This document shows, one piece after another, positions 1-64,000 of a stretch of DNA of 64,000 nucleotides. The stretch's first letter is position 1. Every line of letters begins with the position of its first letter. The position numbers and the translations under genes were made by a program. This DNA is from Lachnospiraceae bacterium NE2001 (GTDB taxonomy: Bacteria > Bacillota > Clostridia > Lachnospirales > Lachnospiraceae). Below the pieces are notes generated by a model. That model worked only from the letters and a program-made list of their open reading frames with translations. It ran no database searches and was not told where the DNA came from. The DNA is taken from NCBI GenBank assembly GCA_900110635.1, contig FOEK01000002.1:1-64000 (forward strand), read 5' to 3'.

Positions 1-393
1 GAAAAACTTGGTGATAATGGCTATATTGCAATAGATAGTGATAATAGAGTTGATATGACCAATCCTGATAGTGTGAAGGGATTTATAAAATCAAAAGAAT
101 CTGGAGAACATGATAATATATGTGTTCTTCAGATTAATTATCATGCAGGAATTAATGTTCTTGAGCTTATCACTGATGAAGGAAAGGTCAGTGTTATTCA
201 GACATATTATTCATTTCAAGATGGGGAATTTACTGAGGCTGTTAGCGTCGAATTTGAGGCGGATTATTTTGAATATACAAATGAAGGTTACTTGATGATA
301 GAAGGCAGAAGTCATTCAGCTGAAAGTTATGTCCTTACGCTTAGTGAAGAGGAGAAACATATTGCCCTTAACTATGGAATGGAGAGCACCTAA
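1..393 (+). CDS. Hypothetical protein, 3' part (5' end outside window)
   Basis: The reading frame is open from the first base, so this is the C-terminal part (about 130 residues) of a longer protein; the ATG at 55 is internal and has no ribosome binding site. The visible part is acidic, mostly predicted beta strand and soluble, with no cysteines in a motif and no membrane segment. It ends inside the start region of the next gene (about 20 bases of overlap from the ATG at 374), which suggests translational coupling. I do not recognise the family and infer no function. Confidence 0.6.
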   Translation, partial: EKLGDNGYIAIDSDNRVDMTNPDSVKGFIKSKESGEHDNICVLQINYHAGINVLELITDEGKVSVIQTYYSFQDGEFTEAVSVEFEADYFEYTNEGYLMIEGRSHSAESYVLTLSEEEKHIALNYGMEST

Positions 394-880
394 TAAAGAA
401 GAAAGAGAATTGATCACAAAGAAGTTCATATCTAAAGAGTTTATTGTGATATTATTCGTGGGATTATTTGATCTGGGTCTTATTGCTTTTACGATATATA
501 GCATTATCTCTGATATAAAAGCTCCGGTTTACGTTAAACCTTCGTTCGGTAATTCATTAGTGTTCTATGTATTTGTTGCATGTATTTTAATCTTTACTAT
601 CTGGGGAGCTGGAAAAACCTTTGTGGAATTCTTTAGTTTCCATTCAGGGGAGGTTACAGTGGCGGATTGCATAATCGAGGAATTGGATATGCACTTCATG
701 GGTAGGGGAACTCTTATAAATATAACTGCTGTTTCAAAAGATGGAGCAAGATTTACAAACAGTTTCTCAGCTATAAATTCTCAAAAAGTGCATAAAGGTG
801 AAAATGTTCTTTTGGTTCGTTTTGGAAATATGAAAGAAAAGGAATGGAAGCTGATTGTGTCAAGTGAAGTTGAGATGTGA
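374..880 (+). CDS. Putative two-TM membrane protein
   Basis: A 168-residue protein of unknown function. An N-terminal polar stretch is followed by two strongly hydrophobic segments (about residues 20-45 and 55-80), then a soluble C-terminal domain of about 85 residues rich in beta-branched residues. This resembles small Firmicutes membrane proteins with a C-terminal beta domain. I chose the ATG at 374 because the alternative at 329 would overlap the upstream gene by 65 bases; neither start has a good ribosome binding site. It overlaps the upstream gene and probably shares its transcript. Confidence 0.6.
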   Translation: MEWRAPNKEERELITKKFISKEFIVILFVGLFDLGLIAFTIYSIISDIKAPVYVKPSFGNSLVFYVFVACILIFTIWGAGKTFVEFFSFHSGEVTVADCIIEELDMHFMGRGTLINITAVSKDGARFTNSFSAINSQKVHKGENVLLVRFGNMKEKEWKLIVSSEVEM

Positions 881-953
881 AGTAGTGAACTGATAAAACT
901 TTTTAAGATGGTAAAGGAATCAGGATGTGGTACATCTCTTTTCCATTTACGAC

Positions 954-1055
954 TTATTTTATTCCATTCGCAACAGATTTGAAATATGTATCCTCAGCTT
1001 GTTGTATTATCCAATCATCGAAGCTACCGATTGCGAAGTAATCGCAGAATAATAA
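954..1055 (-). pseudogene. Possible C-terminal coding remnant, antisense in intergenic gap
   Basis: The reverse strand reads about 33 codons ending in TAA at 954-956, with a plausible peptide (DYFAIGSFDDWIIQQAEDTY and onward). The composition is protein-like, but there is no start codon or ribosome binding site. It may be the decayed tail of a lost gene. I do not recognise the family, and chance cannot be excluded in such a short stretch. Confidence 0.25.
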
Positions 1056-1076
1056 AGATTAGTGGAGGATACAAAA

Positions 1077-1343
1077 ATGACAAAGGAAATTAATGTAAAG
1101 AAGGAATCAAAGTTACAGGAAATGTTTAGAGAAGATAATCCAAAGATGAGTGCAATACTATACTTTTTGGCAGCTGTAGTTTGGAGTTTATGTGCGGTAA
1201 TGAGTTATCATTCTGTTGTTACATATGACACAGGTAGAACCAGTTTATATGTTGATGGATTTCTTGCTCTGTTTAATCTTGGTCTTGCTTTTGGTAAGGC
1301 TTTAAAATATACAAGACTTAGAAAGAATAATGCCTTAAGATAA
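1077..1343 (+). CDS. Small two-TM membrane protein
   Basis: An 88-residue protein with a charged N terminus (about 25 residues) and two hydrophobic segments (about residues 29-47 and 60-75), then a short basic tail. The start is ATG 1077 because GGAGG at 1065-1069 sits 7 bases upstream; the in-frame GTG at 1062 lies before that site. It is followed by a strong terminator, so it looks like a single-gene unit or the last gene of one. The family is not recognised; it is conceivably a small accessory membrane peptide. Confidence 0.6.
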   Translation: MTKEINVKKESKLQEMFREDNPKMSAILYFLAAVVWSLCAVMSYHSVVTYDTGRTSLYVDGFLALFNLGLAFGKALKYTRLRKNNALR

Positions 1344-1365
1344 GGTACAAATATCAACGATACGA

Positions 1366-1399
1366 CGCCTACGAGTAGAATTACTCGTAGGCGTTTTTT
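1366..1399 (+). terminator. Rho-independent terminator
   Basis: A perfect 12-bp stem (CGCCTACGAGTA paired with TACTCGTAGGCG) with a GAAT loop is followed by TTTTTT. It closes the small membrane protein gene. Confidence 0.9.
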
Positions 1400-1574
1400 G
1401 ATTTATAATTATAGAGGTTTTTCGTTGTCTATGCTAAGATAAAGAAGTATACGGATTACAAGTACTGGAAGAGTAATGGCTGGATAGATAAAAAAAGACC
1501 GTGGAAATAAGAAGAAATTAGTGTACAATTTCATTATTACCCCCAATAGACATCCGGATGATGTAGATAGATTC

Positions 1575-2060
1575 TCACTCGCGATGGGTGGCATAATATT
1601 CGATATACTTCTTTTCTGTATCATATCCATTACGAAGACAAATGAAGAGTATTATCCAAAGTACTAAAGCTATGAGATAATCTTCAGAATAGGCGTTTAC
1701 TATGACGTAAACATTTGGATTGGTCGGATCGTACTTGATTTTTAATGTCTTTTTAAAATTGGTGTTTCCTTTTGTATATAATGGAGAAGCATAGTAATTC
1801 TGATCATTAACCACGAATTTGTAGATTCCCTCATATTCAGTTTCGAACTTATTTTCGGAAGCGTTATATGTTTCAATTTGTTTAGAAGAATAAAAGGTAG
1901 CAACTGCTTCTTTATACTCAATGGATTGTTTTTTATCCAGATATGCATTTATAGTTGCAGATAAGATGAATGAGAGTCCGACTAAAAACAGTATAATATA
2001 ACCGACTCCATTTATGCCTTTGAACATTTTCTTAATTATTTCTTTTTTAGGAATTTCCAT
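1575..2060 (-). CDS. DUF3592-like membrane protein
   Basis: A 161-residue protein with one hydrophobic segment near the N terminus (about residues 18-40) and a second near the C terminus (about 128-145). They flank an extracytoplasmic domain of about 85 residues. Near its end lies KIKYDPTNPNVYVI, typical of DUF3592 proteins, a widespread family of unknown function. The start is ATG 2060 because GGGGAA lies 8 bases upstream on the reverse strand; the in-frame ATG 48 bases further upstream has no such site. The gene diverges from the truncated regulator at 2108 and shares a gap of only 47 bases with it. Confidence 0.65.
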   Translation of the reverse strand: MEIPKKEIIKKMFKGINGVGYIILFLVGLSFILSATINAYLDKKQSIEYKEAVATFYSSKQIETYNASENKFETEYEGIYKFVVNDQNYYASPLYTKGNTNFKKTLKIKYDPTNPNVYVIVNAYSEDYLIALVLWIILFICLRNGYDTEKKYIEYYATHRE

Positions 2061-2107
2061 AGTATTTCCCCATTTTATATTATCCAGTATAAGAATTATA
2101 TCATACA

Positions 2108-2677
2108 TTGAACAAAAAACTCTATGTAAAAGCTTATGATGAACGTGAACCTATTGAAGTGCGTGTGACACAAGATATGATCGAGATTATCTCTCATCCG
2201 GGTCCAGATAGATCGGTTACGCTTCAAGGGTTGAAAGAGTATAAGGTTTATAGTCGTAGGTATCGTAATCGTCGTATAGGGGAGTTTCTGAAAGATCTTC
2301 ATTTAACCGAGGGAAGGAACACTGGTTTTAGAAAAATTATAAACTCTCTTCAGGTGAACGGATCACCATTACCTGAATTTGAAACGGATGAAGCCCATGA
2401 TTATTTTGTTACAAGGCTATTTATTCGGGAAGGATTCTATGAAGAGGGTGAAAATGGGGGTAGTACTACCCTCAAACTACCCCCAAATGATATGCAGGAG
2501 ATGATAATTGAATTAATGAAAATAAACCCTAATATTACGAGAAAGGAAATTGCGGATAAAATAGGACTTACGGTTGATGGTGCTCGTTATCATATAAAGA
2601 AACTGACTGATAAAGGGAAAATAAAATATGTTGGAACCAGTAGGAACGGACATTGGGAAGTTAAGAATGAGGAATAA
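2108..2677 (+). pseudogene. 5'-truncated AlbA_2/ATPase-type transcriptional regulator
   Basis: About 189 codons match the C-terminal part of COG2865-type regulators, sometimes annotated RecG-like. First comes the end of the GHKL-like ATPase domain (residues about 8-100: EREPIEVRVT, HPGPDRS, RYRNRRIGEFLK, LTEGRNTG). Then comes a winged-helix domain (residues about 138-185: NPNITRKEIADKIGLTVDGA). Intact members have some 300 more N-terminal residues with an AlbA_2 domain. Here an in-frame stop (TAA 2090-2092) lies just upstream and only a TTG without a ribosome binding site is available. I read it as a relic, possibly truncated when the neighbouring inverted gene was placed here. Translation of the winged-helix part cannot be excluded. 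Confidence 0.75.
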
Positions 2678-2746
2678 TATAATTAGAAATTTGCATTCTA
2701 ATGGAGCGATAGATGCGTCTATATAAGCTTATAGAAATTGATTAAG

Positions 2747-2784
2747 CCTAGTATCTGTAGTAAAATTATGATACTAGGTTTTTT
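2747..2784 (+). terminator. Rho-independent terminator
   Basis: The inverted repeat CCTAGTATC / GATACTAGG has a 14-base loop and is followed by TTTTTT. It is the original 3' end of the truncated regulator's transcript. Confidence 0.8.
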
Positions 2785-3036
2785 GTTTATGGTTGTGGCT
2801 CTATTTTGGCTCTAAAAAATCTGAGAGCCACCAAACATATTTCAAAATATGATTACAAGAGCCCTAAAATAGGATGAACAGAAATACAATTATATGACAG
2901 ATTCGATAATAGCAATCGAACTCCTTTGATTTTCTGCAGAAAATGGTTTCGGCTCATCTCTTTATATGACAGCTGATCGACACTCTACTGGAAAGTTTTG
3001 TGTTATGAATTATGCTGTCGATGGAAAATAAAGTGC
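2785..3036. other. Non-coding gap between relic gene and T-box promoter
   Basis: No gene is visible here. The stretch holds two copies of GGCTCT and an AGAGCC that could pair with either, and a TATATGACAG direct repeat (near 2892 and 2966). Nothing further can be assigned. Confidence 0.4.
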
Positions 3037-3066
3037 TTGACAGCCGGTATTGGATTGTGGTATCTT
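3037..3066 (+). promoter_or_regulatory. Sigma-A promoter of the T-box operon
   Basis: A consensus -35 TTGACA (3037-3042) is followed after 18 bases by TATCTT (3061-3066). This places the RNA start near 3073, upstream of the T-box leader. Confidence 0.65.
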
Positions 3067-3094
3067 AGTTGCACGGCTAATTTTATAAACATCA

Positions 3095-3394
3095 AATGCG
3101 TTGATGGGGAATAGTAAGTGTAGAGGATGCCTGCTGCAAACGTGGTGATGCAGCGAAGAGAACTGTCGGGTGGTGCAAGACAGAGGATAGTCACACCGAA
3201 CTCGCCCTTGAGCAGATCGGGTGAAATAACAGTAGTCCGATTCGGAGCCCTACCGTTACAGAGGGAAGATATGAGTACTGTATGATCAGTTCCGTGTCGA
3301 TGAGTGCGTGTGATGATAATTCACACGAAGTAGAGTGGTACCGCGTGATTCACGTCTCTACAAACCGTTGGTTTGTGGAGACGTTTTATTTTTT
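3095..3394 (+). promoter_or_regulatory. T-box riboswitch, probable tRNA-Leu specificity
   Basis: This is a classical T-box leader. The stem I apical region reads AGAGAA, CTGTC, GGGTGGTG, GACAG (3154-3182). The triplet CTC follows the conserved GAA (about 3198-3203) where the specifier codon is normally found, which points to tRNA-Leu. The T-box sequence TGGTACCGCG is at 3336-3345, inside an antiterminator closed by GTAGAG / CTCTAC. The competing terminator follows: GTCTC-ACAAACC paired with GGTTTGT-GAGAC (3354-3382), then a U-rich tail. Uncharged tRNA should favour antitermination and expression of the genes from 3432. The T-box call is certain from its motifs; the amino acid is read by eye and not by folding. 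Confidence 0.92.
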
Positions 3395-3431
3395 CCTACT
3401 TACGTTATAATATTTTTAGAGGAGAAGTCAA

Positions 3432-4826
3432 ATGAGAAAAATTGATTATTCAGACAAGACGTTGAAGAATTCACGTATCGGGCTTAGCTTTCGTGAGAAA
3501 GTTGAGATCGCAAGGTATCTTGATCGTCTAGAAATCGAAGCTATTGAGTTACCGGTGATAGAAAATCTACAGGTTGACAGTCTGCTGGTTAAGTCCATTG
3601 CGGCAGCGCTCTCAAATGCTGTACTTACCATAGATGTCGGTTGGACAGAAGAAGGAATAGATATAGCGTGGGCTGCAATAGAGAATGCGCTGAAGAAGCG
3701 CCTGCAGGTCGTTATTCCCGTAAGTGCAGTACAGATGGAATATAAGGTTCATAAGAAGCCGCCTGTAGTTCTTACATTAATAGATACTCTTGTAAAGAAA
3801 TGCAAGACTCTTTGTGATGATGTGGAATTTGTGGCAGAAGACGCGACAAGAGCCGAAAGAGAATATCTTAAGGAAGCAATAGAGACAGCAATCAATGCCG
3901 GAGCAACTAAGATTACGGTAAATGATGATGCGGGAACTATGATGCCTCCAGAGTCTGCTGAATTTATCGGATATGTTAAGGAAATCGTAAACGGAAGAGC
4001 TGCTCTCGGAGCGGGAACATCCAATTCACTTGGTATGGCTGATATTTGCGCTGTTGAATCTGTAATTGCAGGAGCTGACAGACTTAGTGTTGCGGTTTAT
4101 GGAGATTCGGCAGATATTCAGGGAGTTACAAGGATACTTCTTGGATGTTCTGAAAAATGCGGAGCCCAGCCAAATGTAAAGAATACCGAACTGCAACGTA
4201 ATTGTGATTTTATCTGCCGCATGAATAATACTGATTATGATAAAAGAACTCCGTTTGATGCAGGAGTAAGAGCTAAGGATGAATTTAATATCGGAGAGCT
4301 TGGAGTGGGCGATGACATCAGCGTTGTGGCTGAAGCAGTGAATAAGCTTGGTTATGACCTGTCCGAGGAAGATATGAAAAATGTTTACGAGAAGGTAAAC
4401 AGGGAAGCTGCAAAGAAGAATATAACAGCAAGAGATCTGGATGCTATAGTTGCCAGTACAGCACTTCAGGTACCGCCGACATATGAACTTGCAAGCTATG
4501 TAATTAATTCGGGAAATATAATATCTGCAACAGCCAATATTTCACTGAAGTATAATGGTGAAGTTTTATCGGGAGTGAGCATAGGAGACGGACCGATAGA
4601 TGCTGCATTTCTTGCAATGGAAGGAATCATCGGACATCATTATGAACTGGATGATTTTCAGATAGATGCTGTAACTGAAGGCAGAGAAGCATTGGGTGAA
4701 GCACTGATACGTCTTCGCGCCGATAACGGAAGATTATATTCGGGAAGAGGAATATCAACGGATATAATCGGAGCAAGTATCAGAGGTTATATCAATGCGC
4801 TCAACAAGATCGTATTTGAACAGTAA
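3432..4826 (+). CDS. LeuA-like (isopropylmalate synthase family) protein lacking metal ligands
   Basis: A 464-residue DRE-TIM metallolyase-fold protein with a C-terminal LeuA dimer-type domain. The family signature VEFxxEDATR is present (131-140), as is the end of the dimer domain (STDIIGASIRGYINALN, 442-458). The usual DTTLRDG start is DKTLKNS (8-14), so the catalytic Arg and metal-binding Asp are K12 and N13. The usual HxHND motif is G-T-S-N-S (195-199), so both histidine ligands are lost. Classical isopropylmalate, citramalate or homocitrate synthase activity is therefore doubtful. It lies behind the leucine-type T-box and 19 bases before the ligase fusion. From memory, similar LeuA-like proteins with altered ligands occur in other Lachnospiraceae, often near such ligases. 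ATG 3432 follows AGAGGAG. Confidence 0.85.
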   Translation: MRKIDYSDKTLKNSRIGLSFREKVEIARYLDRLEIEAIELPVIENLQVDSLLVKSIAAALSNAVLTIDVGWTEEGIDIAWAAIENALKKRLQVVIPVSAVQMEYKVHKKPPVVLTLIDTLVKKCKTLCDDVEFVAEDATRAEREYLKEAIETAINAGATKITVNDDAGTMMPPESAEFIGYVKEIVNGRAALGAGTSNSLGMADICAVESVIAGADRLSVAVYGDSADIQGVTRILLGCSEKCGAQPNVKNTELQRNCDFICRMNNTDYDKRTPFDAGVRAKDEFNIGELGVGDDISVVAEAVNKLGYDLSEEDMKNVYEKVNREAAKKNITARDLDAIVASTALQVPPTYELASYVINSGNIISATANISLKYNGEVLSGVSIGDGPIDAAFLAMEGIIGHHYELDDFQIDAVTEGREALGEALIRLRADNGRLYSGRGISTDIIGASIRGYINALNKIVFEQ

Positions 4827-4845
4827 TAAGATTCGGAGGTAATAT

Positions 4846-7332
4846 ATGAGACTTTCATTTTCTACGCACGGCTGGTGCGATAAAGAGTGGGATTTTCTGG
4901 TTGAGTCAGCTGCGATCAACGGTATTTCAGGTATTGAAATAGCAAGTGACCAATGTGATGTATATTCACAGGACGGAGGTCCATTTCATAAATATAATAT
5001 TACGGCAACTATCAGAGATTTAAGAGAAAAAGGTATTGCTGTGGCAGTGCTTAACTCGGGATGCGATATGGCATCCGCTGCCCTTTCCGTAAAGGCTGAG
5101 GAGGAAATCATTTCCAGAATAAAGCTTGCACAGTCCCTTTCGGTAAAATATGTTATTTTATTCGGCGCTAAGGGAGGAAGCGTTGATATTTCCAGAAGCG
5201 TGATAAGTAAGGTTCTTCCCGAAGCAAGAAAAAGAGGTATAACCCTTCTGGTAAAAACCAGCGGAATGTATTCAAATACAGCACTTCTGAAGGAACTGCT
5301 TGATGGATTTGCTTGTGATGATCTCGGAGCCAGCTGGAACATATATGCTCCGTATCGTGAGTTTAATGAAGATCCACAGACAACTATCCAGAATCTGGGT
5401 GCATATGTAAGACATGTACATGTATGTGATTCCAAGGAATCCCATGGTGACTTAAAGCATGCACTTGTAGGTGAGGGAGATCTGCCTATACCTGAGATGA
5501 TGACAGCTCTTGCTTCTATAAATTATGATGGTTTCATGTCACTCAGATGGGATCCTTTATGGATTCCGGGACTTGATGATCTTGATGTTATTCTGACACA
5601 TTATGCTGCAACAATGAGCAGATACGGAAATACTGCCAGAAAGAAATCATATCTTTATGACAACAGAAGCCATACAGGAAATTATATATGGAAACATGAT
5701 GATCTTATAGACCTGACCTTCGGTCAGCTGCTTGATAAGGTGGTTGAGGAGTTTCCAGATCAGATAGCATTTAAGTATACAACACTGGATTATACCAAGA
5801 CCTATAAGCAGTTCAGGGATGATGTTGATAAATTTGCCAAGACTCTTCTTTCACTTGGAGTAAGACCGGGAAAGCAGGTTGCCATATGGGCAACTAATGT
5901 GCCTCAGTGGTTTATTACCTTCTGGGCAGTAACCAAGATAGGCGCCGTACTTGTTTCTGTAAATACTGCTTATAAGATACATGAGATAGAATATCTGTTA
6001 AAGCAGAGTGATACTCATACACTGGTAATGATAGACGGTTGGAGAGATTCAGACTACCTTGCTACCATGAAGGAGCTTTGTCCTGAGATGAATGATATTA
6101 AACCGGGTGAACAGCTTCATTCCAAGAGACTGCCTTTCCTTCGCAATATCATTACAGTAGACTGCAGACTTCCGGGATGTCTGACCTGGGAGGAGTCGCT
6201 GCTTAGAGCAGAAAGTGTTCCAAATGAGGAACTTCAGAGGTATGCAGCAGCCGTTGATAAAAATGATGTCTGCAACATGCAGTACACCAGCGGCACCACC
6301 GGATTTCCAAAGGGTGTAATGCTTACCCATTATAATGTAGTAAATAACGGTAAATATATCGGAGATCATATGGATCTGTCTACTGCTGACCGTATGATGA
6401 TACAGGTTCCTATGTTCCATTGCTTCGGAATGGTTCTTTCAATGACAGCGGGCATGACCCACGGAACAACTATATATCCGCTTCCGTATTTTTCACCAAA
6501 GCCTGCCCTTGAGTGTGTTCATAAGGAGAGGATTACGACCTTTAACGGTGTTCCGACTATGTTTATAGCAATGAGTCAGCATCCTGATTTTGAAAAGACT
6601 GATTTTTCATCTGTCAGAACCGGTATCATGGCAGGATCCAACTGTCCTGCAGAACTTATGAAGCAGGTTTCCGAGATAATGAATATGAAGGAAATAGTAA
6701 GTGTATACGGTCAGACCGAGTCAAGTCCGGGAGATACTATGAGCAGCTACTATGATCCGCTTGATGTTCGTACTGATACGGTAGGTTCGGCATTTGCAAA
6801 TGTGGAATGCAAGATCGTAGATCCTGAAACAGGAGAGGATTGTCCTGTAGGTGTTGACGGAGAATTCGTTGCAAGAGGTTATAATATCATGAAGGGATAT
6901 TATAAGATGCCAAAAGCAACGGCAGAAACCATTGATAAGGACGGATGGCTTCATACCGGAGATCTTGCAAAGATGGACGAGAACGGAAATTACTATATCA
7001 CAGGACGTCTTAAGGATATGATAATCCGAGGCGGTGAAAATATCTATCCTAAGGAAATAGAAGAATTCATTTATACTCATCCGGGTGTAAAGGATGTACA
7101 GGTTATCGGTGTTCCGGACAAGAGAATGGGTGAGGAGATAATGGCCTGCATAATCTTAAAAGAGGATGCGACCGTTACTGTTGAGGAAATGAAGGAATTC
7201 ATAACAGCCTCTATTGCTCGTCACAAGGTTCCAAGATATATTGAGTTCATGGATGAATTCCCAATGAATGCAGCAGGAAAGATTCTAAAATATAAAATGA
7301 GAGAAGATGCAGCAAAGCGCTTAGGCCTTTGA
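4846..7332 (+). CDS. Fusion: xylose-isomerase-like TIM barrel + acyl-CoA ligase
   Basis: An 828-residue two-domain protein. Residues 1 to about 265 form a xylose-isomerase-like TIM barrel (AP-endonuclease family 2). It keeps HVHVCD (H192), but the positions normally carrying metal ligands are K137 (in LLVKTSG), N165 (in WNIYAPYR) and R234 (in SLRWDP). Residues about 285-828 form an AMP-dependent acyl-CoA synthetase with an apparently intact active site: YTSGTTGFPKG (480-490), YGQTE, HTGDLA, GRLKDMIIRGGENIYPKE and the C-terminal catalytic lysine region AAGKILKYK. The ligase half should make an acyl-AMP and then acyl-CoA; the acid is unknown. GGAGG precedes ATG 4846, 19 bases after the LeuA-like gene. 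The barrel may be a binding or scaffold domain. The catalytic state of the barrel is inferred from motifs only. Confidence 0.88.
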   Translation: MRLSFSTHGWCDKEWDFLVESAAINGISGIEIASDQCDVYSQDGGPFHKYNITATIRDLREKGIAVAVLNSGCDMASAALSVKAEEEIISRIKLAQSLSVKYVILFGAKGGSVDISRSVISKVLPEARKRGITLLVKTSGMYSNTALLKELLDGFACDDLGASWNIYAPYREFNEDPQTTIQNLGAYVRHVHVCDSKESHGDLKHALVGEGDLPIPEMMTALASINYDGFMSLRWDPLWIPGLDDLDVILTHYAATMSRYGNTARKKSYLYDNRSHTGNYIWKHDDLIDLTFGQLLDKVVEEFPDQIAFKYTTLDYTKTYKQFRDDVDKFAKTLLSLGVRPGKQVAIWATNVPQWFITFWAVTKIGAVLVSVNTAYKIHEIEYLLKQSDTHTLVMIDGWRDSDYLATMKELCPEMNDIKPGEQLHSKRLPFLRNIITVDCRLPGCLTWEESLLRAESVPNEELQRYAAAVDKNDVCNMQYTSGTTGFPKGVMLTHYNVVNNGKYIGDHMDLSTADRMMIQVPMFHCFGMVLSMTAGMTHGTTIYPLPYFSPKPALECVHKERITTFNGVPTMFIAMSQHPDFEKTDFSSVRTGIMAGSNCPAELMKQVSEIMNMKEIVSVYGQTESSPGDTMSSYYDPLDVRTDTVGSAFANVECKIVDPETGEDCPVGVDGEFVARGYNIMKGYYKMPKATAETIDKDGWLHTGDLAKMDENGNYYITGRLKDMIIRGGENIYPKEIEEFIYTHPGVKDVQVIGVPDKRMGEEIMACIILKEDATVTVEEMKEFITASIARHKVPRYIEFMDEFPMNAAGKILKYKMREDAAKRLGL

Positions 7333-7367
7333 TGTAAAGTATTCGAAATAGAAAGAAGGGAAGATAA

Positions 7368-10300
7368 ATGTCTTTTAATGAATTTAAACCGGGTGAGATG
7401 GTTACTATGGATGGAAATGAGGCAGCGGCTTTTGTTGCATATCATTTCTCAGAGATAGCGGCAATATATCCGATAACTCCGTCGAGCCCTATGGCTGAAT
7501 ATACAGATGAATGGTCAGCTAAAGGAAAATTGAACCGTTACGGACAGACTGTAAGTCTTGTTGAAATGCAGTCTGAAGCAGGAGCCATTGGTGCTGTTCA
7601 CGGAGCAGTAACATCAGGCGCATTTGCTACAAGCTTTACAAGTTCACAGGGTCTTATGCTTATGATACCTGTGCTTCATAGAATTTCAGGAGAGAGACTC
7701 CCTGCAGTACTTCATGTTGCTGCCAGAACAGTAGGAACTCACGGAATGAGTATATTCGGAGATCATTCTGATGTAATGAATTGTCGTCAGACCGGATTTG
7801 CGCAGCTCTGTTCATCTTCTGTTCAGGAGGTTATGGACATAGCCGCTGTTGCACATCTTGCTGCAGTGAAGTCCAGCATACCGTTTATGCACTTCTTTGA
7901 TGGATTTCGTACCAGTCATGAGCTGGCAAAGGTTGAAGTTATAGATTATGAGAAGCTTGACAGCCTGGTTGATGAGGACGCTGTAAGACGTTTCAGAGAG
8001 AATGCTCTTAATCCGGAGCATCCTATGCTTAGAAATACAGTACAGAACGGAGATGTATATTTCCAGACAAGAGAAGCAAATAATACGGATTATGCAAATC
8101 TTCCGGATGTTGTTGAATCTTATCTTGAAGGTATCTCAAAGATAACAGGAAGAGAGTATCACACATTTAATTATTACGGAGCACCTGACGCGGACAGAGT
8201 TATAGTAGCTATGGGTTCGGTTGCAGGCGCAATATGTGAAACTGTCGATGCCCTTAATGCGGCAGGAGAGAAGGTCGGATTCGTAAATGTACATCTGTAT
8301 CGTCCGTTCTCAATTAAGCATTTCCTTAATGCAATGCCGAAGACTGTTAAGAAGATTGCAGTACTTGATCGTTGTAAGGAAATGGGAAGTGCAGGAGAGC
8401 CTCTTTTCCAGGATGTCTGCACAGCTTATACAAATAAAGAGTCTGGTGTTGTAATTGTAGGTGGCAGATATGGTCTTTCATCCAAGGATACAAGACCTGA
8501 CCATATAGCTGCTGTATATACAAATCTCAATCAGGATGAGCCAAAGAATTCATTTACAATCGGTATTGAAGATGATGTAACTCATCTCAGCCTTCCTATC
8601 GTGAAGGGCGCTGTAAAGAGACCAAAGCATATAACAGCATGTAAATTCTGGGGACTCGGAAGTGACGGAACAGTAGGTGCCAACAAAAACTCGGTTGACA
8701 TCATTAATTCGGCAACAAATAAATATGCTCAGGCATATTTTGAATATGATGCCAAGAAATCTTTCGGTGTTACAAAGTCACATCTTAAGTTTTCGGATAA
8801 GCCTATTAAGGGAAGCTATCTTGTTCATTCAGCAGATTTCGTTGCATGCTCAACGCAGCAGTTCATACTTGATTATGACATAGTGGATGATATCAAGGAG
8901 GGCGGAAGCTTCCTTCTTAATACAGGATGGACTCCTGAAGAGCTGAATGTGATGCTTCCTGCTAAGGTTCGTCGTATTCTCGCTGAAAAGAATATAAACT
9001 TTTATACGATAGATGCTACAGATATAGCTCTCGAGCTGGAGCTTGGCCAGCATACAAATGTCATACTTCAGGCAGCATTCTTTGCTATAGCAGGTATAAT
9101 ACCAATAGAGGAAGCTGCTGAGTATATGAAGGATGCCGTTAAGAAAACATATTTCAAAAAGGGTGAAACAATAGTAGGAAGAAATATTGCTGCTATTGAA
9201 AAAGGACTTAGCGGATTCACTAAGGTGGAAATTCCTGCAGACTGGATAAATGCAGCAGATGAAGAGACTGAAAAGAAAGATGACCGTCCGGATGTTGTTA
9301 AAAACATTCTGGAACCGCTTAATAAGCAGAAGGGTGATGAACTTCCAGTATCCGCATTTATCGACAGACAGAATGGTGCCATTGAAATGGGACTTACAGC
9401 ATTTGAGAAAAGAAATATTGCTGTTCAGGTTCCTGTATGGGATGCAACTAAATGTGTACAGTGTAACAGATGTTCAATGGTATGCTCACATGCAGTTTTA
9501 AGACCGTACCTTTTAAATGAGGAAGAAGCCAAGGCTGCTCCTGAAGAAGTTGTTATGGTCGATGCAAAGGGTAAGGGCGTTGAAGATATGAAATATACAC
9601 TTCAGTGCAGTACCGCAGACTGTACCGGTTGCCAGAGCTGTGTAAACAACTGTCCTACCGGTGCGCTTACTATGCAGCCTGTTCCTGAGGTTGATCTTAC
9701 ATCATGGAATTACTGTCTTGGTCTTGATGATAAGCCGGACTTCTTTGATCCATATTCAGTTAAGGGAAGCCAGTTTAGACGTCCGCTCCTCGAGTTCTCG
9801 GCTGCATGTGCAGGTTGTGGTGAGACAGTATATGCAAAACTCATGACACAGCTTTTCGGAGATCGTTGTTACTGGGCAAACGGAACCGGATGTTCACAGG
9901 CATGGGGAGCACCAATGCCGGGAATTCCTTATACAGTTAATAAAAAAGGCCATGGCGTTGCATGGGGCAACAGCTTGTTTGAGAATAATGCCGAGTATAG
10001 TCTTGGTATGTATCTCGCAATAAAGCAGCAAAGAGAAACAGAGAAGCTTCGTACTGAAAAACTTCTTGAAGTAACAGAAAATGAGGCACTTAAAGAGGCT
10101 GCTAATAACTGGATCAGTCTCTATGATGATTTTGATGCTTCCGTAAAGGCAAGCAATGACTATATGGCTGCTTTGGAGGATTCTCTTAAGCAGGGATGTT
10201 CTAAAGAAGAATCAGATATCATTAATGAGATTCTTAAGGCAAAGGATCAGCTTACCAAGAAAACCTTCTGGATGTATGGTGGAGACGGCTGGGCATATGA

Positions 10301-10898
10301 TATAGGCTTCGGAGGTCTTGACCATGTAATAGCATCGGGTGAAGATATAAATGTATTCGTTATTGATACAGAAGTTTATTCCAATACCGGAGGACAGTCC
10401 AGTAAGGCTACACCTCTGGGAGCAGTTGCAAAGTTTGCATCCAGCGGAAAGAAATCGCCAAAGAAGGATCTTGGATCGATGCTTATGACCTACGGAAATG
10501 TATATGTAGCGCAGGTTGCCATGGGTGCAAGTCCGGAGCAGCTCCTTAAGGCATTTAAAGAGGCAATGGCTCACAAGGGACCATCTGTAATCGTTGCCTA
10601 CACACCATGTACTGCACATGGAATGAAGTGTGGTATGGGCGGAGCTCAGCAGGAGATGAAGAGAGCGGTTCAGGCAGGCTACTGGCTGCTTTGGAGATAC
10701 AATCCTGAAACCGGCGAAATGCATCTTGATTCTAAGGAACCGGATACACCGCTTGAGGAATTCCTTGACGGTGAAGTTCGTTATAATCTTCTTAAGAGAA
10801 CATTCCCGGAGAATGCAAAAGAGCTTTTCAAAAAGAGTACAGATAGAGCAAAAGAGAGATACGAGAAATTCCTTGGAATGTCTACGGATCATAAATAA
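7368..10898 (+). CDS. nifJ: Pyruvate:ferredoxin (flavodoxin) oxidoreductase
   Basis: A one-polypeptide PFOR of 1176 residues, the usual length. It converts pyruvate and CoA to acetyl-CoA, CO2 and reduced ferredoxin in the cytoplasm, the main pyruvate-oxidising step of clostridial fermentation. Visible in order: the N-terminal pyrimidine-binding domain (YPITPSSPMAE), a CoA-binding region, a ferredoxin domain with two 4Fe-4S motifs (CVQCNRCSMVC near 694 and CTGCQSCVNNCP near 755), and the thiamine diphosphate domain. The last carries CAGCGE near 815 and GDGWAYDIGFGG near 972, with a proximal cluster. It starts 35 bases after the ligase fusion with no terminator between, so it may share the T-box transcript. 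A second promoter in the gap cannot be excluded. Confidence 0.97.
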   Translation: MSFNEFKPGEMVTMDGNEAAAFVAYHFSEIAAIYPITPSSPMAEYTDEWSAKGKLNRYGQTVSLVEMQSEAGAIGAVHGAVTSGAFATSFTSSQGLMLMIPVLHRISGERLPAVLHVAARTVGTHGMSIFGDHSDVMNCRQTGFAQLCSSSVQEVMDIAAVAHLAAVKSSIPFMHFFDGFRTSHELAKVEVIDYEKLDSLVDEDAVRRFRENALNPEHPMLRNTVQNGDVYFQTREANNTDYANLPDVVESYLEGISKITGREYHTFNYYGAPDADRVIVAMGSVAGAICETVDALNAAGEKVGFVNVHLYRPFSIKHFLNAMPKTVKKIAVLDRCKEMGSAGEPLFQDVCTAYTNKESGVVIVGGRYGLSSKDTRPDHIAAVYTNLNQDEPKNSFTIGIEDDVTHLSLPIVKGAVKRPKHITACKFWGLGSDGTVGANKNSVDIINSATNKYAQAYFEYDAKKSFGVTKSHLKFSDKPIKGSYLVHSADFVACSTQQFILDYDIVDDIKEGGSFLLNTGWTPEELNVMLPAKVRRILAEKNINFYTIDATDIALELELGQHTNVILQAAFFAIAGIIPIEEAAEYMKDAVKKTYFKKGETIVGRNIAAIEKGLSGFTKVEIPADWINAADEETEKKDDRPDVVKNILEPLNKQKGDELPVSAFIDRQNGAIEMGLTAFEKRNIAVQVPVWDATKCVQCNRCSMVCSHAVLRPYLLNEEEAKAAPEEVVMVDAKGKGVEDMKYTLQCSTADCTGCQSCVNNCPTGALTMQPVPEVDLTSWNYCLGLDDKPDFFDPYSVKGSQFRRPLLEFSAACAGCGETVYAKLMTQLFGDRCYWANGTGCSQAWGAPMPGIPYTVNKKGHGVAWGNSLFENNAEYSLGMYLAIKQQRETEKLRTEKLLEVTENEALKEAANNWISLYDDFDASVKASNDYMAALEDSLKQGCSKEESDIINEILKAKDQLTKKTFWMYGGDGWAYDIGFGGLDHVIASGEDINVFVIDTEVYSNTGGQSSKATPLGAVAKFASSGKKSPKKDLGSMLMTYGNVYVAQVAMGASPEQLLKAFKEAMAHKGPSVIVAYTPCTAHGMKCGMGGAQQEMKRAVQAGYWLLWRYNPETGEMHLDSKEPDTPLEEFLDGEVRYNLLKRTFPENAKELFKKSTDRAKERYEKFLGMSTDHK

Positions 10899-10914
10899 AA
10901 AGAATATGAATTAT

Positions 10915-10958
10915 AAGACCTTGTATCATCTTTTTTTGGTGATATGAGGTCTTTTTTT
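10915..10958 (+). terminator. Rho-independent terminator after nifJ
   Basis: AAGACCT pairs with AGGTCTT, extended by ATCA(T)C / GGTGAT around a T-rich loop, and is followed by a run of seven T. It ends the presumed three-gene operon. Confidence 0.85.
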
Positions 10959-10964
10959 GTTTGT

Positions 10965-11068
10965 CATTTCTAGCTTGGATAAGACAGCAGGGCATCGGAA
11001 CACTCATTAAAGCTGCGCTTGGTGATAAATCAGGGATGGATAATCTCTTTGCAAGGGGCGAAATATAG
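10965..11068 (+). pseudogene. Possible coding remnant
   Basis: A frame without start or ribosome binding site reads about 33 codons to TAG 11066-11068, including AWIRQQGIGTLIKAALGDKS. The composition is protein-like, but the family is not recognised. It may be the tail of a deleted gene or chance. Confidence 0.2.
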
Positions 11069-11120
11069 TAATTGCAACCCTGTGGTTGACACATTGCAAG
11101 CCTTAGATGGTAGAGAATAG

Positions 11121-11168
11121 CCGTCCTTTTTAGTATGTTGGATGCGAAAACATACAAAGAAGGGACGG
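11121..11168 (+). promoter_or_regulatory. Hairpin overlapping the ribosome binding site of the hydrolase gene
   Basis: CCGTCC and TTTTTAGTATGT pair imperfectly with ACATACAAAGAA and GGGACGG across an 11-base loop. The AAGGGA ribosome binding site (11160-11165) of the gene at 11176 lies in the 3' arm. A TTGACA lies upstream near 11087. Folding could hide the ribosome binding site, or the short T-tail could weakly terminate transcription. The core resembles GGGAC-type palindromes also seen near 49940 and 53918. Confidence 0.5.
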
Positions 11169-11175
11169 TTTTATT

Positions 11176-12276
11176 ATGGAAGAAAACAAAACTACAGAAA
11201 AAAGAAATCATAACAATGGAAATCATAATAAGGATGGATGGGGAAGAAGACTAAGTCTTAGAATTGTAAAAGGCATTCTGATATGTGTAGCAGTTTTATT
11301 TGCGCTTACGGTAATACTTGGAATAGGAACCTATCTATACAACAAGGCGAGCCTTAAGAAAGAAGCGAAACTGATTGAGCATAAGGGTGAGTATGTCGAG
11401 GTAGATGGACACAATATGAATCTGCTGATAGAGGGTGATGGAGATAAGACACTAGTTTTTCTGGCTGGAGCAGGAACACCTTCACCTATCTTAGATTTCA
11501 AGCCACTTACTGACAGACTAAAGGATGATTACAAGGTTGTTATTATAGAAAAATTCGGTTATGGTTATAGTGACGAAATAGATGGTGAGAGAACAGTTGA
11601 TATAATTACAGAACAGGATCGTGAGGCTTTATCAAAGGCAGGAGTGGAAGCTCCATATATTCTGTGTCCTCATTCAGCCTCGGGGTTCGAAGCTATGTAC
11701 TGGGCGAATCATTATCCTGATGAGGTAGAGGCTATAATTGGTCTTGATATGGGAGTCCCGGAAGAATATGATTATATGGGAGCGGACTGGGAGGATCTGC
11801 AGCCAGAAGATCCAGAAGAAGCAGCAAATGAAATGGAATTCTATAATTTTTGGATATATGATCTGGGTCTTATGAGATATATGAATGCGAAGGATATATT
11901 TCCAGCATTAAAGTCAGATTATCTAACGAATGAAGAAAAAAGGGAATACAGTGCGATTATGTATTCGAAGTATTCAATGGGGGCAGATGCTACAATAAAT
12001 CATGAGCAGTGGTTTACGGAGAATTTCATTGAGCAGATGAAGGCACTTCATGATGGACCTGTTCCTGATGTTCCAACGCTTATGTTTGTGACAAATGATA
12101 AAATGTTTGAGCCGATGGTACAGAATATGGATAACTGGCTGCTTATTCATAAGAATTATATGGATAACATTTCAAATGGAAAACTGATTGAGATTGATGC
12201 GAGTCATTACTTCTATACGGAAATACCTGAAGAAGTTAAGGCTGATATAGATGATTTTATTGGAACGCTGAACTAG
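11176..12276 (+). CDS. Membrane-anchored alpha/beta hydrolase
   Basis: A 366-residue protein with a charged N terminus (about 30 residues), one transmembrane helix (about 37-57) and an extracytoplasmic alpha/beta hydrolase domain. The oxyanion region is LVFLAGAGTPS. The nucleophile elbow reads CPHSASG with Ser167, a variant of G-x-S-x-G. The catalytic acid is probably the Asp of VTNDKMF and the base is His344 in DASHYFY. The fold supports a hydrolase; the substrate is unknown. It is 16 bases upstream of an XRE regulator gene with transmembrane segments, so the two are probably co-transcribed, and the regulator may control this operon. The ribosome binding site is inside the hairpin described at 11121. 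Confidence 0.8.
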   Translation: MEENKTTEKRNHNNGNHNKDGWGRRLSLRIVKGILICVAVLFALTVILGIGTYLYNKASLKKEAKLIEHKGEYVEVDGHNMNLLIEGDGDKTLVFLAGAGTPSPILDFKPLTDRLKDDYKVVIIEKFGYGYSDEIDGERTVDIITEQDREALSKAGVEAPYILCPHSASGFEAMYWANHYPDEVEAIIGLDMGVPEEYDYMGADWEDLQPEDPEEAANEMEFYNFWIYDLGLMRYMNAKDIFPALKSDYLTNEEKREYSAIMYSKYSMGADATINHEQWFTENFIEQMKALHDGPVPDVPTLMFVTNDKMFEPMVQNMDNWLLIHKNYMDNISNGKLIEIDASHYFYTEIPEEVKADIDDFIGTLN

Positions 12277-12292
12277 AACAGGAGGATGCTAG

Positions 12293-13111
12293 ATGATTCT
12301 TTCTGAAAAAATAACTGAACTTAGGAAAAGGCAGGGGCTCTCTCAGGAAGACTTTGGGGCTGAGATAGGAGTGAGCAGGCAGGCAGTTTCCAAGTGGGAA
12401 ATGGCACAGACGACACCTGATCTTAGCAAGATTATGGCTATGTCAGAATTCTTTGGGGTATCAACAGATTTCCTGCTGAAGGATGAATACGATCTTACAT
12501 ATTTGAATAATACGAGTATTGAAAAAGCCGTTGTTTCTGCGGAAGATGCTTTAGTGGAAGAATCGTCAAGAGATACCAGAAATATCTCAAAAGACAATAT
12601 GGTTGAGTTATCAGAGGTTCAAGCCTATATAGATGTAAAGAAAAAGGCTGCGAAGAGCTTTGTGATCGCTGTATTCCTTTTCTGTCTTTCTCCATTTCCT
12701 GGAATTATAATGTCTCTTTTTAATGAAGGTTTGGCGGTAGTTGGAGCAATAGTTCAGATTATCATTCTTATTATTATGGCTATTCTTATTATTTTGACTC
12801 TCTGGAAACTGGCTCCTTATAAGAATATTTTGAAAGAGGATATGGAGCTTGGCTTTGGAGTTCGCGGTGTGATTGAAGAATATAAGAAATCATTTGAGCA
12901 TACATTTATACTTGGAATAATAATCGGGGTAGTGAGCTTACTGGCAGCGGTTATTCCTATGATGATAGTATCTATATTTAATAAAGAGAACAATGTTACC
13001 ATTATAATTTCCGCCTTAATAATGCTAATTATCTTTGCATTTGGCATATCTTGTATAGTATATGTTGTAACAATAAACCAGGGCTATAAAAGAATATTAA
13101 AGATGAAATAA
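12293..13111 (+). CDS. XRE-family regulator with C-terminal membrane domain
   Basis: A 272-residue protein. Residues 6-60 form a Cro/C1-type helix-turn-helix (LSQEDFGAEIGVSRQAVSKWE). A linker is followed by about four hydrophobic segments (near 122-140, 147-168, 203-225 and 232-260). Membrane-bound XRE proteins of this build are common in Clostridia and probably link an envelope signal to DNA binding, though ligands are mostly unknown. GGAGG lies 8 bases before ATG 12293. It follows the hydrolase gene by 16 bases, which suggests one transcript. Confidence 0.85.
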   Translation: MILSEKITELRKRQGLSQEDFGAEIGVSRQAVSKWEMAQTTPDLSKIMAMSEFFGVSTDFLLKDEYDLTYLNNTSIEKAVVSAEDALVEESSRDTRNISKDNMVELSEVQAYIDVKKKAAKSFVIAVFLFCLSPFPGIIMSLFNEGLAVVGAIVQIIILIIMAILIILTLWKLAPYKNILKEDMELGFGVRGVIEEYKKSFEHTFILGIIIGVVSLLAAVIPMMIVSIFNKENNVTIIISALIMLIIFAFGISCIVYVVTINQGYKRILKMK

Positions 13112-13202
13112 CAAAATGTATAAACTAAGTAGCAAAAGTGCAACTGCAGGTTAATGTCACTATTTGAGGCTGCGTTATATACTTATTTCGGAGGTGATGA
13201 AA

Positions 13203-13874
13203 ATGATATTTTCCGAAAAATTACAGATACTAAGAAAGAACAAAGGACTCACTCAGGAGGAACTGGCTGAAAAGCTTGACGTATCCAGACAGGCGGTTGC
13301 AAAGTGGGAATCGGGTCAGGTTTATCCTGATATCTTTAATCTCATCCAGATCAGCAATATGATGAATGTCAGCGTTGATTATCTGGTTAAAGACCAGGAT
13401 TGTGCAGTGAATATATCTCCGCAGCAGAGGACGGATATAGATGAGCTTATCGAGTTCAGATTAGAGGCAAATGTTAATACATATGCTGCATATATGAATG
13501 AGGTTGAAGCGACAAGACCGGCTTCACACGATTTTCGATATGAGAGTAGTGACTATATGTACCATGACACCTATGTAGGTGGTGAAGAGTTTGCAGGAGA
13601 AGAAGCCGTCTGGAAAAAGGACGTTACTGTATATGCTATGAACTATATGGGGCGTGTACTGGATGATAGGTTCAGTGGAGACTTCTTAAAAGAAGCACTT
13701 CGGGCTGCAGATAAGAGGATGCCATATAGAGGGCCGGAAATCTATCAGTCAGGAGAATATACATATAGATGCAACGTGACAGGAGATTTCACCTGGTTCC
13801 AGGGATATGAGGAAATATACTGGAATGAAATCCTTGTATATGAATGTGTATTTCACGGTGGATTAGTGAGATAA
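13203..13874 (+). CDS. XRE-family regulator with DUF5680 domain
   Basis: A 223-residue protein with an N-terminal helix-turn-helix (residues 6-60: LTQEELAEKLDVSRQAVAKWE) and a C-terminal domain (about 85-223) matching DUF5680. That domain has the pattern YMYHDTYVGGEEFAGEEAVW, then MNYMG and a GDFTWFQGYE stretch, and is probably a ligand-sensing domain of unknown specificity. The start is ATG 13203, 8 bases after GGAGG (13190-13194); ATG 13197 is too close to it. The gene stands just upstream of a run of GNAT and methyltransferase genes and may control some of them, which is inference from position only. Confidence 0.85.
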   Translation: MIFSEKLQILRKNKGLTQEELAEKLDVSRQAVAKWESGQVYPDIFNLIQISNMMNVSVDYLVKDQDCAVNISPQQRTDIDELIEFRLEANVNTYAAYMNEVEATRPASHDFRYESSDYMYHDTYVGGEEFAGEEAVWKKDVTVYAMNYMGRVLDDRFSGDFLKEALRAADKRMPYRGPEIYQSGEYTYRCNVTGDFTWFQGYEEIYWNEILVYECVFHGGLVR

Positions 13875-13913
13875 TAAGGTGGTATTCGATATTAAGAACG
13901 GAGTAGAAAAACT

Positions 13914-15041
13914 ATGATACTCAGAAAGTTTGAAATAGATAGTGATTTTGAAGCGATGAAGGACTGGGTTACTGACGAGAAGACACATGCTATGTGGTGT
14001 GCAAATCTTATTAAGTATCCTCTTAGTAAGGAGCATTTAGCAGAAACCTTAAAAGAAGTATCTAATAGATTTGGAGATGTTCCGTATGTTGCAATAACTG
14101 ACGATGACAAAGTAGCAGGTTTCTTTTGCTATTCATTTAATAATGAAACAAAGGAAGGCATGCTAAAGTTTGTAGTTGTTGATCCTGAAGCCAGAGGCAA
14201 GGGTGTTGCCAGGGATATGCTTGGTCTTGCGATTGAACAGGGATTTGAAAATCCTGAAGCTATTGGTCTTCAGTTAAATGTCTTCCCAGAAAATCTGAGA
14301 GCTAAGAAATGCTATGAAAAAGCAGGATTTATAGAGAGAAACCTAACACCTAATGCATTCACTTATAAAGATGAATCCTGGGGCAGATGCAATATGGTTT
14401 TCACGAGAGAAATAATTAATCCGTGGAAGGAGATTAGTCTTGATGATTATGAGAATCATATGAGCCTGGATAGTGTAAAGCAGCTGCAGACTTTAAATAG
14501 TATGATGAAGTTACAGTTAAGCGATTATGATGCTTCTACTGCTATGATCCTTGGCGTTGCCGGAGGGAACGGACTTGAACATATTGATAAGAATAAATAT
14601 AAGAAAGTCTATGGAGTAGATATAAATGAGGATTACCTTCAGATGGTATCTGAAAGATATTCATCTCAAGATAAGCTTGGTGAGATACTTGAGTGTATTC
14701 CAGCGGATCTTACAAAGAATGTAGAGTTTCTTCCAACAGCTGAGCTTGTTATAGCAGACCTGCTGATAGAATATATAGGATATGAGGCTTTTACGAAGGC
14801 TGTCGAGCATATTAAGCCAGAGGTTGTTTCCTGCATAATACAAATAAATACCGACACAGAAAACTGGGTTTCTGATTCCCCTTATTTACATGCCTTTGAT
14901 GGACTTGATGCAGTTCATCATCAGATGGAAGAAAATGCTCTGAGAGCGGCTATGGAAAGCAATGGATATACCGAGATAAAAAAAGTTACTGAAGCGCTTC
15001 CTAATGGAAAAGCATTAGTCAGAGTAGATTTTCAGCGATAG
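13914..15041 (+). CDS. GNAT acetyltransferase - SAM methyltransferase fusion
   Basis: A 375-residue protein with two enzymatic domains. Residues 1 to about 165 form a GNAT acetyltransferase with acetyl-CoA motif A (VVDPEARGKGVARDML) and motif B (NLRAKKCYEKAGF). Residues about 170-375 form a class I SAM methyltransferase of the Lachnospiraceae type that begins NPWKEISLDDYENHM; its motif I is ILGVAGGNGLEHI and its acidic loop is VYGVDIN. In relatives the methyltransferase often stands alone, so the fusion suggests both domains act on one substrate or in one detoxification step. The substrate is unknown. It begins 39 bases after the DUF5680 regulator. Confidence 0.88.
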   Translation: MILRKFEIDSDFEAMKDWVTDEKTHAMWCANLIKYPLSKEHLAETLKEVSNRFGDVPYVAITDDDKVAGFFCYSFNNETKEGMLKFVVVDPEARGKGVARDMLGLAIEQGFENPEAIGLQLNVFPENLRAKKCYEKAGFIERNLTPNAFTYKDESWGRCNMVFTREIINPWKEISLDDYENHMSLDSVKQLQTLNSMMKLQLSDYDASTAMILGVAGGNGLEHIDKNKYKKVYGVDINEDYLQMVSERYSSQDKLGEILECIPADLTKNVEFLPTAELVIADLLIEYIGYEAFTKAVEHIKPEVVSCIIQINTDTENWVSDSPYLHAFDGLDAVHHQMEENALRAAMESNGYTEIKKVTEALPNGKALVRVDFQR

Positions 15042-15145
15042 TGGTGTATCAAGCAGTTCGCCTCCTGACAAAGAGTGCACAGAATGTCGGGTAACACATT
15101 TCATCATTTGATATATTGATATTGCAAAGGAAAGAGGTGATAAAA

Positions 15146-15979
15146 ATGCAAGGCTGGATTGAAGGTTTTCAAGCATCGTTAGATTATATCGAGCAGAATC
15201 TGACTGAGACAATTGATATTGAAGTAATTGCGGATATAGCATCGTTCTCTTCGTTCTATTATCAGAGGATTTTCGGTGCGCTGTGTGGTATGACAGTCGG
15301 TGAATACATTCGTGCGCGCAGAATGACACTGGCAGCACAGGAACTGATAAGCTCTGATGCGAGGGTGATCGATGTGGCTGTAAAGTATGGTTATGATTCG
15401 CCAGACAGTTTTGCAAAAGCATTTCAGAGATTTCACGGCATAACACCTTCAAAGGTTCGTGATCCTGGAATGATAGTTAAATCTCTTGCACCTATGCATA
15501 TTAAAATATCACTGGAGGGTGGAAATATGTTGAATTATAAGATTACTGAAAAAGGATCATTTTCAATTGTTGGCATTAAGAGACCATTTAATTCTGATAC
15601 TAGCTATCAGGAGATTCCAAAGTTCTGGGATGAATGGATGGAGCAGGGAGACAGCCGTCCAATAATGGGAACCTTTGGCGTCTGCATTGACATGAAGGGA
15701 AAGGATTTCGATTATTGGATTGCAGATATTTACTTGCCATGGGAGAATATCCCAGAAGGCTGTGAAACCAGAATGATTCCTGGTGGTCTTTGGGCAGAGT
15801 TCCCTTGTACGATAGATAATCTGCAGGATACGAATACAAAGATCTGGTCTGAGTGGCTCCCGGCGCTTCAAGGTTATGATCTGGCCGGAGATTATGATAT
15901 TGAAGTATATGTTCCGAAGGATGATGGTTCCGGTGAATTAAATGTAGCAATCTGGATACCTCTTAAGAAGATTGATTAG
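15146..15979 (+). CDS. AraC-family regulator with GyrI-like effector domain
   Basis: A 277-residue protein of SoxS/Rob type. An N-terminal double helix-turn-helix (about 1-110: GMTVGEYIRARRM, VIDVAVKYGYDSPDSFAKAFQRFHGITPS) is joined to a GyrI-like AraC effector-binding domain (about 130-277). Such proteins usually activate genes on binding small, often hydrophobic or cationic molecules. The start is ATG 15146, 7 bases after AGAGGTG; the upstream in-frame TTG has no comparable site. It sits among acetyltransferase and methyltransferase genes, which fits a drug- or stress-response role by analogy. Confidence 0.88.
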   Translation: MQGWIEGFQASLDYIEQNLTETIDIEVIADIASFSSFYYQRIFGALCGMTVGEYIRARRMTLAAQELISSDARVIDVAVKYGYDSPDSFAKAFQRFHGITPSKVRDPGMIVKSLAPMHIKISLEGGNMLNYKITEKGSFSIVGIKRPFNSDTSYQEIPKFWDEWMEQGDSRPIMGTFGVCIDMKGKDFDYWIADIYLPWENIPEGCETRMIPGGLWAEFPCTIDNLQDTNTKIWSEWLPALQGYDLAGDYDIEVYVPKDDGSGELNVAIWIPLKKID

Positions 15980-16006
15980 GATTTATTCATTAATTGATGT
16001 AGTTAG

Positions 16007-16046
16007 AGCTCGCAGCTTCTCTAATTAGTGGTGCTGCGAGCTTTTA
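16007..16046 (+). terminator. Hairpin, probable terminator
   Basis: AGCTCGCAGC pairs perfectly with GCTGCGAGCT across 16 bases and is followed by only three further T residues. It lies just after the AraC-type gene. The short T-run makes termination likely but not certain. Confidence 0.6.
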
Positions 16047-16132
16047 TGTTAGAGAGGTTCACAAAGCTCCGATTTATTATTGGATATTTCTCCGATTTAG
16101 AGTATTCTAATGACTATGGAGGTGATACTTAT

Positions 16133-16615
16133 ATGATTAGAGCGATTGATGAAAATGATGTTGAAAGTTGTGTCAGAGTAATACGTGAGAGTTTTATGAC
16201 TGTTGCAAAACAGTATAATATAACGGTAGAAAATTCACCTTATTTTACGGCATTTGCAACTGATGAGAACAGGATTCACACATGGATGCATGAACAACAT
16301 CGTCCAATGTATGGATATTTTGATAATGATAAATTAGTTGGATATTATAATCTGTTTTTTTCAGGGGAGGAAGAGTGTGAATTGGGTAGCCTATGTGTAT
16401 TACCGGAATATAGGCATAAAGGTATAGGTGAGATTCTTCTTGATGATTCAATCTCCAGGGCGAAAGAATTAGGCTGTAATGTTATGAAACTTAGTATTGT
16501 TGAGGAGAATACTGTCCTTAGAGAGTGGTATGAAAAACATGGATTTATTCATACTGAAACTCGAAAATTTGATTTCTTCTCCTTTACTGCAGGGTATATG
16601 GAAAAAGAAATTTAG
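16133..16615 (+). CDS. GNAT family N-acetyltransferase
   Basis: A 160-residue GNAT protein with acetyl-CoA binding motif A (LCVLPEYRHKGIGEILLDD) and the C-terminal motif B stretch (NTVLREWYEKHGF). It should move an acetyl group from acetyl-CoA to an unknown amine in the cytoplasm. The start is ATG 16133, 8 bases after GGAGG; upstream in-frame starts would run through the preceding hairpin. It is the first of a run of separately translated GNAT genes. Confidence 0.85.
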   Translation: MIRAIDENDVESCVRVIRESFMTVAKQYNITVENSPYFTAFATDENRIHTWMHEQHRPMYGYFDNDKLVGYYNLFFSGEEECELGSLCVLPEYRHKGIGEILLDDSISRAKELGCNVMKLSIVEENTVLREWYEKHGFIHTETRKFDFFSFTAGYMEKEI

Positions 16616-16674
16616 GGCTTGCTCAGAAGTTACAAAATTCTTTGAACAGATATATTTACGATGGAGCTAAATAA

Positions 16675-17088
16675 ATGATTAGATATGTGGAAATAAATGA
16701 TAAAAAAGAATGGTATGACTTAGACCGCCATTTGCCTGAAAATGTTTTTGATGAAAAGGTTAGAACCAAGCAAGGATATGTATTAGTTGAGGATGGAAAG
16801 ATAATTGGGCTCCTCCGATACAATCTCTTTTGGGATAATACGCCTTTCTGTACCCTGCTTTTTATTGAGGACAGCTATCGTAGTAAAGGATATGGCAGAC
16901 AGCTGATGGAACACTGGGAGCAGGATATGAAAGCTCAGGGGTATGGGATGCTGATGACTTCTACTCAGGTTGATGAAGATGCACAGCACTTCTATCGAAA
17001 GCTTGGATATAAGGATGCAGGTGGCTTTATAGTAGAGGTACCTGGATTTGAGCAACCGATGGAAATGATTATGATAAAGGCGGTATAG
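16675..17088 (+). CDS. GNAT family N-acetyltransferase
   Basis: A 137-residue short GNAT domain. Beta strands 2-4 carry GYVLVEDGKIIGLLRYNLFW, the acetyl-CoA motif is FIEDSYRSKGYGRQLMEHWE and motif B is DAQHFYRKLGYKDAGGF. The build matches small stand-alone acetyltransferases of Clostridia with unknown substrates. It is spaced 59 bases from the previous GNAT gene and 37 from the next, without terminators, so it could be part of one transcript. Confidence 0.85.
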   Translation: MIRYVEINDKKEWYDLDRHLPENVFDEKVRTKQGYVLVEDGKIIGLLRYNLFWDNTPFCTLLFIEDSYRSKGYGRQLMEHWEQDMKAQGYGMLMTSTQVDEDAQHFYRKLGYKDAGGFIVEVPGFEQPMEMIMIKAV

Positions 17089-17125
17089 CAGAAGATTTGA
17101 TATTTAAGATAGCGGGAATGAAATA

Positions 17126-17596
17126 GTGAATGAGAATGAAATATATTATGCTTATGAAATGATTTACGACAAGGCAGCGGTGTCTGAATCAAATATTGAA
17201 TGCGTAGGTTTTGATAAAACGTATATTCAGGACTATATGGCAATCTACAACGAGGCTTTTTATCCAATGAGAAAAGCACTTGATATTAAGCCTTTTAACT
17301 GGTACTCGGAGGAGAACGCAGTATTAGAGAAGGCTGATGATACGTATATGTTAATTAAGGATGGTAAGCTGATTGGTGCAGTAGTTTGTTATGGAAATGA
17401 AATTGATGACCTTTTTGTCAAAGCATCTGAACAGGGAAAGGGTTACGGAAGAGAACTACTGTTATGGGGTATGAATCATATACGAGAAAAAAATGGTGAG
17501 CCCATAACACTTCATGTGGCAGCATGGAATCAAGGGGCGTGTGCGTTATATCAGAGCATAGGTTTCATAGTGATAAATAAGGAAAAAATAAAATAA
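17126..17596 (+). CDS. GNAT family N-acetyltransferase
   Basis: A 156-residue GNAT protein. Motif A reads LFVKASEQGKGYGRELLLWGMNHI and motif B NQGACALYQSIGF; the N-terminal part is divergent. The substrate is unknown. I placed the start at GTG 17126, preceded by a weak GGGA; the next in-frame ATG (17159) would trim 11 residues and has no better site. The start is therefore uncertain. Confidence 0.75.
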   Translation: MNENEIYYAYEMIYDKAAVSESNIECVGFDKTYIQDYMAIYNEAFYPMRKALDIKPFNWYSEENAVLEKADDTYMLIKDGKLIGAVVCYGNEIDDLFVKASEQGKGYGRELLLWGMNHIREKNGEPITLHVAAWNQGACALYQSIGFIVINKEKIK

Positions 17597-17630
17597 GGAA
17601 TAAAATCATTTATTGATGGAGGGGTGACTA

Positions 17631-18002
17631 ATGAAGAAGTGGTATGACGAAGAATATGAATTCACTATTGAGGTTATAGGTTTCCTTCACGGAGATCACA
17701 CTGAGAGATATTGCCGAAATGGAGAAGAAATCGGTGATAAGTATACATGTACCTATGGCTGTCCGGTAAATCAGGATGGTTATGGAATCTGCTCCAAACT
17801 TATGATGATGTTATATCCATTAATGGAAGCGGTTAGAAGCGGTGGAGATTTGGAAAATCTTGGTGGTGACAGCAAATACTCTAAAACAATTGTGTGTCCT
17901 GATGGATGTGTGATATTTAAGCTGACAGCTACTCCTTTGGGAAATGAAAACTTTCATAAGGGTGGATTCTGGGATTATCCGGATGAAACAACTCAGGATT
18001 AA
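17631..18002 (+). CDS. TIGR04076 family protein
   Basis: A 123-residue protein matching TIGR04076: a beta-rich start (YEFTIEVIGF), a cysteine-bearing segment (YTCTYGCPV), then ICSKLMMMLYPLMEAVRSGGDL and CPDGCVIFKLTA near the end. The conserved cysteines suggest a metal or redox role, but the family's function is not established. A strong GGAGGGG lies before ATG 17631. It ends 11 bases before the next GNAT gene and appears co-transcribed with it. Confidence 0.75.
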   Translation: MKKWYDEEYEFTIEVIGFLHGDHTERYCRNGEEIGDKYTCTYGCPVNQDGYGICSKLMMMLYPLMEAVRSGGDLENLGGDSKYSKTIVCPDGCVIFKLTATPLGNENFHKGGFWDYPDETTQD

Positions 18003-18013
18003 GGAATATAAAA

Positions 18014-18541
18014 ATGATAATAGAAACAGAAAGATTAATACTAAGGGAATATACACTAGATGATTTTGATGCATTATATGAGATAATGTCAGATCCAGAG
18101 ACAATGCAGCATTATCCGGCTCCCTTCGATAAAGAGAAAACAAGGAAATGGATAACCTGGAATCTTGATAATTATAAAACATATGGATTCGGTCTTTGGG
18201 CTGTCATCCTAAAAGAAACAGGAGAATTTATAGGAGACTGCGGTATTACTATTCAGAATATTGATGGAGAACTGTTGCCAGAGATAGGATATCATATCAA
18301 CAAGAAATACTGGAGACAAGGGTTTGCAAAAGAAGCGGCTCGTGCCTGCCGAGACTGGGTATTTAGTAATACAGATTATGATACGATATATTCGTATATG
18401 AAGTATACAAATGTAGGTTCTTATTCAACAGCGATAGCAAATGGTATGAAAAAGGTAAAGGAATATCCTGATCCAAAGAATAAAATATCTTATGCTTATG
18501 CTATATCACGCAAAGAATGGGAAGAACTAAAAAAGAGATAG
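18014..18541 (+). CDS. RimJ/RimL-type GNAT acetyltransferase
   Basis: A 175-residue GNAT of the RimJ/RimL subgroup. It begins IIETERLILREYTLDDFDALYEIMSDPETMQHY, the hallmark of this group, and has motif A as LPEIGYHINKKYWRQGFAKEAARA. RimJ/L proteins acetylate ribosomal N termini, but most clostridial paralogues have unknown substrates. It is 11 bases after the TIGR04076 gene and 13 before the metallo-hydrolase. Confidence 0.88.
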   Translation: MIIETERLILREYTLDDFDALYEIMSDPETMQHYPAPFDKEKTRKWITWNLDNYKTYGFGLWAVILKETGEFIGDCGITIQNIDGELLPEIGYHINKKYWRQGFAKEAARACRDWVFSNTDYDTIYSYMKYTNVGSYSTAIANGMKKVKEYPDPKNKISYAYAISRKEWEELKKR

Positions 18542-18554
18542 AATTGGTGGTTAT

Positions 18555-19241
18555 ATGAAATTAGAAAAAATATCAGAGCATGTATGGGTATACCCTTTTG
18601 AAGAGAAGAGGGATAGACCGAATCTAAGCTATATACATGGACAGCGTTGGAATCTTGCGGTGGATGCCGGACATTCGGAGGAACATACAAAGGAGTTTTA
18701 TGCTGCTCTTAATGAGACAGGACTTCCGCTTCCAGATATTACTGTGATCACTCACTGGCATTGGGACCATATACTGGGAATGCATGCAGTTAATGGTCTT
18801 ACCATAGCTAATGAGAAAACCAATCAGTATATATCTGACTTTAAGCAGAGAATAGAGAATGAGGGAACTGACTTTTTCTTTGCTTTTGATGAGAGTATTC
18901 GTGAAGAATATAAGGATGGCAAACCGGTTGTTGTGACGCTTCCGGATATGGTTTTCCGCGGTGAAATGAAGCTGGACCTGGGGAACTGTGCAGTAAGGAT
19001 ATTTCAGGCTGAAGCGCCTCATACAGATGACTCGACGCTGATAGAGGTGATTGAGGATAAGGTGCTGATACTTGGTGACTGTACAGGTGGAACCTTCCCT
19101 GATTGGACTGTAGATCAGACTCTTGCTGAAAAGCTTGCGAAGACAATAGAGGATATTGATCCTGAAATATGTCTGCCAGGACATTGGAGTTCGCTCACTA
19201 AGAAGATTATTGTTGACGACCTGTTATATGGAGAAGATTAG
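18555..19241 (+). CDS. Metallo-beta-lactamase-fold hydrolase
   Basis: A 228-residue MBL-fold protein. The zinc motif is HWHWDH (H67, H69, D71, H72). Further ligands are likely in APHTDDST, in LGDCTGGT (bridging Asp) and in LPGHW near the C terminus, so a two-metal site looks complete. No signal peptide is seen, so it acts in the cytoplasm. The substrate cannot be read from sequence; lactones, thioesters and phosphodiesters are typical for the fold. Its stop abuts the ATG of the next acetyltransferase gene, indicating coupling. Confidence 0.85.
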   Translation: MKLEKISEHVWVYPFEEKRDRPNLSYIHGQRWNLAVDAGHSEEHTKEFYAALNETGLPLPDITVITHWHWDHILGMHAVNGLTIANEKTNQYISDFKQRIENEGTDFFFAFDESIREEYKDGKPVVVTLPDMVFRGEMKLDLGNCAVRIFQAEAPHTDDSTLIEVIEDKVLILGDCTGGTFPDWTVDQTLAEKLAKTIEDIDPEICLPGHWSSLTKKIIVDDLLYGED

Positions 19242-19805
19242 ATGATACATTGCGGAACATTAACCTTAGAAACTGAAAGACTTATACTTAGGAGGCTTAG
19301 AGTATCGGATGCTGAAGCCGTATATAAGAACTGGGCATCTGATGATGAGGTAACAAAGTTTCTTACTTGGCCAACACATTCGGATGTTGAAGTTACCAGA
19401 TCAACGCTTGAAAGCTGGATGCCTTTATATGAAAAGGATAGCTATTATCATTGGGCAATCACGCTAAAGGAAAAGGGAGATGAACCGGTTGGAACAATCC
19501 ATGGGTTGGTGAATGATGATACAGAATCCATTCGTGTGGGTTATTGTTTAGGAAGAGATTATTGGCATATGGGTATTATGTCTGAGGCTCTACGAGCATT
19601 AATAGATTTTTTCTTCAATGTAGTAGAAGCGACTTCGATTAGTTCATATCACGATCCAAATAATCCTCATTCAGGTATGGTTATGAAAAAATGTGGTATG
19701 AAATATGACGGTACACTTAGAAGCTCAGATAGAAATAATCAAGGTATAGTTGATGCGAGCTGGTATTCTATTTTAAAAACAGAGTGGGCTGAAATAGAAG
19801 AATAA
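19242..19805 (+). CDS. RimJ/RimL-type GNAT acetyltransferase
   Basis: A 187-residue RimJ/RimL-type GNAT. The start LTLETERLILRRLRVSDAEAVYKNWASDDEVTKFLTW and IRVGYCLGRDYWHMGIMSEALRAL (motif A) are diagnostic, with NPHSGMVMKKCGM as motif B. The substrate is unknown. ATG 19242 follows the MBL gene's stop codon directly; the ribosome binding site GGAGA lies inside the end of that gene. Two acetyltransferases thus flank one hydrolase. Confidence 0.88.
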   Translation: MIHCGTLTLETERLILRRLRVSDAEAVYKNWASDDEVTKFLTWPTHSDVEVTRSTLESWMPLYEKDSYYHWAITLKEKGDEPVGTIHGLVNDDTESIRVGYCLGRDYWHMGIMSEALRALIDFFFNVVEATSISSYHDPNNPHSGMVMKKCGMKYDGTLRSSDRNNQGIVDASWYSILKTEWAEIEE

Positions 19806-19828
19806 CTAATTGAAGGGGAAAAGCTAAA

Positions 19829-20533
19829 GTGAGGGATATTAAAGATTTACCTGCATGGGAACGACTTTTTAAGAAGATAGTCTGGAAGCAGCTTGGAGAT
19901 ATAGAAGATAAATATATACTTGATTTTGGAAGTGGTGAAGGGATAACAGCTGATCATTTCGCAGAGAATAATAGTGTGGTAGCTATTGAGCCCTGGGAAG
20001 ACATGCTGAAGGATGCCTGGACTGACAATGAGTATAGGCAGATTGTTGGTGACATTGATTCGCTTAAAGAGTTTGAAGATGATAGTTTTGATATTATTGT
20101 CTGTCATAATGTTCTTGAATATATTGATGATAAGGAAAATGTAATAAGGGAACTAGGCAGGGTTTTAAAGCCGGATGGTTTTATATCGCTTGTAAAGCAT
20201 AATCGAAATGGAAGGGTTATGCAGATGGCTGTTCTTTTAGACGATTTTGATAAAGCTAATGCTTTGCTAGATGGTGAAAACAGTACGGCGTCGAAGTTTG
20301 GAACAATAAGATATTATGATGACACCCAGATAGAAGAATGGTGTCCTGATTTGATTATAGAAAAGATATATGGAATCCGTACATTCTGGGATCTGCAGCA
20401 GAACCAGGAGAAACATTCTGATGAAGAATGGCAGGATAAAATGATGAATCTGGAACTAAGAGTTTCTGAATTAGATGACTTTGTAGATATAGCGTTCTTT
20501 CATCATTTAGTTATTCGAAAAAAAGGAATATAA
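19829..20533 (+). CDS. Class I SAM-dependent methyltransferase
   Basis: A 234-residue methyltransferase of the UbiE/type 11 kind: motif I is ILDFGSGEGITADHF, the acidic loop VVAIEPWEDML, motif II DSFDIIVCHNVLEYI, and motif III ELGRVLKPDGFISLVKH. The substrate is a small molecule or lipid, not determinable here. The start is GTG 19829 with AAGGGG about 12 bases upstream. It is the last gene of the tight run that begins with the GNAT genes. Confidence 0.85.
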   Translation: MRDIKDLPAWERLFKKIVWKQLGDIEDKYILDFGSGEGITADHFAENNSVVAIEPWEDMLKDAWTDNEYRQIVGDIDSLKEFEDDSFDIIVCHNVLEYIDDKENVIRELGRVLKPDGFISLVKHNRNGRVMQMAVLLDDFDKANALLDGENSTASKFGTIRYYDDTQIEEWCPDLIIEKIYGIRTFWDLQQNQEKHSDEEWQDKMMNLELRVSELDDFVDIAFFHHLVIRKKGI

Positions 20534-20561
20534 TATATATTATTCTAAGGAGGATATGGAA

Positions 20562-20594
20562 ATGTTAATGTTCAGAAGATTAAGAAATATCTAA
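20562..20594 (+). CDS. Possible 10-residue leader peptide
   Basis: A very strong AAGGAGG (20547-20553) precedes ATG 20562 by 8 bases; the frame MLMFRRLRNI ends at TAA. A perfect 10-bp inverted repeat follows directly. A strong site on such a short basic frame beside a hairpin resembles translation attenuators upstream of antibiotic-response genes. The next gene is more than 300 bases away, so the link is tentative. Confidence 0.35.
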   Translation: MLMFRRLRNI

Positions 20595-20596
20595 TA

Positions 20597-20628
20597 AGCA
20601 TGAAACCTTAACTAGGTAGTTTCATGCT
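20597..20628 (+). terminator. Hairpin after leader-like frame
   Basis: AGCATGAAAC pairs perfectly with GTTTCATGCT across a 12-base loop, with a short T-run after it. It may end the methyltransferase transcript or act as an attenuator together with the preceding short frame. Confidence 0.55.
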
Positions 20629-20906
20629 TTCAAATGATTGCTTTAAAACTATTTAAATTAGAGATATAATTAATTATGGTGGTCAGTCAGATCATCTATA
20701 TGAAAAGAGTTTAATATAGATCAACAAGATTGATATGCTCTGGTATTAATAATTATTGGGCCATCTATCCCTCTGGATAGGTGGCCTATTTACAAGTTCA
20801 TCGGAATATGCTTGTTGCGAAGGATATATTATAATGATATCATGATTTTGTTATGGTTCAATTAGGAACGACATTTGAAATGATTATTTAACAGGGGGAT
20901 GTTTAT
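20629..20906. other. Intergenic stretch with a second hairpin
   Basis: No gene is visible. GGCCATCTATCC and GGATAGGTGGCC form a near-perfect 12-bp stem with a CTCT loop at 20759-20786, followed by TATTTA, a weak terminator or attenuator. The rest is A+T-rich without a clear promoter. Confidence 0.5.
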
Positions 20907-21785
20907 TTGAGAACTGAAGATGAAGTAGTAGATCAGATATTAAAGTATGCTGAGGAGGATGATAATGTCAGAGCAGTCATAAGAACGGATCTTATGCCTG
21001 AGAGAGATTATCTATTTACATATAACTTTTACTTTATTGTAAATGATATAGATAAATATGACGATGACAGTGTATTTGAATCCTTCTTTGGTGATAGAGT
21101 ACTTCTTTTTAGAAGTGATAAGAATTATCCAGATATGTTTCAAAATACCAAGGGGCATCTAATGGTATTCCGAGATGGCGTAACAATCGTTATAAATGCT
21201 ATGGATCAGGATACATTTCTATCCAGATATAATGGAGAGATTGACCAGGAAAATGTCTGGATAGGAGATACATTTAAAAAGATTCTGGATAAGGACAGTC
21301 TGTTACCAGATATTGAACGATTGGAAGAAAAGCAGACACTCTTCTCAGATGTTCCAACCGAAGAGGCATTTATCGGAACCTGCAATGAGTTCTGGTGGGT
21401 GATAAAAACATTTGCAGAATATACATTGAGAGAAGAGCTTCCTTCAGCCATGTTCTATCTAAATGTAGCTATTCGTGATCTTTTGAATAAGGTGCTTCGC
21501 TGGAATATCTATCTCCAGTCAGATCAGCCGGTGGATATGGGAATCCTTGATAGTAAGATGGAAGAATTACTGGATGAAGAGTTCTTTGTCCTCTATAAAA
21601 AGACTTATCCCAGCGCAGATTATAAGTCCATTTGGGAAGCTTATGATGCGGTAGTCAGTCTGTGGAGAAGAGTTGGAAATATGATCGCGGAGCGTTGTGA
21701 CTTCGCATATCCGAGTGATACAGAGAAAAATATGCTGGAGTTTATTCAAAACCTGCGTGATATGAAGGTTGCATCTCGTAGATAA
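20907..21785 (+). CDS. ANT(6)-like (aminoglycoside 6-adenylyltransferase family) protein lacking catalytic residues
   Basis: A 292-residue protein of the length and layout of AadE/AadK: MRTEDEVVDQILKYA at the start, CNEFWWVIKTFAEY in the middle, and an IWEAYDAVV..VAERCxYAYP-like C terminus. The nucleotidyltransferase motif GSR-x(n)-DYDI is replaced by RTD (26-28) and YNFYFIV (39-45), and the later KIDLTL-type acidic strand reads TIVINAM. All three metal-binding acidic positions therefore appear lost, and adenylylation of streptomycin-type drugs is unlikely. It might bind ligand or act as a sensor. The frame is intact over full length, which argues against simple decay. GGGGG precedes TTG 20907, giving a TTG start. 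Confidence 0.75.
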   Translation: MRTEDEVVDQILKYAEEDDNVRAVIRTDLMPERDYLFTYNFYFIVNDIDKYDDDSVFESFFGDRVLLFRSDKNYPDMFQNTKGHLMVFRDGVTIVINAMDQDTFLSRYNGEIDQENVWIGDTFKKILDKDSLLPDIERLEEKQTLFSDVPTEEAFIGTCNEFWWVIKTFAEYTLREELPSAMFYLNVAIRDLLNKVLRWNIYLQSDQPVDMGILDSKMEELLDEEFFVLYKKTYPSADYKSIWEAYDAVVSLWRRVGNMIAERCDFAYPSDTEKNMLEFIQNLRDMKVASRR

Positions 21786-21842
21786 GATGGACTAAAACAG
21801 GTTTGTTATTTGAAATAGTGAGTGATCATCGGAGGAGATAAG

Positions 21843-22814
21843 GTGCCATTTCAGATATTTGACAGATCAAAACTTTGTATTATGCCTCTGGGAGAAAGAG
21901 TGCATGATATTGATATAGAAACGGTGAGTATTCAGCCGGGGACATTTACTGAACTGTCTCAAAATAGGGATTATGACAGTATCTCGGATGCAATCATTCG
22001 TGCAAAGGAGTCTCATAGCACAGTGCTTATGATGTACGGAGCCCATGTGATCCGTAAGGGTAATTCACTCTATATGATAGAGCTTATGAAGCGAGGGTTT
22101 GTAACTCACTTTGCAACAAATGGAGCTGGGGCAATTCATGACTTTGAGTTTTCGATGATCGGTCAGACCTGTGAAAGCGTAGCCAGGTATATATCTGAGG
22201 GACAGTTCGGTTTATGGAAGGAAACTGGCTATCTGAATGATGCGGTAAATGCTGGGGTTAAGGAAGGTCTTGGCTTTGGTGAGGCTGTAGGTAAGTATAT
22301 TTGGGAAAATGATTTTCCTAATAAAGAGCGGAGTGTTCTTGCTATGGGGTATCATTTGCAGGTTCCTTGCACTGTACATATAGGTATTGGAAATGATATC
22401 GTCCATGAGCATCCTAACTTTGACGGGGCGGCTGCCGGAGAGGCTAGCTACAGAGATTTTCTGATATATACAAAAAGTATAGAGAATCTGAATCATGGGG
22501 TGTTCTTAAACTTTGGTTCGGCAGTAACAGGACCGGAGGTGTATCTCAAGGCCCTTGCTATGGCGAGAAATGCAGCAAAACAGGAAGATAGAGATATATA
22601 CGATATCACTACTGCTGTTTTTGATCTGAAGCCAATTAAAGGAGATACAAGTCACGAGCCAGCTAAAACGGATCCTTATTACTATTACAGGCCTTGGAAG
22701 ACTATACTGGCTCGAACTGTAGCTGATGGTGGACGCAGCTTCTATATATGTGATGATCATGCTGTAAGTGTGCCGAACATTGGAGAACGGTTACTTAGGA
22801 GAGGGGATATATAA
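21843..22814 (+). CDS. Deoxyhypusine-synthase-like protein
   Basis: A 323-residue protein resembling the deoxyhypusine synthase fold: VLMMYGAHVIRKG, then RGFVTHFATNGAGAIHDFE, a glycine-rich NFGSAVTGPEVYLKAL and DGGRSF near the end. Bacteria lack eIF5A, so hypusine formation is unlikely; bacterial relatives include homospermidine-synthase-like and uncharacterised enzymes. The start is GTG 21843, 6 bases after GGAGGA (21831-21836), not the upstream in-frame GTG 21822 that contains this site. It ends one base before the HldE gene, so its role probably lies with heptose or nucleotide-sugar metabolism. The family assignment is by motif only. Confidence 0.65.
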   Translation: MPFQIFDRSKLCIMPLGERVHDIDIETVSIQPGTFTELSQNRDYDSISDAIIRAKESHSTVLMMYGAHVIRKGNSLYMIELMKRGFVTHFATNGAGAIHDFEFSMIGQTCESVARYISEGQFGLWKETGYLNDAVNAGVKEGLGFGEAVGKYIWENDFPNKERSVLAMGYHLQVPCTVHIGIGNDIVHEHPNFDGAAAGEASYRDFLIYTKSIENLNHGVFLNFGSAVTGPEVYLKALAMARNAAKQEDRDIYDITTAVFDLKPIKGDTSHEPAKTDPYYYYRPWKTILARTVADGGRSFYICDDHAVSVPNIGERLLRRGDI

Positions 22815-22815
22815 A

Positions 22816-24363
22816 TTGGAAGGAAAGATAGTATCCGCTGAGGATTTTTCAATCATTCGAAATAAGCTTAGCGAAGATGGCAAGGTTGTCGTGATGTGTC
22901 ACGGGGTCTATGATCTTCTTCATTATGGACATCTGGCTCATCTGAAGGAAGCAAAGGGCTATGGAGATGTACTTGTAGTATCTGTTACCAGTGAACCCTT
23001 TGTAAACAAGGGGCCGGACAGGCCTTATTTTGATGACCGCCAGAGAACTGAGTTCCTGGCTAGCATAGAATATGTTGATTATGTGATGCTTAGTAATGAA
23101 TCTACAGCTATAACTAACATAAGGAGTGTTAAGCCAGATATCTTTGTAAAGGGACAAGAGTTCCAGAGTGGGAAAGATGGTATTACTGGGCAGATAGAGT
23201 TTGAGATTGAAGAGGTTGAACGGCTGGGAGGAACTGTCAGATATACCCATGGTGAGGTTTATTCCTCCAGTAAGCTGCTCAATAATTATTTTGGAGCTCT
23301 CCCTGATGGTGTCCCAGAATTATCTCAGTCATTGCTGAAAAAATATGGTGAGGATCTGTTCGGTCAGATTACTGAAATGGTAGATCGATTTGCAGATTTA
23401 AAGGTTCTTATTGTTGGAGATATAATCATAGATGAATATATCTTCTGTCAGCCTCAGGGGTTAGTTAGTAAGGACACTGCCATTTCAACAAGGTTTCAGA
23501 AGGCAGAGGAGTATCTTGGAGGAACCCTTGCTGTGGCAAGACATGCTGCAAACTTTACGCCTCAGGTTGAAGTGCTTTCAATGATGGGGCAGGATGAGGA
23601 TCTGAGACAGAGAATAGAAGATCAGATGTCCCAGAATGTGGCCCTGCATATTCTTACAGACGAGAGCTTTGTCACACCTATAAAGAGAAGATATCTCAAG
23701 GTTCATCCACAGAGAAAGGATAATGAGAAGCTTTTTTCAATTAATTATTTAAATGAAGAAGATAATATAGCAGATATTGATTATGAGAAGTTCTATACAG
23801 CACTTAATGATCTGCTTCCGAAGTTTGATCTTGTGCTGGTATGTGATTATGGACATGGTCTGATAGATGAGAAGGCTATCGATATCATTTCAGAAAAAAG
23901 TGTTTTTCTTTCTCTTAACTGTCAGACCAATTCCTCTAACTATGGAAAGAATGTGATCACAAAATATAAAAATGCAGATGCATTTACAATAGATGAAAGA
24001 GAACTTCAGCTTGCATTCTGCAATTATAGAGAAAGTGTTCCTGTCCTGCTTAAGAAGCTTACAAGAATGCTTCATTCAAAAACTGGCTGGCTTACAGTTG
24101 GTGCGAAGGGTGCCATCTGTTGTAATTCTGAGGAGAGGATGGTAGATGTACCAGCGCTGACACTGAAGGTTACGGATACCGTTGGAGCTGGGGATGCATT
24201 CTTTGCTTTAGCATCCCTTGCGGCTGCATCAGGTGTTCCAGAGGACCTTGCTACGCTTTTGTCAAATGCAGCTGGAGCCATAAAAACACATATTGTTGGA
24301 AATAAGAGCAGCATAAAGAAAAAGGATCTTATGAAGTTTATAAAGAATATACTGACTGTATAG
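22816..24363 (+). CDS. hldE: HldE-like bifunctional heptose nucleotidyltransferase/kinase, reversed domain order
   Basis: A 515-residue protein. The N-terminal part is a cytidylyltransferase-like domain (HGVYDLLHYGH from residue 29, with VVSVTSEPFVNKGPDRP). The C-terminal part (about 190-515) is a PfkB-type sugar kinase (GDIIIDEYI near 201; DTVGAGDAFFAL near 454). These are the two activities of HldE, which phosphorylates D-glycero-D-manno-heptose 7-phosphate and then adenylylates heptose 1-phosphate. In the enterobacterial enzyme the kinase comes first; here the order is reversed. The start is TTG 22816 behind AGGAGAGGGG; an earlier in-frame GTG would overlap the upstream gene by 47 bases. 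GmhB and GmhA are encoded convergently just downstream, supporting the pathway. Confidence 0.85.
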   Translation: MEGKIVSAEDFSIIRNKLSEDGKVVVMCHGVYDLLHYGHLAHLKEAKGYGDVLVVSVTSEPFVNKGPDRPYFDDRQRTEFLASIEYVDYVMLSNESTAITNIRSVKPDIFVKGQEFQSGKDGITGQIEFEIEEVERLGGTVRYTHGEVYSSSKLLNNYFGALPDGVPELSQSLLKKYGEDLFGQITEMVDRFADLKVLIVGDIIIDEYIFCQPQGLVSKDTAISTRFQKAEEYLGGTLAVARHAANFTPQVEVLSMMGQDEDLRQRIEDQMSQNVALHILTDESFVTPIKRRYLKVHPQRKDNEKLFSINYLNEEDNIADIDYEKFYTALNDLLPKFDLVLVCDYGHGLIDEKAIDIISEKSVFLSLNCQTNSSNYGKNVITKYKNADAFTIDERELQLAFCNYRESVPVLLKKLTRMLHSKTGWLTVGAKGAICCNSEERMVDVPALTLKVTDTVGAGDAFFALASLAAASGVPEDLATLLSNAAGAIKTHIVGNKSSIKKKDLMKFIKNILTV

Positions 24364-24383
24364 ATTTATTCGTATTTCAAAGA

Positions 24384-24419
24384 AAAAAGTGGGTCTGTTA
24401 TATAGCAGATCCACTTTTT
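24384..24419. terminator. Bidirectional terminator between converging genes
   Basis: AAAAAAGTGG-TCTG pairs with CAGA-CCACTTTTT, with A- and T-runs on both sides, between hldE and gmhB which converge. It should end both transcripts. Confidence 0.85.
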
Positions 24420-24979
24420 ATATAATGAATTATCTCATTCCAATTCCTGCAGATGATATATTCGCTATCCTCATATATGGTACGGCCTCTAGCCTCCTTA
24501 GAATTATCAGAGAGTAATAATCCAGTTACTCCTGATTCCTTGCATATGGATAGATCCCGCGGCTTATCGCCCACGGCAAAGCATTTGTCCATATCCAGCC
24601 CAAGCTCCTTTGCTGCTTTCCAGTACATTCCGGTCTTGGGCTTGCGGCATTCGCATACTATACTGTACTCAGGTATCATCCCATCTGGAAGGTGAGGGCA
24701 GAAGTAGCATCTGGCAATGGGAATCCCTTTACTACGCAGGTCCTCACACATCCATTTTTCCAGGTTCAAGTAGTCCTGTTCCTTGTAGTATCCACGGGCA
24801 ATGCCGGATTGGTTAGTAATAACAACTAGGAGATATCCCATATCTGACAGTTCTTTAAGTCCCTCAAGAGCTCCATCCATATATTCAAAATCAGATATCT
24901 GGTAAAGATAATCCTTCTCTACGTTAATTGTGCCGTCCCTGTCTAAGAAAACAGCCCTTTGTTTTTCTTGCTTCTGCAT
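24398..24979 (-). CDS. gmhB: D-glycero-D-manno-heptose 1,7-bisphosphate phosphatase (HAD)
   Basis: A 193-residue HAD phosphatase, typical GmhB length. Motif I is FLDRDGTIN (D13, D15), motif II VITNQSG, motif III with RKPKTG, and motif IV VGDKPRDL. The GmhB zinc loop is visible as CYFCPHLPDG...CECRKP. It removes the 7-phosphate of heptose 1,7-bisphosphate between the two HldE reactions. It is the last gene of a reverse-strand operon, 16 bases after gmhA. Confidence 0.92.
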   Translation of the reverse strand: MQKQEKQRAVFLDRDGTINVEKDYLYQISDFEYMDGALEGLKELSDMGYLLVVITNQSGIARGYYKEQDYLNLEKWMCEDLRSKGIPIARCYFCPHLPDGMIPEYSIVCECRKPKTGMYWKAAKELGLDMDKCFAVGDKPRDLSICKESGVTGLLLSDNSKEARGRTIYEDSEYIICRNWNEIIHYIKSGSAI

Positions 24980-24995
24980 ACTTATCCTCTGTCGA

Positions 24996-25598
24996 TCAGT
25001 TATCTATCTCAGTATTATCCGTTGATTTAAAATAGTCCAGCATCATATGGAGCAGGATAGCGTGAGCACTCTCTACAAGACCATAGGTGTCCAGTGGGAC
25101 GTAGAAGTTGACATCCCCGATTAGACGAATCCTGTTGTCAGGCTTCATGCCTGATATGCTGACCGTATACATACCTTTTCTTTTTGCAGTGGAAAGTGCA
25201 TTTACAATATTCGGAGAATTACCTGATGAAGAGATGCCTACGATCAGGGAATCCTTTGGATTCACACGCTCAAGCCTGTAGCTAAAGACCTGGGAGTAAT
25301 CAATATCATTTGAAATTGCTGTAAGTGAGGCAATTTCCGAGAATGAGTATGTATTAACGCCTCCGTTTTTAAACCAGTCAGCAGACATATGCTCAGCCAT
25401 GGTTGCGCTGGCTCCATTTCCACAGAAATATACAGTACCCTCGGCCTCTCTGATACTCCTGATTTTGTCACAGCATAGATCAAAACCGTCCTGTATATCT
25501 GTGGAAGCTCCATCTCCCAGGGTTACCTTTATATCTTGCAGGCCCTTCATCAGATATTCATAGTATTCATTTATAAAATGCTTATCATTCATATTCAA
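24996..25598 (-). CDS. gmhA: Phosphoheptose isomerase (SIS domain)
   Basis: A 200-residue SIS-domain protein of GmhA length, with YFCGNGASATMAEHMSADW, DYSQVFSYRLE, IVGISSSGNSPNIVNAL and VPLDTYGLVESAHAILLHMML in the expected order. It converts sedoheptulose 7-phosphate to D-glycero-D-manno-heptose 7-phosphate, the first step of the pathway. TTG 25598 fits the GAGG 9 bases upstream better than ATG 25592. It overlaps the HD-domain gene by 14 bases, so translation is coupled. Confidence 0.92.
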   Translation of the reverse strand: MNMNDKHFINEYYEYLMKGLQDIKVTLGDGASTDIQDGFDLCCDKIRSIREAEGTVYFCGNGASATMAEHMSADWFKNGGVNTYSFSEIASLTAISNDIDYSQVFSYRLERVNPKDSLIVGISSSGNSPNIVNALSTAKRKGMYTVSISGMKPDNRIRLIGDVNFYVPLDTYGLVESAHAILLHMMLDYFKSTDNTEIDN

Positions 25599-26388
25599 AT
25601 AAGAAATCCTCTACACTTTTCTTCATCTTAAGATATTTTTCCTGATTCTCACTAGCTGAAAAGGTTACATCAAGCAGCTGCTTCAGATACCCCTGTTCAA
25701 TAGTTCTTTTTCTTGCGGATGGAAACTCCAGGCCAAAGACCAGTGCTACTCCTACAAGATGCTGATCTGCCAGTGTCTTTACCTTTGAGAACTCCACCAT
25801 TTCCTGATTTATGAAGCAGTCATAAACTGCATCGGATATATCAGTGGCCATTATTTCTTCTTCACTGTGGCCGTATACAGTCTGGAATCCGCTTTCAGCA
25901 TTAAGCCTGAAGATATCTGTGCGGTCCGCCTGACGGATAAGGTCGCAGAACAGATATTCTCTTTCAGTAAGGTCGTCGGGAAGCTTAAAATCACTGTGAT
26001 GATAAACGGCCTTTTCCATTACCAGACGGTCTTCTTCAGGGACCTCGTCATAGTTTTTGATAATGTCCGTGATCATACCGTGTGCAAAGAGTATTCTTGC
26101 TCCAAGCTTGGCGTGATCAAACTCCGTGCGGGAAAAGTAGGACTGTGTGGCTATTACCTGACCGAAGCGGGCAAAATCGTGAAGCTCTCCAATTACCCAA
26201 GCCATATCGCAGTCATACTCATTCATTCCTTCGCCTTTTGCAAACAGGAAGCAGTTTTCTGCAACTGCGTGAGTATGTATCTGTTTTGCCAGGCACATTT
26301 CACGTGTTCTTCCTTTTGTTACATCATATAGATTAAAAAAATTCTCACATTCCTCTTCAATTTCTTTTTTGTTAAATATTGATTTCAT
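25585..26388 (-). CDS. HD-domain phosphohydrolase
   Basis: A 267-residue HD-superfamily protein: IHTHAVAENC (first His), GELHDFARFGQ (HD pair), a HH pair in KAVYHHSDFK and LIRQADRTDIF (last Asp) give the metal-binding set in order. Such proteins cleave phosphate esters of nucleotides or related compounds. The substrate is unknown; the operon suggests a heptose or nucleotide-sugar link. It overlaps gmhA and follows the glycosyltransferase by 27 bases. Confidence 0.8.
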   Translation of the reverse strand: MKSIFNKKEIEEECENFFNLYDVTKGRTREMCLAKQIHTHAVAENCFLFAKGEGMNEYDCDMAWVIGELHDFARFGQVIATQSYFSRTEFDHAKLGARILFAHGMITDIIKNYDEVPEEDRLVMEKAVYHHSDFKLPDDLTEREYLFCDLIRQADRTDIFRLNAESGFQTVYGHSEEEIMATDISDAVYDCFINQEMVEFSKVKTLADQHLVGVALVFGLEFPSARKRTIEQGYLKQLLDVTFSASENQEKYLKMKKSVEDFLFEYE

Positions 26389-26415
26389 AGGATGAAGCTC
26401 CTTTCGATTAGTTTA

Positions 26416-27459
26416 TCATTCTGATGCTAGCTTTGCTTTTCTTTTTCTGATCTGAGCATAGAATGCATTTATGATCCCATCCACGTCTTTTGCTTTGATA
26501 AGCTCTGGAATCCTTCGATCATTGTCATCGTGCTTCTGGTGATACTTATGTATATTTTTTTGCAGATCCTGATCGTCGACTATTATTTCGATGGCGTTCT
26601 TTAACTCACTATCGATATTGCCAAGGGTTTCTGATAATAAGCATAGTCTGAACATTGTCCAGATAGCATACTCGCAGTAGTTAAAGGCCAGAATATCGTC
26701 GACATCACATCCCTTAAGGGCTTTTTCAAATGCTGCTGCTTCCTTCTTCCATAGCAGTGGCTGTTTTATATGCCAGGCACTGGCATAATTCTCCTGGCCA
26801 AAATGATAATAACGATACATTACCTTTTTGGTTATATATATAGAACTGCACTGGGCCATGTAGCTTATGACATAGGGGATATCCTCTATGGCACGCATGC
26901 TCTCATCAAAATATATGCTTTGTTCCTTTATCACAGAAGCCTTATATAGCTTGTTCCATACTGTCCAGAACCATCTATAGGATTTAGGGTCATCAGCATA
27001 TTCCGTCAGAAGTTTCAGCACATTTTCCCTTCCCTGAATCACTTCATCAGGGGTATCCGTGTTTATAACCAGTGTTTCTGTTCCATATCCATCTATCCAG
27101 GAGGTATTTCCTATAACCAGATCATAGCTTCCGGAACTGGCTATTTTATATAGATGCTCCAGTGAGTCGTCGTTTATCTCGTCGTCAATATCTGAGAAAT
27201 ATATATATTCTCCGGTGGCCATCTTGATTCCTGAGTTTCTGGCGGCAGATTGTCCGGCATTTTCCTGGTGAAAAACACTTATTGGGAATGTCGATGCAGA
27301 ATCTGCAGCTTTATCAAGCAGGGCCGCTGATCCGTCCTTGGATCCATCATCAATAAAGATAACCTCGAAGCTGTCAAAGCTTTGTCTGTTTAGACTGTTA
27401 AGGAATCTTTCTATATATTTATCTCCGTTATATACGGGTACAATTACTGATATTTTCAT
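26416..27459 (-). CDS. Family 2 glycosyltransferase
   Basis: A 347-residue GT-A fold protein. The start ISVIVPVYNGDKYIERFLNSL, FIDDGSKDGS, QENAGQSAARNSGI and the metal-binding FSDIDDE (DxD) are typical of GT2 enzymes that add sugars to surface polysaccharides or glycoproteins. The C-terminal half carries ED in MRAIEDIPYV, a probable catalytic base region. No membrane segment is seen. With gmhA, gmhB and hldE nearby, a heptose-containing glycan is a reasonable but unproven product. Confidence 0.88.
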   Translation of the reverse strand: MKISVIVPVYNGDKYIERFLNSLNRQSFDSFEVIFIDDGSKDGSAALLDKAADSASTFPISVFHQENAGQSAARNSGIKMATGEYIYFSDIDDEINDDSLEHLYKIASSGSYDLVIGNTSWIDGYGTETLVINTDTPDEVIQGRENVLKLLTEYADDPKSYRWFWTVWNKLYKASVIKEQSIYFDESMRAIEDIPYVISYMAQCSSIYITKKVMYRYYHFGQENYASAWHIKQPLLWKKEAAAFEKALKGCDVDDILAFNYCEYAIWTMFRLCLLSETLGNIDSELKNAIEIIVDDQDLQKNIHKYHQKHDDNDRRIPELIKAKDVDGIINAFYAQIRKRKAKLASE

Positions 27460-27469
27460 GGTATATACC

Positions 27470-28624
27470 TCATACCTTTTCGTATGGAAGGGGAGCAGCT
27501 ATCTGAATGGCGGCAGGTATTTCCTCTCCATCAAATAGTCTTCCTGAGCAATAATCACAGCTGGCCCAATAAGACCTCTTTAGGAAGTCTTTTAGTATAA
27601 GTCTAGCCTTTTCCCTGTCATCTCCCAGAGAACAGATATCTATATAGTCATCTTCAATATATGGCATAGCCTGTAGGTTCATGGCATTTGCCATAAAAGG
27701 ACAGCGGAAGAACTTGCCATCAAGGATTGTATATAGGTTTTTGGCACAGCAATTAATAAAGGTCTGTTCGATATCTTCCGACGCGCGATTTCTCTTTCTT
27801 ATGTCAGAACACTTTGCCCACATCCCGGCTTCATGAACGTCATAGATGATATGTCTTTCATCAAATGCCTGAATCATCTTGTGGATATTTCGCGATAGGT
27901 CACCGTAATCGGTGATGCAGGCTCCAACCTTTGGAGATGTCATTACGTCCAGCAGGCTGTCCTTTGGAACGATTGTGGCATTTGTATAAAATGTAATCTG
28001 GCGGATATTTTCCAGCTTGATCAATTCGGAAAGAATCTCCTGGACCTGGGTGTGCATAAAGGGCTCTCCACCGATCAGTCTTACCTCGAAGATCTCATCA
28101 AAATAAGATGAAAAAACTGTCATCCAGTGAATCAGATCCGCTGGGGCAAAGTTCTTTGGGTGTTCATAATACTGCATCAGATTGCTGCAGTCTCTGCATC
28201 GCATGGAGCATCGTTCTGTGATCTCCAGATCCACGTTTCGTAGGAAAAGTCTTTCTGGATGTAGATAGGCGTTTTGTTCTGCTATAAAGGCGTCGACCTC
28301 TATATTAGCCATATCCTTTTTCTTGGTTGCATAGTTAATATCAGGCCTCGGGCCGTCAAGTATCTCTGCAGCCAGGATATATTCTTCGCTGTTATCCAGC
28401 TTATTTATGATCTGGCCGCAGTTGGCTATGGCTATGATAAAGGTTCCCTTTATATTTGACTTACGTATCTCTTTTAAAGAAAGAATGGGTACGCCTGTCT
28501 CATAATGATCTCGCTTGATCTCTCTGTCGTCGCAGTAACAGACAACATTCCAGTTTCTGTTTAAACACTCCTGCAGAGCTGCTTCCCCCGTTGGACAGTA
28601 CCCATATATGATATAATCTGACAT
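27470..28624 (-). CDS. Radical SAM protein with N-terminal Rossmann-like domain
   Basis: A 384-residue protein. Residues 1 to about 95 resemble a nucleotide-sugar/CoA-binding-like fold (IIYGYCPTGEAALQECLNRNWNVVCYCDD). Residues about 128-330 form a radical SAM domain with CSMRCRDC (C139, C143, C146) and IGGEPFMH. The C-terminal part has cysteines (INCCAKNLY..FFRCPF and CDYCSG) that could hold a second cluster, as in SPASM/Twitch domains. It probably performs a radical modification of a sugar or peptide in the glycan pathway. It is the first gene of the reverse-strand operon of five. Confidence 0.85.
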   Translation of the reverse strand: MSDYIIYGYCPTGEAALQECLNRNWNVVCYCDDREIKRDHYETGVPILSLKEIRKSNIKGTFIIAIANCGQIINKLDNSEEYILAAEILDGPRPDINYATKKKDMANIEVDAFIAEQNAYLHPERLFLRNVDLEITERCSMRCRDCSNLMQYYEHPKNFAPADLIHWMTVFSSYFDEIFEVRLIGGEPFMHTQVQEILSELIKLENIRQITFYTNATIVPKDSLLDVMTSPKVGACITDYGDLSRNIHKMIQAFDERHIIYDVHEAGMWAKCSDIRKRNRASEDIEQTFINCCAKNLYTILDGKFFRCPFMANAMNLQAMPYIEDDYIDICSLGDDREKARLILKDFLKRSYWASCDYCSGRLFDGEEIPAAIQIAAPLPYEKV

Positions 28625-28681
28625 TTTTTTACCCCAAATGCACAGTGTAAAGTGCTAACAAAATCCTGCAGATATAATTCA

Positions 28682-28710
28682 ATTATATTTGCTTTAATTG
28701 AAAAAAACAA
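28682..28710 (-). promoter_or_regulatory. Promoter of the heptose/radical SAM operon
   Basis: On the reverse strand TTGTTT (28710-28705) and TATAAT (28687-28682) are separated by exactly 17 bases. ATGCACA (28638-28644) and TGTGCAT (28711-28717) form an inverted pair around the promoter and could be operator half-sites, though the distance is large. Confidence 0.65.
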
Positions 28711-28820
28711 TGTGCATTTTACTTGCTAAAAATGTATCTTGCCCTGTGTTTTGTTGAATCAGAAGAGGGCATCACATATAGTTATTATATTCTTGTTACT
28801 CCAGTCCTGTTTCAGTAATC

Positions 28821-28849
28821 TTGTAAATCCAGGTATGCCTTGTTATACT
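28821..28849 (+). promoter_or_regulatory. Promoter of the LytTR/DUF3021 operon
   Basis: TTGTAA (28821-28826) and TATACT (28844-28849) are separated by 17 bases. The inverted repeat that follows (28847-28875) overlaps the -10 end. Confidence 0.65.
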
Positions 28850-28875
28850 TATCATTAGTATTAAAAATGATAAGT
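28847..28875 (+). promoter_or_regulatory. Inverted repeat at the start of the LytTR transcript
   Basis: ACTTATCATT and AATGATAAGT form a perfect 10-bp inverted repeat with a 9-base gap. It spans the -10 end, the presumed RNA start and the first bases before the LytTR gene. It may be an operator, probably for autoregulation, or a 5' hairpin affecting translation. Confidence 0.5.
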
Positions 28876-28885
28876 GAGACAGGCT

Positions 28886-29335
28886 ATGGAGCTAAAAGTA
28901 AAACGTGTGCCGATTGAGGAACCGGAGGTTTTGGAGATAAGATGCCATAAGGTCACTGATGATGTGCAGGAGATCATATCTTTTGTGAAATCAAGACAGG
29001 GCCAGCTTAGTGCTGAGAAGGATGGGCAGAACGTGGAGATTCCCGTGATAGATGTATTCTATGCAGAGGCTGTGGACAACAAGGTCTTTATCTATACCTC
29101 AAAGGACTGTTACGAGGTCCGCCTCAAGATATATGAATTAGAAGAGATGATGAAGGGAAGGAGGTTTCTCAGGGTTCAGAAGGGACTGATACTGAATCTG
29201 ATGAAGGTGAAGAGTGTAAAGCCTGCTTTGAGTGGCAGATATATAGCACTTCTTAAAAACGGTGAAGAGGTGCTGATCTCGCGTAAATATGTGCCCGATC
29301 TGAAAAGTACCCTGAAGGGTGGTGATGCAGTATGA
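28886..29335 (+). CDS. LytTR-domain DNA-binding regulator
   Basis: A 149-residue stand-alone LytTR protein without a receiver domain. The DNA-binding domain (about 45-145) shows IPVIDVFYAEAVDNKVFIYTSKDCYEVRLKIYELEE and FLRVQKGLILNLMKVKSVKP. It forms the usual pair with the DUF3021 membrane protein that follows with a 4-base overlap. Such pairs are membrane-linked autoregulatory systems. I prefer ATG 28886 because the protein then starts like relatives; GTG 28874 falls in the inverted repeat. Confidence 0.88.
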   Translation: MELKVKRVPIEEPEVLEIRCHKVTDDVQEIISFVKSRQGQLSAEKDGQNVEIPVIDVFYAEAVDNKVFIYTSKDCYEVRLKIYELEEMMKGRRFLRVQKGLILNLMKVKSVKPALSGRYIALLKNGEEVLISRKYVPDLKSTLKGGDAV

Positions 29336-29769
29336 AATTAAAAGAAAAAATTGGTGAGGCATTTAGAATGTATTTTATCTTGGTTACACTGATTACAATA
29401 CTTCTTTTGGTCCTTGGAACCTTGTTTGATGGAGACAGGACCTTTAGCTATGAGGCGTTTTTATCTCCCCTCATTTATGCGGCAATTGGAGTGATACCGG
29501 TGTTCTTTTTCAATTCTGATCGGGAAGTCAGCGTGAAGGGGCTGGTGGTTCAAAGGATTATTCAGCTGCTCGTGGTTGAGGCTTCTATGCTGGGGATTGC
29601 ATTTTGGAGTAAAGGTATTGCTACTGATCGACGAGCGGTGGTTGTGGGGATAGCGGTTGGTGTGGCTTTAGTCTTTGCGTTATCACTTATTGTGGAGTAC
29701 CTTTTTGAATTATCTATCTCTCGAAAATTAAATGAGGATCTGGAGAGATTTCAAAGAGAGGAGCTTTAA
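29332..29769 (+). CDS. DUF3021 membrane protein
   Basis: A 145-residue protein with four hydrophobic segments (about 14-34, 42-60, 73-90 and 98-122) and a charged C-terminal tail, matching DUF3021. The ATG overlaps the LytTR stop codon (ATGA), so expression is coupled. In this arrangement the membrane protein probably inhibits or tunes the LytTR regulator, by analogy. Confidence 0.85.
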   Translation: MKLKEKIGEAFRMYFILVTLITILLLVLGTLFDGDRTFSYEAFLSPLIYAAIGVIPVFFFNSDREVSVKGLVVQRIIQLLVVEASMLGIAFWSKGIATDRRAVVVGIAVGVALVFALSLIVEYLFELSISRKLNEDLERFQREEL

Positions 29770-29848
29770 ATAAGGGTATTGCACCCAGAGGGGCTTGGTG
29801 CTATTATGGTCATATTTCAATTCTAGAGTATTATTAAGGAGTGACGAG

Positions 29849-30796
29849 ATGAAAACTAAAGTATTTATCGATGGAAGTGAAGGAACAACTGGACTTCGTA
29901 TTCACGAGAGATTTAAGGAGAGGGATGATATAGAGATTCTTACTATCAATCCTGAACTTAGAAAGGATCCTGAGGAGCGAAGACGTCTGATAAATGCTTC
30001 TGATATAACATTTCTTTGTCTTCCAGATGCGGCAGCTATAGAGTCTGCAACATTGGTAGATAATGAGGACACAGTTATTATTGATGCATCAACTGCACAT
30101 AGAACTCTGCCAGATTGGGCTTATGGTTTTCCTGAATTATCTAAGGAACATAGAGATAAGATCAAGAATGGAAAAAGAATCGCTGTTCCTGGTTGTTATG
30201 CCAGCGGATTTATAGGACTTGCATATCCACTGGTAAAGGGTGGCATCCTTCCTGCTGGTTATCCTGTATCAGTTTTTGCTGTTTCTGGTTACAGTGGAGG
30301 TGGAAAGAAGCTGATTGCCAGCTATGAGGAAGAGGGACGCGATGCTAAGTTTGACTCTGCTCGTATGTATGCATGGGGCCAGTCCCACAAGCATCTTAAG
30401 GAAATGAAGATTATTACAGGTCTTACCAGAGAACCTCTTTTCTGCCCTATGACAACAAATTATAACAGTGGAATGATCGTTCAGCTTCCGCTTTATACAG
30501 AAATGTTATCTGAGAAGAAAACTCCTGAAGAAATCAGAGATTATCTGGCTGATTATTATAATGGAGAAAAGTTCATCAAGGTAATGCCATTTGGTGCAGA
30601 TGTAGAAGCTGGTGGTGTTCTTTATTCTGACGCATGTGCAGGATGGGATGGAATGGAAATATTTGTTACTGGTAATGAGGAGAGAATCGTTGTTGCCAGC
30701 CGTTTCGATAACCTTGGTAAGGGAGCTTCTGGAGCTGCAATGCAGTGTATGAATATAGTTCTTGGCTGTGATGAAGCGAAGGGATTAAATCTGTAA
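29849..30796 (+). CDS. argC: N-acetyl-gamma-glutamyl-phosphate reductase, type 2
   Basis: A 315-residue ArgC of the shorter type 2 form. It reduces N-acetyl-glutamyl 5-phosphate with NADPH in arginine synthesis. Visible are the N-terminal VFIDGSEGTTGLRIHERF, the active-site PGCYASG (Cys116), and SGYSGGGK. The start is ATG 29849 with AGGAGTGA 6 to 7 bases upstream; the in-frame ATG at 29795 has no site. It stands alone, with the rest of the arginine pathway not in the window. Confidence 0.93.
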   Translation: MKTKVFIDGSEGTTGLRIHERFKERDDIEILTINPELRKDPEERRRLINASDITFLCLPDAAAIESATLVDNEDTVIIDASTAHRTLPDWAYGFPELSKEHRDKIKNGKRIAVPGCYASGFIGLAYPLVKGGILPAGYPVSVFAVSGYSGGGKKLIASYEEEGRDAKFDSARMYAWGQSHKHLKEMKIITGLTREPLFCPMTTNYNSGMIVQLPLYTEMLSEKKTPEEIRDYLADYYNGEKFIKVMPFGADVEAGGVLYSDACAGWDGMEIFVTGNEERIVVASRFDNLGKGASGAAMQCMNIVLGCDEAKGLNL

Positions 30797-30801
30797 AATA
30801 G

Positions 30802-30841
30802 TAGAGTCTGCACTTTATTCAGTGCAGACTCTATTTTATTA
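30802..30841. terminator. Rho-independent terminator after argC
   Basis: AGAGTCTGCACT pairs perfectly with AGTGCAGACTCT across a 6-base loop, followed by ATTTTATT. It also lies beyond the end of the reverse-strand gene at 30875 and could serve both. Confidence 0.85.
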
Positions 30842-30874
30842 TAGCTTGAATATTCTTAATATAGACTGGATTAA

Positions 30875-33343
30875 TTATCGTTTCATAGGAGCTTTGAAAT
30901 GCTCCTCAATCTTTCGGTCCAAAATCACATTATTTGCTCGCGTAGCTCCGTAATTATTCTCAAGCTTGGAGAGATCAGCAAGTTCTGGATCCATACGTTT
31001 TGTGTTTATCTCATTTACAACATCTGCAATTATTGGATTTACCTCCTGGCCTGGCTGCTTAGTGTATTTGGAGACGATGCTAAGTGCATCCATGGAGCTG
31101 GCAAAGGCTTCGTTACCCTTAGTGGATCTGCGTACCGTCTCCTTGCCCTTTACATATTTCTGTACCGCATTGATGACATCCAGGTTTATCTGACAGAATT
31201 CGTCATCTCTGTTTTTGCTCGGAAGCCCCTCAGTATACTCATTCATCTCAGAGGCCCGCTTAACGGTGTTATATAGATGGGTGTATTCTTTGCTTCGTCC
31301 ATTTGGAGACCTCATGGATTTAAGAAGCTTCTTCATATCTTCTATAAATTGTTGCTGCTGATCGTTTTTTATTCCGTAGAGATTCAATCTCTGTTTTTCA
31401 CCAGCTGCAATTATAGATTTTATATCCTTTGTAATACTTTCCAGGTCCTTGTTTTGATATATGGAAGCAGTATCCTTATCCAGTAGGTATATCTTTTCTA
31501 TCTGTTCGGCATTTTTATGAATATCTTTAATACTGAAAGGTTTTCCTAGCTTTTTAAGAGAGTATGCAGCGATTACTTTTGATATATTCTTTCTTTTCTC
31601 ATCATCTGTTGCACCAGCCTTTGCACCAGAATGCAGATTCATATAGGAATCATAATTTGGTTTTGGAGCTCCAGGCTTTAATGATACAGTCTTAGAGAGA
31701 TTATCAAGAAGCACATTTCTGTCAACTCCCTTTCCTGAGATGTTGCGTCCCTCATAGTATTTTTCTTCAAAATCCTTACAAACTTTTATATTATCCTTGA
31801 TCTCGTTTCCAATCTCAGTGAATTTCCTTGTATACTTGTCATAAGCGTTGAAATCACCCTGTTTTTCTGCGGAACGCATCTTCTGATATATTCTTTTCTG
31901 GTCCATTACAGAAAAAATAAGTTTATCGTAGCAATCAGTAGTAGCACAGTCATTTATTACGGAGTCACTGATGGAATCAGTCAGCTTATCCAATGACTTT
32001 GTGAAGGAATCATTCTCAAGTTTGCCAGCAGCGAAGAAGCCCTTAGATTTTCTATATTTATCCAGATAGGCAAGATTTTTCATGTCATTGCCAACAACAG
32101 TTGAGTTTAAACCGCTTTCGAATATTTTATCATTTTGATATTTAATATATTCATTTAGAGTCTGGATATCTTCTGCAATAATAGCCTTCTTGGTTGCTTC
32201 TTTACCTGTTGGTGTATTTAGTGTTCCGTTTTTTTTATGTTCATAATATAGATATGTAGCCTGTTTCGAAAAATCCGGAGCGTATTCAGCTAAATCGCCA
32301 GTTGCTTTTGACACAACAGCAGGCTCGATTGAATCAGTTGAAGGATATTCAGCGGAATATCTAAAATCGGTTCCGAGATGAGTGTATGCTTCCAGTGCTC
32401 TACGAGCATCTTTATTTTCTTCGGTAGGAGCAATACCCAGTCTTTCACCATCTTTATTGGCATTGTCAAGATGTTTAAGCAGAACCTTTGAGGTTTTTAT
32501 GGATGACTTTACAGTTTTTAAGTGAAGGTCATACTTATACTTATTTTCAAATAATCTTCTTTCGTATGCTTCAAGGTCATCCTCAGTCTTACAATTCTTT
32601 ATATTTACTAGATAATCAGGCAATTCTGTAAAAAGAGGTCCTTCTTCTTTTGGGTCTCGTGGAGAAACCTTATATCCAATAGACTGACTTGGATTTCTAT
32701 CCCCAAATAGATGATCATATTTTTTATATTTAACATATGATATGCGCTGCTTATCGCAGACTATTCCTCGTGTCTTTTCTCGATCATTTGCAAGATATTC
32801 GCCTGAATCAATACCATCGATGGTTTTATGACGAAGATTTACTATTAAGTCTCGATAAGCATCCATTACTGCATTTCCAGCAGGATCCTGCCCCAGCACT
32901 ATGGCGTGAGCAACCTTCTTTACTGTTTTAGGATCATCCTTTATCAGTTCAGTATCTGGAACCTCGCCGTTCTTGATCTTTCTTTCCCATTCATCTCTTG
33001 CTTTTCCAGAAGAAATGACAGCGTTAACAAAATGGTGGTTGAATTCTCTTATCACTTTTTTGAGAAACGGCTTATTAGCATCTTTTACCTCAGTTGTTTT
33101 GGAATTCTTAGGATTATCTGTTTCTGTAAGTTCTTTTAAAACCTCAGAGGCGGCTTGCGTTTTTTGGTAGCTGACATTCTCTGTATTACGTATGTCATTT
33201 TCTGGATCTAGTGCAAAATCCTGCATGGTCTGAAAGATCTTATCTACAAAGCCCTTAGTATCATTGTTTTTTATGAGTTCTATTAATTCCTGTTTTTCTT
33301 TCTGTTTTGCTTCGGCTGCTATATCAGCTTTACTCTTTGGCAT
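30875..33343 (-). CDS. Large charged orphan protein, 822 residues
   Basis: I do not recognise this protein. It is rich in Lys, Asp, Glu and Asn, almost entirely predicted helix with short polar linkers, and has no signal peptide, membrane segment or known enzymatic motif. It has a few scattered cysteines (for instance NDCATTDCYD). The N terminus starts MPKSKADIAAEAKQKEKQEL and the C terminus ends HFKAPMKR. AGAGAGGT lies about 8 bases before ATG 33343 on the reverse strand, and a TATAAT lies about 50 bases further upstream. It is a single-gene unit between argC and the EAL protein. Similar large lysine-rich hypotheticals exist in Lachnospiraceae, from memory only. A structural or cytoplasmic scaffold role is possible. 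Confidence 0.75.
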   Translation of the reverse strand: MPKSKADIAAEAKQKEKQELIELIKNNDTKGFVDKIFQTMQDFALDPENDIRNTENVSYQKTQAASEVLKELTETDNPKNSKTTEVKDANKPFLKKVIREFNHHFVNAVISSGKARDEWERKIKNGEVPDTELIKDDPKTVKKVAHAIVLGQDPAGNAVMDAYRDLIVNLRHKTIDGIDSGEYLANDREKTRGIVCDKQRISYVKYKKYDHLFGDRNPSQSIGYKVSPRDPKEEGPLFTELPDYLVNIKNCKTEDDLEAYERRLFENKYKYDLHLKTVKSSIKTSKVLLKHLDNANKDGERLGIAPTEENKDARRALEAYTHLGTDFRYSAEYPSTDSIEPAVVSKATGDLAEYAPDFSKQATYLYYEHKKNGTLNTPTGKEATKKAIIAEDIQTLNEYIKYQNDKIFESGLNSTVVGNDMKNLAYLDKYRKSKGFFAAGKLENDSFTKSLDKLTDSISDSVINDCATTDCYDKLIFSVMDQKRIYQKMRSAEKQGDFNAYDKYTRKFTEIGNEIKDNIKVCKDFEEKYYEGRNISGKGVDRNVLLDNLSKTVSLKPGAPKPNYDSYMNLHSGAKAGATDDEKRKNISKVIAAYSLKKLGKPFSIKDIHKNAEQIEKIYLLDKDTASIYQNKDLESITKDIKSIIAAGEKQRLNLYGIKNDQQQQFIEDMKKLLKSMRSPNGRSKEYTHLYNTVKRASEMNEYTEGLPSKNRDDEFCQINLDVINAVQKYVKGKETVRRSTKGNEAFASSMDALSIVSKYTKQPGQEVNPIIADVVNEINTKRMDPELADLSKLENNYGATRANNVILDRKIEEHFKAPMKR

Positions 33344-33521
33344 ATCATTTTACCTCTCTTTTATACCATTATTTAAAATACATAGCAGTTCTATTATAGT
33401 TAGGATGGTATCACGTAAGGCATAACAAAAGCGCAACAAAAATATATAATAGTGGTTTTTTATGTTACCGATATGTGTTACAATAAAGTATCATGAGTAT
33501 ATGATTATTAGGGGATAGCTT

Positions 33522-35198
33522 ATGGGTAGAGAAGAAGCAACTAGCAGAATGCCAGAGCGAAGAGTGAAGAAGCTTGACAGACTGTTTGAGGCATTTTCCA
33601 TAGTGGCAGAAGGCACGTATGTTTATATATGTGATATGCGTTATGATGTGTCCAGATGGTCCACTTCAGCTGTGATAACCTTTGGTCTTCCATCTGAATA
33701 TATGTATGGGGCTGGTGATATCTGGGAAGAGAAGATTCATCCAGATGATAAAGAGGCATATCGAAGAGGTATAGCTGATATATTTGAAGCTAAGTCCTCT
33801 GGACATGATATGCAGTACCGAGCTCTAAATCTAAATGGGGATTATGATGTATGTACCTGTCGAGGTACTGTTCTTTTAGATGATAGCGATAATCCTAATT
33901 ATTTTGTTGGAGTTATCCGTAATCATGGAATACAGAGTCACATTGATCCTTTGACTGGTCTTCGCAACCAGTATGGCATGATGGAGGATCTTCAGTATAA
34001 CATATCAAACCATTTTGAGATGAGATTTACCATGATCGGTATCAGTCACTTCTCGGAGTTTAATGAGGTGTATGGATATCATTTTGGTAATAAGATACTT
34101 CAGAACTTTGCCAGATATTTATACGATTATGTCGGTAATACTGGAAGCGTGTACCGACTTGATGGAACAAAGTTTGCTGTTATCAGCATGACAAAAACAT
34201 CTGAGGAAATCAGGAATCATTACGAGGAAGTCAGGAATCATTTTCGCAAGGGCTTTAAGGTTGAGGATAAGGATATTATCCTGGATTTAAATGCTGGTTT
34301 CCTTCTTGTAAATAATTTTGATATAGATCATCAGACTGTATACTCCTGCGCTAATTTCGCATATAGCGAGAGCAAGCAGCTTAAGCAGGGAGATATAGTA
34401 TTCTTTGCAGATGATCTAACAGATGAGAACAGGTTCCATCTGGAGAAGTTCCACGCAATTCGAGGCTCTATCATGCAGGGCTTTGAAGGCTTCTATCTGG
34501 TATATCAGCCGGTGGTTGATTCGGAGAAGGAGCAGCTTATCGGAGCAGAGGCACTTCTTAGATGGAAGAACGATAAATATGGACTGGTTCCACCGGATGA
34601 GTTTATTCCACTTTTGGAGAAGGATCCTTTATTCCCGGAATTAGGCGAATGGATTCTCAGGCGCGCACTTAATGATGCAAAGGAGATTCTAAAGAGGTAT
34701 CCTGATTTTGCGATAAATGTTAACCTGTCATATACGCAGCTTGAAAAACCAGATTTTGTTGATATGGTATTGAGGACTCTCGAGGTATGTGAGTATCCTG
34801 CTGAGCATCTCTGTCTTGAGATAACAGAACGCTGCAGACTGCTGGATATGGAGCTTCTGAAGAACGTAGTCGTTAACCTTCGTGGTCACGGAGTGCAGAT
34901 AGCACTTGACGATTTTGGTACAGGCTTCTCTTCAGTAGGAATAGTTAAGAATCTTCCATTTGACATAATTAAGATAGATAGAAGCTTTGTTATGCGAATA
35001 GAAGAGGATGACAAAGAGAAGGAGCTGATCGAGCACTTTGTTAATCTTGCTGCAACCTTTGGCGCCAGAGTATGTGTTGAGGGTATTGAGACAGAAGGCA
35101 TGAAGAGCATTCTTAAGAATTATCCTGTTAAGAGCTTCCAGGGTTATTACTATGCGAAGCCACTTAAACTGGAAGACTTTCTTGCTTGGAGAAGCTAG
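33522..35198 (+). CDS. PAS-GGDEF(degenerate)-EAL cyclic-di-GMP phosphodiesterase
   Basis: A 558-residue cytoplasmic signalling protein. A PAS-like domain (about 20-140) is followed by a GGDEF domain (about 145-305) whose signature reads RLDGTKFAV near 212, so cyclase activity is lost. The EAL domain (about 315-558) has AEALLRW, VNLSYTQL, LEITE, DDFGTG, IKIDRSF and VEGIET, keeping the metal and substrate residues of an active phosphodiesterase. It should hydrolyse c-di-GMP under control of the PAS domain; the degenerate GGDEF may bind GTP. It is probably monocistronic. Confidence 0.92.
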   Translation: MGREEATSRMPERRVKKLDRLFEAFSIVAEGTYVYICDMRYDVSRWSTSAVITFGLPSEYMYGAGDIWEEKIHPDDKEAYRRGIADIFEAKSSGHDMQYRALNLNGDYDVCTCRGTVLLDDSDNPNYFVGVIRNHGIQSHIDPLTGLRNQYGMMEDLQYNISNHFEMRFTMIGISHFSEFNEVYGYHFGNKILQNFARYLYDYVGNTGSVYRLDGTKFAVISMTKTSEEIRNHYEEVRNHFRKGFKVEDKDIILDLNAGFLLVNNFDIDHQTVYSCANFAYSESKQLKQGDIVFFADDLTDENRFHLEKFHAIRGSIMQGFEGFYLVYQPVVDSEKEQLIGAEALLRWKNDKYGLVPPDEFIPLLEKDPLFPELGEWILRRALNDAKEILKRYPDFAINVNLSYTQLEKPDFVDMVLRTLEVCEYPAEHLCLEITERCRLLDMELLKNVVVNLRGHGVQIALDDFGTGFSSVGIVKNLPFDIIKIDRSFVMRIEEDDKEKELIEHFVNLAATFGARVCVEGIETEGMKSILKNYPVKSFQGYYYAKPLKLEDFLAWRS

Positions 35199-35260
35199 TT
35201 TATAAGCTAGTTCATCACATTTATGATAGTGTGATAGAAAACTGAAGATGGTAGTATTAA

Positions 35261-35722
35261 ATGGAGTATGTACGCGATTTTTTTACAAATAGAATATTAA
35301 TTGGAGGCTTGATCGGCTGGGGCTCTGCCCAGATCTTGAAGACGCTGATATTTTTATTAGTCAATAAAAAGTTTCAGATTGAAAGACTTTTTGGTGATGG
35401 TGGAATGCCAAGTGGCCATTCGGCAACAGTGTCGGCTGTGGCACTTCTTACTGGCTATGAATGTGGTTTCGGATCTCCTGTTTTTGCGGTAGCATTTATT
35501 ATGGCAATAGTAGTTATGCACGATGCAATGGGAGTAAGACTTGAGACCGGAAAACAGGCTAAAGCTATAAATGAGATGACAGAGTTCCTTGAGAAGCTAA
35601 GTGGAACAGAGCTTTCCAACGAAGAGAAACTTAAGGAGTTCGTAGGTCATACACCACTTCAGGTTGTGATGGGAAGCGTTCTCGGAATCATTGTTGCTCT
35701 CATTCTCCATTTTGCATTTTAG
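35261..35722 (+). CDS. Divergent PAP2-family (DUF212) membrane protein
   Basis: A 153-residue protein with about four hydrophobic segments and the conserved GGMPSGHSATVSAVAL stretch and HDAMGVRLETGKQAKAIN. This matches DUF212, a divergent PAP2 relative thought to act on lipid phosphates in the membrane. The exact substrate is unknown. It is 21 bases upstream of folP and probably shares its transcript. Confidence 0.88.
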   Translation: MEYVRDFFTNRILIGGLIGWGSAQILKTLIFLLVNKKFQIERLFGDGGMPSGHSATVSAVALLTGYECGFGSPVFAVAFIMAIVVMHDAMGVRLETGKQAKAINEMTEFLEKLSGTELSNEEKLKEFVGHTPLQVVMGSVLGIIVALILHFAF

Positions 35723-35743
35723 TATAATAGAAAGAAAAACTGT

Positions 35744-36691
35744 ATGAAGATAGGTAATAAGGATTTTGATATGGATTCCCATCGCGTTTATGTGATGGGA
35801 ATCTTAAATGTAACCCCTGACTCCTTTTCGGATGGCGGGGTTTTTAATAATGTGGATGCTGCACTAAAACATGTGGAGCAGATGATAGAAGAGGGTGCTG
35901 ATATCATTGATGTAGGCGGAGAGAGCACACGTCCAGGTCATCAGCAGATAAGTGCTGAAGAGGAATCCGCCAGAGTTTCTGAGGTTATAGCTCAGGTAAA
36001 GTCACATTTTGATGTGCCGGTATCCATTGATACCTACAAGGCATCTGTTGCAAAGGCAGCAATAGAGGCTGGAGCAGATATATTAAATGATATCTGGGGC
36101 TTTAGGTATGAGAGCTTTAACAGTGAGAATCCAGAGGCTCGTAAGGTGCATATAGTGCCAGAAATAGCAAAGGTGGCTGCGGAGGCGGATATCCCTGTTA
36201 TCCTTATGTATAATGACAATCTGGGACGTGAAATTGACTCCAGAGATGAGAAGACTATTACCAGATTCCTTGAAGCAAATCAGGAGCGTAGTGCAGTGGA
36301 GCTTCTTAGTAGTGTGAAGGAAGAAAATGTTGCTGATAGAATCGTCTGGGGACTGAGAGAGAGCATCAGGATTGCTCATAGAGCTGGTATAAAGAAAGAA
36401 AGCATCATAGTTGATCCGGGTATAGGATTTGCCAAGACGCAGAAGGAGAATCTTCTTACAATGAAGTACCTGAAGAAGATTGTTGGTAAGGTGGGATATC
36501 CTATGCTGCTTGCTGCATCGCGCAAATCTATGATTGGAAATGCCCTGGATCTACCGGTGGATCAGCGTGAGGAGGGGACTATCGTAACAACAATTCTTGC
36601 TGCTGAGGCTGACTGTAGAATGGTACGTGTCCACGATGTGGAGAAAAATGTCCGGGCACTTAAGATGCTGGAATCAATCAATAAATCCTGA
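35744..36691 (+). CDS. folP: Dihydropteroate synthase
   Basis: A 315-residue TIM-barrel DHPS, which condenses p-aminobenzoate with hydroxymethyl-dihydropterin diphosphate in folate synthesis. Signatures are MGILNVTPDSFSDGG, DIIDVGGESTRPG, VSIDTYKA, DILNDIWG and IIVDPGIGFAKT. It is some 35-40 residues longer than usual, with additional residues in the middle of the barrel (about 120-205). No other folate gene adjoins it. Confidence 0.93.
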   Translation: MKIGNKDFDMDSHRVYVMGILNVTPDSFSDGGVFNNVDAALKHVEQMIEEGADIIDVGGESTRPGHQQISAEEESARVSEVIAQVKSHFDVPVSIDTYKASVAKAAIEAGADILNDIWGFRYESFNSENPEARKVHIVPEIAKVAAEADIPVILMYNDNLGREIDSRDEKTITRFLEANQERSAVELLSSVKEENVADRIVWGLRESIRIAHRAGIKKESIIVDPGIGFAKTQKENLLTMKYLKKIVGKVGYPMLLAASRKSMIGNALDLPVDQREEGTIVTTILAAEADCRMVRVHDVEKNVRALKMLESINKS

Positions 36692-36693
36692 AA

Positions 36694-36783
36694 ATGAAAA
36701 CCGTTTTCATTTTCCTTGACAATAGAATAGACTTAGTATAAAATGAAAATCGTTTTCAAATTGAAATTGAAAATGGTTTTCAT
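36694..36783 (+). promoter_or_regulatory. Zinc-responsive promoter with three Zur-type palindromes
   Basis: Three copies of TGAAAA-N3-TTTTCA lie at 36695-36709, 36744-36758 and 36768-36782. Between the first and second lie TTGACA (36716-36721) and TAAAAT (36739-36744), 17 bases apart, with the second box overlapping the -10. A dimeric Fur-family repressor bound here would block RNA polymerase. Placement before a Fur-type gene and a znu system marks these as Zur boxes. Confidence 0.88.
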
Positions 36784-36809
36784 TTTTTTGTTGATTGAGG
36801 AATATATTT

Positions 36810-37259
36810 ATGACATTAGATCCTATATCAAAAAATCAAAACAGATCTCAGTATAAGACCTGGCAGAGGGCTGAAATCACTGCTTATCTCAAGGCAACTC
36901 AGGGTGAACATGTCACTGTAAATGATATAGTGAAGCATTTTGAGGGTACTGGTAAGCCCATAGGTCTTACCACTGTTTACCGTCAGCTTGATAAGCTGGT
37001 GGATGAGGGCATTATCAACAAGTATAACCTGGATAATGGCAGTTCAGCCTGCTATGAGTATATAGATGACGATCATTCTCATGAAGGTTCAAGCTGCTAT
37101 CATTGCAAGTGCGATAAATGTGGCAAGCTTATTCATCTTCATTGTGAAGAAATCGAAGCACTGATGAAACACATAGAGAAGAGTCATAGCTTTGCAATAA
37201 ACCCTAGAAGAACTGTGCTCTATGGTCTTTGTGATGATTGCAGAAAGTTAGAGGCGTGA
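36810..37259 (+). CDS. zur: Fur-family transcriptional regulator, probably Zur
   Basis: A 149-residue Fur-family protein. The winged helix (about 15-85) has VTVNDIVKHF and GLTTVYRQLDKLVDEG. The C-terminal dimer domain carries YHCKCDKCGK and LCDDC, the paired CxxC structural zinc site, and HLHCEE. With zinc bound it should repress the downstream uptake genes and its own promoter, which has three palindromes. The start is ATG 36810 with GAGG 9 bases upstream. Zur over Fur or PerR is inferred from the znu genes. Confidence 0.9.
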   Translation: MTLDPISKNQNRSQYKTWQRAEITAYLKATQGEHVTVNDIVKHFEGTGKPIGLTTVYRQLDKLVDEGIINKYNLDNGSSACYEYIDDDHSHEGSSCYHCKCDKCGKLIHLHCEEIEALMKHIEKSHSFAINPRRTVLYGLCDDCRKLEA

Positions 37260-37267
37260 AGTAAGAG

Positions 37268-37564
37268 ATGAAAGAAAGAAATACTCTGGGTCTTTTTCTT
37301 AGTATTCTTTTAATACTAACTATTTTTTTCTCGGCACTTTTCGTATCTATGGAAATGGCACATCATCATGATTGTTCAGAAGAAAACTGCCCCATCTGTT
37401 CGACGATAGAGGCTTGTCTGAACAATATCAGGGTATGTGGAACGGCGACGGCTGTTTTGATAAGTGTATATTTATTTATTCCATTTATCATCATAATAAA
37501 GAAGATTAGAGAAGCATTTCATAAATATAGTCTGATTCAGAAAAGAGTTAGGTTGAATTATTGA
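37268..37564 (+). CDS. Small membrane protein with His/Cys cluster in zinc locus
   Basis: A 98-residue protein with two hydrophobic segments (about 8-27 and 58-80). Between them lies a short loop HHHDCSEENCPIC, followed by EAC and VCG, a dense set of possible zinc ligands. The topology probably puts the loop outside the membrane. It lies 8 bases after the Zur-type gene, under the same promoter. I know similar small proteins next to zinc-uptake genes in Clostridia but no function has been established. It may be a zinc-binding accessory factor. Confidence 0.7.
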   Translation: MKERNTLGLFLSILLILTIFFSALFVSMEMAHHHDCSEENCPICSTIEACLNNIRVCGTATAVLISVYLFIPFIIIIKKIREAFHKYSLIQKRVRLNY

Positions 37565-37615
37565 TTTCATAATCCTTTTAATACGGTGGAACCTTTAAAA
37601 TATGGATTATGAAAT
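37564..37615 (+). promoter_or_regulatory. Long inverted repeat before znuA
   Basis: ATTTCATAATCC (37564-37575) and GGATTATGAAAT (37604-37615) are perfect complements across 28 bases, and TTTTAA/TTTAAAA can extend the stem inwards. It sits directly before the GAGG ribosome binding site (37616-37619) of znuA. It may be an RNA hairpin that sets relative expression or stability of the operon. Confidence 0.55.
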
Positions 37616-37625
37616 GAGGATTAGT

Positions 37626-38762
37626 ATGAAGAAAAATATATTTGAGTTGGTTGTAAATAAAGTAAATATAAAAAGATTTGTATCATTTGTGATGCTTGGT
37701 TCTATGGTGTTTGGTCTTTCGGCCTGTGGAAGTGACACAGCTAATGCAAATGCCAGTTTAGCAAATGGCGCAGATTCTAATGGAAAACTGCAGGTTGTTA
37801 CTACTATTTTCCCAGAATATGACTGGGTTCGTGAGATAGTTGGTCAGGGTGAGAATAGCGTTGATACCAGTGCTGCTGATGATGTTGAGATCACAATGCT
37901 TCTTGATAATGGAGTTGATCTTCATAGTTACCAGCCAACTGCAGCAGATATTGCGAGGATTTCTACCTGTGATGTATTTATATATGTTGGTGGTGAGTCA
38001 GATGCCTGGGTAGATGATGCTCTTAAAGAGGCTGCTAATAAAGATATGGTTGTTATTAATCTTCTCGATGTTCTTGGTGAGACAGTCAAGGAAGAGGAGA
38101 TAGTAGAAGGTATGGAAGTCGAGGAAGAAGAGGAAGACCATGAACACGAAGCATCAGAAGAGGAAGCTTCTATGGAAGATGCTGATGAAGATGGACATCA
38201 TCATGATGAAGGTGAGATTGAATACGATGAGCATGTATGGCTTTCACTGAAGGATGCAAAGATTCTTACTCAGGATATTGCTGACAGGATTTCTTCCGTT
38301 GATGCTGAAAATGCTGAGGCATACAAAGCAAATGTAACAGCTTATAACGAAAAGCTTTCTGCGCTGGATGCGGATTATCAGAGCGCAGCGGATAAAGCAA
38401 AGGTAGATACAATACTTTTCGGAGACAGATTTCCATTTAGATATATGGTTGATGACTACGGAATCAATTACTACGCAGCATTTGTTGGATGCTCTGCTGA
38501 GACAGAGGCAAGCTTTGAAACTATCATATTCCTTGCAGGAAAAGTAGATGAGCTTGGACTTCCAGCTATTTGTACTATAGAAAAGAGTGATCAGAAGATT
38601 GCTGAAACAGTAAAGAATAATACTAAGTCACAGGATCAGAAAATACTTACGCTTGATTCACTTCAGTCTGTAACTTCAACAGATGTTGCAGCAGGTGAAA
38701 CCTACCTTAAGAAAATGACTGACAACCTGGACGTTCTAAAACAAGCCCTGAATGTAGAGTAA
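37626..38762 (+). CDS. znuA: Zinc ABC transporter, substrate-binding lipoprotein
   Basis: A 378-residue lipoprotein of the ZnuA/cluster A-I family. A signal peptide ends at the lipobox GLSAC. The binding domain has LQVVTTIFPEYDWVREIVG, the first His ligand in VDLHSYQPTAADIA, a His/Glu-rich loop (about 165-205: DHEHE...GHHHDEGE) and EYDEHVWLSLKDAK with a further His. The metal-loaded protein delivers zinc to the permease. The ATG at 37626 follows GAGG by 6 bases; ATG 37602 lies in the inverted repeat. Confidence 0.93.
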   Translation: MKKNIFELVVNKVNIKRFVSFVMLGSMVFGLSACGSDTANANASLANGADSNGKLQVVTTIFPEYDWVREIVGQGENSVDTSAADDVEITMLLDNGVDLHSYQPTAADIARISTCDVFIYVGGESDAWVDDALKEAANKDMVVINLLDVLGETVKEEEIVEGMEVEEEEEDHEHEASEEEASMEDADEDGHHHDEGEIEYDEHVWLSLKDAKILTQDIADRISSVDAENAEAYKANVTAYNEKLSALDADYQSAADKAKVDTILFGDRFPFRYMVDDYGINYYAAFVGCSAETEASFETIIFLAGKVDELGLPAICTIEKSDQKIAETVKNNTKSQDQKILTLDSLQSVTSTDVAAGETYLKKMTDNLDVLKQALNVE

Positions 38763-38800
38763 TGTGTAAAAATCATCAGGAATTTGGAGTGATGAGATAG

Positions 38801-39580
38801 ATGAATTATATAGAGGTCAAAGATATCACAACTGGATATGATGGAATCCCACTCACAAAGCATATTGACTTTGTAGTAAAGAAGGGAGATTACCTCTCAA
38901 TTGTAGGTGAAAATGGAGCCGGGAAGAGTACTCTTATGAAGACTCTTCTCAGGCTTGTTCCGCCTGTAAAGGGAGAGATAGTATATAGTGATGAACTGGG
39001 GGCGACCGACATTGGTTACCTGCCTCAGTCAACTGTAGTTCAAAAGGATTTCCCTGCTAGTGTATGGGAGATAGTTCTTTCCGGAAATCTTGCCAAATCT
39101 GGTCTTAGACCTTTCTATAACAAAGAGGAGAAGAAGCGTGCAGTAGATGCACTCCGCAGGCTGGATGCCTGGGATCTCAGAAAGAAGACATTTAGACATC
39201 TATCTGGCGGTCAGCAGCAGCGTGTGCTTCTTGCCCGAGCTCTGTGTGCCACTTCCAAACTGATCCTTTTGGACGAACCTGCCAGCGGACTTGATCCAAA
39301 GGTTACAGAAGAGCTTTATAATATAGTAAAGACTCTTAATAGAGACGGAGTTACGATCATTATGATATCTCACGATATCAGTACTGCTGTGAGATATTCC
39401 AGCCATATATTGCATTTGGGTCATAAGCAGCTTTATTTTGGAGAAACTGCTGGATATCTGCAGAGTGAAGCATACAAGTTCTTTTCTACTGTAGATGTTG
39501 AAGAAAAGGACGATATAGAAACAACTGAAATAGAGACAAATGAAATAAATAGTGAGTCGGGAGGTGACGAAAATGAGTAA
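38801..39580 (+). CDS. znuC: Zinc ABC transporter, ATP-binding protein
   Basis: A 259-residue ABC ATPase: Walker A GENGAGKST, signature LSGGQQQRVLLARAL, Walker B LILLDEPASGLDP, and the switch His in MISHDISTA. It powers zinc import with ZnuA and ZnuB. The C-terminal 30 residues are acidic. It overlaps znuB by 8 bases. Confidence 0.95.
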   Translation: MNYIEVKDITTGYDGIPLTKHIDFVVKKGDYLSIVGENGAGKSTLMKTLLRLVPPVKGEIVYSDELGATDIGYLPQSTVVQKDFPASVWEIVLSGNLAKSGLRPFYNKEEKKRAVDALRRLDAWDLRKKTFRHLSGGQQQRVLLARALCATSKLILLDEPASGLDPKVTEELYNIVKTLNRDGVTIIMISHDISTAVRYSSHILHLGHKQLYFGETAGYLQSEAYKFFSTVDVEEKDDIETTEIETNEINSESGGDENE

Positions 39581-40412
39581 TCTTCTAACTTACTTCCAGT
39601 ATAACTTTGTAATATATGCGCTTATAGTTGGGGTACTTATTGCATTATGTGCATCACTTCTAGGTGTTACGCTTGTGCTGAAGAGATATTCTTTTATAGG
39701 AGATGGACTCTCTCATGTTGCATTTGGTGCCATGGCTGTAGCAGCAGTATTAAAGGTAACTAGCACTAATATCATAGTAATGCCTGTAACAATCCTTGTT
39801 GCGGTACTGCTTCTTAGAAATGGTAATAAAGCCAAGCTGAAGGGGGATGCGGCTATAGCAATGCTTTCAGTTACATCGCTTGCCTTCGGTTATATGCTTA
39901 TGAATAAGCTGCCTACTTCTGCTAATGTATCAGGCGATGTATGCAGCACGCTGTTTGGTTCACTGTCGATACTTACTCTTGATCATACTGAGGTTATGGT
40001 CTGCATAGTGCTATCTATCATTGTTATTGCAACATACGTTTTTTTGTATAATAAAATATTTGCCGTGACATTTGACGAGACGTTCTGCAGAGCTACGGGA
40101 GTTCCTGCGTCAAGATATAATTTCCTTATTGCAGTTATCATTGCGATAATTATTGTGCTTGGAATGAACCTTGTGGGAAGTCTTCTTATATCTGCGCTGA
40201 TCGTGTTCCCATCTCTTGCAGCTATGAGACTTAGCGGAACTTTTAGAGGAGTAGTGATCCTGTCGGTTATCTTTTCGGTAATATGCTCACTGGTAGGAAT
40301 GTTAATTTCAATAGTTGCATCTACACCAGTTGGTGCTACAATAGTTGCAATGGATCTGGCCTGCTTTTTAGTATCATGGTTAGTTGGCCGATTCATTATT
40401 AAACTCGACTAA
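39573..40412 (+). CDS. znuB: Zinc ABC transporter, permease
   Basis: A 279-residue permease of the ABC-3 family with about eight hydrophobic segments and the motif LKRYSFIGDGLSHVAFGAMA. It forms the membrane channel. The start is ATG 39573, 7 bases after GGAGGTGA inside the end of znuC; the earlier in-frame start lies before that site. Confidence 0.93.
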   Translation: MSNLLTYFQYNFVIYALIVGVLIALCASLLGVTLVLKRYSFIGDGLSHVAFGAMAVAAVLKVTSTNIIVMPVTILVAVLLLRNGNKAKLKGDAAIAMLSVTSLAFGYMLMNKLPTSANVSGDVCSTLFGSLSILTLDHTEVMVCIVLSIIVIATYVFLYNKIFAVTFDETFCRATGVPASRYNFLIAVIIAIIIVLGMNLVGSLLISALIVFPSLAAMRLSGTFRGVVILSVIFSVICSLVGMLISIVASTPVGATIVAMDLACFLVSWLVGRFIIKLD

Positions 40413-40427
40413 TTATAAGAAGGCAAA

Positions 40428-41222
40428 ATGAAAAATAAAAAATTGATGAATAGAAAAATGATTAACAAAAAAGTTTTGGCTGGTTTGACAATATGTGCTA
40501 TGGCATTTTCGCTCACAGCTTGTGGCGGTGATAGTGCAAGTGCAAGTAAGCTGCAGGGCAGTAACAGTGTAGAGGAAGCCATTAATCAGCAGATTGAGAA
40601 AGAGAAGTCAACCGAGGCTTCCACTGAGGAGCTTCCGCAGACACTGGTTGTTCCGCCTACAGAATCAACTACCGAGCAGGCTGCATTTGAGGTGCTTGAC
40701 AAAGAGTCGGCAGAGGCCCTTTTTGGACAAGGTTCAGATGACAACGGAGCCGCGTCAGATTCCGCAGGAGATATGTCAGACTCTTCGGGAGATAATGCGG
40801 CATTAGATTCAGAAGAAAATAGTGAGTCAGGTGTCTCTTCGATAGAGGAGGCCAAGACTGATGTGGATATAGATCTGACAGTTATGAATAGCAATATGGT
40901 ATATTCCACAGTTTATCAAATGATGGCTGAAGCTCCAGACTATGTTGGAAAAACTGTTCGTATGAAGGGTACCTATTATTCATCCTACGATGAGACAACA
41001 GATACCAGATATTTCTTTATCATCATACAGGATGCAACTGCCTGCTGTCAGCAGGGGCTTGAGTTTATTTGGGATGATGGAAGTCATAAGTTCCCGGATG
41101 AATATCCAGAGGATGGAACTGAGGCTGTGGTTGCCGGAACCTTTGAAACCTACAAGGACAACCCGGATGATGTCTATGAGTACATCCGCCTCAAGGATGC
41201 AAGCTTTGAAGTGCAGAACTAA
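40428..41222 (+). CDS. Lipoprotein of the zinc operon, unknown function
   Basis: A 264-residue lipoprotein: the N-terminal signal ends at FSLTACGG. A low-complexity Ser/Asp/Glu-rich linker follows (about 35-145), then a compact C-terminal domain (about 150-264) with YVGKTVRMKGTYYSS, FFIIIQDATACCQQGLEFIW and VAGTFETY. The latter looks like an OB-fold-like domain with a Cys pair. It begins 16 bases after znuB and should be under Zur. Function unknown; a role as zinc-holding or membrane-proximal accessory is inferred from position only. Confidence 0.75.
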   Translation: MKNKKLMNRKMINKKVLAGLTICAMAFSLTACGGDSASASKLQGSNSVEEAINQQIEKEKSTEASTEELPQTLVVPPTESTTEQAAFEVLDKESAEALFGQGSDDNGAASDSAGDMSDSSGDNAALDSEENSESGVSSIEEAKTDVDIDLTVMNSNMVYSTVYQMMAEAPDYVGKTVRMKGTYYSSYDETTDTRYFFIIIQDATACCQQGLEFIWDDGSHKFPDEYPEDGTEAVVAGTFETYKDNPDDVYEYIRLKDASFEVQN

Positions 41223-41234
41223 AAAGGAATGATT

Positions 41235-41813
41235 ATGATCAATATTGTATTACACGAACCAGAGATACCATACAACACAGGTAATATTGGAAGAACCTGT
41301 GTTATTACAGGAAGCCGTTTGCATCTTATCAGACCATACGGCTTCTTTTTGAATGATAAAATGATAAAGAGGGCCGGACTTGATTACTGGTCCAAGCTTG
41401 ACGTTAAGGAACATGATAACGTGGAGGCTTTCTATAGCTTTGTCCTAGAGGATTGTTCCGAATCCTTGCAGAGTCACTCGGAAGAGGAAAACTCAGAGGA
41501 GAATCACTCAGAAGAGAATCACTCAGAAAAAAACAGACCAAGGATATTTTACGCTACAACTAAAGCAAAGCAGAAATATACAGATGTAACATACCACGAT
41601 GGTGACTATATAATGTTTGGTCGCGAAAGTGCAGGTATACCAGAAGAAATCCTGGTTCAGCATCCAGAAGACTGCATAAGAATTCCAATGCTACCAGAGG
41701 AGCGGTCTCTCAACCTATCCAACAGTGCTGCTATCATTTTATATGAGGCCCTTCGTCAGATGGATTTCCTGAACCTTGAATCCCAGGGAGACCTTCATAG
41801 ATTGTCGTGGTGA
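41235..41813 (+). CDS. trmL: tRNA (cytidine(34)-2'-O)-methyltransferase with acidic insert
   Basis: A 192-residue SPOUT methyltransferase. TrmL methylates the wobble base of certain leucine tRNAs. The family motifs INIVLHEPEIPYNTGNIGRTC, LIRPYGF, MFGRESAGIPEE and RIPMLPEERSLNLSNSAAIILYE are present. An extra segment (about 73-102: a repeated NHSEE unit) lengthens it by about 30 residues; at DNA level it is three imperfect 15-bp units at 41481-41525. ATG 41235 is 7 bases after AAAGG. Confidence 0.92.
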   Translation: MINIVLHEPEIPYNTGNIGRTCVITGSRLHLIRPYGFFLNDKMIKRAGLDYWSKLDVKEHDNVEAFYSFVLEDCSESLQSHSEEENSEENHSEENHSEKNRPRIFYATTKAKQKYTDVTYHDGDYIMFGRESAGIPEEILVQHPEDCIRIPMLPEERSLNLSNSAAIILYEALRQMDFLNLESQGDLHRLSW

Positions 41814-41847
41814 TGTAGCGGAAAAAGTTGTCAGCTGTTACGTCCCC

Positions 41848-41876
41848 GTGACAACACTCAGGTGATGTGGTAAAAT
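41848..41876 (+). promoter_or_regulatory. Putative promoter of the Hsp70-GrpE fusion gene
   Basis: GTGACA (41848-41853) and TAAAAT (41871-41876) lie 17 bases apart. GTTGTCA (41827-41833) and TGACAAC (41849-41855) form an inverted pair overlapping the -35, a possible operator. Confidence 0.5.
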
Positions 41877-41924
41877 AAAAAAATATAATGAAGAATTATA
41901 AAAACTTAGTGGGGTGTTATAAGT

Positions 41925-43334
41925 ATGAAAAATGTTATAGGTGTTCATTTTTGGGATAAGAAGGTATTTCTATGCTGGTGTGAGGAGGAGTCTATAAGTA
42001 CGGCTTCATTTAATCTCCCAGCAGATTTAAGACGTGATGATATACTTGAGCAGGAGCCTCTCCTTACAGGGGTCCTGAAGGCAATTCGTCAGTATTTGAA
42101 GGAAAAACTGAATATCTATGTTTTTGGACTGGCAATTGCTGTTCCTGATCAGTTTGGTATTGAAGAGATTCGTCGTATTTACAATGTGGCCAGACAGTGC
42201 GATATCGAGGTAGTCCAGGTGGTAGATGAGACTCTTGCTTTTGCACTTCATCTATATGGCGAGTATGATTTTGATGGCAGGATGCTTTCGGCGGTAATTG
42301 CGGACGGAAGACTGTCTATCTCTGAATATGATTTTAGTGATAAGGGCGTAGAGAAGATTTGCACATATATAGCAGGCAGATGGACAGGTGCCTCGATCAC
42401 TAGAGCTCCGTTCCTTCATAGCTATTCAAATGGTCTCTTTGATGCAACTGAGGCGGGCATAATCTTCGGCGCTGGAAGTATGAACGCCTGCATCTCTATG
42501 GAGCAGTCACTTAAGTCATATATAAAGGAAGGGACCTTTGTTAATACTTCGCTGGAGTTTAAAATGAAAAGCAGCGACGACATCATCGAGGGGCTTGGAT
42601 ATATCTGTGGCAAGCTGGAGGGCAGGGATGCCTTTGCCGGACTCGGAGTATCAGATAACATATCACCTTATGAACTATATGTGGGAATAAATGAGGATAT
42701 ATATTCAGCTGTAAAGCCTGAAACTTCTCTATCAAAAAATGCGGGTCTTGAGATAAAGAAGCTTCCAGAATCAACTGGAGCATCAGAGTCGTTCACTGTA
42801 TATGAGAAGAAGCAGGACAGACTTGTAAAGATTGGCAGTCTCAAATTGCCAAAGGATAATCTGTCGGATTACTATAAGAAGGCTGTCTGGGTTGGCCTTG
42901 GTGCTGATGAGCATAGAGCGCTTACACTTCTGATCCAGCAGATGGACAGTGAGAAGTATATCGAGCTTCCAATCGGAGCAGGGGATGGCTCAGGGGATGA
43001 TGGAGATAAAGAAGAAAATGTTGCTGATTTCGTCGAGAAGATTCTTCCTATTATAGATAATCTCGAGTATGCATCGAAGTTTGCTCAGGATCCTGACAAT
43101 CCATATACCAAGGGCATCATTCAGAGCTATGAAAATGCAGTAAAGATATTAGAGGAAAATGGAGTAACCCTGATAACTGGTGAAGGAGAGCCATTTGATT
43201 ATAATCTTCAGAATGCGGTGGCTCATATTGCAGATGTTGATCTTCCGGAGAATACAGTAAAGCAGGTTATGCAGACAGGTTATATATATAAGGGCAAGGT
43301 TATCCGTACAGCATCTGTCATAGTGGCAAATTAA
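41925..43334 (+). CDS. Short Hsp70-like protein fused to a GrpE domain
   Basis: A 469-residue protein with an unusual domain set. Residues 1 to about 240 look like a shortened, degenerate Hsp70 nucleotide-binding domain: AIAVPDQFGIEEIRRIYNVA..VVQVVDETLAFALHLYG (71-112) matches the DnaK VPAYF..EPTAAALAYG region, and SDDIIEGLGYICG matches DEAVAxGAAxQ. The phosphate-1 loop GIDLGTT is replaced by IGVHFWDKK. Residues about 243-345 resemble a substrate-binding beta domain (ISPYELYVGI..LSKNAGL..FTVYE). Residues about 365-469 match GrpE: ILPIIDNLEYAS, GVTLITGEGEPFDYNLQNAV and LPENTVKQVMQTGYIYKGKVIRTASV. The protein joins a client/ATPase-like part with a nucleotide-exchange factor. No signal peptide is seen. 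Domain limits are by eye. Confidence 0.75.
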   Translation: MKNVIGVHFWDKKVFLCWCEEESISTASFNLPADLRRDDILEQEPLLTGVLKAIRQYLKEKLNIYVFGLAIAVPDQFGIEEIRRIYNVARQCDIEVVQVVDETLAFALHLYGEYDFDGRMLSAVIADGRLSISEYDFSDKGVEKICTYIAGRWTGASITRAPFLHSYSNGLFDATEAGIIFGAGSMNACISMEQSLKSYIKEGTFVNTSLEFKMKSSDDIIEGLGYICGKLEGRDAFAGLGVSDNISPYELYVGINEDIYSAVKPETSLSKNAGLEIKKLPESTGASESFTVYEKKQDRLVKIGSLKLPKDNLSDYYKKAVWVGLGADEHRALTLLIQQMDSEKYIELPIGAGDGSGDDGDKEENVADFVEKILPIIDNLEYASKFAQDPDNPYTKGIIQSYENAVKILEENGVTLITGEGEPFDYNLQNAVAHIADVDLPENTVKQVMQTGYIYKGKVIRTASVIVAN

Positions 43335-43374
43335 TTGAAGGTGGCTGACTGATACAAATTAAATGATGCTATAT

Positions 43375-43415
43375 AAAAAATGTGACAAACAGCTTTCGAC
43401 TGTTTGTCACATTTT
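43375..43415. terminator. Bidirectional terminator
   Basis: AAAATGTGACAAACAG and CTGTTTGTCACATTTT pair perfectly over 16 bp with a CTTTCGA loop, with A-run and T-run flanks. It separates the fusion gene and the converging reverse-strand gene. Confidence 0.93.
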
Positions 43416-43464
43416 GATTTCTACATAATGATTCTAATACCTAATTCCCTAATAGACTAATTTA

Positions 43465-43869
43465 TTACTGTGGTCCCTGATACTGAGCTCCACCGAAGCC
43501 AAGTACGAGATATGCGATAACTGGAAGCAGTATAAGAAGTGCGATCATTCCGCCACCCTGACCAAATGCTGCTGCAAGCTTAATAGCTATAAGGATGAGC
43601 CAAATAAGTGAACCAACACATGGGATAAGGATAAGAAGGAATAACCAACCATTACCTGTAGCAATCTTTGTTAACCAATAAGTGTTGAGAATAGGAACCC
43701 AAGCGTACCAAGAAGTAACACCAGCCTTCTCAAACATCTTCATAAGTGCAAGAGCTTCAACTACATAAATAATAACGTAGAAGATTATCTCGCCGATAAG
43801 CATTCCAGTGCTCATTTCCTGCTGACCGTAGTCACCAAATGAAGCAAAAGTTGTAAGTAGATTTAACAT
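43465..43869 (-). CDS. DUF5684 membrane protein
   Basis: A 134-residue protein with about four hydrophobic segments and the typical MFEKAGVTSWYAWVPILNTYWLTKIATGNGW pattern of DUF5684, a family of small bacterial membrane proteins of unknown function. The start is ATG 43869 with GGGAGG 8 bases upstream on the reverse strand; a nearer ATG overlaps that site and longer starts lie before it. It is a single-gene unit. Confidence 0.85.
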   Translation of the reverse strand: MLNLLTTFASFGDYGQQEMSTGMLIGEIIFYVIIYVVEALALMKMFEKAGVTSWYAWVPILNTYWLTKIATGNGWLFLLILIPCVGSLIWLILIAIKLAAAFGQGGGMIALLILLPVIAYLVLGFGGAQYQGPQ

Positions 43870-44106
43870 ATTAACCATCCTCCCTTTGATTAAAAAAAGA
43901 TATTCATTATGTAGTCTGTGTGCATCTGGCACACACCTAGAGACACTATAACAAAAATCTAACATTTATACAAGATTTTTCTTTATTTCAATACTATTTT
44001 AATGTACAATAGTTCTGTATGACAGTCTCTTCTGTCACACTTGGGATCCCAAGGACCAATTGGACCAAGGGGACTCAAAGGCTCAAATCGAAAGGAAGGT
44101 TTTTGT

Positions 44107-45378
44107 ATGGCAGAGATTAATAATTACAAATGTAGTAACTGTGGGGGTATGCTACAGTTTAGTTCGCAGAAGCAGATGATGGTTTGTACATCCTGTGGTT
44201 CTGAGTTCCCTGTGGCTATGTTTGATCAGGCCGCAGCTATGTCTGGAGAACAGCAGTATCAGGCCAAGACAGATAACTGGGATGTTCAGGGTGAAGGTCT
44301 TGTGGTTTATGAATGTAAGAACTGTGGTGGTGAGGTTGTTGGTGATGAGACCATGGCATCCACAAAGTGTCCTTACTGTGATAATCCTATCGTAATATCA
44401 AGTAAGTTTGCAGGTTCTCAGAAGCCTGACTTAGTTATACCATTTAAGCTGGATAGGAAGGCTGCTGAGCAGAAGCTCCGCAACCACGTAAACAGCATCA
44501 AGCTTGCGCCAGCTGCATTTAAGTCTGGAAATCATATAAAGGAGCTGAAGGGTGTATATGTTCCATTCTGGCTTTTTGATGCTCAGTGCCACGCAAGCGC
44601 ACGTTATGAGGCAGAGATAGTTCACAGATCTTCGGATGCGAACTTTGAATATACAGAGACAGAGTATTACGACATTCTCCGTGAGGGAGATATGGTATTT
44701 GCAAATGTACCTGCTGACGCTTCCAAGCAGATGGATGATAAGCTTATGGATTCCATAGAGCCTTACGATGTAAGTGCAGCAGTTCCATACAGCTCAGCAT
44801 ATATGGCTGGTTATATGGCAAACAAGTACGATGTGTCACCTGCAGAGTGTCAGGTAAGAGCTGACGAGAGAATGCAGCAGACTGCCAAGGATCTCCTGAA
44901 GAAAGAGGTTAAGGGATATAATTCAGTTCGCGAGACTACTGGTAACTTCTATAAGTATAATGGTTATTATAAATATGCACTGTATCCAGTTTGGATTCTG
45001 AATACAGTATGGAATGGCAATAAGTATACATTTGCAATGAATGGCCAGACAGGAAAGCTGGTTGGAGATGTTCCTTATAGCAAGGGCAAGTTCTATGGCA
45101 TTCTTTTCGGAATACTTGCTGTTCTCTGGGGAGTTCTGATTGGTATTCTTGCAGCAACAGGCCATCTTGCCACAGGTGGTATTATCGGAACAGGTGTTGT
45201 AGCACTTATCGTAGCACTTATCGTAGCATTTTCTATGAAGGGTAAGACTGTCAGTGTTCACAAGGGAACCAAGGCTTCTGACTTCGTGGTGAAGGGAAGC
45301 TTCAGGTTAACGAATTATTTCGATAACTTCCTTCGCAAGCAGGTTGATAAGAGACCAAAGCAGCAGAACAACAACTAA
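44107..45378 (+). CDS. Zinc-ribbon membrane protein
   Basis: A 423-residue protein. The N terminus has a zinc ribbon (KCSNCGG..MVCTSCG, about 9-34) and a second (YECKNCGG..TKCPYCDNP, about 67-93). A middle domain (about 105-315) has FKLDRKAAEQKLR and GVYVPFWLFDAQCHASARYEAE, a pattern found in TFIIB-type-ribbon-annotated clostridial proteins. Two hydrophobic segments follow (about 335-385), then a basic tail. Function unknown. The start is ATG 44107, 8 bases after AAGGAAGG; an in-frame TTG at 44041 has no site. Confidence 0.75.
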   Translation: MAEINNYKCSNCGGMLQFSSQKQMMVCTSCGSEFPVAMFDQAAAMSGEQQYQAKTDNWDVQGEGLVVYECKNCGGEVVGDETMASTKCPYCDNPIVISSKFAGSQKPDLVIPFKLDRKAAEQKLRNHVNSIKLAPAAFKSGNHIKELKGVYVPFWLFDAQCHASARYEAEIVHRSSDANFEYTETEYYDILREGDMVFANVPADASKQMDDKLMDSIEPYDVSAAVPYSSAYMAGYMANKYDVSPAECQVRADERMQQTAKDLLKKEVKGYNSVRETTGNFYKYNGYYKYALYPVWILNTVWNGNKYTFAMNGQTGKLVGDVPYSKGKFYGILFGILAVLWGVLIGILAATGHLATGGIIGTGVVALIVALIVAFSMKGKTVSVHKGTKASDFVVKGSFRLTNYFDNFLRKQVDKRPKQQNNN

Positions 45379-45394
45379 TTATTGATGAGGAATA

Positions 45395-46918
45395 ATGAAT
45401 CAAGATAATAGTAATTACATACTATACCCGGTGAAGCAGTTCATCGAGGAATATAAGCAAAGAAACAAAGTGCGCCTTCATATGCCTGGGCATAAAGGCG
45501 CCTTTGGTTATAGTGGGGATATTACTGAGGTAACAGGTGCAGACAGCCTTTACGAGGCAAATGGCATCATAGCTGAGAGCGAGCAGAAAACTGCTGGTTT
45601 ATTCGGAACCTGGAGAACCTTCTATGGTACTGAAGGCTCATCTCAGATGATCAAAGCTATGTGTTATCTTGCTATCCAGCATTCTGAAATGCGAAAAAAA
45701 GCATTTTCAGATAGTCGTGGATCAAGTATTGCAGCTATTAAGAAAAAAAGGCCTGTGATCCTTGCTACAAGGAATGCTCACAAGTCCTTTATATATGCAT
45801 CTATGCTTCTTGGCTTTGATATTAAATGGATAATGCCGAAGGACTCGCATTTCAATCTGTGTCGATGCGAGCTTTCGCCAGAAGAGCTGGATGTTTTTAT
45901 CAGAGACTTTATTGCAGCTGCTCGTGATAATAATAAAGAATTATCACGAGATGAGATATTATCTGATATCGCAGCGGTTTACATAACTTCGCCAGATTAT
46001 CTGGGTAATATATTAGATATAAAAGGTCTGTCAAGTGTAGCTCATAGATATAAGCTTCCACTTCTGGTAGATAATGCCCATGGAGCATATCTTAGGTTTA
46101 TAGGGGATATGCATCCGATCACTGAGGGGGCTGATATAACAGCGGACTCCGCACATAAGACATTGCCTGTACTTACGGGTGGTGCATATCTTCACATAGC
46201 AAAGGACAGCATTCTTCTAAGAGATGTGGATGAGGTGACATACGAGCATCAGATTCGAAAAGCTCTTCTAATGTTTGGTTCCACCAGCCCTTCTTATCAG
46301 ATACTTGAATCTTTAGATTCGGCCTTAGGGAGGATCAGTGTGTTTTCATATGTGGAAACGGCTGGAAGGGTTGATAAGCTCAAGAAAACACTTGCTCAGA
46401 TGGGCTTCAAAATATGCGGAAGTAATGGAGATGATAATTCTCAGAGATTTGAACCATTAAAGCTAACATTTGATCTTTCTGATTCAAATGTTGATGCTGT
46501 TAGTCTCTTATCGCTGCTAAGTGATGAGGGAATCGAGTGTGAATATGCTGATCCTGATTATCTTGTTACCATGTGGTCGCCGTATAATGAGTATCCGCGG
46601 GATTTTGAACGTTTTGAAAAGATAATGAAGCGGCATCTGCCGGATATGGTATCACGGTGTTCATCTCATAAGGACTTTAGTAATAAGCTGACATTTGACC
46701 TGCCTGAGGTAAGGTTTCAGCCCTATGAAACTATGTATATGCCTCATCACTTGGAAAAGGTGGATGAGCATCTGATCGGTAAAATAGCAGCGGATTCTGT
46801 AATCAGCTGCCCGCCGGCCATTGCACCTGTGGCAGCGGGAGAAGTGATTGACGAAAATGTAGTAAAGGTGTTAAAACACTATAGTATAGAAGAAATTGAT
46901 ATTTTAGATATGCAGTAA
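45395..46918 (+). CDS. Orn/Lys/Arg decarboxylase family protein
   Basis: A 507-residue PLP enzyme of the fold-type I basic amino acid decarboxylase group. The start RLHMPGHKGAFG, FYGTEGSSQM, DNAHGAYLRF and the cofactor lysine SAHKTLPVLTGGAY (Lys255) match this family; the C-terminal small domain is present. It may make cadaverine, putrescine or agmatine; substrate choice cannot be read. It follows the zinc-ribbon gene by 16 bases and precedes proA by 17 bases. Confidence 0.9.
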   Translation: MNQDNSNYILYPVKQFIEEYKQRNKVRLHMPGHKGAFGYSGDITEVTGADSLYEANGIIAESEQKTAGLFGTWRTFYGTEGSSQMIKAMCYLAIQHSEMRKKAFSDSRGSSIAAIKKKRPVILATRNAHKSFIYASMLLGFDIKWIMPKDSHFNLCRCELSPEELDVFIRDFIAAARDNNKELSRDEILSDIAAVYITSPDYLGNILDIKGLSSVAHRYKLPLLVDNAHGAYLRFIGDMHPITEGADITADSAHKTLPVLTGGAYLHIAKDSILLRDVDEVTYEHQIRKALLMFGSTSPSYQILESLDSALGRISVFSYVETAGRVDKLKKTLAQMGFKICGSNGDDNSQRFEPLKLTFDLSDSNVDAVSLLSLLSDEGIECEYADPDYLVTMWSPYNEYPRDFERFEKIMKRHLPDMVSRCSSHKDFSNKLTFDLPEVRFQPYETMYMPHHLEKVDEHLIGKIAADSVISCPPAIAPVAAGEVIDENVVKVLKHYSIEEIDILDMQ

Positions 46919-46935
46919 AGAAATGAGGAAATGAT

Positions 46936-48276
46936 ATGGTAGTTAGAGATGAAGTAAGGAAAATGAAATTAGTTGCTCCACAGGTTGCAGCCCTCAGTAA
47001 TGAAGCAAGATGTGCTGCACTGGCTAAGATTGCAGAGAAGCTGGTGGAGAAACAGGATGAGATATTTGCTGAAAACAAGAAGGATCTTGCAGCTGCAGCT
47101 GAAAATGGCGTAGCAGATGCAATAGTAAAGAGACTTAAGTTTGATGAGGGAAAGCTTCGTGATGTTGTTGCAGGTATCAATCAGCTTATTTGTCTTGAGG
47201 ATCCTATCGGTAAAGTAACACTTGACAGGGAGATGGATGAGGGCCTTAGACTTACTCGTATTACTTGTCCTATCGGAGTAATCGGAGTTATCTTTGAGGC
47301 AAGACCGGATGCACTGGTTCAGATTTCCTCTCTTTGTATCAGAAGTGGTAACTGCCCAGTTCTGAAGGGTGGAAAGGAGACCACTTATACTAACCGTATT
47401 CTTTTTGGTATAATATATGATGCAGTTAAGGAAGCTGGATTCCCAGATGGTTGTATGCTTCAGGTGGAGCAGCACAACGAGATAGATGAGCTTCTCACCT
47501 GCGATGGTCTGGTGGATCTTCTGATACCACGCGGATCAAATGCATTTGTCAGATATATTATGGATAATACTCATATTCCTGTAATGGGTCATGCTGATGG
47601 TGTATGCCATATTTATGTAGATAAGGCGGCTGATATAGACAAGGCTATATCTATCATAATTGACGCCAAGACCCAGTATACTGCTGCCTGCAATGCAGTT
47701 GAGACACTTCTTATCCAGAGAGATGAGGTGCTGAAGACTAACTTTATTCCAAGACTTATTACAGCCCTGGCTGAAAATGGTATCAAGCTCCGCGGTACAA
47801 AAGAGGTGACGGATCTTGTGGATGCTTACTATGAGAGGGAGGCGGCTGAATCAAAGAATGATTCAGAAGATGGTTCACTAAACTATGAATCAGTTGATGA
47901 GTCAGAGTTCAAGGAATATCTTGCCCTTATCGTATCCGCTAAGTTTGTGGATGACGTGGATGAAGCCATTGATCATATCAATCTTCACGGATCACATCAT
48001 ACAGATGCTATAATAACTGAGGATGCTGAAACAGCTGAGAGATTTATGCAGCTGGTTGATTCGGCTGGCGTATATCAGAACTGCTCCACTAGATTTGCAG
48101 ATGGCTTCCGCTATGGCTTCGGTGCTGAGGTCGGAATTAGTACCAGCAAGATTCACGCCAGAGGACCAGTTGGCTTGGAAGGACTGGTTACTTATAAGTA
48201 TAAGATTGTAGGACATGGCCAGATAGTAGCTGACTATGCATCCGGTAAGAGCCAGTTCCATTTTAAGGATTTATAA
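46936..48276 (+). CDS. proA: Gamma-glutamyl phosphate reductase
   Basis: A 446-residue aldehyde-dehydrogenase-fold enzyme that makes glutamate 5-semialdehyde for proline synthesis. Signatures are CPIGVIGVIFEARPDALVQI, GNCPVLKGGKE, DLLIPRGSNAFV and the active-site Cys252 in YTAACNAVETLL. An acidic insertion near 300-325 (SKNDSEDGS) makes it somewhat longer than usual. proB is not in the window. Confidence 0.95.
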   Translation: MVVRDEVRKMKLVAPQVAALSNEARCAALAKIAEKLVEKQDEIFAENKKDLAAAAENGVADAIVKRLKFDEGKLRDVVAGINQLICLEDPIGKVTLDREMDEGLRLTRITCPIGVIGVIFEARPDALVQISSLCIRSGNCPVLKGGKETTYTNRILFGIIYDAVKEAGFPDGCMLQVEQHNEIDELLTCDGLVDLLIPRGSNAFVRYIMDNTHIPVMGHADGVCHIYVDKAADIDKAISIIIDAKTQYTAACNAVETLLIQRDEVLKTNFIPRLITALAENGIKLRGTKEVTDLVDAYYEREAAESKNDSEDGSLNYESVDESEFKEYLALIVSAKFVDDVDEAIDHINLHGSHHTDAIITEDAETAERFMQLVDSAGVYQNCSTRFADGFRYGFGAEVGISTSKIHARGPVGLEGLVTYKYKIVGHGQIVADYASGKSQFHFKDL

Positions 48277-48333
48277 ATCTATAGTGGTAAAATGTATCAT
48301 TTATAACCGAATATTAGCTTTGTTATGAAAAAT

Positions 48334-48368
48334 ATGACAAGTGGCGTTTTTGCTGCTTGTCATTTTTC
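48334..48368 (+). terminator. Rho-independent terminator after proA
   Basis: ATGACAAG pairs with CTTGTCAT across a 14-base loop, followed by TTTTT. Confidence 0.75.
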
Positions 48369-48382
48369 TATATTCTGGTCAA

Positions 48383-48411
48383 TTGACAAAAGTCCTGTAA
48401 CAGTATATAAA
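48383..48411 (+). promoter_or_regulatory. Sigma-A promoter of the MATE gene
   Basis: TTGACA (48383-48388) and TATAAA (48406-48411) lie exactly 17 bases apart. Confidence 0.75.
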
Positions 48412-48474
48412 TGAATATGTTTTGAATGGGGAAAAGGGTAAGAAAAAGTCAAAAAAAAAAGATCAGGATTTAGT

Positions 48475-49938
48475 ATGGATAATCAAGAAGAGATTGTATT
48501 AGAAAATGATAATATTGGGGCATTAAAAACGAGTTTAGATATAACTGTTGAGCCAGCAAAGGAGATTATTGATGTAGGGGATGAGGGCCCGGCTAAGGAT
48601 AACAAGATGGGAACCCTTCCAGTAAAACGTCTTATAGTGTCAATGTCTATCCCTATGATGATATCAATGCTTGTGCAGGCTCTATATAATATAGTAGACA
48701 GCTTCTTTGTATCCCAGATCAGTGAGAATGCTCTTACAGCTGTTACCATGGCCTTTCCGCTTCAGATGATGCTCATTTCAGTTGGAAGCGGTACTGGTGT
48801 TGGTATAAATGCAGTTCTTTCTAAAGCTCTTGGAGAGAAAAATCAGAGCAGAGCTAATAAGGCTGCGAATAATGGTATACTTCTTGCTATATTAAGCTTT
48901 GGTGTGTTTGTAATAGTAGGTTTCCGTTTGTCGGAGCCTTTTATCAGATCACAGACAGAGAAACTGGATATTATAGATATGGGATCGGGATATCTCTCAA
49001 TCTGTTGTACCCTTTCTCTAGGTCTTTTCCTGCAAATGACATTTGAGAGGCTTCTCCAGTCAACAGGACGTACTCATCTTAGTATGATCTCGCAGATGAC
49101 AGGAGCTATTATAAATATAATATTTGACCCAATTTTTATATTTGGACTCTTTGGTATTCCTGCTATGGGAGTTAAGGGAGCGGCCTATGCTACCGTTCTT
49201 GGACAGTCGATTGCGGCACTTGTTGGTCTGGTCCTGAATATCAGATATAACATCGATATTATGATTTCATTTAAGAGAATGATCAAGCCATCCTGGAGCA
49301 CCATCGGAAAGATATATGCAGTAGGTGTTCCTTCTATACTTATGATGGCTATAGGTTCAGTAATGTCTTATTGTATGAATCAGATACTGGTTGTATTCTC
49401 GACTACAGCAGTTGCAGTATTCGGTGTATACTTTAAGCTTCAGAGTTTTATCTTTATGCCTGTATTCGGACTGAACAACGGCCTGATTCCTGTTCTTGCA
49501 TATAACTTTGGTGCAAGAAATAAGGAAAGAATCAATGAGGCAGTTCGTTTCGGTATGGTGCTTGCACTATCCATTATGACTGTGGGTACTATAGTATTCT
49601 GGGTAATCCCGGAACCGCTGCTAAAGATATTTAAACCATCTGAATATATGCTGCAGCTGGGAGTGCCAGCACTTCGTATCATCAGCCTGTCATTTCCTAT
49701 TGCGGCGCTATGTATAGCGATGGGTTCCATGTTCCAGGCGTTTTCAAAAAGTAAGTATTCACTTGTGGTCTCTATAGGAAGACAGCTGGTTGCATTGATA
49801 CCAGCGGCCTGGCTCCTGTCAATGACAGGAAATGTACAGAACGTATGGTGGGCTTTCCCAATAGCGGAAGGAATGTCAATGATTCTGTCGACCTACTTCT
49901 ATAAAAGAATAAATCGAAATATTGTTATGAAGCTATAA
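48475..49938 (+). CDS. MATE-family efflux transporter
   Basis: A 487-residue membrane protein with about twelve hydrophobic segments and MATE hallmarks: SIPMMISMLVQALYNIVDSFFVSQIS, GVGINAVLSKALG and FGLNNGLIPVLAYNFGARN. It should export organic cations or drugs in exchange for Na+ or H+. The N terminus has a cytoplasmic acidic extension of about 45 residues before the first membrane helix. It is flanked by its own promoter and a downstream hairpin. Confidence 0.92.
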   Translation: MDNQEEIVLENDNIGALKTSLDITVEPAKEIIDVGDEGPAKDNKMGTLPVKRLIVSMSIPMMISMLVQALYNIVDSFFVSQISENALTAVTMAFPLQMMLISVGSGTGVGINAVLSKALGEKNQSRANKAANNGILLAILSFGVFVIVGFRLSEPFIRSQTEKLDIIDMGSGYLSICCTLSLGLFLQMTFERLLQSTGRTHLSMISQMTGAIINIIFDPIFIFGLFGIPAMGVKGAAYATVLGQSIAALVGLVLNIRYNIDIMISFKRMIKPSWSTIGKIYAVGVPSILMMAIGSVMSYCMNQILVVFSTTAVAVFGVYFKLQSFIFMPVFGLNNGLIPVLAYNFGARNKERINEAVRFGMVLALSIMTVGTIVFWVIPEPLLKIFKPSEYMLQLGVPALRIISLSFPIAALCIAMGSMFQAFSKSKYSLVVSIGRQLVALIPAAWLLSMTGNVQNVWWAFPIAEGMSMILSTYFYKRINRNIVMKL

Positions 49939-49939
49939 A

Positions 49940-49990
49940 TGTGCGAAAAGGGACAGACCTATGTGCAAAGGGGACTGTCCCTTTCGCACA
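49940..49990 (+). terminator. Long hairpin with nested palindrome after the MATE gene
   Basis: TGTGCGAAAAGGGACAG pairs with CTGTCCCTTTCGCACA, and inside the loop AAAGGG-GACTGT-CCCTTT is an alternative smaller stem. TTTCG follows. It may terminate the MATE transcript. The GGGAC core resembles other palindromes in the window. Confidence 0.7.
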
Positions 49991-50044
49991 TTTCGCACCA
50001 CATTTTGTGCATTTCACGACAATATTAGTTGGTTTGTATACTAA

Positions 50045-50086
50045 TTAAGGTAATCTTAAGGAAAATTTTAAGATTTGCATATAGAA
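50045..50086 (+). promoter_or_regulatory. OmpR-type direct repeats and promoter of the MacAB-like operon
   Basis: TTAAGG (50045-50050), TTAAGG (50056-50061) and TTTAAG (50067-50072) recur every 11 bases, one helical turn, as expected for PhoB/OmpR-family sites. TATAGA lies at 50081-50086 as the -10, with no good -35, which fits an activated promoter. AATCTTAA / TTAAGATT also makes a palindrome here. Confidence 0.55.
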
Positions 50087-50190
50087 TGATGCCGTTAGTT
50101 ATGTTACTATTTACAAGGTTTAAAGTTTCAATTACAGATTAAGGTAAAAAGTAAGAAGAAACTATATGTAAAAGAAAGGTTGAAGGAAAG

Positions 50191-51786
50191 ATGGAAAACA
50201 TGGAACAGACAACGAATCAGACTTCTACAGAGGCACCAAAGAAGGTTGATTGGAATGAAAAGTATGGTAAGAAGACTGGAAAGAAGAGCAAGAAGGGCCT
50301 TATTATTGGCCTTGTCATTGCTGCGGCAGTTATTGGTCTTGTTATCTATGGCTTCTTCAAGGTTAAGGGAGCTGTGCAGACGGCTCAGGATTCTCTCTTT
50401 GGAAATGCTACAAAGGTTGAAGCATTTGGAGAGAAGGATATGTCTACATACGTAGACGTAACTGGAACCGTAGAAAGCCAGAATGTTGAAAATGTATATA
50501 CAACTCTTCAGTATCCTGTGGAAGAGATAAAGGTTAAGGTTGGCGACCACGTAAAGAAGGGTGACGTTATCTGTATTATAGATGATTCAGAGCTTGAAAC
50601 AAAGATAGCTGATCTTGAGGCACAGGCTTCAGATGAAGACAGAGTTGCTGCTAAGCAGATTGAGGCAGCAAATCATACTTTAAGTAATACATCTTCATCT
50701 AACAGCAGAACTCTTGATAGTGCTAATCAGTCTATAAGTGAAGCAAAGAAGGCATTTGAAGATGCTGATTCAGACTATTATGAGAAGCTTGCTACATATA
50801 ATGATGAGTGGGCAAAGGCTGCTCAGACAGCAACCAGCACAGATGCAATAGAGAATAGTGCTGCTGTTAAGACAGCAAAGGCTGCACTTGATGCTGCAAG
50901 CGAAACCTGGTATGTAAAGCAGTATGCATATTATTCAGCAACAGATTCTTATAGCGATACAGCAGCTGCTGCATCAGAGAGCTATACATCTGCAAAGGAT
51001 AGCGCAGATCTTACTATAATCAACAATACTTCATCCTATTCAGCAACAGCTTCACAGCTGGCCAGCTACTATAAGATGAAGAATGAAACAGTTATCACAG
51101 CTCCTATCGAAGGTGTTGTAACAAGTATCCAGGCTGTTGAAGGAATTGCAACAACTGGACAGATAATGACCATTCAGGATGATAAGAACTTTGAGTTAAA
51201 TGTTGATATCAAGGAAAAGGATATCTTCACAGTAGCTGAAGGAATGAATGTTGAGTTTTCTAATAGTACTCTTACAAATGTATCTGGTAGTGGAACAGTT
51301 GAGAAGGTAAACAACTTTGCCACTGCAAATACTTCAGCAGCTTCAGCTGCGACGCAGGCTGGTGCAGTTGATAACACATTTACAGCAAAACTTAAAGTAA
51401 CAGACTATACAGATATGCTCCTTGGCATGAAGGTTAAGGCTCGTATCTCTACAGGAGAAGAGCTTAAGACTAAGGCAGTAGCTTATACAGCTATTACATC
51501 TAGTGTAGATGGTGATTATGTCTATGTCGCTGAGGACATGGGAAATGGTATGTATCAGGTCAAGAAGAAGTTTGTCGACAAGGGTATGAGTGGTGATTAT
51601 TATACTCAGATCATTGGCGGTGAACTTGAGGATGGTGATCTGGTTATCTCTTATCCAAGTCTTGTGACGGAGGATGGCATCATCAATATAGAAGAAAAGG
51701 ACGCTGATTCAAAGGATGGAAGTGCAGTAAAGGATAAGGATTCCGATAAGGAAACAGATGATAGCAAAGATAAAGACGAAGAATAA
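50191..51786 (+). CDS. HlyD/MacA-like efflux adaptor
   Basis: A 531-residue membrane-fusion protein. A Lys-rich N-terminal tail (about 15-37) is followed by one transmembrane segment (about 38-58). The adaptor body follows: a lipoyl-like hairpin YPVEEIKVKVGDHVKKGDVICIID, a long coiled region (about 135-300) and the second lipoyl half ITAPIEGVVTSIQAVEGIA. Beta-barrel domains follow, and an acidic Lys/Asp/Glu-rich tail (about 495-531). It should link an ABC exporter to the cell surface. It is followed after 14 bases by the ATPase gene. Confidence 0.88.
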   Translation: MENMEQTTNQTSTEAPKKVDWNEKYGKKTGKKSKKGLIIGLVIAAAVIGLVIYGFFKVKGAVQTAQDSLFGNATKVEAFGEKDMSTYVDVTGTVESQNVENVYTTLQYPVEEIKVKVGDHVKKGDVICIIDDSELETKIADLEAQASDEDRVAAKQIEAANHTLSNTSSSNSRTLDSANQSISEAKKAFEDADSDYYEKLATYNDEWAKAAQTATSTDAIENSAAVKTAKAALDAASETWYVKQYAYYSATDSYSDTAAAASESYTSAKDSADLTIINNTSSYSATASQLASYYKMKNETVITAPIEGVVTSIQAVEGIATTGQIMTIQDDKNFELNVDIKEKDIFTVAEGMNVEFSNSTLTNVSGSGTVEKVNNFATANTSAASAATQAGAVDNTFTAKLKVTDYTDMLLGMKVKARISTGEELKTKAVAYTAITSSVDGDYVYVAEDMGNGMYQVKKKFVDKGMSGDYYTQIIGGELEDGDLVISYPSLVTEDGIINIEEKDADSKDGSAVKDKDSDKETDDSKDKDEE

Positions 51787-51800
51787 AGGATGTGACTGCA

Positions 51801-52583
51801 ATGAATAAAGTAATCGAGATGCAGCACATCAACAAGAAATACTATGAAGGTATGGAAAATGAGCTGCATATACTTCATGATATAGATCTTACTGTGTGTG
51901 ATGGTGAGTTCGTTGCTTTAGTTGGAGAATCTGGTTCAGGTAAATCAACTATGATGAATATTATCGGAGCGCTGGATAGACCGACCTCTGGTCAGTACTA
52001 TCTTTCAGGCGAAGATATATCTCAAATGAACGATGATCACCTAAGTGAGATAAGAAACAAAGAGATAGGATTTGTGTTCCAGAGTGCATATATGATACCT
52101 CGTATATCAGCAGTAGAAAATGTCGAGGTCCCACTTATGTATGCAGGAATGTCAAGGGCTGAAAGAAGAGACAAGGCTATGTACCTCCTGGAGATGGTGG
52201 GTATGGGCGAGAGATATAAACATAAGGCAAATGAGCTTTCTGGTGGTCAGAATCAGAGAGTGGCTATTGCAAGAGCTCTCGCCTGTGATCCATCCATCAT
52301 ACTAGCCGATGAGCCTACTGGAGCTCTTGACTCCAAGACGGGACATCTGATAATGGATATATTCCATAAACTGCATGATGAGCAGAAGAAGACAATAGTT
52401 CTTATTACACATAGTAAGGAGCTGGCAGCTGAGACTCAGCGAGTTATTACTATAAGCGATGGATTTATTGTTAAGGATGCCGTTAATGAGCTGTTTGAAA
52501 TGAGAAGAGCAGCTCGTAGGATGGATCCCAATGCTGATAAGATGAGTCTTGAAACTAGTTCGATGGAAGGAGGTGCTAACTAA
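51801..52583 (+). CDS. MacB-like ABC transporter ATP-binding protein
   Basis: A 260-residue ABC ATPase: Walker A GESGSGKST, signature LSGGQNQRVAIARAL, Walker B ILADEPTGALD and the H-loop ITHSKE. This is the LolD/MacB type that exports antimicrobial peptides or lipoproteins with an FtsX-type permease. The start is ATG 51801, 10 bases after AGGA; an in-frame GTG 9 bases upstream is an alternative. The stop overlaps the permease ATG. Confidence 0.92.
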   Translation: MNKVIEMQHINKKYYEGMENELHILHDIDLTVCDGEFVALVGESGSGKSTMMNIIGALDRPTSGQYYLSGEDISQMNDDHLSEIRNKEIGFVFQSAYMIPRISAVENVEVPLMYAGMSRAERRDKAMYLLEMVGMGERYKHKANELSGGQNQRVAIARALACDPSIILADEPTGALDSKTGHLIMDIFHKLHDEQKKTIVLITHSKELAAETQRVITISDGFIVKDAVNELFEMRRAARRMDPNADKMSLETSSMEGGAN

Positions 52584-53908
52584 TGTCATTTCTAGAAAAC
52601 CTCCGACTTGCCTGGTCCTGTGTTAAGTCCAACAAGATGCGTTCCATTCTTACAATGCTTGGTATTATCATAGGTATCAGTGCCGTTATAACTATATCAA
52701 CTCTAGGCTCCTCTCTGAAGGATACCATATCGGGAACATTCTCTGATATGGCTTCAACTAACCAGCTTGCATTTATGTGGGTGAATTATGGTGAAGATGA
52801 AGAATCCGAGGTGCCTGTGGAGTTTAATCTGGAGAACAGCTACGCATTTAAAGAGGCTTTTGCTGGTCAGATATCATCGGTTCTTATTCGTACTTATCCT
52901 GGTTCTGCAAACTATTACTTTGGTGATGATAAGAATCCTGTAGGTGATAACAAGAAAACGGTTGATGTTGTTGGATGTACCGAAGGCTATTGCGAAACAA
53001 ATAAGTATGATATGATAATGGGACGTGATATAGAGTTTCAGGATAGTTTTGAGGATAAGAAGGTTTGTGTTGTATCTGATAATTTTGTGAAGTACGCATT
53101 AGACGATGATCCAGATCCTATAGGAAGAAGAATCGAAGTTGAGACTCCAGGCGGAACTGTTATTTCAGCGTATATCATAGGTGTATATAAAATGAGTGAA
53201 AACCAGTCTAGTCTTACAGGACAGACCAAGGTGTCACCGAAGAATATGGTAACAGATATGATTATTCCTGTATCATACGCTTGGGATCTCGAGGATACAC
53301 CGGATAGTAAAAGGAATAGTGAGGCACTCTATATAAATAGTGCACCTGGAGTAGATGGAATAGCATTAAAGGATAATATTACTAATTATTTTGAATCAAA
53401 GAAAGATGCTGATCATCAGGATTATTTTATATATATTCAAAGTCTTGAGGAACAGCTGAAAACAATTAGTAAGGTTATGGATGTAATAACGCTTGTTATA
53501 TCTATTATAGCTGCTATTTCCCTTATCGTTGGTGGTATCGGCGTTATGAATATCATGCTTGTATCAGTCGTAGAGCGTACAAAGGAAATTGGTATAAGAA
53601 AGGCACTTGGTGCGAAGAATAAAGTAATTGAGGCACAGTTCCTGGTTGAGTCAGTTCTTATATGTGCTATAGGTGGTATAGTCGGAATACTGCTGGGACT
53701 TCTTAATGGTGCTATCATCGCAGTGGTTGCAAAGTATATTGTATCACAGTCAGAGGAATTCAGTTTTATTGCAGTAAATGTTAGTCCTCCAATTTTGATG
53801 ATAGTTATATCATTTATATTCTCAAGTCTTGTTGGTATAGTCTTTGGACTTTACCCTGCAAGAAGAGCAGCGCGTCTTTCACCAATCGATGCACTCCGCT
53901 ACGAGTAA
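52583..53908 (+). CDS. MacB-like ABC transporter permease
   Basis: A 441-residue permease: one N-terminal transmembrane helix (SILTMLGIIIGISAVITISTLG), an extracytoplasmic domain (about 50-300) and a C-terminal FtsX domain with three helices (IGVMNIMLVSVVERTKEIGIRKALGAK). This is the single-FtsX MacB type. It is coupled to the ATPase by TAATG, so adaptor, ATPase and permease form one efflux operon. The substrate is unknown. Confidence 0.92.
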   Translation: MSFLENLRLAWSCVKSNKMRSILTMLGIIIGISAVITISTLGSSLKDTISGTFSDMASTNQLAFMWVNYGEDEESEVPVEFNLENSYAFKEAFAGQISSVLIRTYPGSANYYFGDDKNPVGDNKKTVDVVGCTEGYCETNKYDMIMGRDIEFQDSFEDKKVCVVSDNFVKYALDDDPDPIGRRIEVETPGGTVISAYIIGVYKMSENQSSLTGQTKVSPKNMVTDMIIPVSYAWDLEDTPDSKRNSEALYINSAPGVDGIALKDNITNYFESKKDADHQDYFIYIQSLEEQLKTISKVMDVITLVISIIAAISLIVGGIGVMNIMLVSVVERTKEIGIRKALGAKNKVIEAQFLVESVLICAIGGIVGILLGLLNGAIIAVVAKYIVSQSEEFSFIAVNVSPPILMIVISFIFSSLVGIVFGLYPARRAARLSPIDALRYE

Positions 53909-53995
53909 AATCATAAGCTGGGGACGGTTCTCAAATGGTGGTTTTGAATATTATATTTCTAACGTATTGACAAACCAGTATCATTATTATATGTT

Positions 53996-54033
53996 ATCAG
54001 TGGTTGAAGGTATTTCAGCCACTGATATTTTTT
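53996..54033 (+). terminator. Rho-independent terminator after the MacAB-like operon
   Basis: ATCAGTGGTTGAA pairs with TTCAGCCACTGAT (one G:C to G:U-type mismatch) around a GGTA loop, then ATTTTTTT. A TTGACA-17-TATGTT promoter-like pair (53967-53995) overlaps its left edge. Confidence 0.85.
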
Positions 54034-54094
54034 TGAAGCTCCAATAAGAGCTGCTTAAGTTTTTTATTTTAGGTAAGTAAAGGAGTGAGATGTT

Positions 54095-54331
54095 ATGATA
54101 TTTGACAAATTAGTAGAGATAATGATGGACCAGTTGGCTGTACAGCCACAGGATATTACTCCGGAGACCTCATTTAAAGATGATCTTGCGCTTGATTCAC
54201 TGGATCTGTATGACCTGGTTATGGCGCTGGAGGATGAGTTCAATATTGAAATGCCAACAGAACGTGAGTCAGAAATTGAGACCATAGATGATCTGATCCG
54301 TATTCTTAAGGAGCTTGGCGTAGAAGAGTAG
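54095..54331 (+). CDS. acpP: Acyl carrier protein
   Basis: A 78-residue ACP. The attachment site is DSLDLYDL with Ser35, where phosphopantetheine would be joined; the acidic composition and length are normal. It carries acyl groups in fatty acid or specialised lipid/peptide synthesis. No fab gene lies nearby, so it may be a dedicated ACP and not the general one. GGAGTGAG lies before ATG 54095; a terminator follows. Confidence 0.92.
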   Translation: MIFDKLVEIMMDQLAVQPQDITPETSFKDDLALDSLDLYDLVMALEDEFNIEMPTERESEIETIDDLIRILKELGVEE

Positions 54332-54370
54332 CATACGATAAATATATGATAATCCTGAAATAATCAATAA

Positions 54371-54404
54371 AAAACAGGAGTTTGGTTGAACCAGACTCCT
54401 GTTT
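54371..54404. terminator. Bidirectional terminator
   Basis: AAACAGGAGT-TTGGTT pairs with AACCAGACTCCTGTTT around a short loop, with A- and T-rich flanks. It lies between acpP and the converging phosphorylase gene. Confidence 0.85.
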
Positions 54405-54430
54405 CTTTATGTTTAAATTGCTTTATGTGC

Positions 54431-56881
54431 TTAGCCGAGAACTACCTCAACCTTGTGAGTTGCACCATCACCTACAAATGGGATTACACAACCATCAACA
54501 GCCTTGCCGTCGATTGTAAGTGTAGCAACACCCTTCTGTACATGGCTCGGATTCTTAACTTCAATCTCATATGTATCGCCACGGAACTGACGAGTAGCAT
54601 TAAATCCGTCCCAAGCAGCTGGGATAGATGGATCAACCTTAAGTCCTTCCCAATCTGGAGTGATACCAAGGATGTACTGGCTGATAGCTACGAAGTTCCA
54701 AGCAGCTGTACCTGTAAGCCATGAGTTCTTAGCCTCACCCTGACGTCCAGCATCCTTACCAGCAACCATCTGAGCATATACATATGGTTCTGTTCTATGA
54801 AGATCTGAGATATCCTCAAGGAAAGCAGGAGCGATACGTGAATACCAGTCAAATGCCTTGTCGCCCTGTCCAGCATAAGCAGCAGCACAGATCATCCATG
54901 CATTGTTGTGGCAGAATACACCAGCGTTCTCTTTATATCCAGCAGGGTATGTTGAAATCTCACCATACTCTATATAGTACTTTGTAAATGCAGGGTTGTT
55001 AAGAACAAGACCATACTTGCAGCCAAGTCTTTCTTCAACTGCATCGATAACCTTCTTGTCCCAACCATCTTCCTTACCGATGTCTGACATGATACCGAAG
55101 CCCTGTGGCTCGATGAAGATCTTTCCTTCTTCACATTCCTTAGAACCAACCTTACGTCCAAGGTCGTCGTAAGCTCTGATGAACCAGTCGCCGTCCCAAC
55201 CAAACTTCTTGATTGTTTCCTTCATCTTATCGATCTCAGCCTGTGCCTTAGCAGCTTCTTCCTCATCACCCTTGTACTTGCAAAGAGCAACATACTCAGG
55301 ACCTGTATAAGTGAAGAGTGTAGCAACAAAAATTGACTCAGCTACATCTGAGAATCCCTTATCACCATACTTAGGTGATGTATATGTCTGGAAGCTCTCA
55401 CCTGGTGTATCAGACCAGCATGAAAGGTTAAGACAGTCATTCCAGTCAGCTCTCATTGAAAGTGGAAGTCCGTGAGGACCAACTTCCTTAGCAACCTTGT
55501 AGAAGGATTGCTTTAAGTGATGCATCATTGGCTGAGCCAGTGACTCATCATTTCTATATGGAACCATTTCATCAAGGATTGAATAATCACCAGTCTCCTT
55601 GATGTAAGCAGCTGTTGACATGATCATCCACATAGGATCATCAGAGAAGTTTCCACCGAGAGTATCATTTCCCTTCTTAGTAAGTGGCTGATACTGATGG
55701 AAGCATCCACCGTCTTCAAACTGTGTAGCAGCAAGATCAAGAATTCTTTCACGAGCTCTGTCAGGAATCTGATGAACGAATCCAAGAAGATCCTGGTTAG
55801 AATCACGGAAGCCCATACCACGTCCGATGCCTGACTCGAAGTATGAAGCGCTTCTTGACATGTTAAATGTAACCATACACTGATACTGATTCCAGATGTT
55901 AACCATACGGTCAACCTTCTCGTCTGGAGTTTTAACTGTATACTTAGAAAGAAGATCATCCCACATCTTTACATTCTCAGCGAATGCAGCGTCAACCTTC
56001 TCTGCAGTGTTGTACTTTTCGATCATTGCATAAGCCTTGGTCTTGTTCATGCTGCCGTCAGCGTTCCACTTGTCAGCACCATTCTCAACATAACCAAGCA
56101 TAAATACGAGAACTTTCTCCTCACCTGGAGCAAGAGAAATCTTAAGTGAGTGAGAAGCAATAGGTGACCAGCCATCAGCCTTGCTGTTATTTGAAGCATT
56201 TGCAAATACAGCATCAGGTCTGTCAAATCCGTTGTAGAGCCCCATAAAGCTCTCTTTATCACAGTCATAGCCGTCGATATCAGCATTTACTGTGTAGAAT
56301 GCGAAGTGATCACGACGCTCTTTGTATTCTGTCTTATGGAAGAGTGTTGATCCCTCAACCTCAACCTCACCAGTATTGAAGTTTCTCTGGAAGTTTGTTG
56401 AATCATCCTCAGCGTTCCACAGACACCACTCAAGGAATGAGAAGAGTGTGAAGCTCTTTGGAGATGTACCCTCGTTCTTCAGAACTACCTTCTGGATTTC
56501 TGCATTTTCACCCTGAGGAACAAAGAATGTTACCTCAGCTTTAAGCTCCTTCTTCTTACCAGTGATAATGGTATATCCCATACCATGACGGCATTGATAG
56601 AAGTCAAGCTCTGTTTTAACTGGAGACCAGCCTGGATTCCAAACTGTATCATCATCATTAATATAGAAATAACGTCCGCCCATATCCACAGGGATATTGT
56701 TATAACGATAACGTGTTATTCTACGAAGACGTGCATCTTTATAGAAATGATATCCTCCTGCTGTGTTGGAAATAAGTGAGAAGAATCCTTCTGTTCCAAG
56801 GTAGTTGATCCAAGGATAAGGAGTTCTTGGGGATGTGATGACATATTCTCTTTTAGAGTCGTCAAAGTAACCGAATTTCAT
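54431..56881 (-). CDS. Cellobiose phosphorylase (GH94)
   Basis: An 816-residue glycoside phosphorylase of GH94, the usual length for cellobiose phosphorylase. It cleaves cellobiose with phosphate to glucose 1-phosphate and glucose in the cytoplasm, saving ATP during cellulose use. The start [29 protein letters not shown] and the catalytic region [12 protein letters not shown] (the DWND aspartates are residues 479 and 482) match this subfamily better than chitobiose or cellodextrin phosphorylases. There is no signal peptide. A putative repressor palindrome lies in its leader. Confidence 0.93.
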
Positions 56882-56934
56882 GCGTTAGCACCTTCCCTTT
56901 CTTAAAGTATTTTGATAAGTGTACGTGCGATTTC

Positions 56935-56960
56935 TGTAATCGATTTTAGTGTTGATTACA
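56935..56960. promoter_or_regulatory. Putative repressor operator in cellobiose phosphorylase leader
   Basis: TGTAATC (56935-56941) and GATTACA (56954-56960) are perfect inverted half-sites 12 bases apart, downstream of the presumed RNA start of the phosphorylase gene. A regulator bound here could block transcription. The regulator is not in the window. Confidence 0.5.
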
Positions 56961-56981
56961 TCTTTCGTCACAGATAAAATA

Positions 56982-57010
56982 ATTATATTATAGATAGGGT
57001 TAAAAAACAA
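56982..57010 (-). promoter_or_regulatory. Promoter of cellobiose phosphorylase
   Basis: On the reverse strand TTGTTT (57010-57005) and TATAAT (56987-56982) are 17 bases apart; a second overlapping TATAAT lies 5 bases upstream. The RNA start would be near 56975, with a leader of about 95 bases. Confidence 0.65.
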
Positions 57011-57050
57011 TAAAAACAATCTGCCGAAGGTTTTAAAATCTTGTCAGACC

Positions 57051-57083
57051 TTAAGGACTTCTTAATAAGTCCAGTGGTATAAC
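57051..57083 (+). promoter_or_regulatory. Promoter region with TTAAGG-type repeat before the second ABC exporter
   Basis: TTAAGG (57051-57056) and TTAATA (57062-57067) lie 11 bases apart, then TATAAC (57078-57083) as a probable -10. The arrangement resembles that before the MacAB-like operon and points to an OmpR-family regulator. Confidence 0.45.
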
Positions 57084-57135
57084 AGTTGTGTAAACAAGGG
57101 AAATCTGAAGATAGATCAGGGTTAAGGAGAATAGA

Positions 57136-57957
57136 ATGAAAACTACTATACTATCTGCAAAGGATGTGCAGAAATCATTTGCAAATAACGGTGAGATCAC
57201 CACAGTTCTGACCAATGTAAATATGGATGTATATGCGGGTGATTTTACAGTAATAATGGGCTCCTCTGGTTCAGGAAAGTCAACACTGTTATATGCACTT
57301 TCAGGTATGGATAAAGCGACTGCAGGTGAGGTGATATATACCAGACCGGATAGCAAGAAGGATAAACATGGCAAGAAAGAAGTTAACATAACTTCTTTAA
57401 AAGAAAAAAAGATGAGTGATATAAGAGTTAAGGATTTTGGTTTTGTATTTCAGCAGATGCATCTGGTAAGTAATCTTTCTTTACTGGAAAATGTAGCTGT
57501 CACAGGCTATCTAAATAAGGAAAGAAATGCCGCTGATACAAAGAAGAGAGCCGAAGAACTTCTAGAACGTATGGGACTTTCAGATGTTAAGACACATATT
57601 CCATCTCGTGTATCAGGTGGTGAGCAGCAGAGATGTGCTATAGCAAGAGCGGTGATAAATGAACCAGCTATTCTTTTTGCTGATGAGCCAACAGGTGCTC
57701 TTAATAGAAGAAATACAAAAGATGTTTTAGATCTTTTGACTGAGCTGAATAATAGTGGTCAAAGCATTGTGATGGTCACTCATGATATAAAGGCAGCCCT
57801 TCATGGTAATAGAATACTGTACCTGGATGACGGTAATATAGTTGGTGAGCTGGAGCTTTCTCGTTACGGCGAGAAGGATTCTGAAGGAAATCTGCTTCAG
57901 GATAAGAAGGCTCGAGAGGCACAGGTTAATGCCTGGCTTGAGTCATTGGATTGGTAG
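57136..57957 (+). CDS. ABC exporter ATP-binding protein
   Basis: A 273-residue ABC ATPase: Walker A GSSGSGKST, signature VSGGEQQRCAIARAV, Walker B ILFADEPTGALN and H-loop VTHDIKAA. It has an insertion of about 25 charged residues between Walker A and the Q-loop (near 75-95). It is of the FtsE/BceA type that works with large FtsX-domain permeases, often for antimicrobial peptide sensing or export. GAGA precedes ATG 57136, and the permease gene follows directly. Confidence 0.92.
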   Translation: MKTTILSAKDVQKSFANNGEITTVLTNVNMDVYAGDFTVIMGSSGSGKSTLLYALSGMDKATAGEVIYTRPDSKKDKHGKKEVNITSLKEKKMSDIRVKDFGFVFQQMHLVSNLSLLENVAVTGYLNKERNAADTKKRAEELLERMGLSDVKTHIPSRVSGGEQQRCAIARAVINEPAILFADEPTGALNRRNTKDVLDLLTELNNSGQSIVMVTHDIKAALHGNRILYLDDGNIVGELELSRYGEKDSEGNLLQDKKAREAQVNAWLESLDW

Positions 57958-57966
57958 GTGATAACA

Positions 57967-60375
57967 ATGGAAATTATCACACTTGTTAAAGCAGGGATTA
58001 GAAATAGAAAAGGTATAATGATCGGCTTTATGCTTCTTACTATGTTGATCGTTGTCAGCGTTGTTTCTATGATCGGTGTCAGGAAGAACTACGAATCTGC
58101 AAAGGAAAAAGCGTTTGAGATAGAAGATAAAGGTACTATTGCAAGTTATTTTCAGTATGATACATTCTCTGACAAATTAAAGGAGAAGGTTTTAGCAGAG
58201 GATACAGTTGATTTTATTGAATGCTATGATGCTCTTTGCGGAGTGAATGTTACTGTAGGCGATAAGACAGATGGAAATGGATTCGTTGTTAGTAAAATGA
58301 TGGATACAGTTCCTATCTTTAATGATAAGGTTGATTCCTTATATATGCCAGGTAGTGAGGAGCATTCTGGATTAAAACTCCAGAAGGGAGAGATATATGT
58401 CCCTTATGGTCTTCAAAATAAGCTTTCAGCGGATATTGGGGACAAGATAACTATGGATTTCCTTGGACAGCCTGGTAAGGAGTTTACTATTAAGGGTTAT
58501 GTTCAGGAAGCTTTTATGGGTTCGTCCATAATAGGATGGAAGATTGTATATATCAGTGATGAGGACTTTGACGATATATATTCTTCGGTTCTAGATAATT
58601 TTAAGGATCCGAAAACTGATAAATGGGCTTATGGAAAAACTGTCTTTGTTCATCCATCTGAAAAAGCAGATAAGTCATCAGACAAATTCTTGCGTGAACT
58701 TACATTAGATACCAGGTTTAATGATAAAGGACTTATGGTTATTACAAGAGAAACGTCTGAGCATTATACAGGGCTCTTTATAAATATCATGCTTGCTGCA
58801 ATTACTGGATTTGCTGTGCTTCTATTTGTAATCTTTCTTATAGTTGCTGCTCATAATATAAGTACTGAGATGGAAATCGATTATAAGAATATCGGAATAT
58901 TAAAGAGTCAGGGTTTTACTGACAGGACCATCAGATATGTATATGTGCTTGAGTATCTGGTTGTTGAATTAATTGGAATAATCCTGGGTGTAATAATATC
59001 TATTCCATTGGAAAGATATCTTAGCCGTGTGTTCTTTACTCTTACAGCGATACTTCCTGGGAAGAGCGTACCCGTGGCGGAGATTCTTCTCTTTTCTGTA
59101 CTTTTGTTTGTGATAACATTTTGCTTTATTTATATCTTTACAAGAAAGGTTTCTAAAACTTCGCCAGTAAAAGCAATATCCAACGGAAGGGAAGATTATT
59201 ATTTCGATAGCCGTCTGAATGCGCCTGTAAGAAAAGGATTTATGGGATTCTGGCTGGGACTTAGACAGATTACATCCGCACCAAAGAGATATATTAGCGT
59301 TGTAGTCGTAACATCTCTTCTTGTTTTTACTATTATTACTGTGGAGCTGATGAGTGGATTTATAAAGTCGAGGAATGCGCTTCAGTCCATGGGTGAACCT
59401 TTCCTAGATATTGAATTTGCTTTTAACGGTGCAGAACCGGCATGTACGGTAAAGGATATAGAAAATATAGTAGAGAAATATACCAATATTAAAGGAAGAG
59501 TTTATAAGTCTCATATATATGTTTCTGTCAATGGTGAAAATATTCAGGCTCAGGTAAAAGCTTATCCAGAGGAACTTTCATCACTTGTTAAGGGGCGTGA
59601 TGTGAAGTATGACAATGAGATAGTCATTACTGATCAGGTAAAGAATCTTCTTGATATTGATATTGGAGACGAAGTAACAATAAGTAGAAATGATTATATA
59701 GCTGAGTATATGGTTGTTGGTATCTATCAGACTATGAACGATACTGGAAAGGCTATCAGTATGTCGCTGGATGGTCTCAGCAGACTTAAAGAGGATCCAT
59801 CTGATAAGTATAATATTAATCAGTTGGGAATGTATGGAATGGTTGTTGAAGATGCCACAGTTGGAGAAAAGGTTGTCGAAGAGGTAAAGGAAAAGTATGG
59901 TGATGATATAGAGATAGTAGCCCATGACTTCGAGAAGGATGCCAACGAATTCCTGGATATGTTTTATGTTGCATCTATGGCTTCAGAATACACGATATAT
60001 ACATTATCTTTTATCTTTGCACTCATTACTGTAATCATGGTATCTGCTAAGGCGTTTATTCAGGAAAGAACGGATCTAGGAATCTATAGAGCTACAGGTT
60101 TTAGCGTAAGCAAGGTGAGAAGACAGTTTGCCTGCAGATTTATGATAGTTTGTATGATAAGTTCTATAATAGGAGCGGTTCTTGGACGTCTATTTTCGGC
60201 GGATATGCTATCGTCGCTGTTCTCTATGTTCGGTGTATCACATGTTGAATTAGAATATGATTTCTGGTTCTTCTTTAAGCCTTGTCTGCTTTTCATAGCT
60301 GGCTATTTTATCTTTGGATACATTTCATCTCGCAAGGTAAAGAAACTGAGTGCACGTGAACTAATATCGGAATAA
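57967..60375 (+). CDS. ABC exporter permease with two FtsX domains
   Basis: An 802-residue permease with two FtsX domains. One helix lies near the N terminus (about 15-35) and a large extracytoplasmic part follows (about 40-270). Three or four helices come next (LLAAITGFAVLLFVIFLIVAAHNIS onwards, about 275-400). A second half repeats this pattern (about 445-802). The layout is typical of permeases next to OmpR/histidine-kinase pairs. The start is ATG 57967, 5 bases after AGGTGA; GTG 57958 is an alternative directly after the ATPase stop. Substrate unknown. Confidence 0.9.
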   Translation: MEIITLVKAGIRNRKGIMIGFMLLTMLIVVSVVSMIGVRKNYESAKEKAFEIEDKGTIASYFQYDTFSDKLKEKVLAEDTVDFIECYDALCGVNVTVGDKTDGNGFVVSKMMDTVPIFNDKVDSLYMPGSEEHSGLKLQKGEIYVPYGLQNKLSADIGDKITMDFLGQPGKEFTIKGYVQEAFMGSSIIGWKIVYISDEDFDDIYSSVLDNFKDPKTDKWAYGKTVFVHPSEKADKSSDKFLRELTLDTRFNDKGLMVITRETSEHYTGLFINIMLAAITGFAVLLFVIFLIVAAHNISTEMEIDYKNIGILKSQGFTDRTIRYVYVLEYLVVELIGIILGVIISIPLERYLSRVFFTLTAILPGKSVPVAEILLFSVLLFVITFCFIYIFTRKVSKTSPVKAISNGREDYYFDSRLNAPVRKGFMGFWLGLRQITSAPKRYISVVVVTSLLVFTIITVELMSGFIKSRNALQSMGEPFLDIEFAFNGAEPACTVKDIENIVEKYTNIKGRVYKSHIYVSVNGENIQAQVKAYPEELSSLVKGRDVKYDNEIVITDQVKNLLDIDIGDEVTISRNDYIAEYMVVGIYQTMNDTGKAISMSLDGLSRLKEDPSDKYNINQLGMYGMVVEDATVGEKVVEEVKEKYGDDIEIVAHDFEKDANEFLDMFYVASMASEYTIYTLSFIFALITVIMVSAKAFIQERTDLGIYRATGFSVSKVRRQFACRFMIVCMISSIIGAVLGRLFSADMLSSLFSMFGVSHVELEYDFWFFFKPCLLFIAGYFIFGYISSRKVKKLSARELISE

Positions 60376-60392
60376 AAGAATAATATATGCTA

Positions 60393-60428
60393 TAATAAGT
60401 CAGTGGGCTTTACCTGCTGACTTATTTT
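60393..60428 (+). terminator. Terminator between ABC exporter and two-component genes
   Basis: ATAAGTCAG pairs with CTGACTTAT around a 12-base loop, followed by TTTG. Read-through is likely to be partial. Confidence 0.65.
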
Positions 60429-60468
60429 GCCCTAAAGTTATGCAAAGGATCATAATAGGAGATATGAA

Positions 60469-61146
60469 ATGAGAAAGATATTAATAGTAGACGATGATAT
60501 AGCCCTTTCTGATATAACCAGGGAAATGCTGGAAAACTATGATTATCAGGTGAGCCAGGTTTTTTCAGTTGAAGAGGCCTTTGACACTCTTACAGATGTA
60601 AAGTTTGATCTGATCCTGCTGGATATAAACCTGCCAGATGGGGAGGGCTATGAGGTATGTAAGGAGCTTCGAACAGTCTCAACAGTCCCGGTAATATTTG
60701 CCAGTGCAAGGACAAATGTAGATGACAGAGTGTCGGGATTTGAGATAGGTGGAGATGACTATCTGCCAAAACCATATTCTATGAAAGAGCTTCTTGTCAG
60801 GGTAAATGCATTGATCCGAAGAACCTATGGATTTACAGAGAAGGATGAGAAGGTTACCTTTGGAGATGTGGAGGTTGATCTTACCTCAAGAAGTGTAAAA
60901 AAGGGAGATAAAACTATAAATCTTTCACTTAAGGAGTTTGATCTTCTTGCATATCTTTGTAGAAATAAAGGAACAGCCATTGAGAAGGATAAGCTGCTCT
61001 ATGAGGTATGGGGCGCTTTCAGTGAGGTAGATGCATCAACCCTTACAGTTCATATCAGATGGCTGAGAGAAAAACTGGAGGATAATCCATCGCAGCCTGA
61101 ACACATCAAAACTGTATTTAAAGTGGGATATATTCTGGAGATATGA
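60469..61146 (+). CDS. OmpR-family response regulator
   Basis: A 225-residue response regulator: receiver domain (acidic pocket DDD near 9-11, phospho-acceptor Asp52 in LLDINLPDG, switch Thr/Ser and Lys in PKPYS) and winged-helix DNA-binding domain (LSLKEFDLLAYLC, TLTVHIRWLREKL). It probably acts on the adjacent ABC exporter and may bind the TTAAGG repeats. TAGGAGAT lies before ATG 60469. It is 3 bases from the kinase gene. Confidence 0.93.
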   Translation: MRKILIVDDDIALSDITREMLENYDYQVSQVFSVEEAFDTLTDVKFDLILLDINLPDGEGYEVCKELRTVSTVPVIFASARTNVDDRVSGFEIGGDDYLPKPYSMKELLVRVNALIRRTYGFTEKDEKVTFGDVEVDLTSRSVKKGDKTINLSLKEFDLLAYLCRNKGTAIEKDKLLYEVWGAFSEVDASTLTVHIRWLREKLEDNPSQPEHIKTVFKVGYILEI

Positions 61147-61149
61147 TGT

Positions 61150-62337
61150 ATGAATAGAAAGTTACTTTTTTTTGCATTTGTATATACAATAGTGCTGGTG
61201 ATAGTGGCCCAGGTTGTTATATCGCGGATTAACCAGGATATGAAAGAGTTTACTGGAAGTGGAAATATGGCTGGTATTATTTCAGTAGAAATGAATGAGG
61301 TGGAGAATCTGATATCCGAAGGAAAGCTTGACGAGGCAAAGGCAAAATGTGATGAGGTTTCAACTATTTCACAGGATGCGGGGGGTAAGGCTTACAATGG
61401 AATTCTGATGATATGGATATTTGTTGCCGTTAATGTTGTAAGCGTGATTCTGATGTTATGGTACGTAAATAGAAGAGTCCTGAAACCCTTTGATGATATG
61501 AAGTCTTTTGCGAATGAAGTATCCAAGGGAAATCTGGACGCCAGCCTCAAGATGGACAGAGGCAATTTCTTTGGTGACTTTACCTGGGCTTTCGAAAATA
61601 TGCGTAAGGAGATATCTAAGTCCAGAAATGCTGAAAAGACAGCGATTGAGAATAATAAGACTGTAATCGCAACCCTTTCCCATGATATTAAAACTCCGGT
61701 AGCATCTATTAGAGCCTATGCGGAAGCCTTTGAAGCAAATATGGATTCGACGCCTGAGAAGAGGCAGAAGTATCTTACTATCCTTATGGAAAAATGTGAT
61801 GAAGTAACAAAGCTGACCAATGACCTGTTCCTTCACAGTATCTCGGAGATGAACCGTCTGGAAGTTAAGGATGAGGCCTTTGATGTTATAGATTTCTTAA
61901 GAAAGGATGTAAGGAAGCTTTTTGTAACTGAAGGAGAGGTTGACATAATTCTGCCAGACAGAGATTCATTAGGGGAAGACAGTCGTTTAATGATCAGTGC
62001 CGATCCTAAGAGATTATTGCAGGTTATGGAGAACCTGAAGAATAATGCGGATAAATATGCAAAGACCCGTATAGAAATAAAGCTGGAGCAGGTGACGGAG
62101 AGTGATAAGAGCTCGGATGCTCAGCATATCAGGATTCATTTTCGTGATTTTGGTCCTGGAATCCCAGAGGAGGAGATACCATTTATCACTGGCAAGTTTT
62201 ATCGTGGAAAGAACGTGGGGGACGAGCAGGGTTCTGGACTCGGTCTATATATAGTTAAAGAACTGGTAGATAAAATGGGAGGCAGACTGTCTCTGATCAA
62301 TATGAAACCAGGTCTTGATGCGGTTATCGAATTATAG
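61150..62337 (+). CDS. Sensor histidine kinase
   Basis: A 395-residue membrane kinase. Two transmembrane segments (about 5-25 and 78-103) bound a short external domain of about 50 residues. A HAMP-like linker, a dimerisation domain with His178 in LSHDIKTP, and an ATPase domain follow (N box LKNNADKYAKT, G boxes FGPGIP and GSGLGLY). The short external part suggests that the signal arrives through the partner ABC permease or in the membrane. Confidence 0.92.
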   Translation: MNRKLLFFAFVYTIVLVIVAQVVISRINQDMKEFTGSGNMAGIISVEMNEVENLISEGKLDEAKAKCDEVSTISQDAGGKAYNGILMIWIFVAVNVVSVILMLWYVNRRVLKPFDDMKSFANEVSKGNLDASLKMDRGNFFGDFTWAFENMRKEISKSRNAEKTAIENNKTVIATLSHDIKTPVASIRAYAEAFEANMDSTPEKRQKYLTILMEKCDEVTKLTNDLFLHSISEMNRLEVKDEAFDVIDFLRKDVRKLFVTEGEVDIILPDRDSLGEDSRLMISADPKRLLQVMENLKNNADKYAKTRIEIKLEQVTESDKSSDAQHIRIHFRDFGPGIPEEEIPFITGKFYRGKNVGDEQGSGLGLYIVKELVDKMGGRLSLINMKPGLDAVIEL

Positions 62338-62468
62338 TGATTATCTGACCTAAAAGTTTTTTTACGTTTACTTTTGATGGTTCGTGATATATAATTTTAG
62401 TTTGCAATGATTGATGTAATATATGGTGGGTTCAGTCCCACTGATCGTAAAGCAAAAAGGAGGCAGTT

Positions 62469-62885
62469 ATGGTTAAAGATGATTGTATTTTCTGCAAACT
62501 CGCAAATGGAGTGTTTCCTACTAATAAGATATATGAGGATGATGACTTTACAGTGATACTTGATGCGGCTCCTGCAAATAAGGGACATGCATTGATTCTG
62601 CCTAAGCAGCACTATGCAAATCTATTTGAGATAGATGACGAGGTTAGTGCAAAGGTGCTCCCTCTTGCAAAGAAGGTTGCAGCAGCTCTTAAAGAAGAGC
62701 TTGGCTGTGATGGGATAAATGTTATTCAGAACAATGGAACAGCTGCCGGTCAGACAGTATTTCATTTCCATGTTCATGTGATCCCAAGATATGACAATGA
62801 TAAGTTTGATATAGGATGGCCTCAGGCTGAACCTGATGCTGACGAACAAGCTGCATTGGCAGAAAAACTTGCGGCAAGATTTTAA
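62469..62885 (+). CDS. HIT-family nucleotide-binding protein
   Basis: A 138-residue histidine-triad protein with CIFCKLANG at the start (zinc-type CxxC) and the active-site HFHVHVIP (H99, H101, H103). HINT-type members hydrolyse nucleoside phosphoramidates or acyl-adenylates. GGAGG lies before ATG 62469. It is 20 bases upstream of the epimerase-like gene. Confidence 0.93.
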   Translation: MVKDDCIFCKLANGVFPTNKIYEDDDFTVILDAAPANKGHALILPKQHYANLFEIDDEVSAKVLPLAKKVAAALKEELGCDGINVIQNNGTAAGQTVFHFHVHVIPRYDNDKFDIGWPQAEPDADEQAALAEKLAARF

Positions 62886-62905
62886 GAAAGTTCGGAGGAA
62901 TAAAG

Positions 62906-63916
62906 ATGGCTTATACATCAGAATTAAAGAAGTACAAGGATAAAGATGTAATCCAGCTTAAGGCGGGAAGATATACGGCAACAATAGCACCATTTTTGGG
63001 AAGCAATATCATTTCAATGGTTGATGTGGAAAATGATATCAATTTCTTCAGAAAGGATGAGAGCCTCAGTATAGATGAACTTAAGGCTTCAGCTGAGGTC
63101 TATGGTTTCCCTACTTTGCTATATCCTAATAGACTAAGAGATGGAATTCTGAAGACAAGTGATGCTGTATATACATTTCCGATTGTTGATATAGAAGGCA
63201 ATAATGCACTTCACGGATTCCTTCATAAAAGAGAGCATAGCGTGGTTGATATGAGAGTGGTTGGAGATACAGCCATTGCCAAGACAGAGTATGTTTATGA
63301 TGAGAAGGATCCTTTCTTTGAGACTTTTCCGCTTAAGTTTAAGGCAGAGTTTACATTTAAGTTATCTGACGAAGGAATGCATTACGAATTCACAGTAACT
63401 AATATGTCAGATAAGCAGCTGCCATACGGTGTATGTAATCACACCACGATAAATGGTCCTTTTACTACAAATGGTGAGCCTCTTGGAACCAGACTGTTTG
63501 TAACGATTGGAGATAAATGGCCGCTCAATCAGAGAAGTCTTCCAACCTGTGATTTTATCTCGTTGGATAATCACGACAGACAGTATCTCACAGGTTCAAT
63601 GATTCCGGTTAAGCATATTATTAATAATGATGTATATAACTGTGAGACCTATGATGTGGATGGTCTTCCATTTAGAGGAGCCATCGTAACAGATGTTGCC
63701 ACTGGTAACGAGATCCGTTATGAGGTTGATAATAACTTTAAGTTCTGGGTTATCTGGAATGATGGTGGTGAAAAGGGGTATTTTTGTCCAGAGCCGTCCA
63801 CCTGGATGATTGACGCTCCAAACCTTCCGCTTCCTGGTGAGGAATCTGGCTATGAGGAACTTGCTCCTGGTGAGTCAAAGACAGTAAGAGAGCATATCTA
63901 TAGCGAGATAAAATAA
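62906..63916 (+). CDS. Aldose 1-epimerase-like protein
   Basis: A 336-residue protein of the galactose mutarotase-like fold (GalM/YeaD group). Visible are IAPFLGSNIISMVDVENDINFF, TLLYPNRLRDGI, NALHGFLHKREHSV, MHYEFTVTNMSDKQLPYGVCNHT (with the substrate-binding His/Thr) and FCPEPSTWMIDAPNLPLPGEESGYEELAPGES. It should interconvert sugar anomers in the cytoplasm, such as glucose released from cellobiose. ATG follows GGAGG. Confidence 0.9.
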   Translation: MAYTSELKKYKDKDVIQLKAGRYTATIAPFLGSNIISMVDVENDINFFRKDESLSIDELKASAEVYGFPTLLYPNRLRDGILKTSDAVYTFPIVDIEGNNALHGFLHKREHSVVDMRVVGDTAIAKTEYVYDEKDPFFETFPLKFKAEFTFKLSDEGMHYEFTVTNMSDKQLPYGVCNHTTINGPFTTNGEPLGTRLFVTIGDKWPLNQRSLPTCDFISLDNHDRQYLTGSMIPVKHIINNDVYNCETYDVDGLPFRGAIVTDVATGNEIRYEVDNNFKFWVIWNDGGEKGYFCPEPSTWMIDAPNLPLPGEESGYEELAPGESKTVREHIYSEIK

Positions 63917-64000
63917 CACTATATATGATTTCTGTTTTGTTTACCAATAATTGATGACAAAAGAATAATAATATTATATAATGTTCAATTGTGGCAATTC

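Follow-up and report, generated by a model that had tools for sequence, protein, structure and literature searches.

Rumen bacteria use branched-chain volatile fatty acids as growth factors. T-box leaders work by an established mechanism, in which the accumulation of uncharged tRNA lets transcription pass a terminator. The described system closest in chemistry to the locus discussed here is the isovalerate carboxylation pathway of leucine synthesis in the rumen (Allison and co-workers 1962, 1966, via PMC7356843), a route that the excerpted part of PMC7356843 treats biochemically only, naming no genes. In an excerpt of a 2020 paper (PMC7709123), the reverse reaction that turns branched acids into amino acids is described as unproven, and within a limited literature collection we recognised no paper that assigns genes to the carboxylation route. 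Another of the closest described systems is the methylbutyryl-CoA synthetase MbcS, which, according to the excerpted part of PMC10026030, activates 2-methylbutyrate and isobutyrate and acts poorly on isovalerate; leucine would therefore need another ligase.

The locus lies in a 64,000-nt stretch of Lachnospiraceae bacterium NE2001 (contig FOEK01000002.1, positions 1 to 64,000; hereafter the window). Based on comparisons at the sequence level, we consider it probable, at roughly three chances in four, that this operon is induced by leucine starvation and makes leucine from isovalerate by reductive carboxylation. The overall conversion proposed here and the rumen-type habitat are those of the pathway as excerpted in PMC7356843, which is described there without genes, whereas the window provides candidate genes. 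The module looks like the missing genetic basis of leucine synthesis from isovalerate and CO2.

The leucine T-box leader

The leader matches the T-box family RF00230 over the full length of the model (3092-3362, + strand; 114.7 bits against a gathering threshold of 93; E = 1.3e-24), with the core TGGTACCGCG of the antiterminator bulge at 3336-3345, where the earlier note had placed it. The same alignment confirms the CTC triplet proposed in that note as the leucine specifier (3201-3203, + strand, in the context GAA-CTC-GCCCTT-GAGC), and a hairpin predicted at 3352-3384 (+ strand; 15 pairs and a T-run, -23.1 kcal/mol, z = -7.3) is a terminator that can compete with the antiterminator as its alternative. 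With score, specifier, core and terminator all in place, the leader has every part of an RF00230 T-box riboswitch, although we know of no T-box regulon consisting of the genes that lie downstream of it here. Directly 5' of the T-box, a consensus scan gave a promoter-like site (TTGACA-18-TATCTT, with a TG before the second hexamer; 3037-3066, + strand), which is weak on its own given that the scan yielded 3 sites against 2.1 expected in shuffles; sequence conservation begins at about 3024. Three co-directional genes follow, separated by gaps of 19 and 35 bases. As had been noted, nifJ follows with no terminator before it; the gap there is 35 bases, and a terminator predicted for the end of the operon (16 pairs; 10915-10953, + strand) comes after nifJ.

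The leader is a recurrent companion of the first gene, which encodes a LeuA-like protein. Among 38 further loci picked for short length or sister ligases, 26 (13/15, 6/7 and 7/16) carry, directly 5' of this gene, a T-box that reaches the gathering threshold of Rfam. Automatic reading found a leucine specifier (CTC or CTG) with the window's spacing in 56 of 60 leaders and non-leucine triplets in the other 4, and 8 leaders were left unparsed; a second look at these 12 remaining leaders, which was not blind and had several candidates per leader to choose from, found CTC or CTG with the right spacing in 10 (L093 being one), the final two being cut by contig ends. The core, searched in a relaxed form that also occurs in 5% of shuffled stretches, was absent from 12 of the 77 testable loci, including one of the window's own clade (L047), the two Salinivirgaceae loci that could be tested, the locus from Eggerthellaceae and one of the two from Synergistota.

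A LeuA relative and a TIM-barrel ligase

The first gene (ORF 1; 3432-4826, + strand; 464 aa) shares with LeuA/2-isopropylmalate synthase (TIGR00973, PRK00915) an HMGL-like barrel, a LeuA_dimer domain (PF08502; residues 331-460, 107.6 bits), predicted to bind leucine, and the GDGPIDA and GxGxSTD motifs conserved in the LeuA-like family. It differs from LeuA in scoring below the curated cut-off of every LeuA-type model listed (best 264 bits against 532; 237 against 599 for TIGR00973), in accompanying a ligase rather than LeuBCD, and in having neither the metal Asp and His residues nor the GIH segment. The loss of metal and catalytic residues had been read from the window, and alignment agrees: K12/N13 and G195/S197 occupy the positions at which all 8 rows of canonical LeuA show R-D and H-x-H (10 of 18 canonical loci were dropped because the frame was read too short, the gene apparently lying on the opposite strand or being cut, and some order-level LeuA-like rows are truncated for that reason too). 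The loss is also family-wide, the metal Asp being kept in 0 of 86 LeuA-like rows, the first His in 0 and the second in 1. We take the Asp and the HxH to be the divalent-metal ligands of LeuA, and the His of GIH to be its catalytic His. GIH is found in 7 of the 8 canonical rows (cL028 has GVH) and is a gap in the window's protein and in L049, L050, L064, L086, G395 and G326; the string occurs in 2 of 92 family rows (L060 and gL009), a count of strings not matched to the motif column. Judged from these alignments, the LeuA-like proteins are pseudoenzymes throughout the family and have lost the function of LeuA. Retained LeuA activity through a relocated metal site was considered too and rejected as improbable at the sequence level, since no replacement ligand set stands out in the conserved columns.

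Mean conservation across the 86 LeuA-like rows is 0.77 in the leucine-binding domain compared to 0.56 in the barrel. Because the leucine-binding domain is the best-conserved part, the protein is probably the leucine sensor of the ligase; with the balance leaning modestly this way, its most likely role would be to bind the TIM-barrel ligase and, retaining the leucine-binding allosteric domain, to exert feedback control on it. If this reading is true, the protein would be a clear example of a sensor that evolved from a biosynthetic enzyme.

The second gene (ORF 2; 4846-7332, + strand) fuses a TIM barrel (AP_endonuc_2, residues 22-235) to an AMP-forming acyl-CoA ligase (AMP-binding and AMP-binding_C, residues 297-812). 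The fusion stands as previously noted, and so does the loss of metal ligands within the window, where K137, N165, H192 and R234 replace the E, D, H and E that we take to be the four metal ligands of the xylose-isomerase-like TIM barrel (AP_endonuc_2). Only some relatives show such a loss, however: K/N/H/R is found in no rows other than those of the window and its seven near relatives (8 rows), and 31 of 73 rows keep all four putative ligands, which a pure scaffold role for the TIM domain would leave unexplained. The ligase was rightly described as intact-looking. Its signature and C-terminal domain are present, with YTSGTTGFPKG and GRLKDMI in 73 of 73 rows and the C-terminal motif of the catalytic Lys reading NAAGKI in 53, NVAGKI in 10 and NDAGKI in 4. 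The nearest model is that of a general fatty-acid-CoA ligase (PRK12583), and we propose that the protein may be an isovaleryl-CoA synthetase.

Proposed synthesis of leucine from isovalerate and competing explanations

The third gene (ORF 3; 7368-10898, + strand) belongs to the nifJ-type PFOR family TIGR02176 (1668.7 bits, cut-off 911) and, like VOR (VorB, PRK07119) and other PFORs, is a 2-oxoacid:ferredoxin oxidoreductase, in principle reversible. It differs in sitting in a leucine-controlled operon and in having CSQAWG-MPGIPYT in place of the CSSIWG of the pyruvate PFORs compared (motif QAWGAPMPGIPYT, codons at 9897-9934, + strand). CSQAWG is common to 15 of 15 operonic copies that span the region, 7 of which come from the clade of the window itself, with 92-98% identity where compared; the Ile of CSSIWG presumably sits at the pyruvate pocket in solved PFORs. 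We propose ORF 3 as a candidate isovaleryl-CoA-carboxylating 2-oxoisocaproate synthase, with substrate and direction deduced from its context, and hence as a possible new carboxylating PFOR.

The order of events would be as follows. Uncharged tRNA-Leu would build up and let transcription read through the leader terminator, the ligase would convert isovalerate to isovaleryl-CoA, the variant PFOR would use reduced ferredoxin to add CO2 to it, giving 4-methyl-2-oxopentanoate (2-oxoisocaproate), and an aminotransferase encoded elsewhere would yield leucine. Proteins of the three types that such a route requires are encoded, namely the ligase and oxidoreductase of ORFs 2 and 3 and an Aminotran_4 protein elsewhere (G000 C44). 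The earlier note's leucine-responsive module acting on a branched acyl-CoA or on 2-keto-acid flux comes near this result, and for its "unknown chemistry" a route can be proposed: leucine synthesis from isovalerate agrees with the ligase, with the oxidoreductase and aminotransferase neighbours, with the sister T-boxes for isoleucine and valine, and with the failure to find the usual leucine genes.

Regarding those missing genes, profile searches of the organism's own draft genome (99.97% complete) found IlvC and IlvD, and no LeuB above cut-off, no LeuC and no LeuA-grade protein; a PRK03739-type LeuA would be expected to show in the PF00682 search, and none did. Rejected candidates were the other HMGL-like matches, namely a nifV/IPMS-like protein of 454 aa (147 bits against 517), a protein nearest to 4-hydroxy-2-oxovalerate aldolase and an oxaloacetate decarboxylase alpha subunit, and, for LeuC, the sole aconitase-family match (PRK11413). 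Across 393 genomes, LeuB, judged in single genomes by E-values, was found in 5 of the 31 with a LeuA-like gene compared to 234 of the 362 others (p = 2.3e-7, a statistic that ignores relatedness). Searching with ORF 1 detected no LeuA even in LeuB-bearing genomes of the window's family, which makes LeuA counts weak (G615 and G508, at 34-36% identity with open frames of 520-522 aa, were assumed to be canonical LeuA) and LeuB the fairer measure. Five genomes carry the module together with LeuB and IlvC (G317, G362, G591 and, with a canonical-type LeuA as well, G326 and G395), and the module is thus not only a replacement.

Alternatively, the LeuA-like protein might, together with the TIM barrel, catalyse a new metal-free or re-sited reaction that, for instance, condenses or isomerises a branched acyl-CoA and whose product is not plain leucine. 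The barrel residues invariant in 52 aligned LeuA-like members (F20, E22, K109, D137, R140 and D165 among others) and the E/D/H/E set kept by 31 of 73 TIM domains would suit such a reaction, yet we find it improbable given the family-wide absence of the metal Asp, the gap at GIH in the relatives shown, the stronger conservation of the leucine-binding domain than of the barrel, and the VOR/PFOR and aminotransferase neighbours. These neighbours, including BCAT, also speak against isovaleryl-CoA serving as a primer for branched membrane lipids with leucine merely a signal, as do the parallel Ile and Val leaders and the failure to find LeuB above cut-off in 26 of the 31 LeuA-like genomes; a precedent exists in MbcS of S. 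aureus, which does so with related acids (PMC10026030, in excerpt), but we hold this to be very unlikely.

The oxidoreductase could also be an ordinary pyruvate synthase/oxidoreductase that just shares the transcript, as its score far above the TIGR02176 cut-off and its retained PITPSS and R-x4-H elements would allow. This seems quite unlikely to us: a further nifJ of this genome (52% identical) reads CSSIWG, every operonic copy covering the region has CSQAWG, the longer variant motif occurs in 2 of the 393 genomes (exact matches only), both times in a LeuA-like operon, and VOR takes the place of the variant at other loci. Finally, the pathway might run in reverse and degrade leucine to isovalerate in a Stickland-like manner, related enzyme types being used in both directions. 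We give this hardly any credence, as uncharged tRNA-Leu turns leaders of this type on, the reaction of AMP-forming ligases proceeds in the direction of the CoA ester, and the same 26 genomes gave no LeuB above cut-off.

Gene neighbourhoods and the sister ligases

When co-occurrence was counted, as the earlier note had suggested, the first two genes proved linked, being adjacent in 77 of 80 named loci (of the exceptions, one has overlapping genes, L120, and two are cut by a contig end), and the third gene proved variable. At 31 of the 54 loci whose sequence spans 7.5 kb or more, a 2-oxoacid:ferredoxin oxidoreductase lies within 9 kb downstream (PFOR in 13, VorB in 18, never the variant PFOR and VorB at one locus), and the other 23 have neither within that distance; PFOR and VorB are absent anywhere in the compared stretch at 34 of 77 loci. 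A branched-chain aminotransferase lies beside the module at 9 of the 54, and G448 has VorB-VorA-VorC-BCAT-T-box(CTC)-LeuA-like-TIM-ligase in a row. The pair is thus conserved, as had been suggested for Lachnospiraceae, but not mainly a system of that family: among the best 80 of 538 relatives, 8 are titled as Lachnospiraceae or Blautia, and others as Bacteroidota, Synergistota or Eggerthellaceae. One of the loci, L041 (titled Lachnospiraceae bacterium strain LC2019), matches the operon of the window at 97.5%. The LeuA-like gene occurs in 12 of 295 genomes drawn from the window's order, the window's genome being the only one of its own family.

In related genomes, neighbouring MbcS-like cupin-ligases have T-boxes of their own with ATC (Ile) or GTA/GTC (Val) specifiers. 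They share with MbcS (NF047394; PMC10026030, in excerpt) the predicted AMP-forming activation of short branched acids and differ from it in their extra N-terminal parts and T-boxes; for the one tested, MbcS is the best NCBIfam model, below its cut-off. The Leu ligase, with its fused TIM barrel, comes closest to PRK12583. Together with VOR, the cupin-ligases would lead from 2-methylbutyrate to isoleucine and from isobutyrate to valine. We would give even odds to a broader picture, in which a T-box-controlled system with three arms regenerates Leu from isovalerate, Ile from 2-methylbutyrate and Val from isobutyrate, the window containing the leucine arm. An ancient LeuA would there have lost catalysis and become the dedicated leucine sensor of an isovaleryl-CoA synthetase, whereas in the Ile and Val arms a cupin module fused to the ligase (with an HTH part in the Ile example) would play that part; some genomes would use a PFOR remodelled to carboxylate isovaleryl-CoA, and others VOR. 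Such a system would offer gene candidates for each of the three arms, a readout of its own in that the T-box specifier names the product, and a marker to predict which bacteria depend on which acid. The nearest cupin-ligase relative in the window's own genome (57% identity, 582 aa) is without the cupin part, and the stretch compared around it has no T-box core, as expected because this genome has IlvC and IlvD.

The leader and operon layout of the window

The three forward-strand genes, a LeuA-like gene (ORF 1; 3432-4826), a fusion of an AP_endonuc_2 TIM barrel to an AMP-forming acyl-CoA ligase (ORF 2, TIM-ligase; 4846-7332) and a nifJ-type PFOR (ORF 3; 7368-10898), are separated by 19 and 35 bases. 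The leucine-type T-box claimed for their leader in the earlier note is borne out: a complete leader (3092-3362, +) matched RF00230 at 114.7 bits (gathering score, 93), with the leucine codon CTC at 3201-3203 (+) in the specifier loop GAA-CTC-GCCCTT-GAGC. A promoter-like site lies at 3037-3066, a strong terminator at the 3' end of the leader (3352-3384) and a 16-pair terminator at the operon end (10915-10953).

When the window's first 12 kb was compared with three closely related loci (L041, L043 and L048), near-identity (96.8-97.5%) spanned the operon alone, from about 3024 to 10904, and ended at both sides; L043 contributes just 86 bases ahead of the matching stretch. That is, the operon has differing surroundings in close relatives, as if it had moved as a cassette or its surroundings had been rearranged. 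Elsewhere in the window, a glycosyltransferase-like gene (26416-27459) adjoins one (27470-28624) whose product shows, by eye, a CxxxCxxC motif of the radical-SAM type.

Across relatives, 65 of 77 testable loci have a relaxed T-box core ahead of the LeuA-like gene, vs. 5% of shuffled stretches, and 26 of 38 loci scanned reached the Rfam gathering score. Automatic reading of the specifier (n=60, window included) gave CTC in 46, CTG in 10 and another codon in 4 leaders, with a further 8 unparsed; a second, unblinded look found a correctly spaced CTC or CTG in all 4 of the former and 6 of the latter, the last two having too short an upstream sequence.

An old LeuA-like family and its neighbors

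ORF 1 combines an HMGL-like barrel with a LeuA_dimer domain and scores below the LeuA cut-offs (best, 264 bits vs. 532). We aligned 92 family members with 8 canonical LeuA (2-isopropylmalate synthase) sequences, 86 of the family rows spanning the catalytic columns. The metal ligands are nearly absent (Asp retained in 0/86, first His in 0/86, second His in 1/86), so the loss described earlier for the window protein extends across the family, and the window protein, like the relatives shown, is gapped over the segment that carries GIH in canonical LeuA. The deepest members seen, in genomes G395 and G326 (35-36% identity), share these losses and likewise precede a TIM-ligase gene. Further, mean conservation is higher in the LeuA_dimer domain (0.77) than in the barrel (0.56), and a branch with 100/99 support separates 27 LeuA-like from 8 canonical proteins. 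Taken together, these sequence patterns indicate a family of old pseudoenzymes in which the leucine-binding part, as read from its motifs, is the most strongly constrained.

In the ORF 2 family it is the ligase part, with its signature motifs, that is better conserved (0.83 vs. 0.56 for the TIM part). The earlier view that the TIM barrel lacks metal ligands stands for the window and its near relatives (K/N/H/R in 8 rows) but not for the family, where the putative ligands E/D/H/E occur in 31 of 73 rows.

Among the best 80 of 538 ORF 1 relatives in named genomes, 36 with a ruminant or horse gut site in the record title, the TIM-ligase lies directly 3' of the LeuA-like gene in 77; of the other three loci, the genes overlap in L120, and L055 and L078 end too soon. 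At order level (n=11), the TIM part is next in 11 and the ligase in 10 (L012 is cut). Where 7.5 kb or more of downstream sequence was available (54 loci), the first 9 kb contain PFOR in 13, VorB in 18, both in none and neither in 23, together with BCAT in 9. PFOR or VorB occurs anywhere in the fetched stretch at 43 of 77 loci; the chance of such an oxidoreductase in any 20 kb stretch is about 2%, estimated from four loci in the window's 3.7 Mb genome. VorB and BCAT examples exceed their curated cut-offs, and genome G448 has the row VorB-VorA-VorC-BCAT, T-box (CTC), LeuA-like, TIM-ligase. Other neighbors in the same 54 loci are a small CbiA/ParA-like P-loop ATPase (19), which goes with VOR-type loci (e.g., L063:16597-17259), and a downstream Amidohydro_2 protein (17; e.g., L057:13098-13907 and L136:6918-7709).

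All 15 operonic PFOR copies that are complete across this stretch (7 from the window's clade, 8 from elsewhere; L044 is cut and was left out) share CSQAWG followed by MPGIPYT. The second nifJ of the window's own genome (52% identity to ORF 3) has CSSIWG instead, as do 6cin and 7plm in the alignments. Searching 393 genomes for QAWG-MPGIPYT as an exact DNA pattern gave matches in two, the window's own and G591, each time inside the LeuA-like operon.

The LeuA-like gene also appears in records titled outside Bacillota, namely Salinivirgaceae (L086, L087, L099), Synergistes/Synergistaceae (L084, L089) and Eggerthellaceae (L097), through either horizontal transfer or mis-binned contigs. A T-box core was found at L089 but not at L084, L086, L097 or L099 (L087 is too short).

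Sister modules with isoleucine and valine leaders

Cupin-ligases adjoin many LeuA-like operons, arranged as HTH plus cupin, then ligase, in an isoleucine example and as cupin, then ligase, in a valine example. The nearest NCBIfam model of the isoleucine protein is MbcS, at 435.8, below its cut-off of 850. Leaders of the 39 usable cupin-ligases read ATC (Ile) in 22, GTA or GTC (Val) in 11 and none in 6, three that were first labeled "other" for multiple pattern matches being assigned by spacing; four Ile leaders (L053, L102, L100, L110) and one Val leader (L093) reached Rfam gathering. All 11 Val copies fall inside one clade of 13 (support 100/100), which holds no Ile copies and whose other two members have no readable leader, and around which the Ile copies are arranged as a grade. 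Hence, in the tree, the product named by the leader tracks ligase lineage.

A candidate route to leucine and its genome context

The simplest chemistry by which leucine could arise from the action of an acyl-CoA ligase, a ferredoxin-dependent 2-oxoacid enzyme and an aminotransferase, together with the matching Ile and Val arms, suggests that the ligase would activate isovalerate, that the oxidoreductase would work in the carboxylation direction (isovaleryl-CoA to 2-oxoisocaproate), and that ORF 1 may sense leucine. Leucine can be obtained by isovalerate carboxylation according to PMC7356843, which cites Allison 1962 and 1966, and PMC7709123 describes the reverse reaction as unproven, yet possible via a ferredoxin oxidoreductase. 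MbcS favors 2-methylbutyrate and isobutyrate over isovalerate, on which it works poorly (PMC10026030); this preference would explain a separate ligase for leucine. These genes are not named in the sections seen of PMC11304471 and PMC8734291, and in a limited literature collection, judged from result listings, we recognized no paper assigning genes to the pathway.

The window's own draft genome (G000) encodes IlvC, IlvD and one Aminotran_4 protein, and a search of it found no LeuB above cut-off, no LeuC and no LeuA-grade protein. In a class-level draw of 393 genomes, 31 carry the LeuA-like gene (29 at no less than 40% identity, plus G326 and G395). With relatedness ignored, LeuB above cut-off was found in 5/31 of these vs. 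234/362 others (p 2.3e-7), IlvC in 6/31 vs. 220/362 (p 1.3e-5) and a further LeuA-type match in 2/31 vs. 122/362 (p 1e-3), the last being the weakest test because the ORF 1 search turned up no LeuA in window-family genomes with LeuB. G000 also holds two more split 2-oxoacid:ferredoxin oxidoreductases (C53:39081-42336, with a hydratase of the PRK11413 type some 3 kb away, and C25:163089-165021), as well as a 454-aa nifV/IPMS-like protein under all cut-offs (C28:64324-65151), which, judging by resemblance, is perhaps a Re-citrate synthase.
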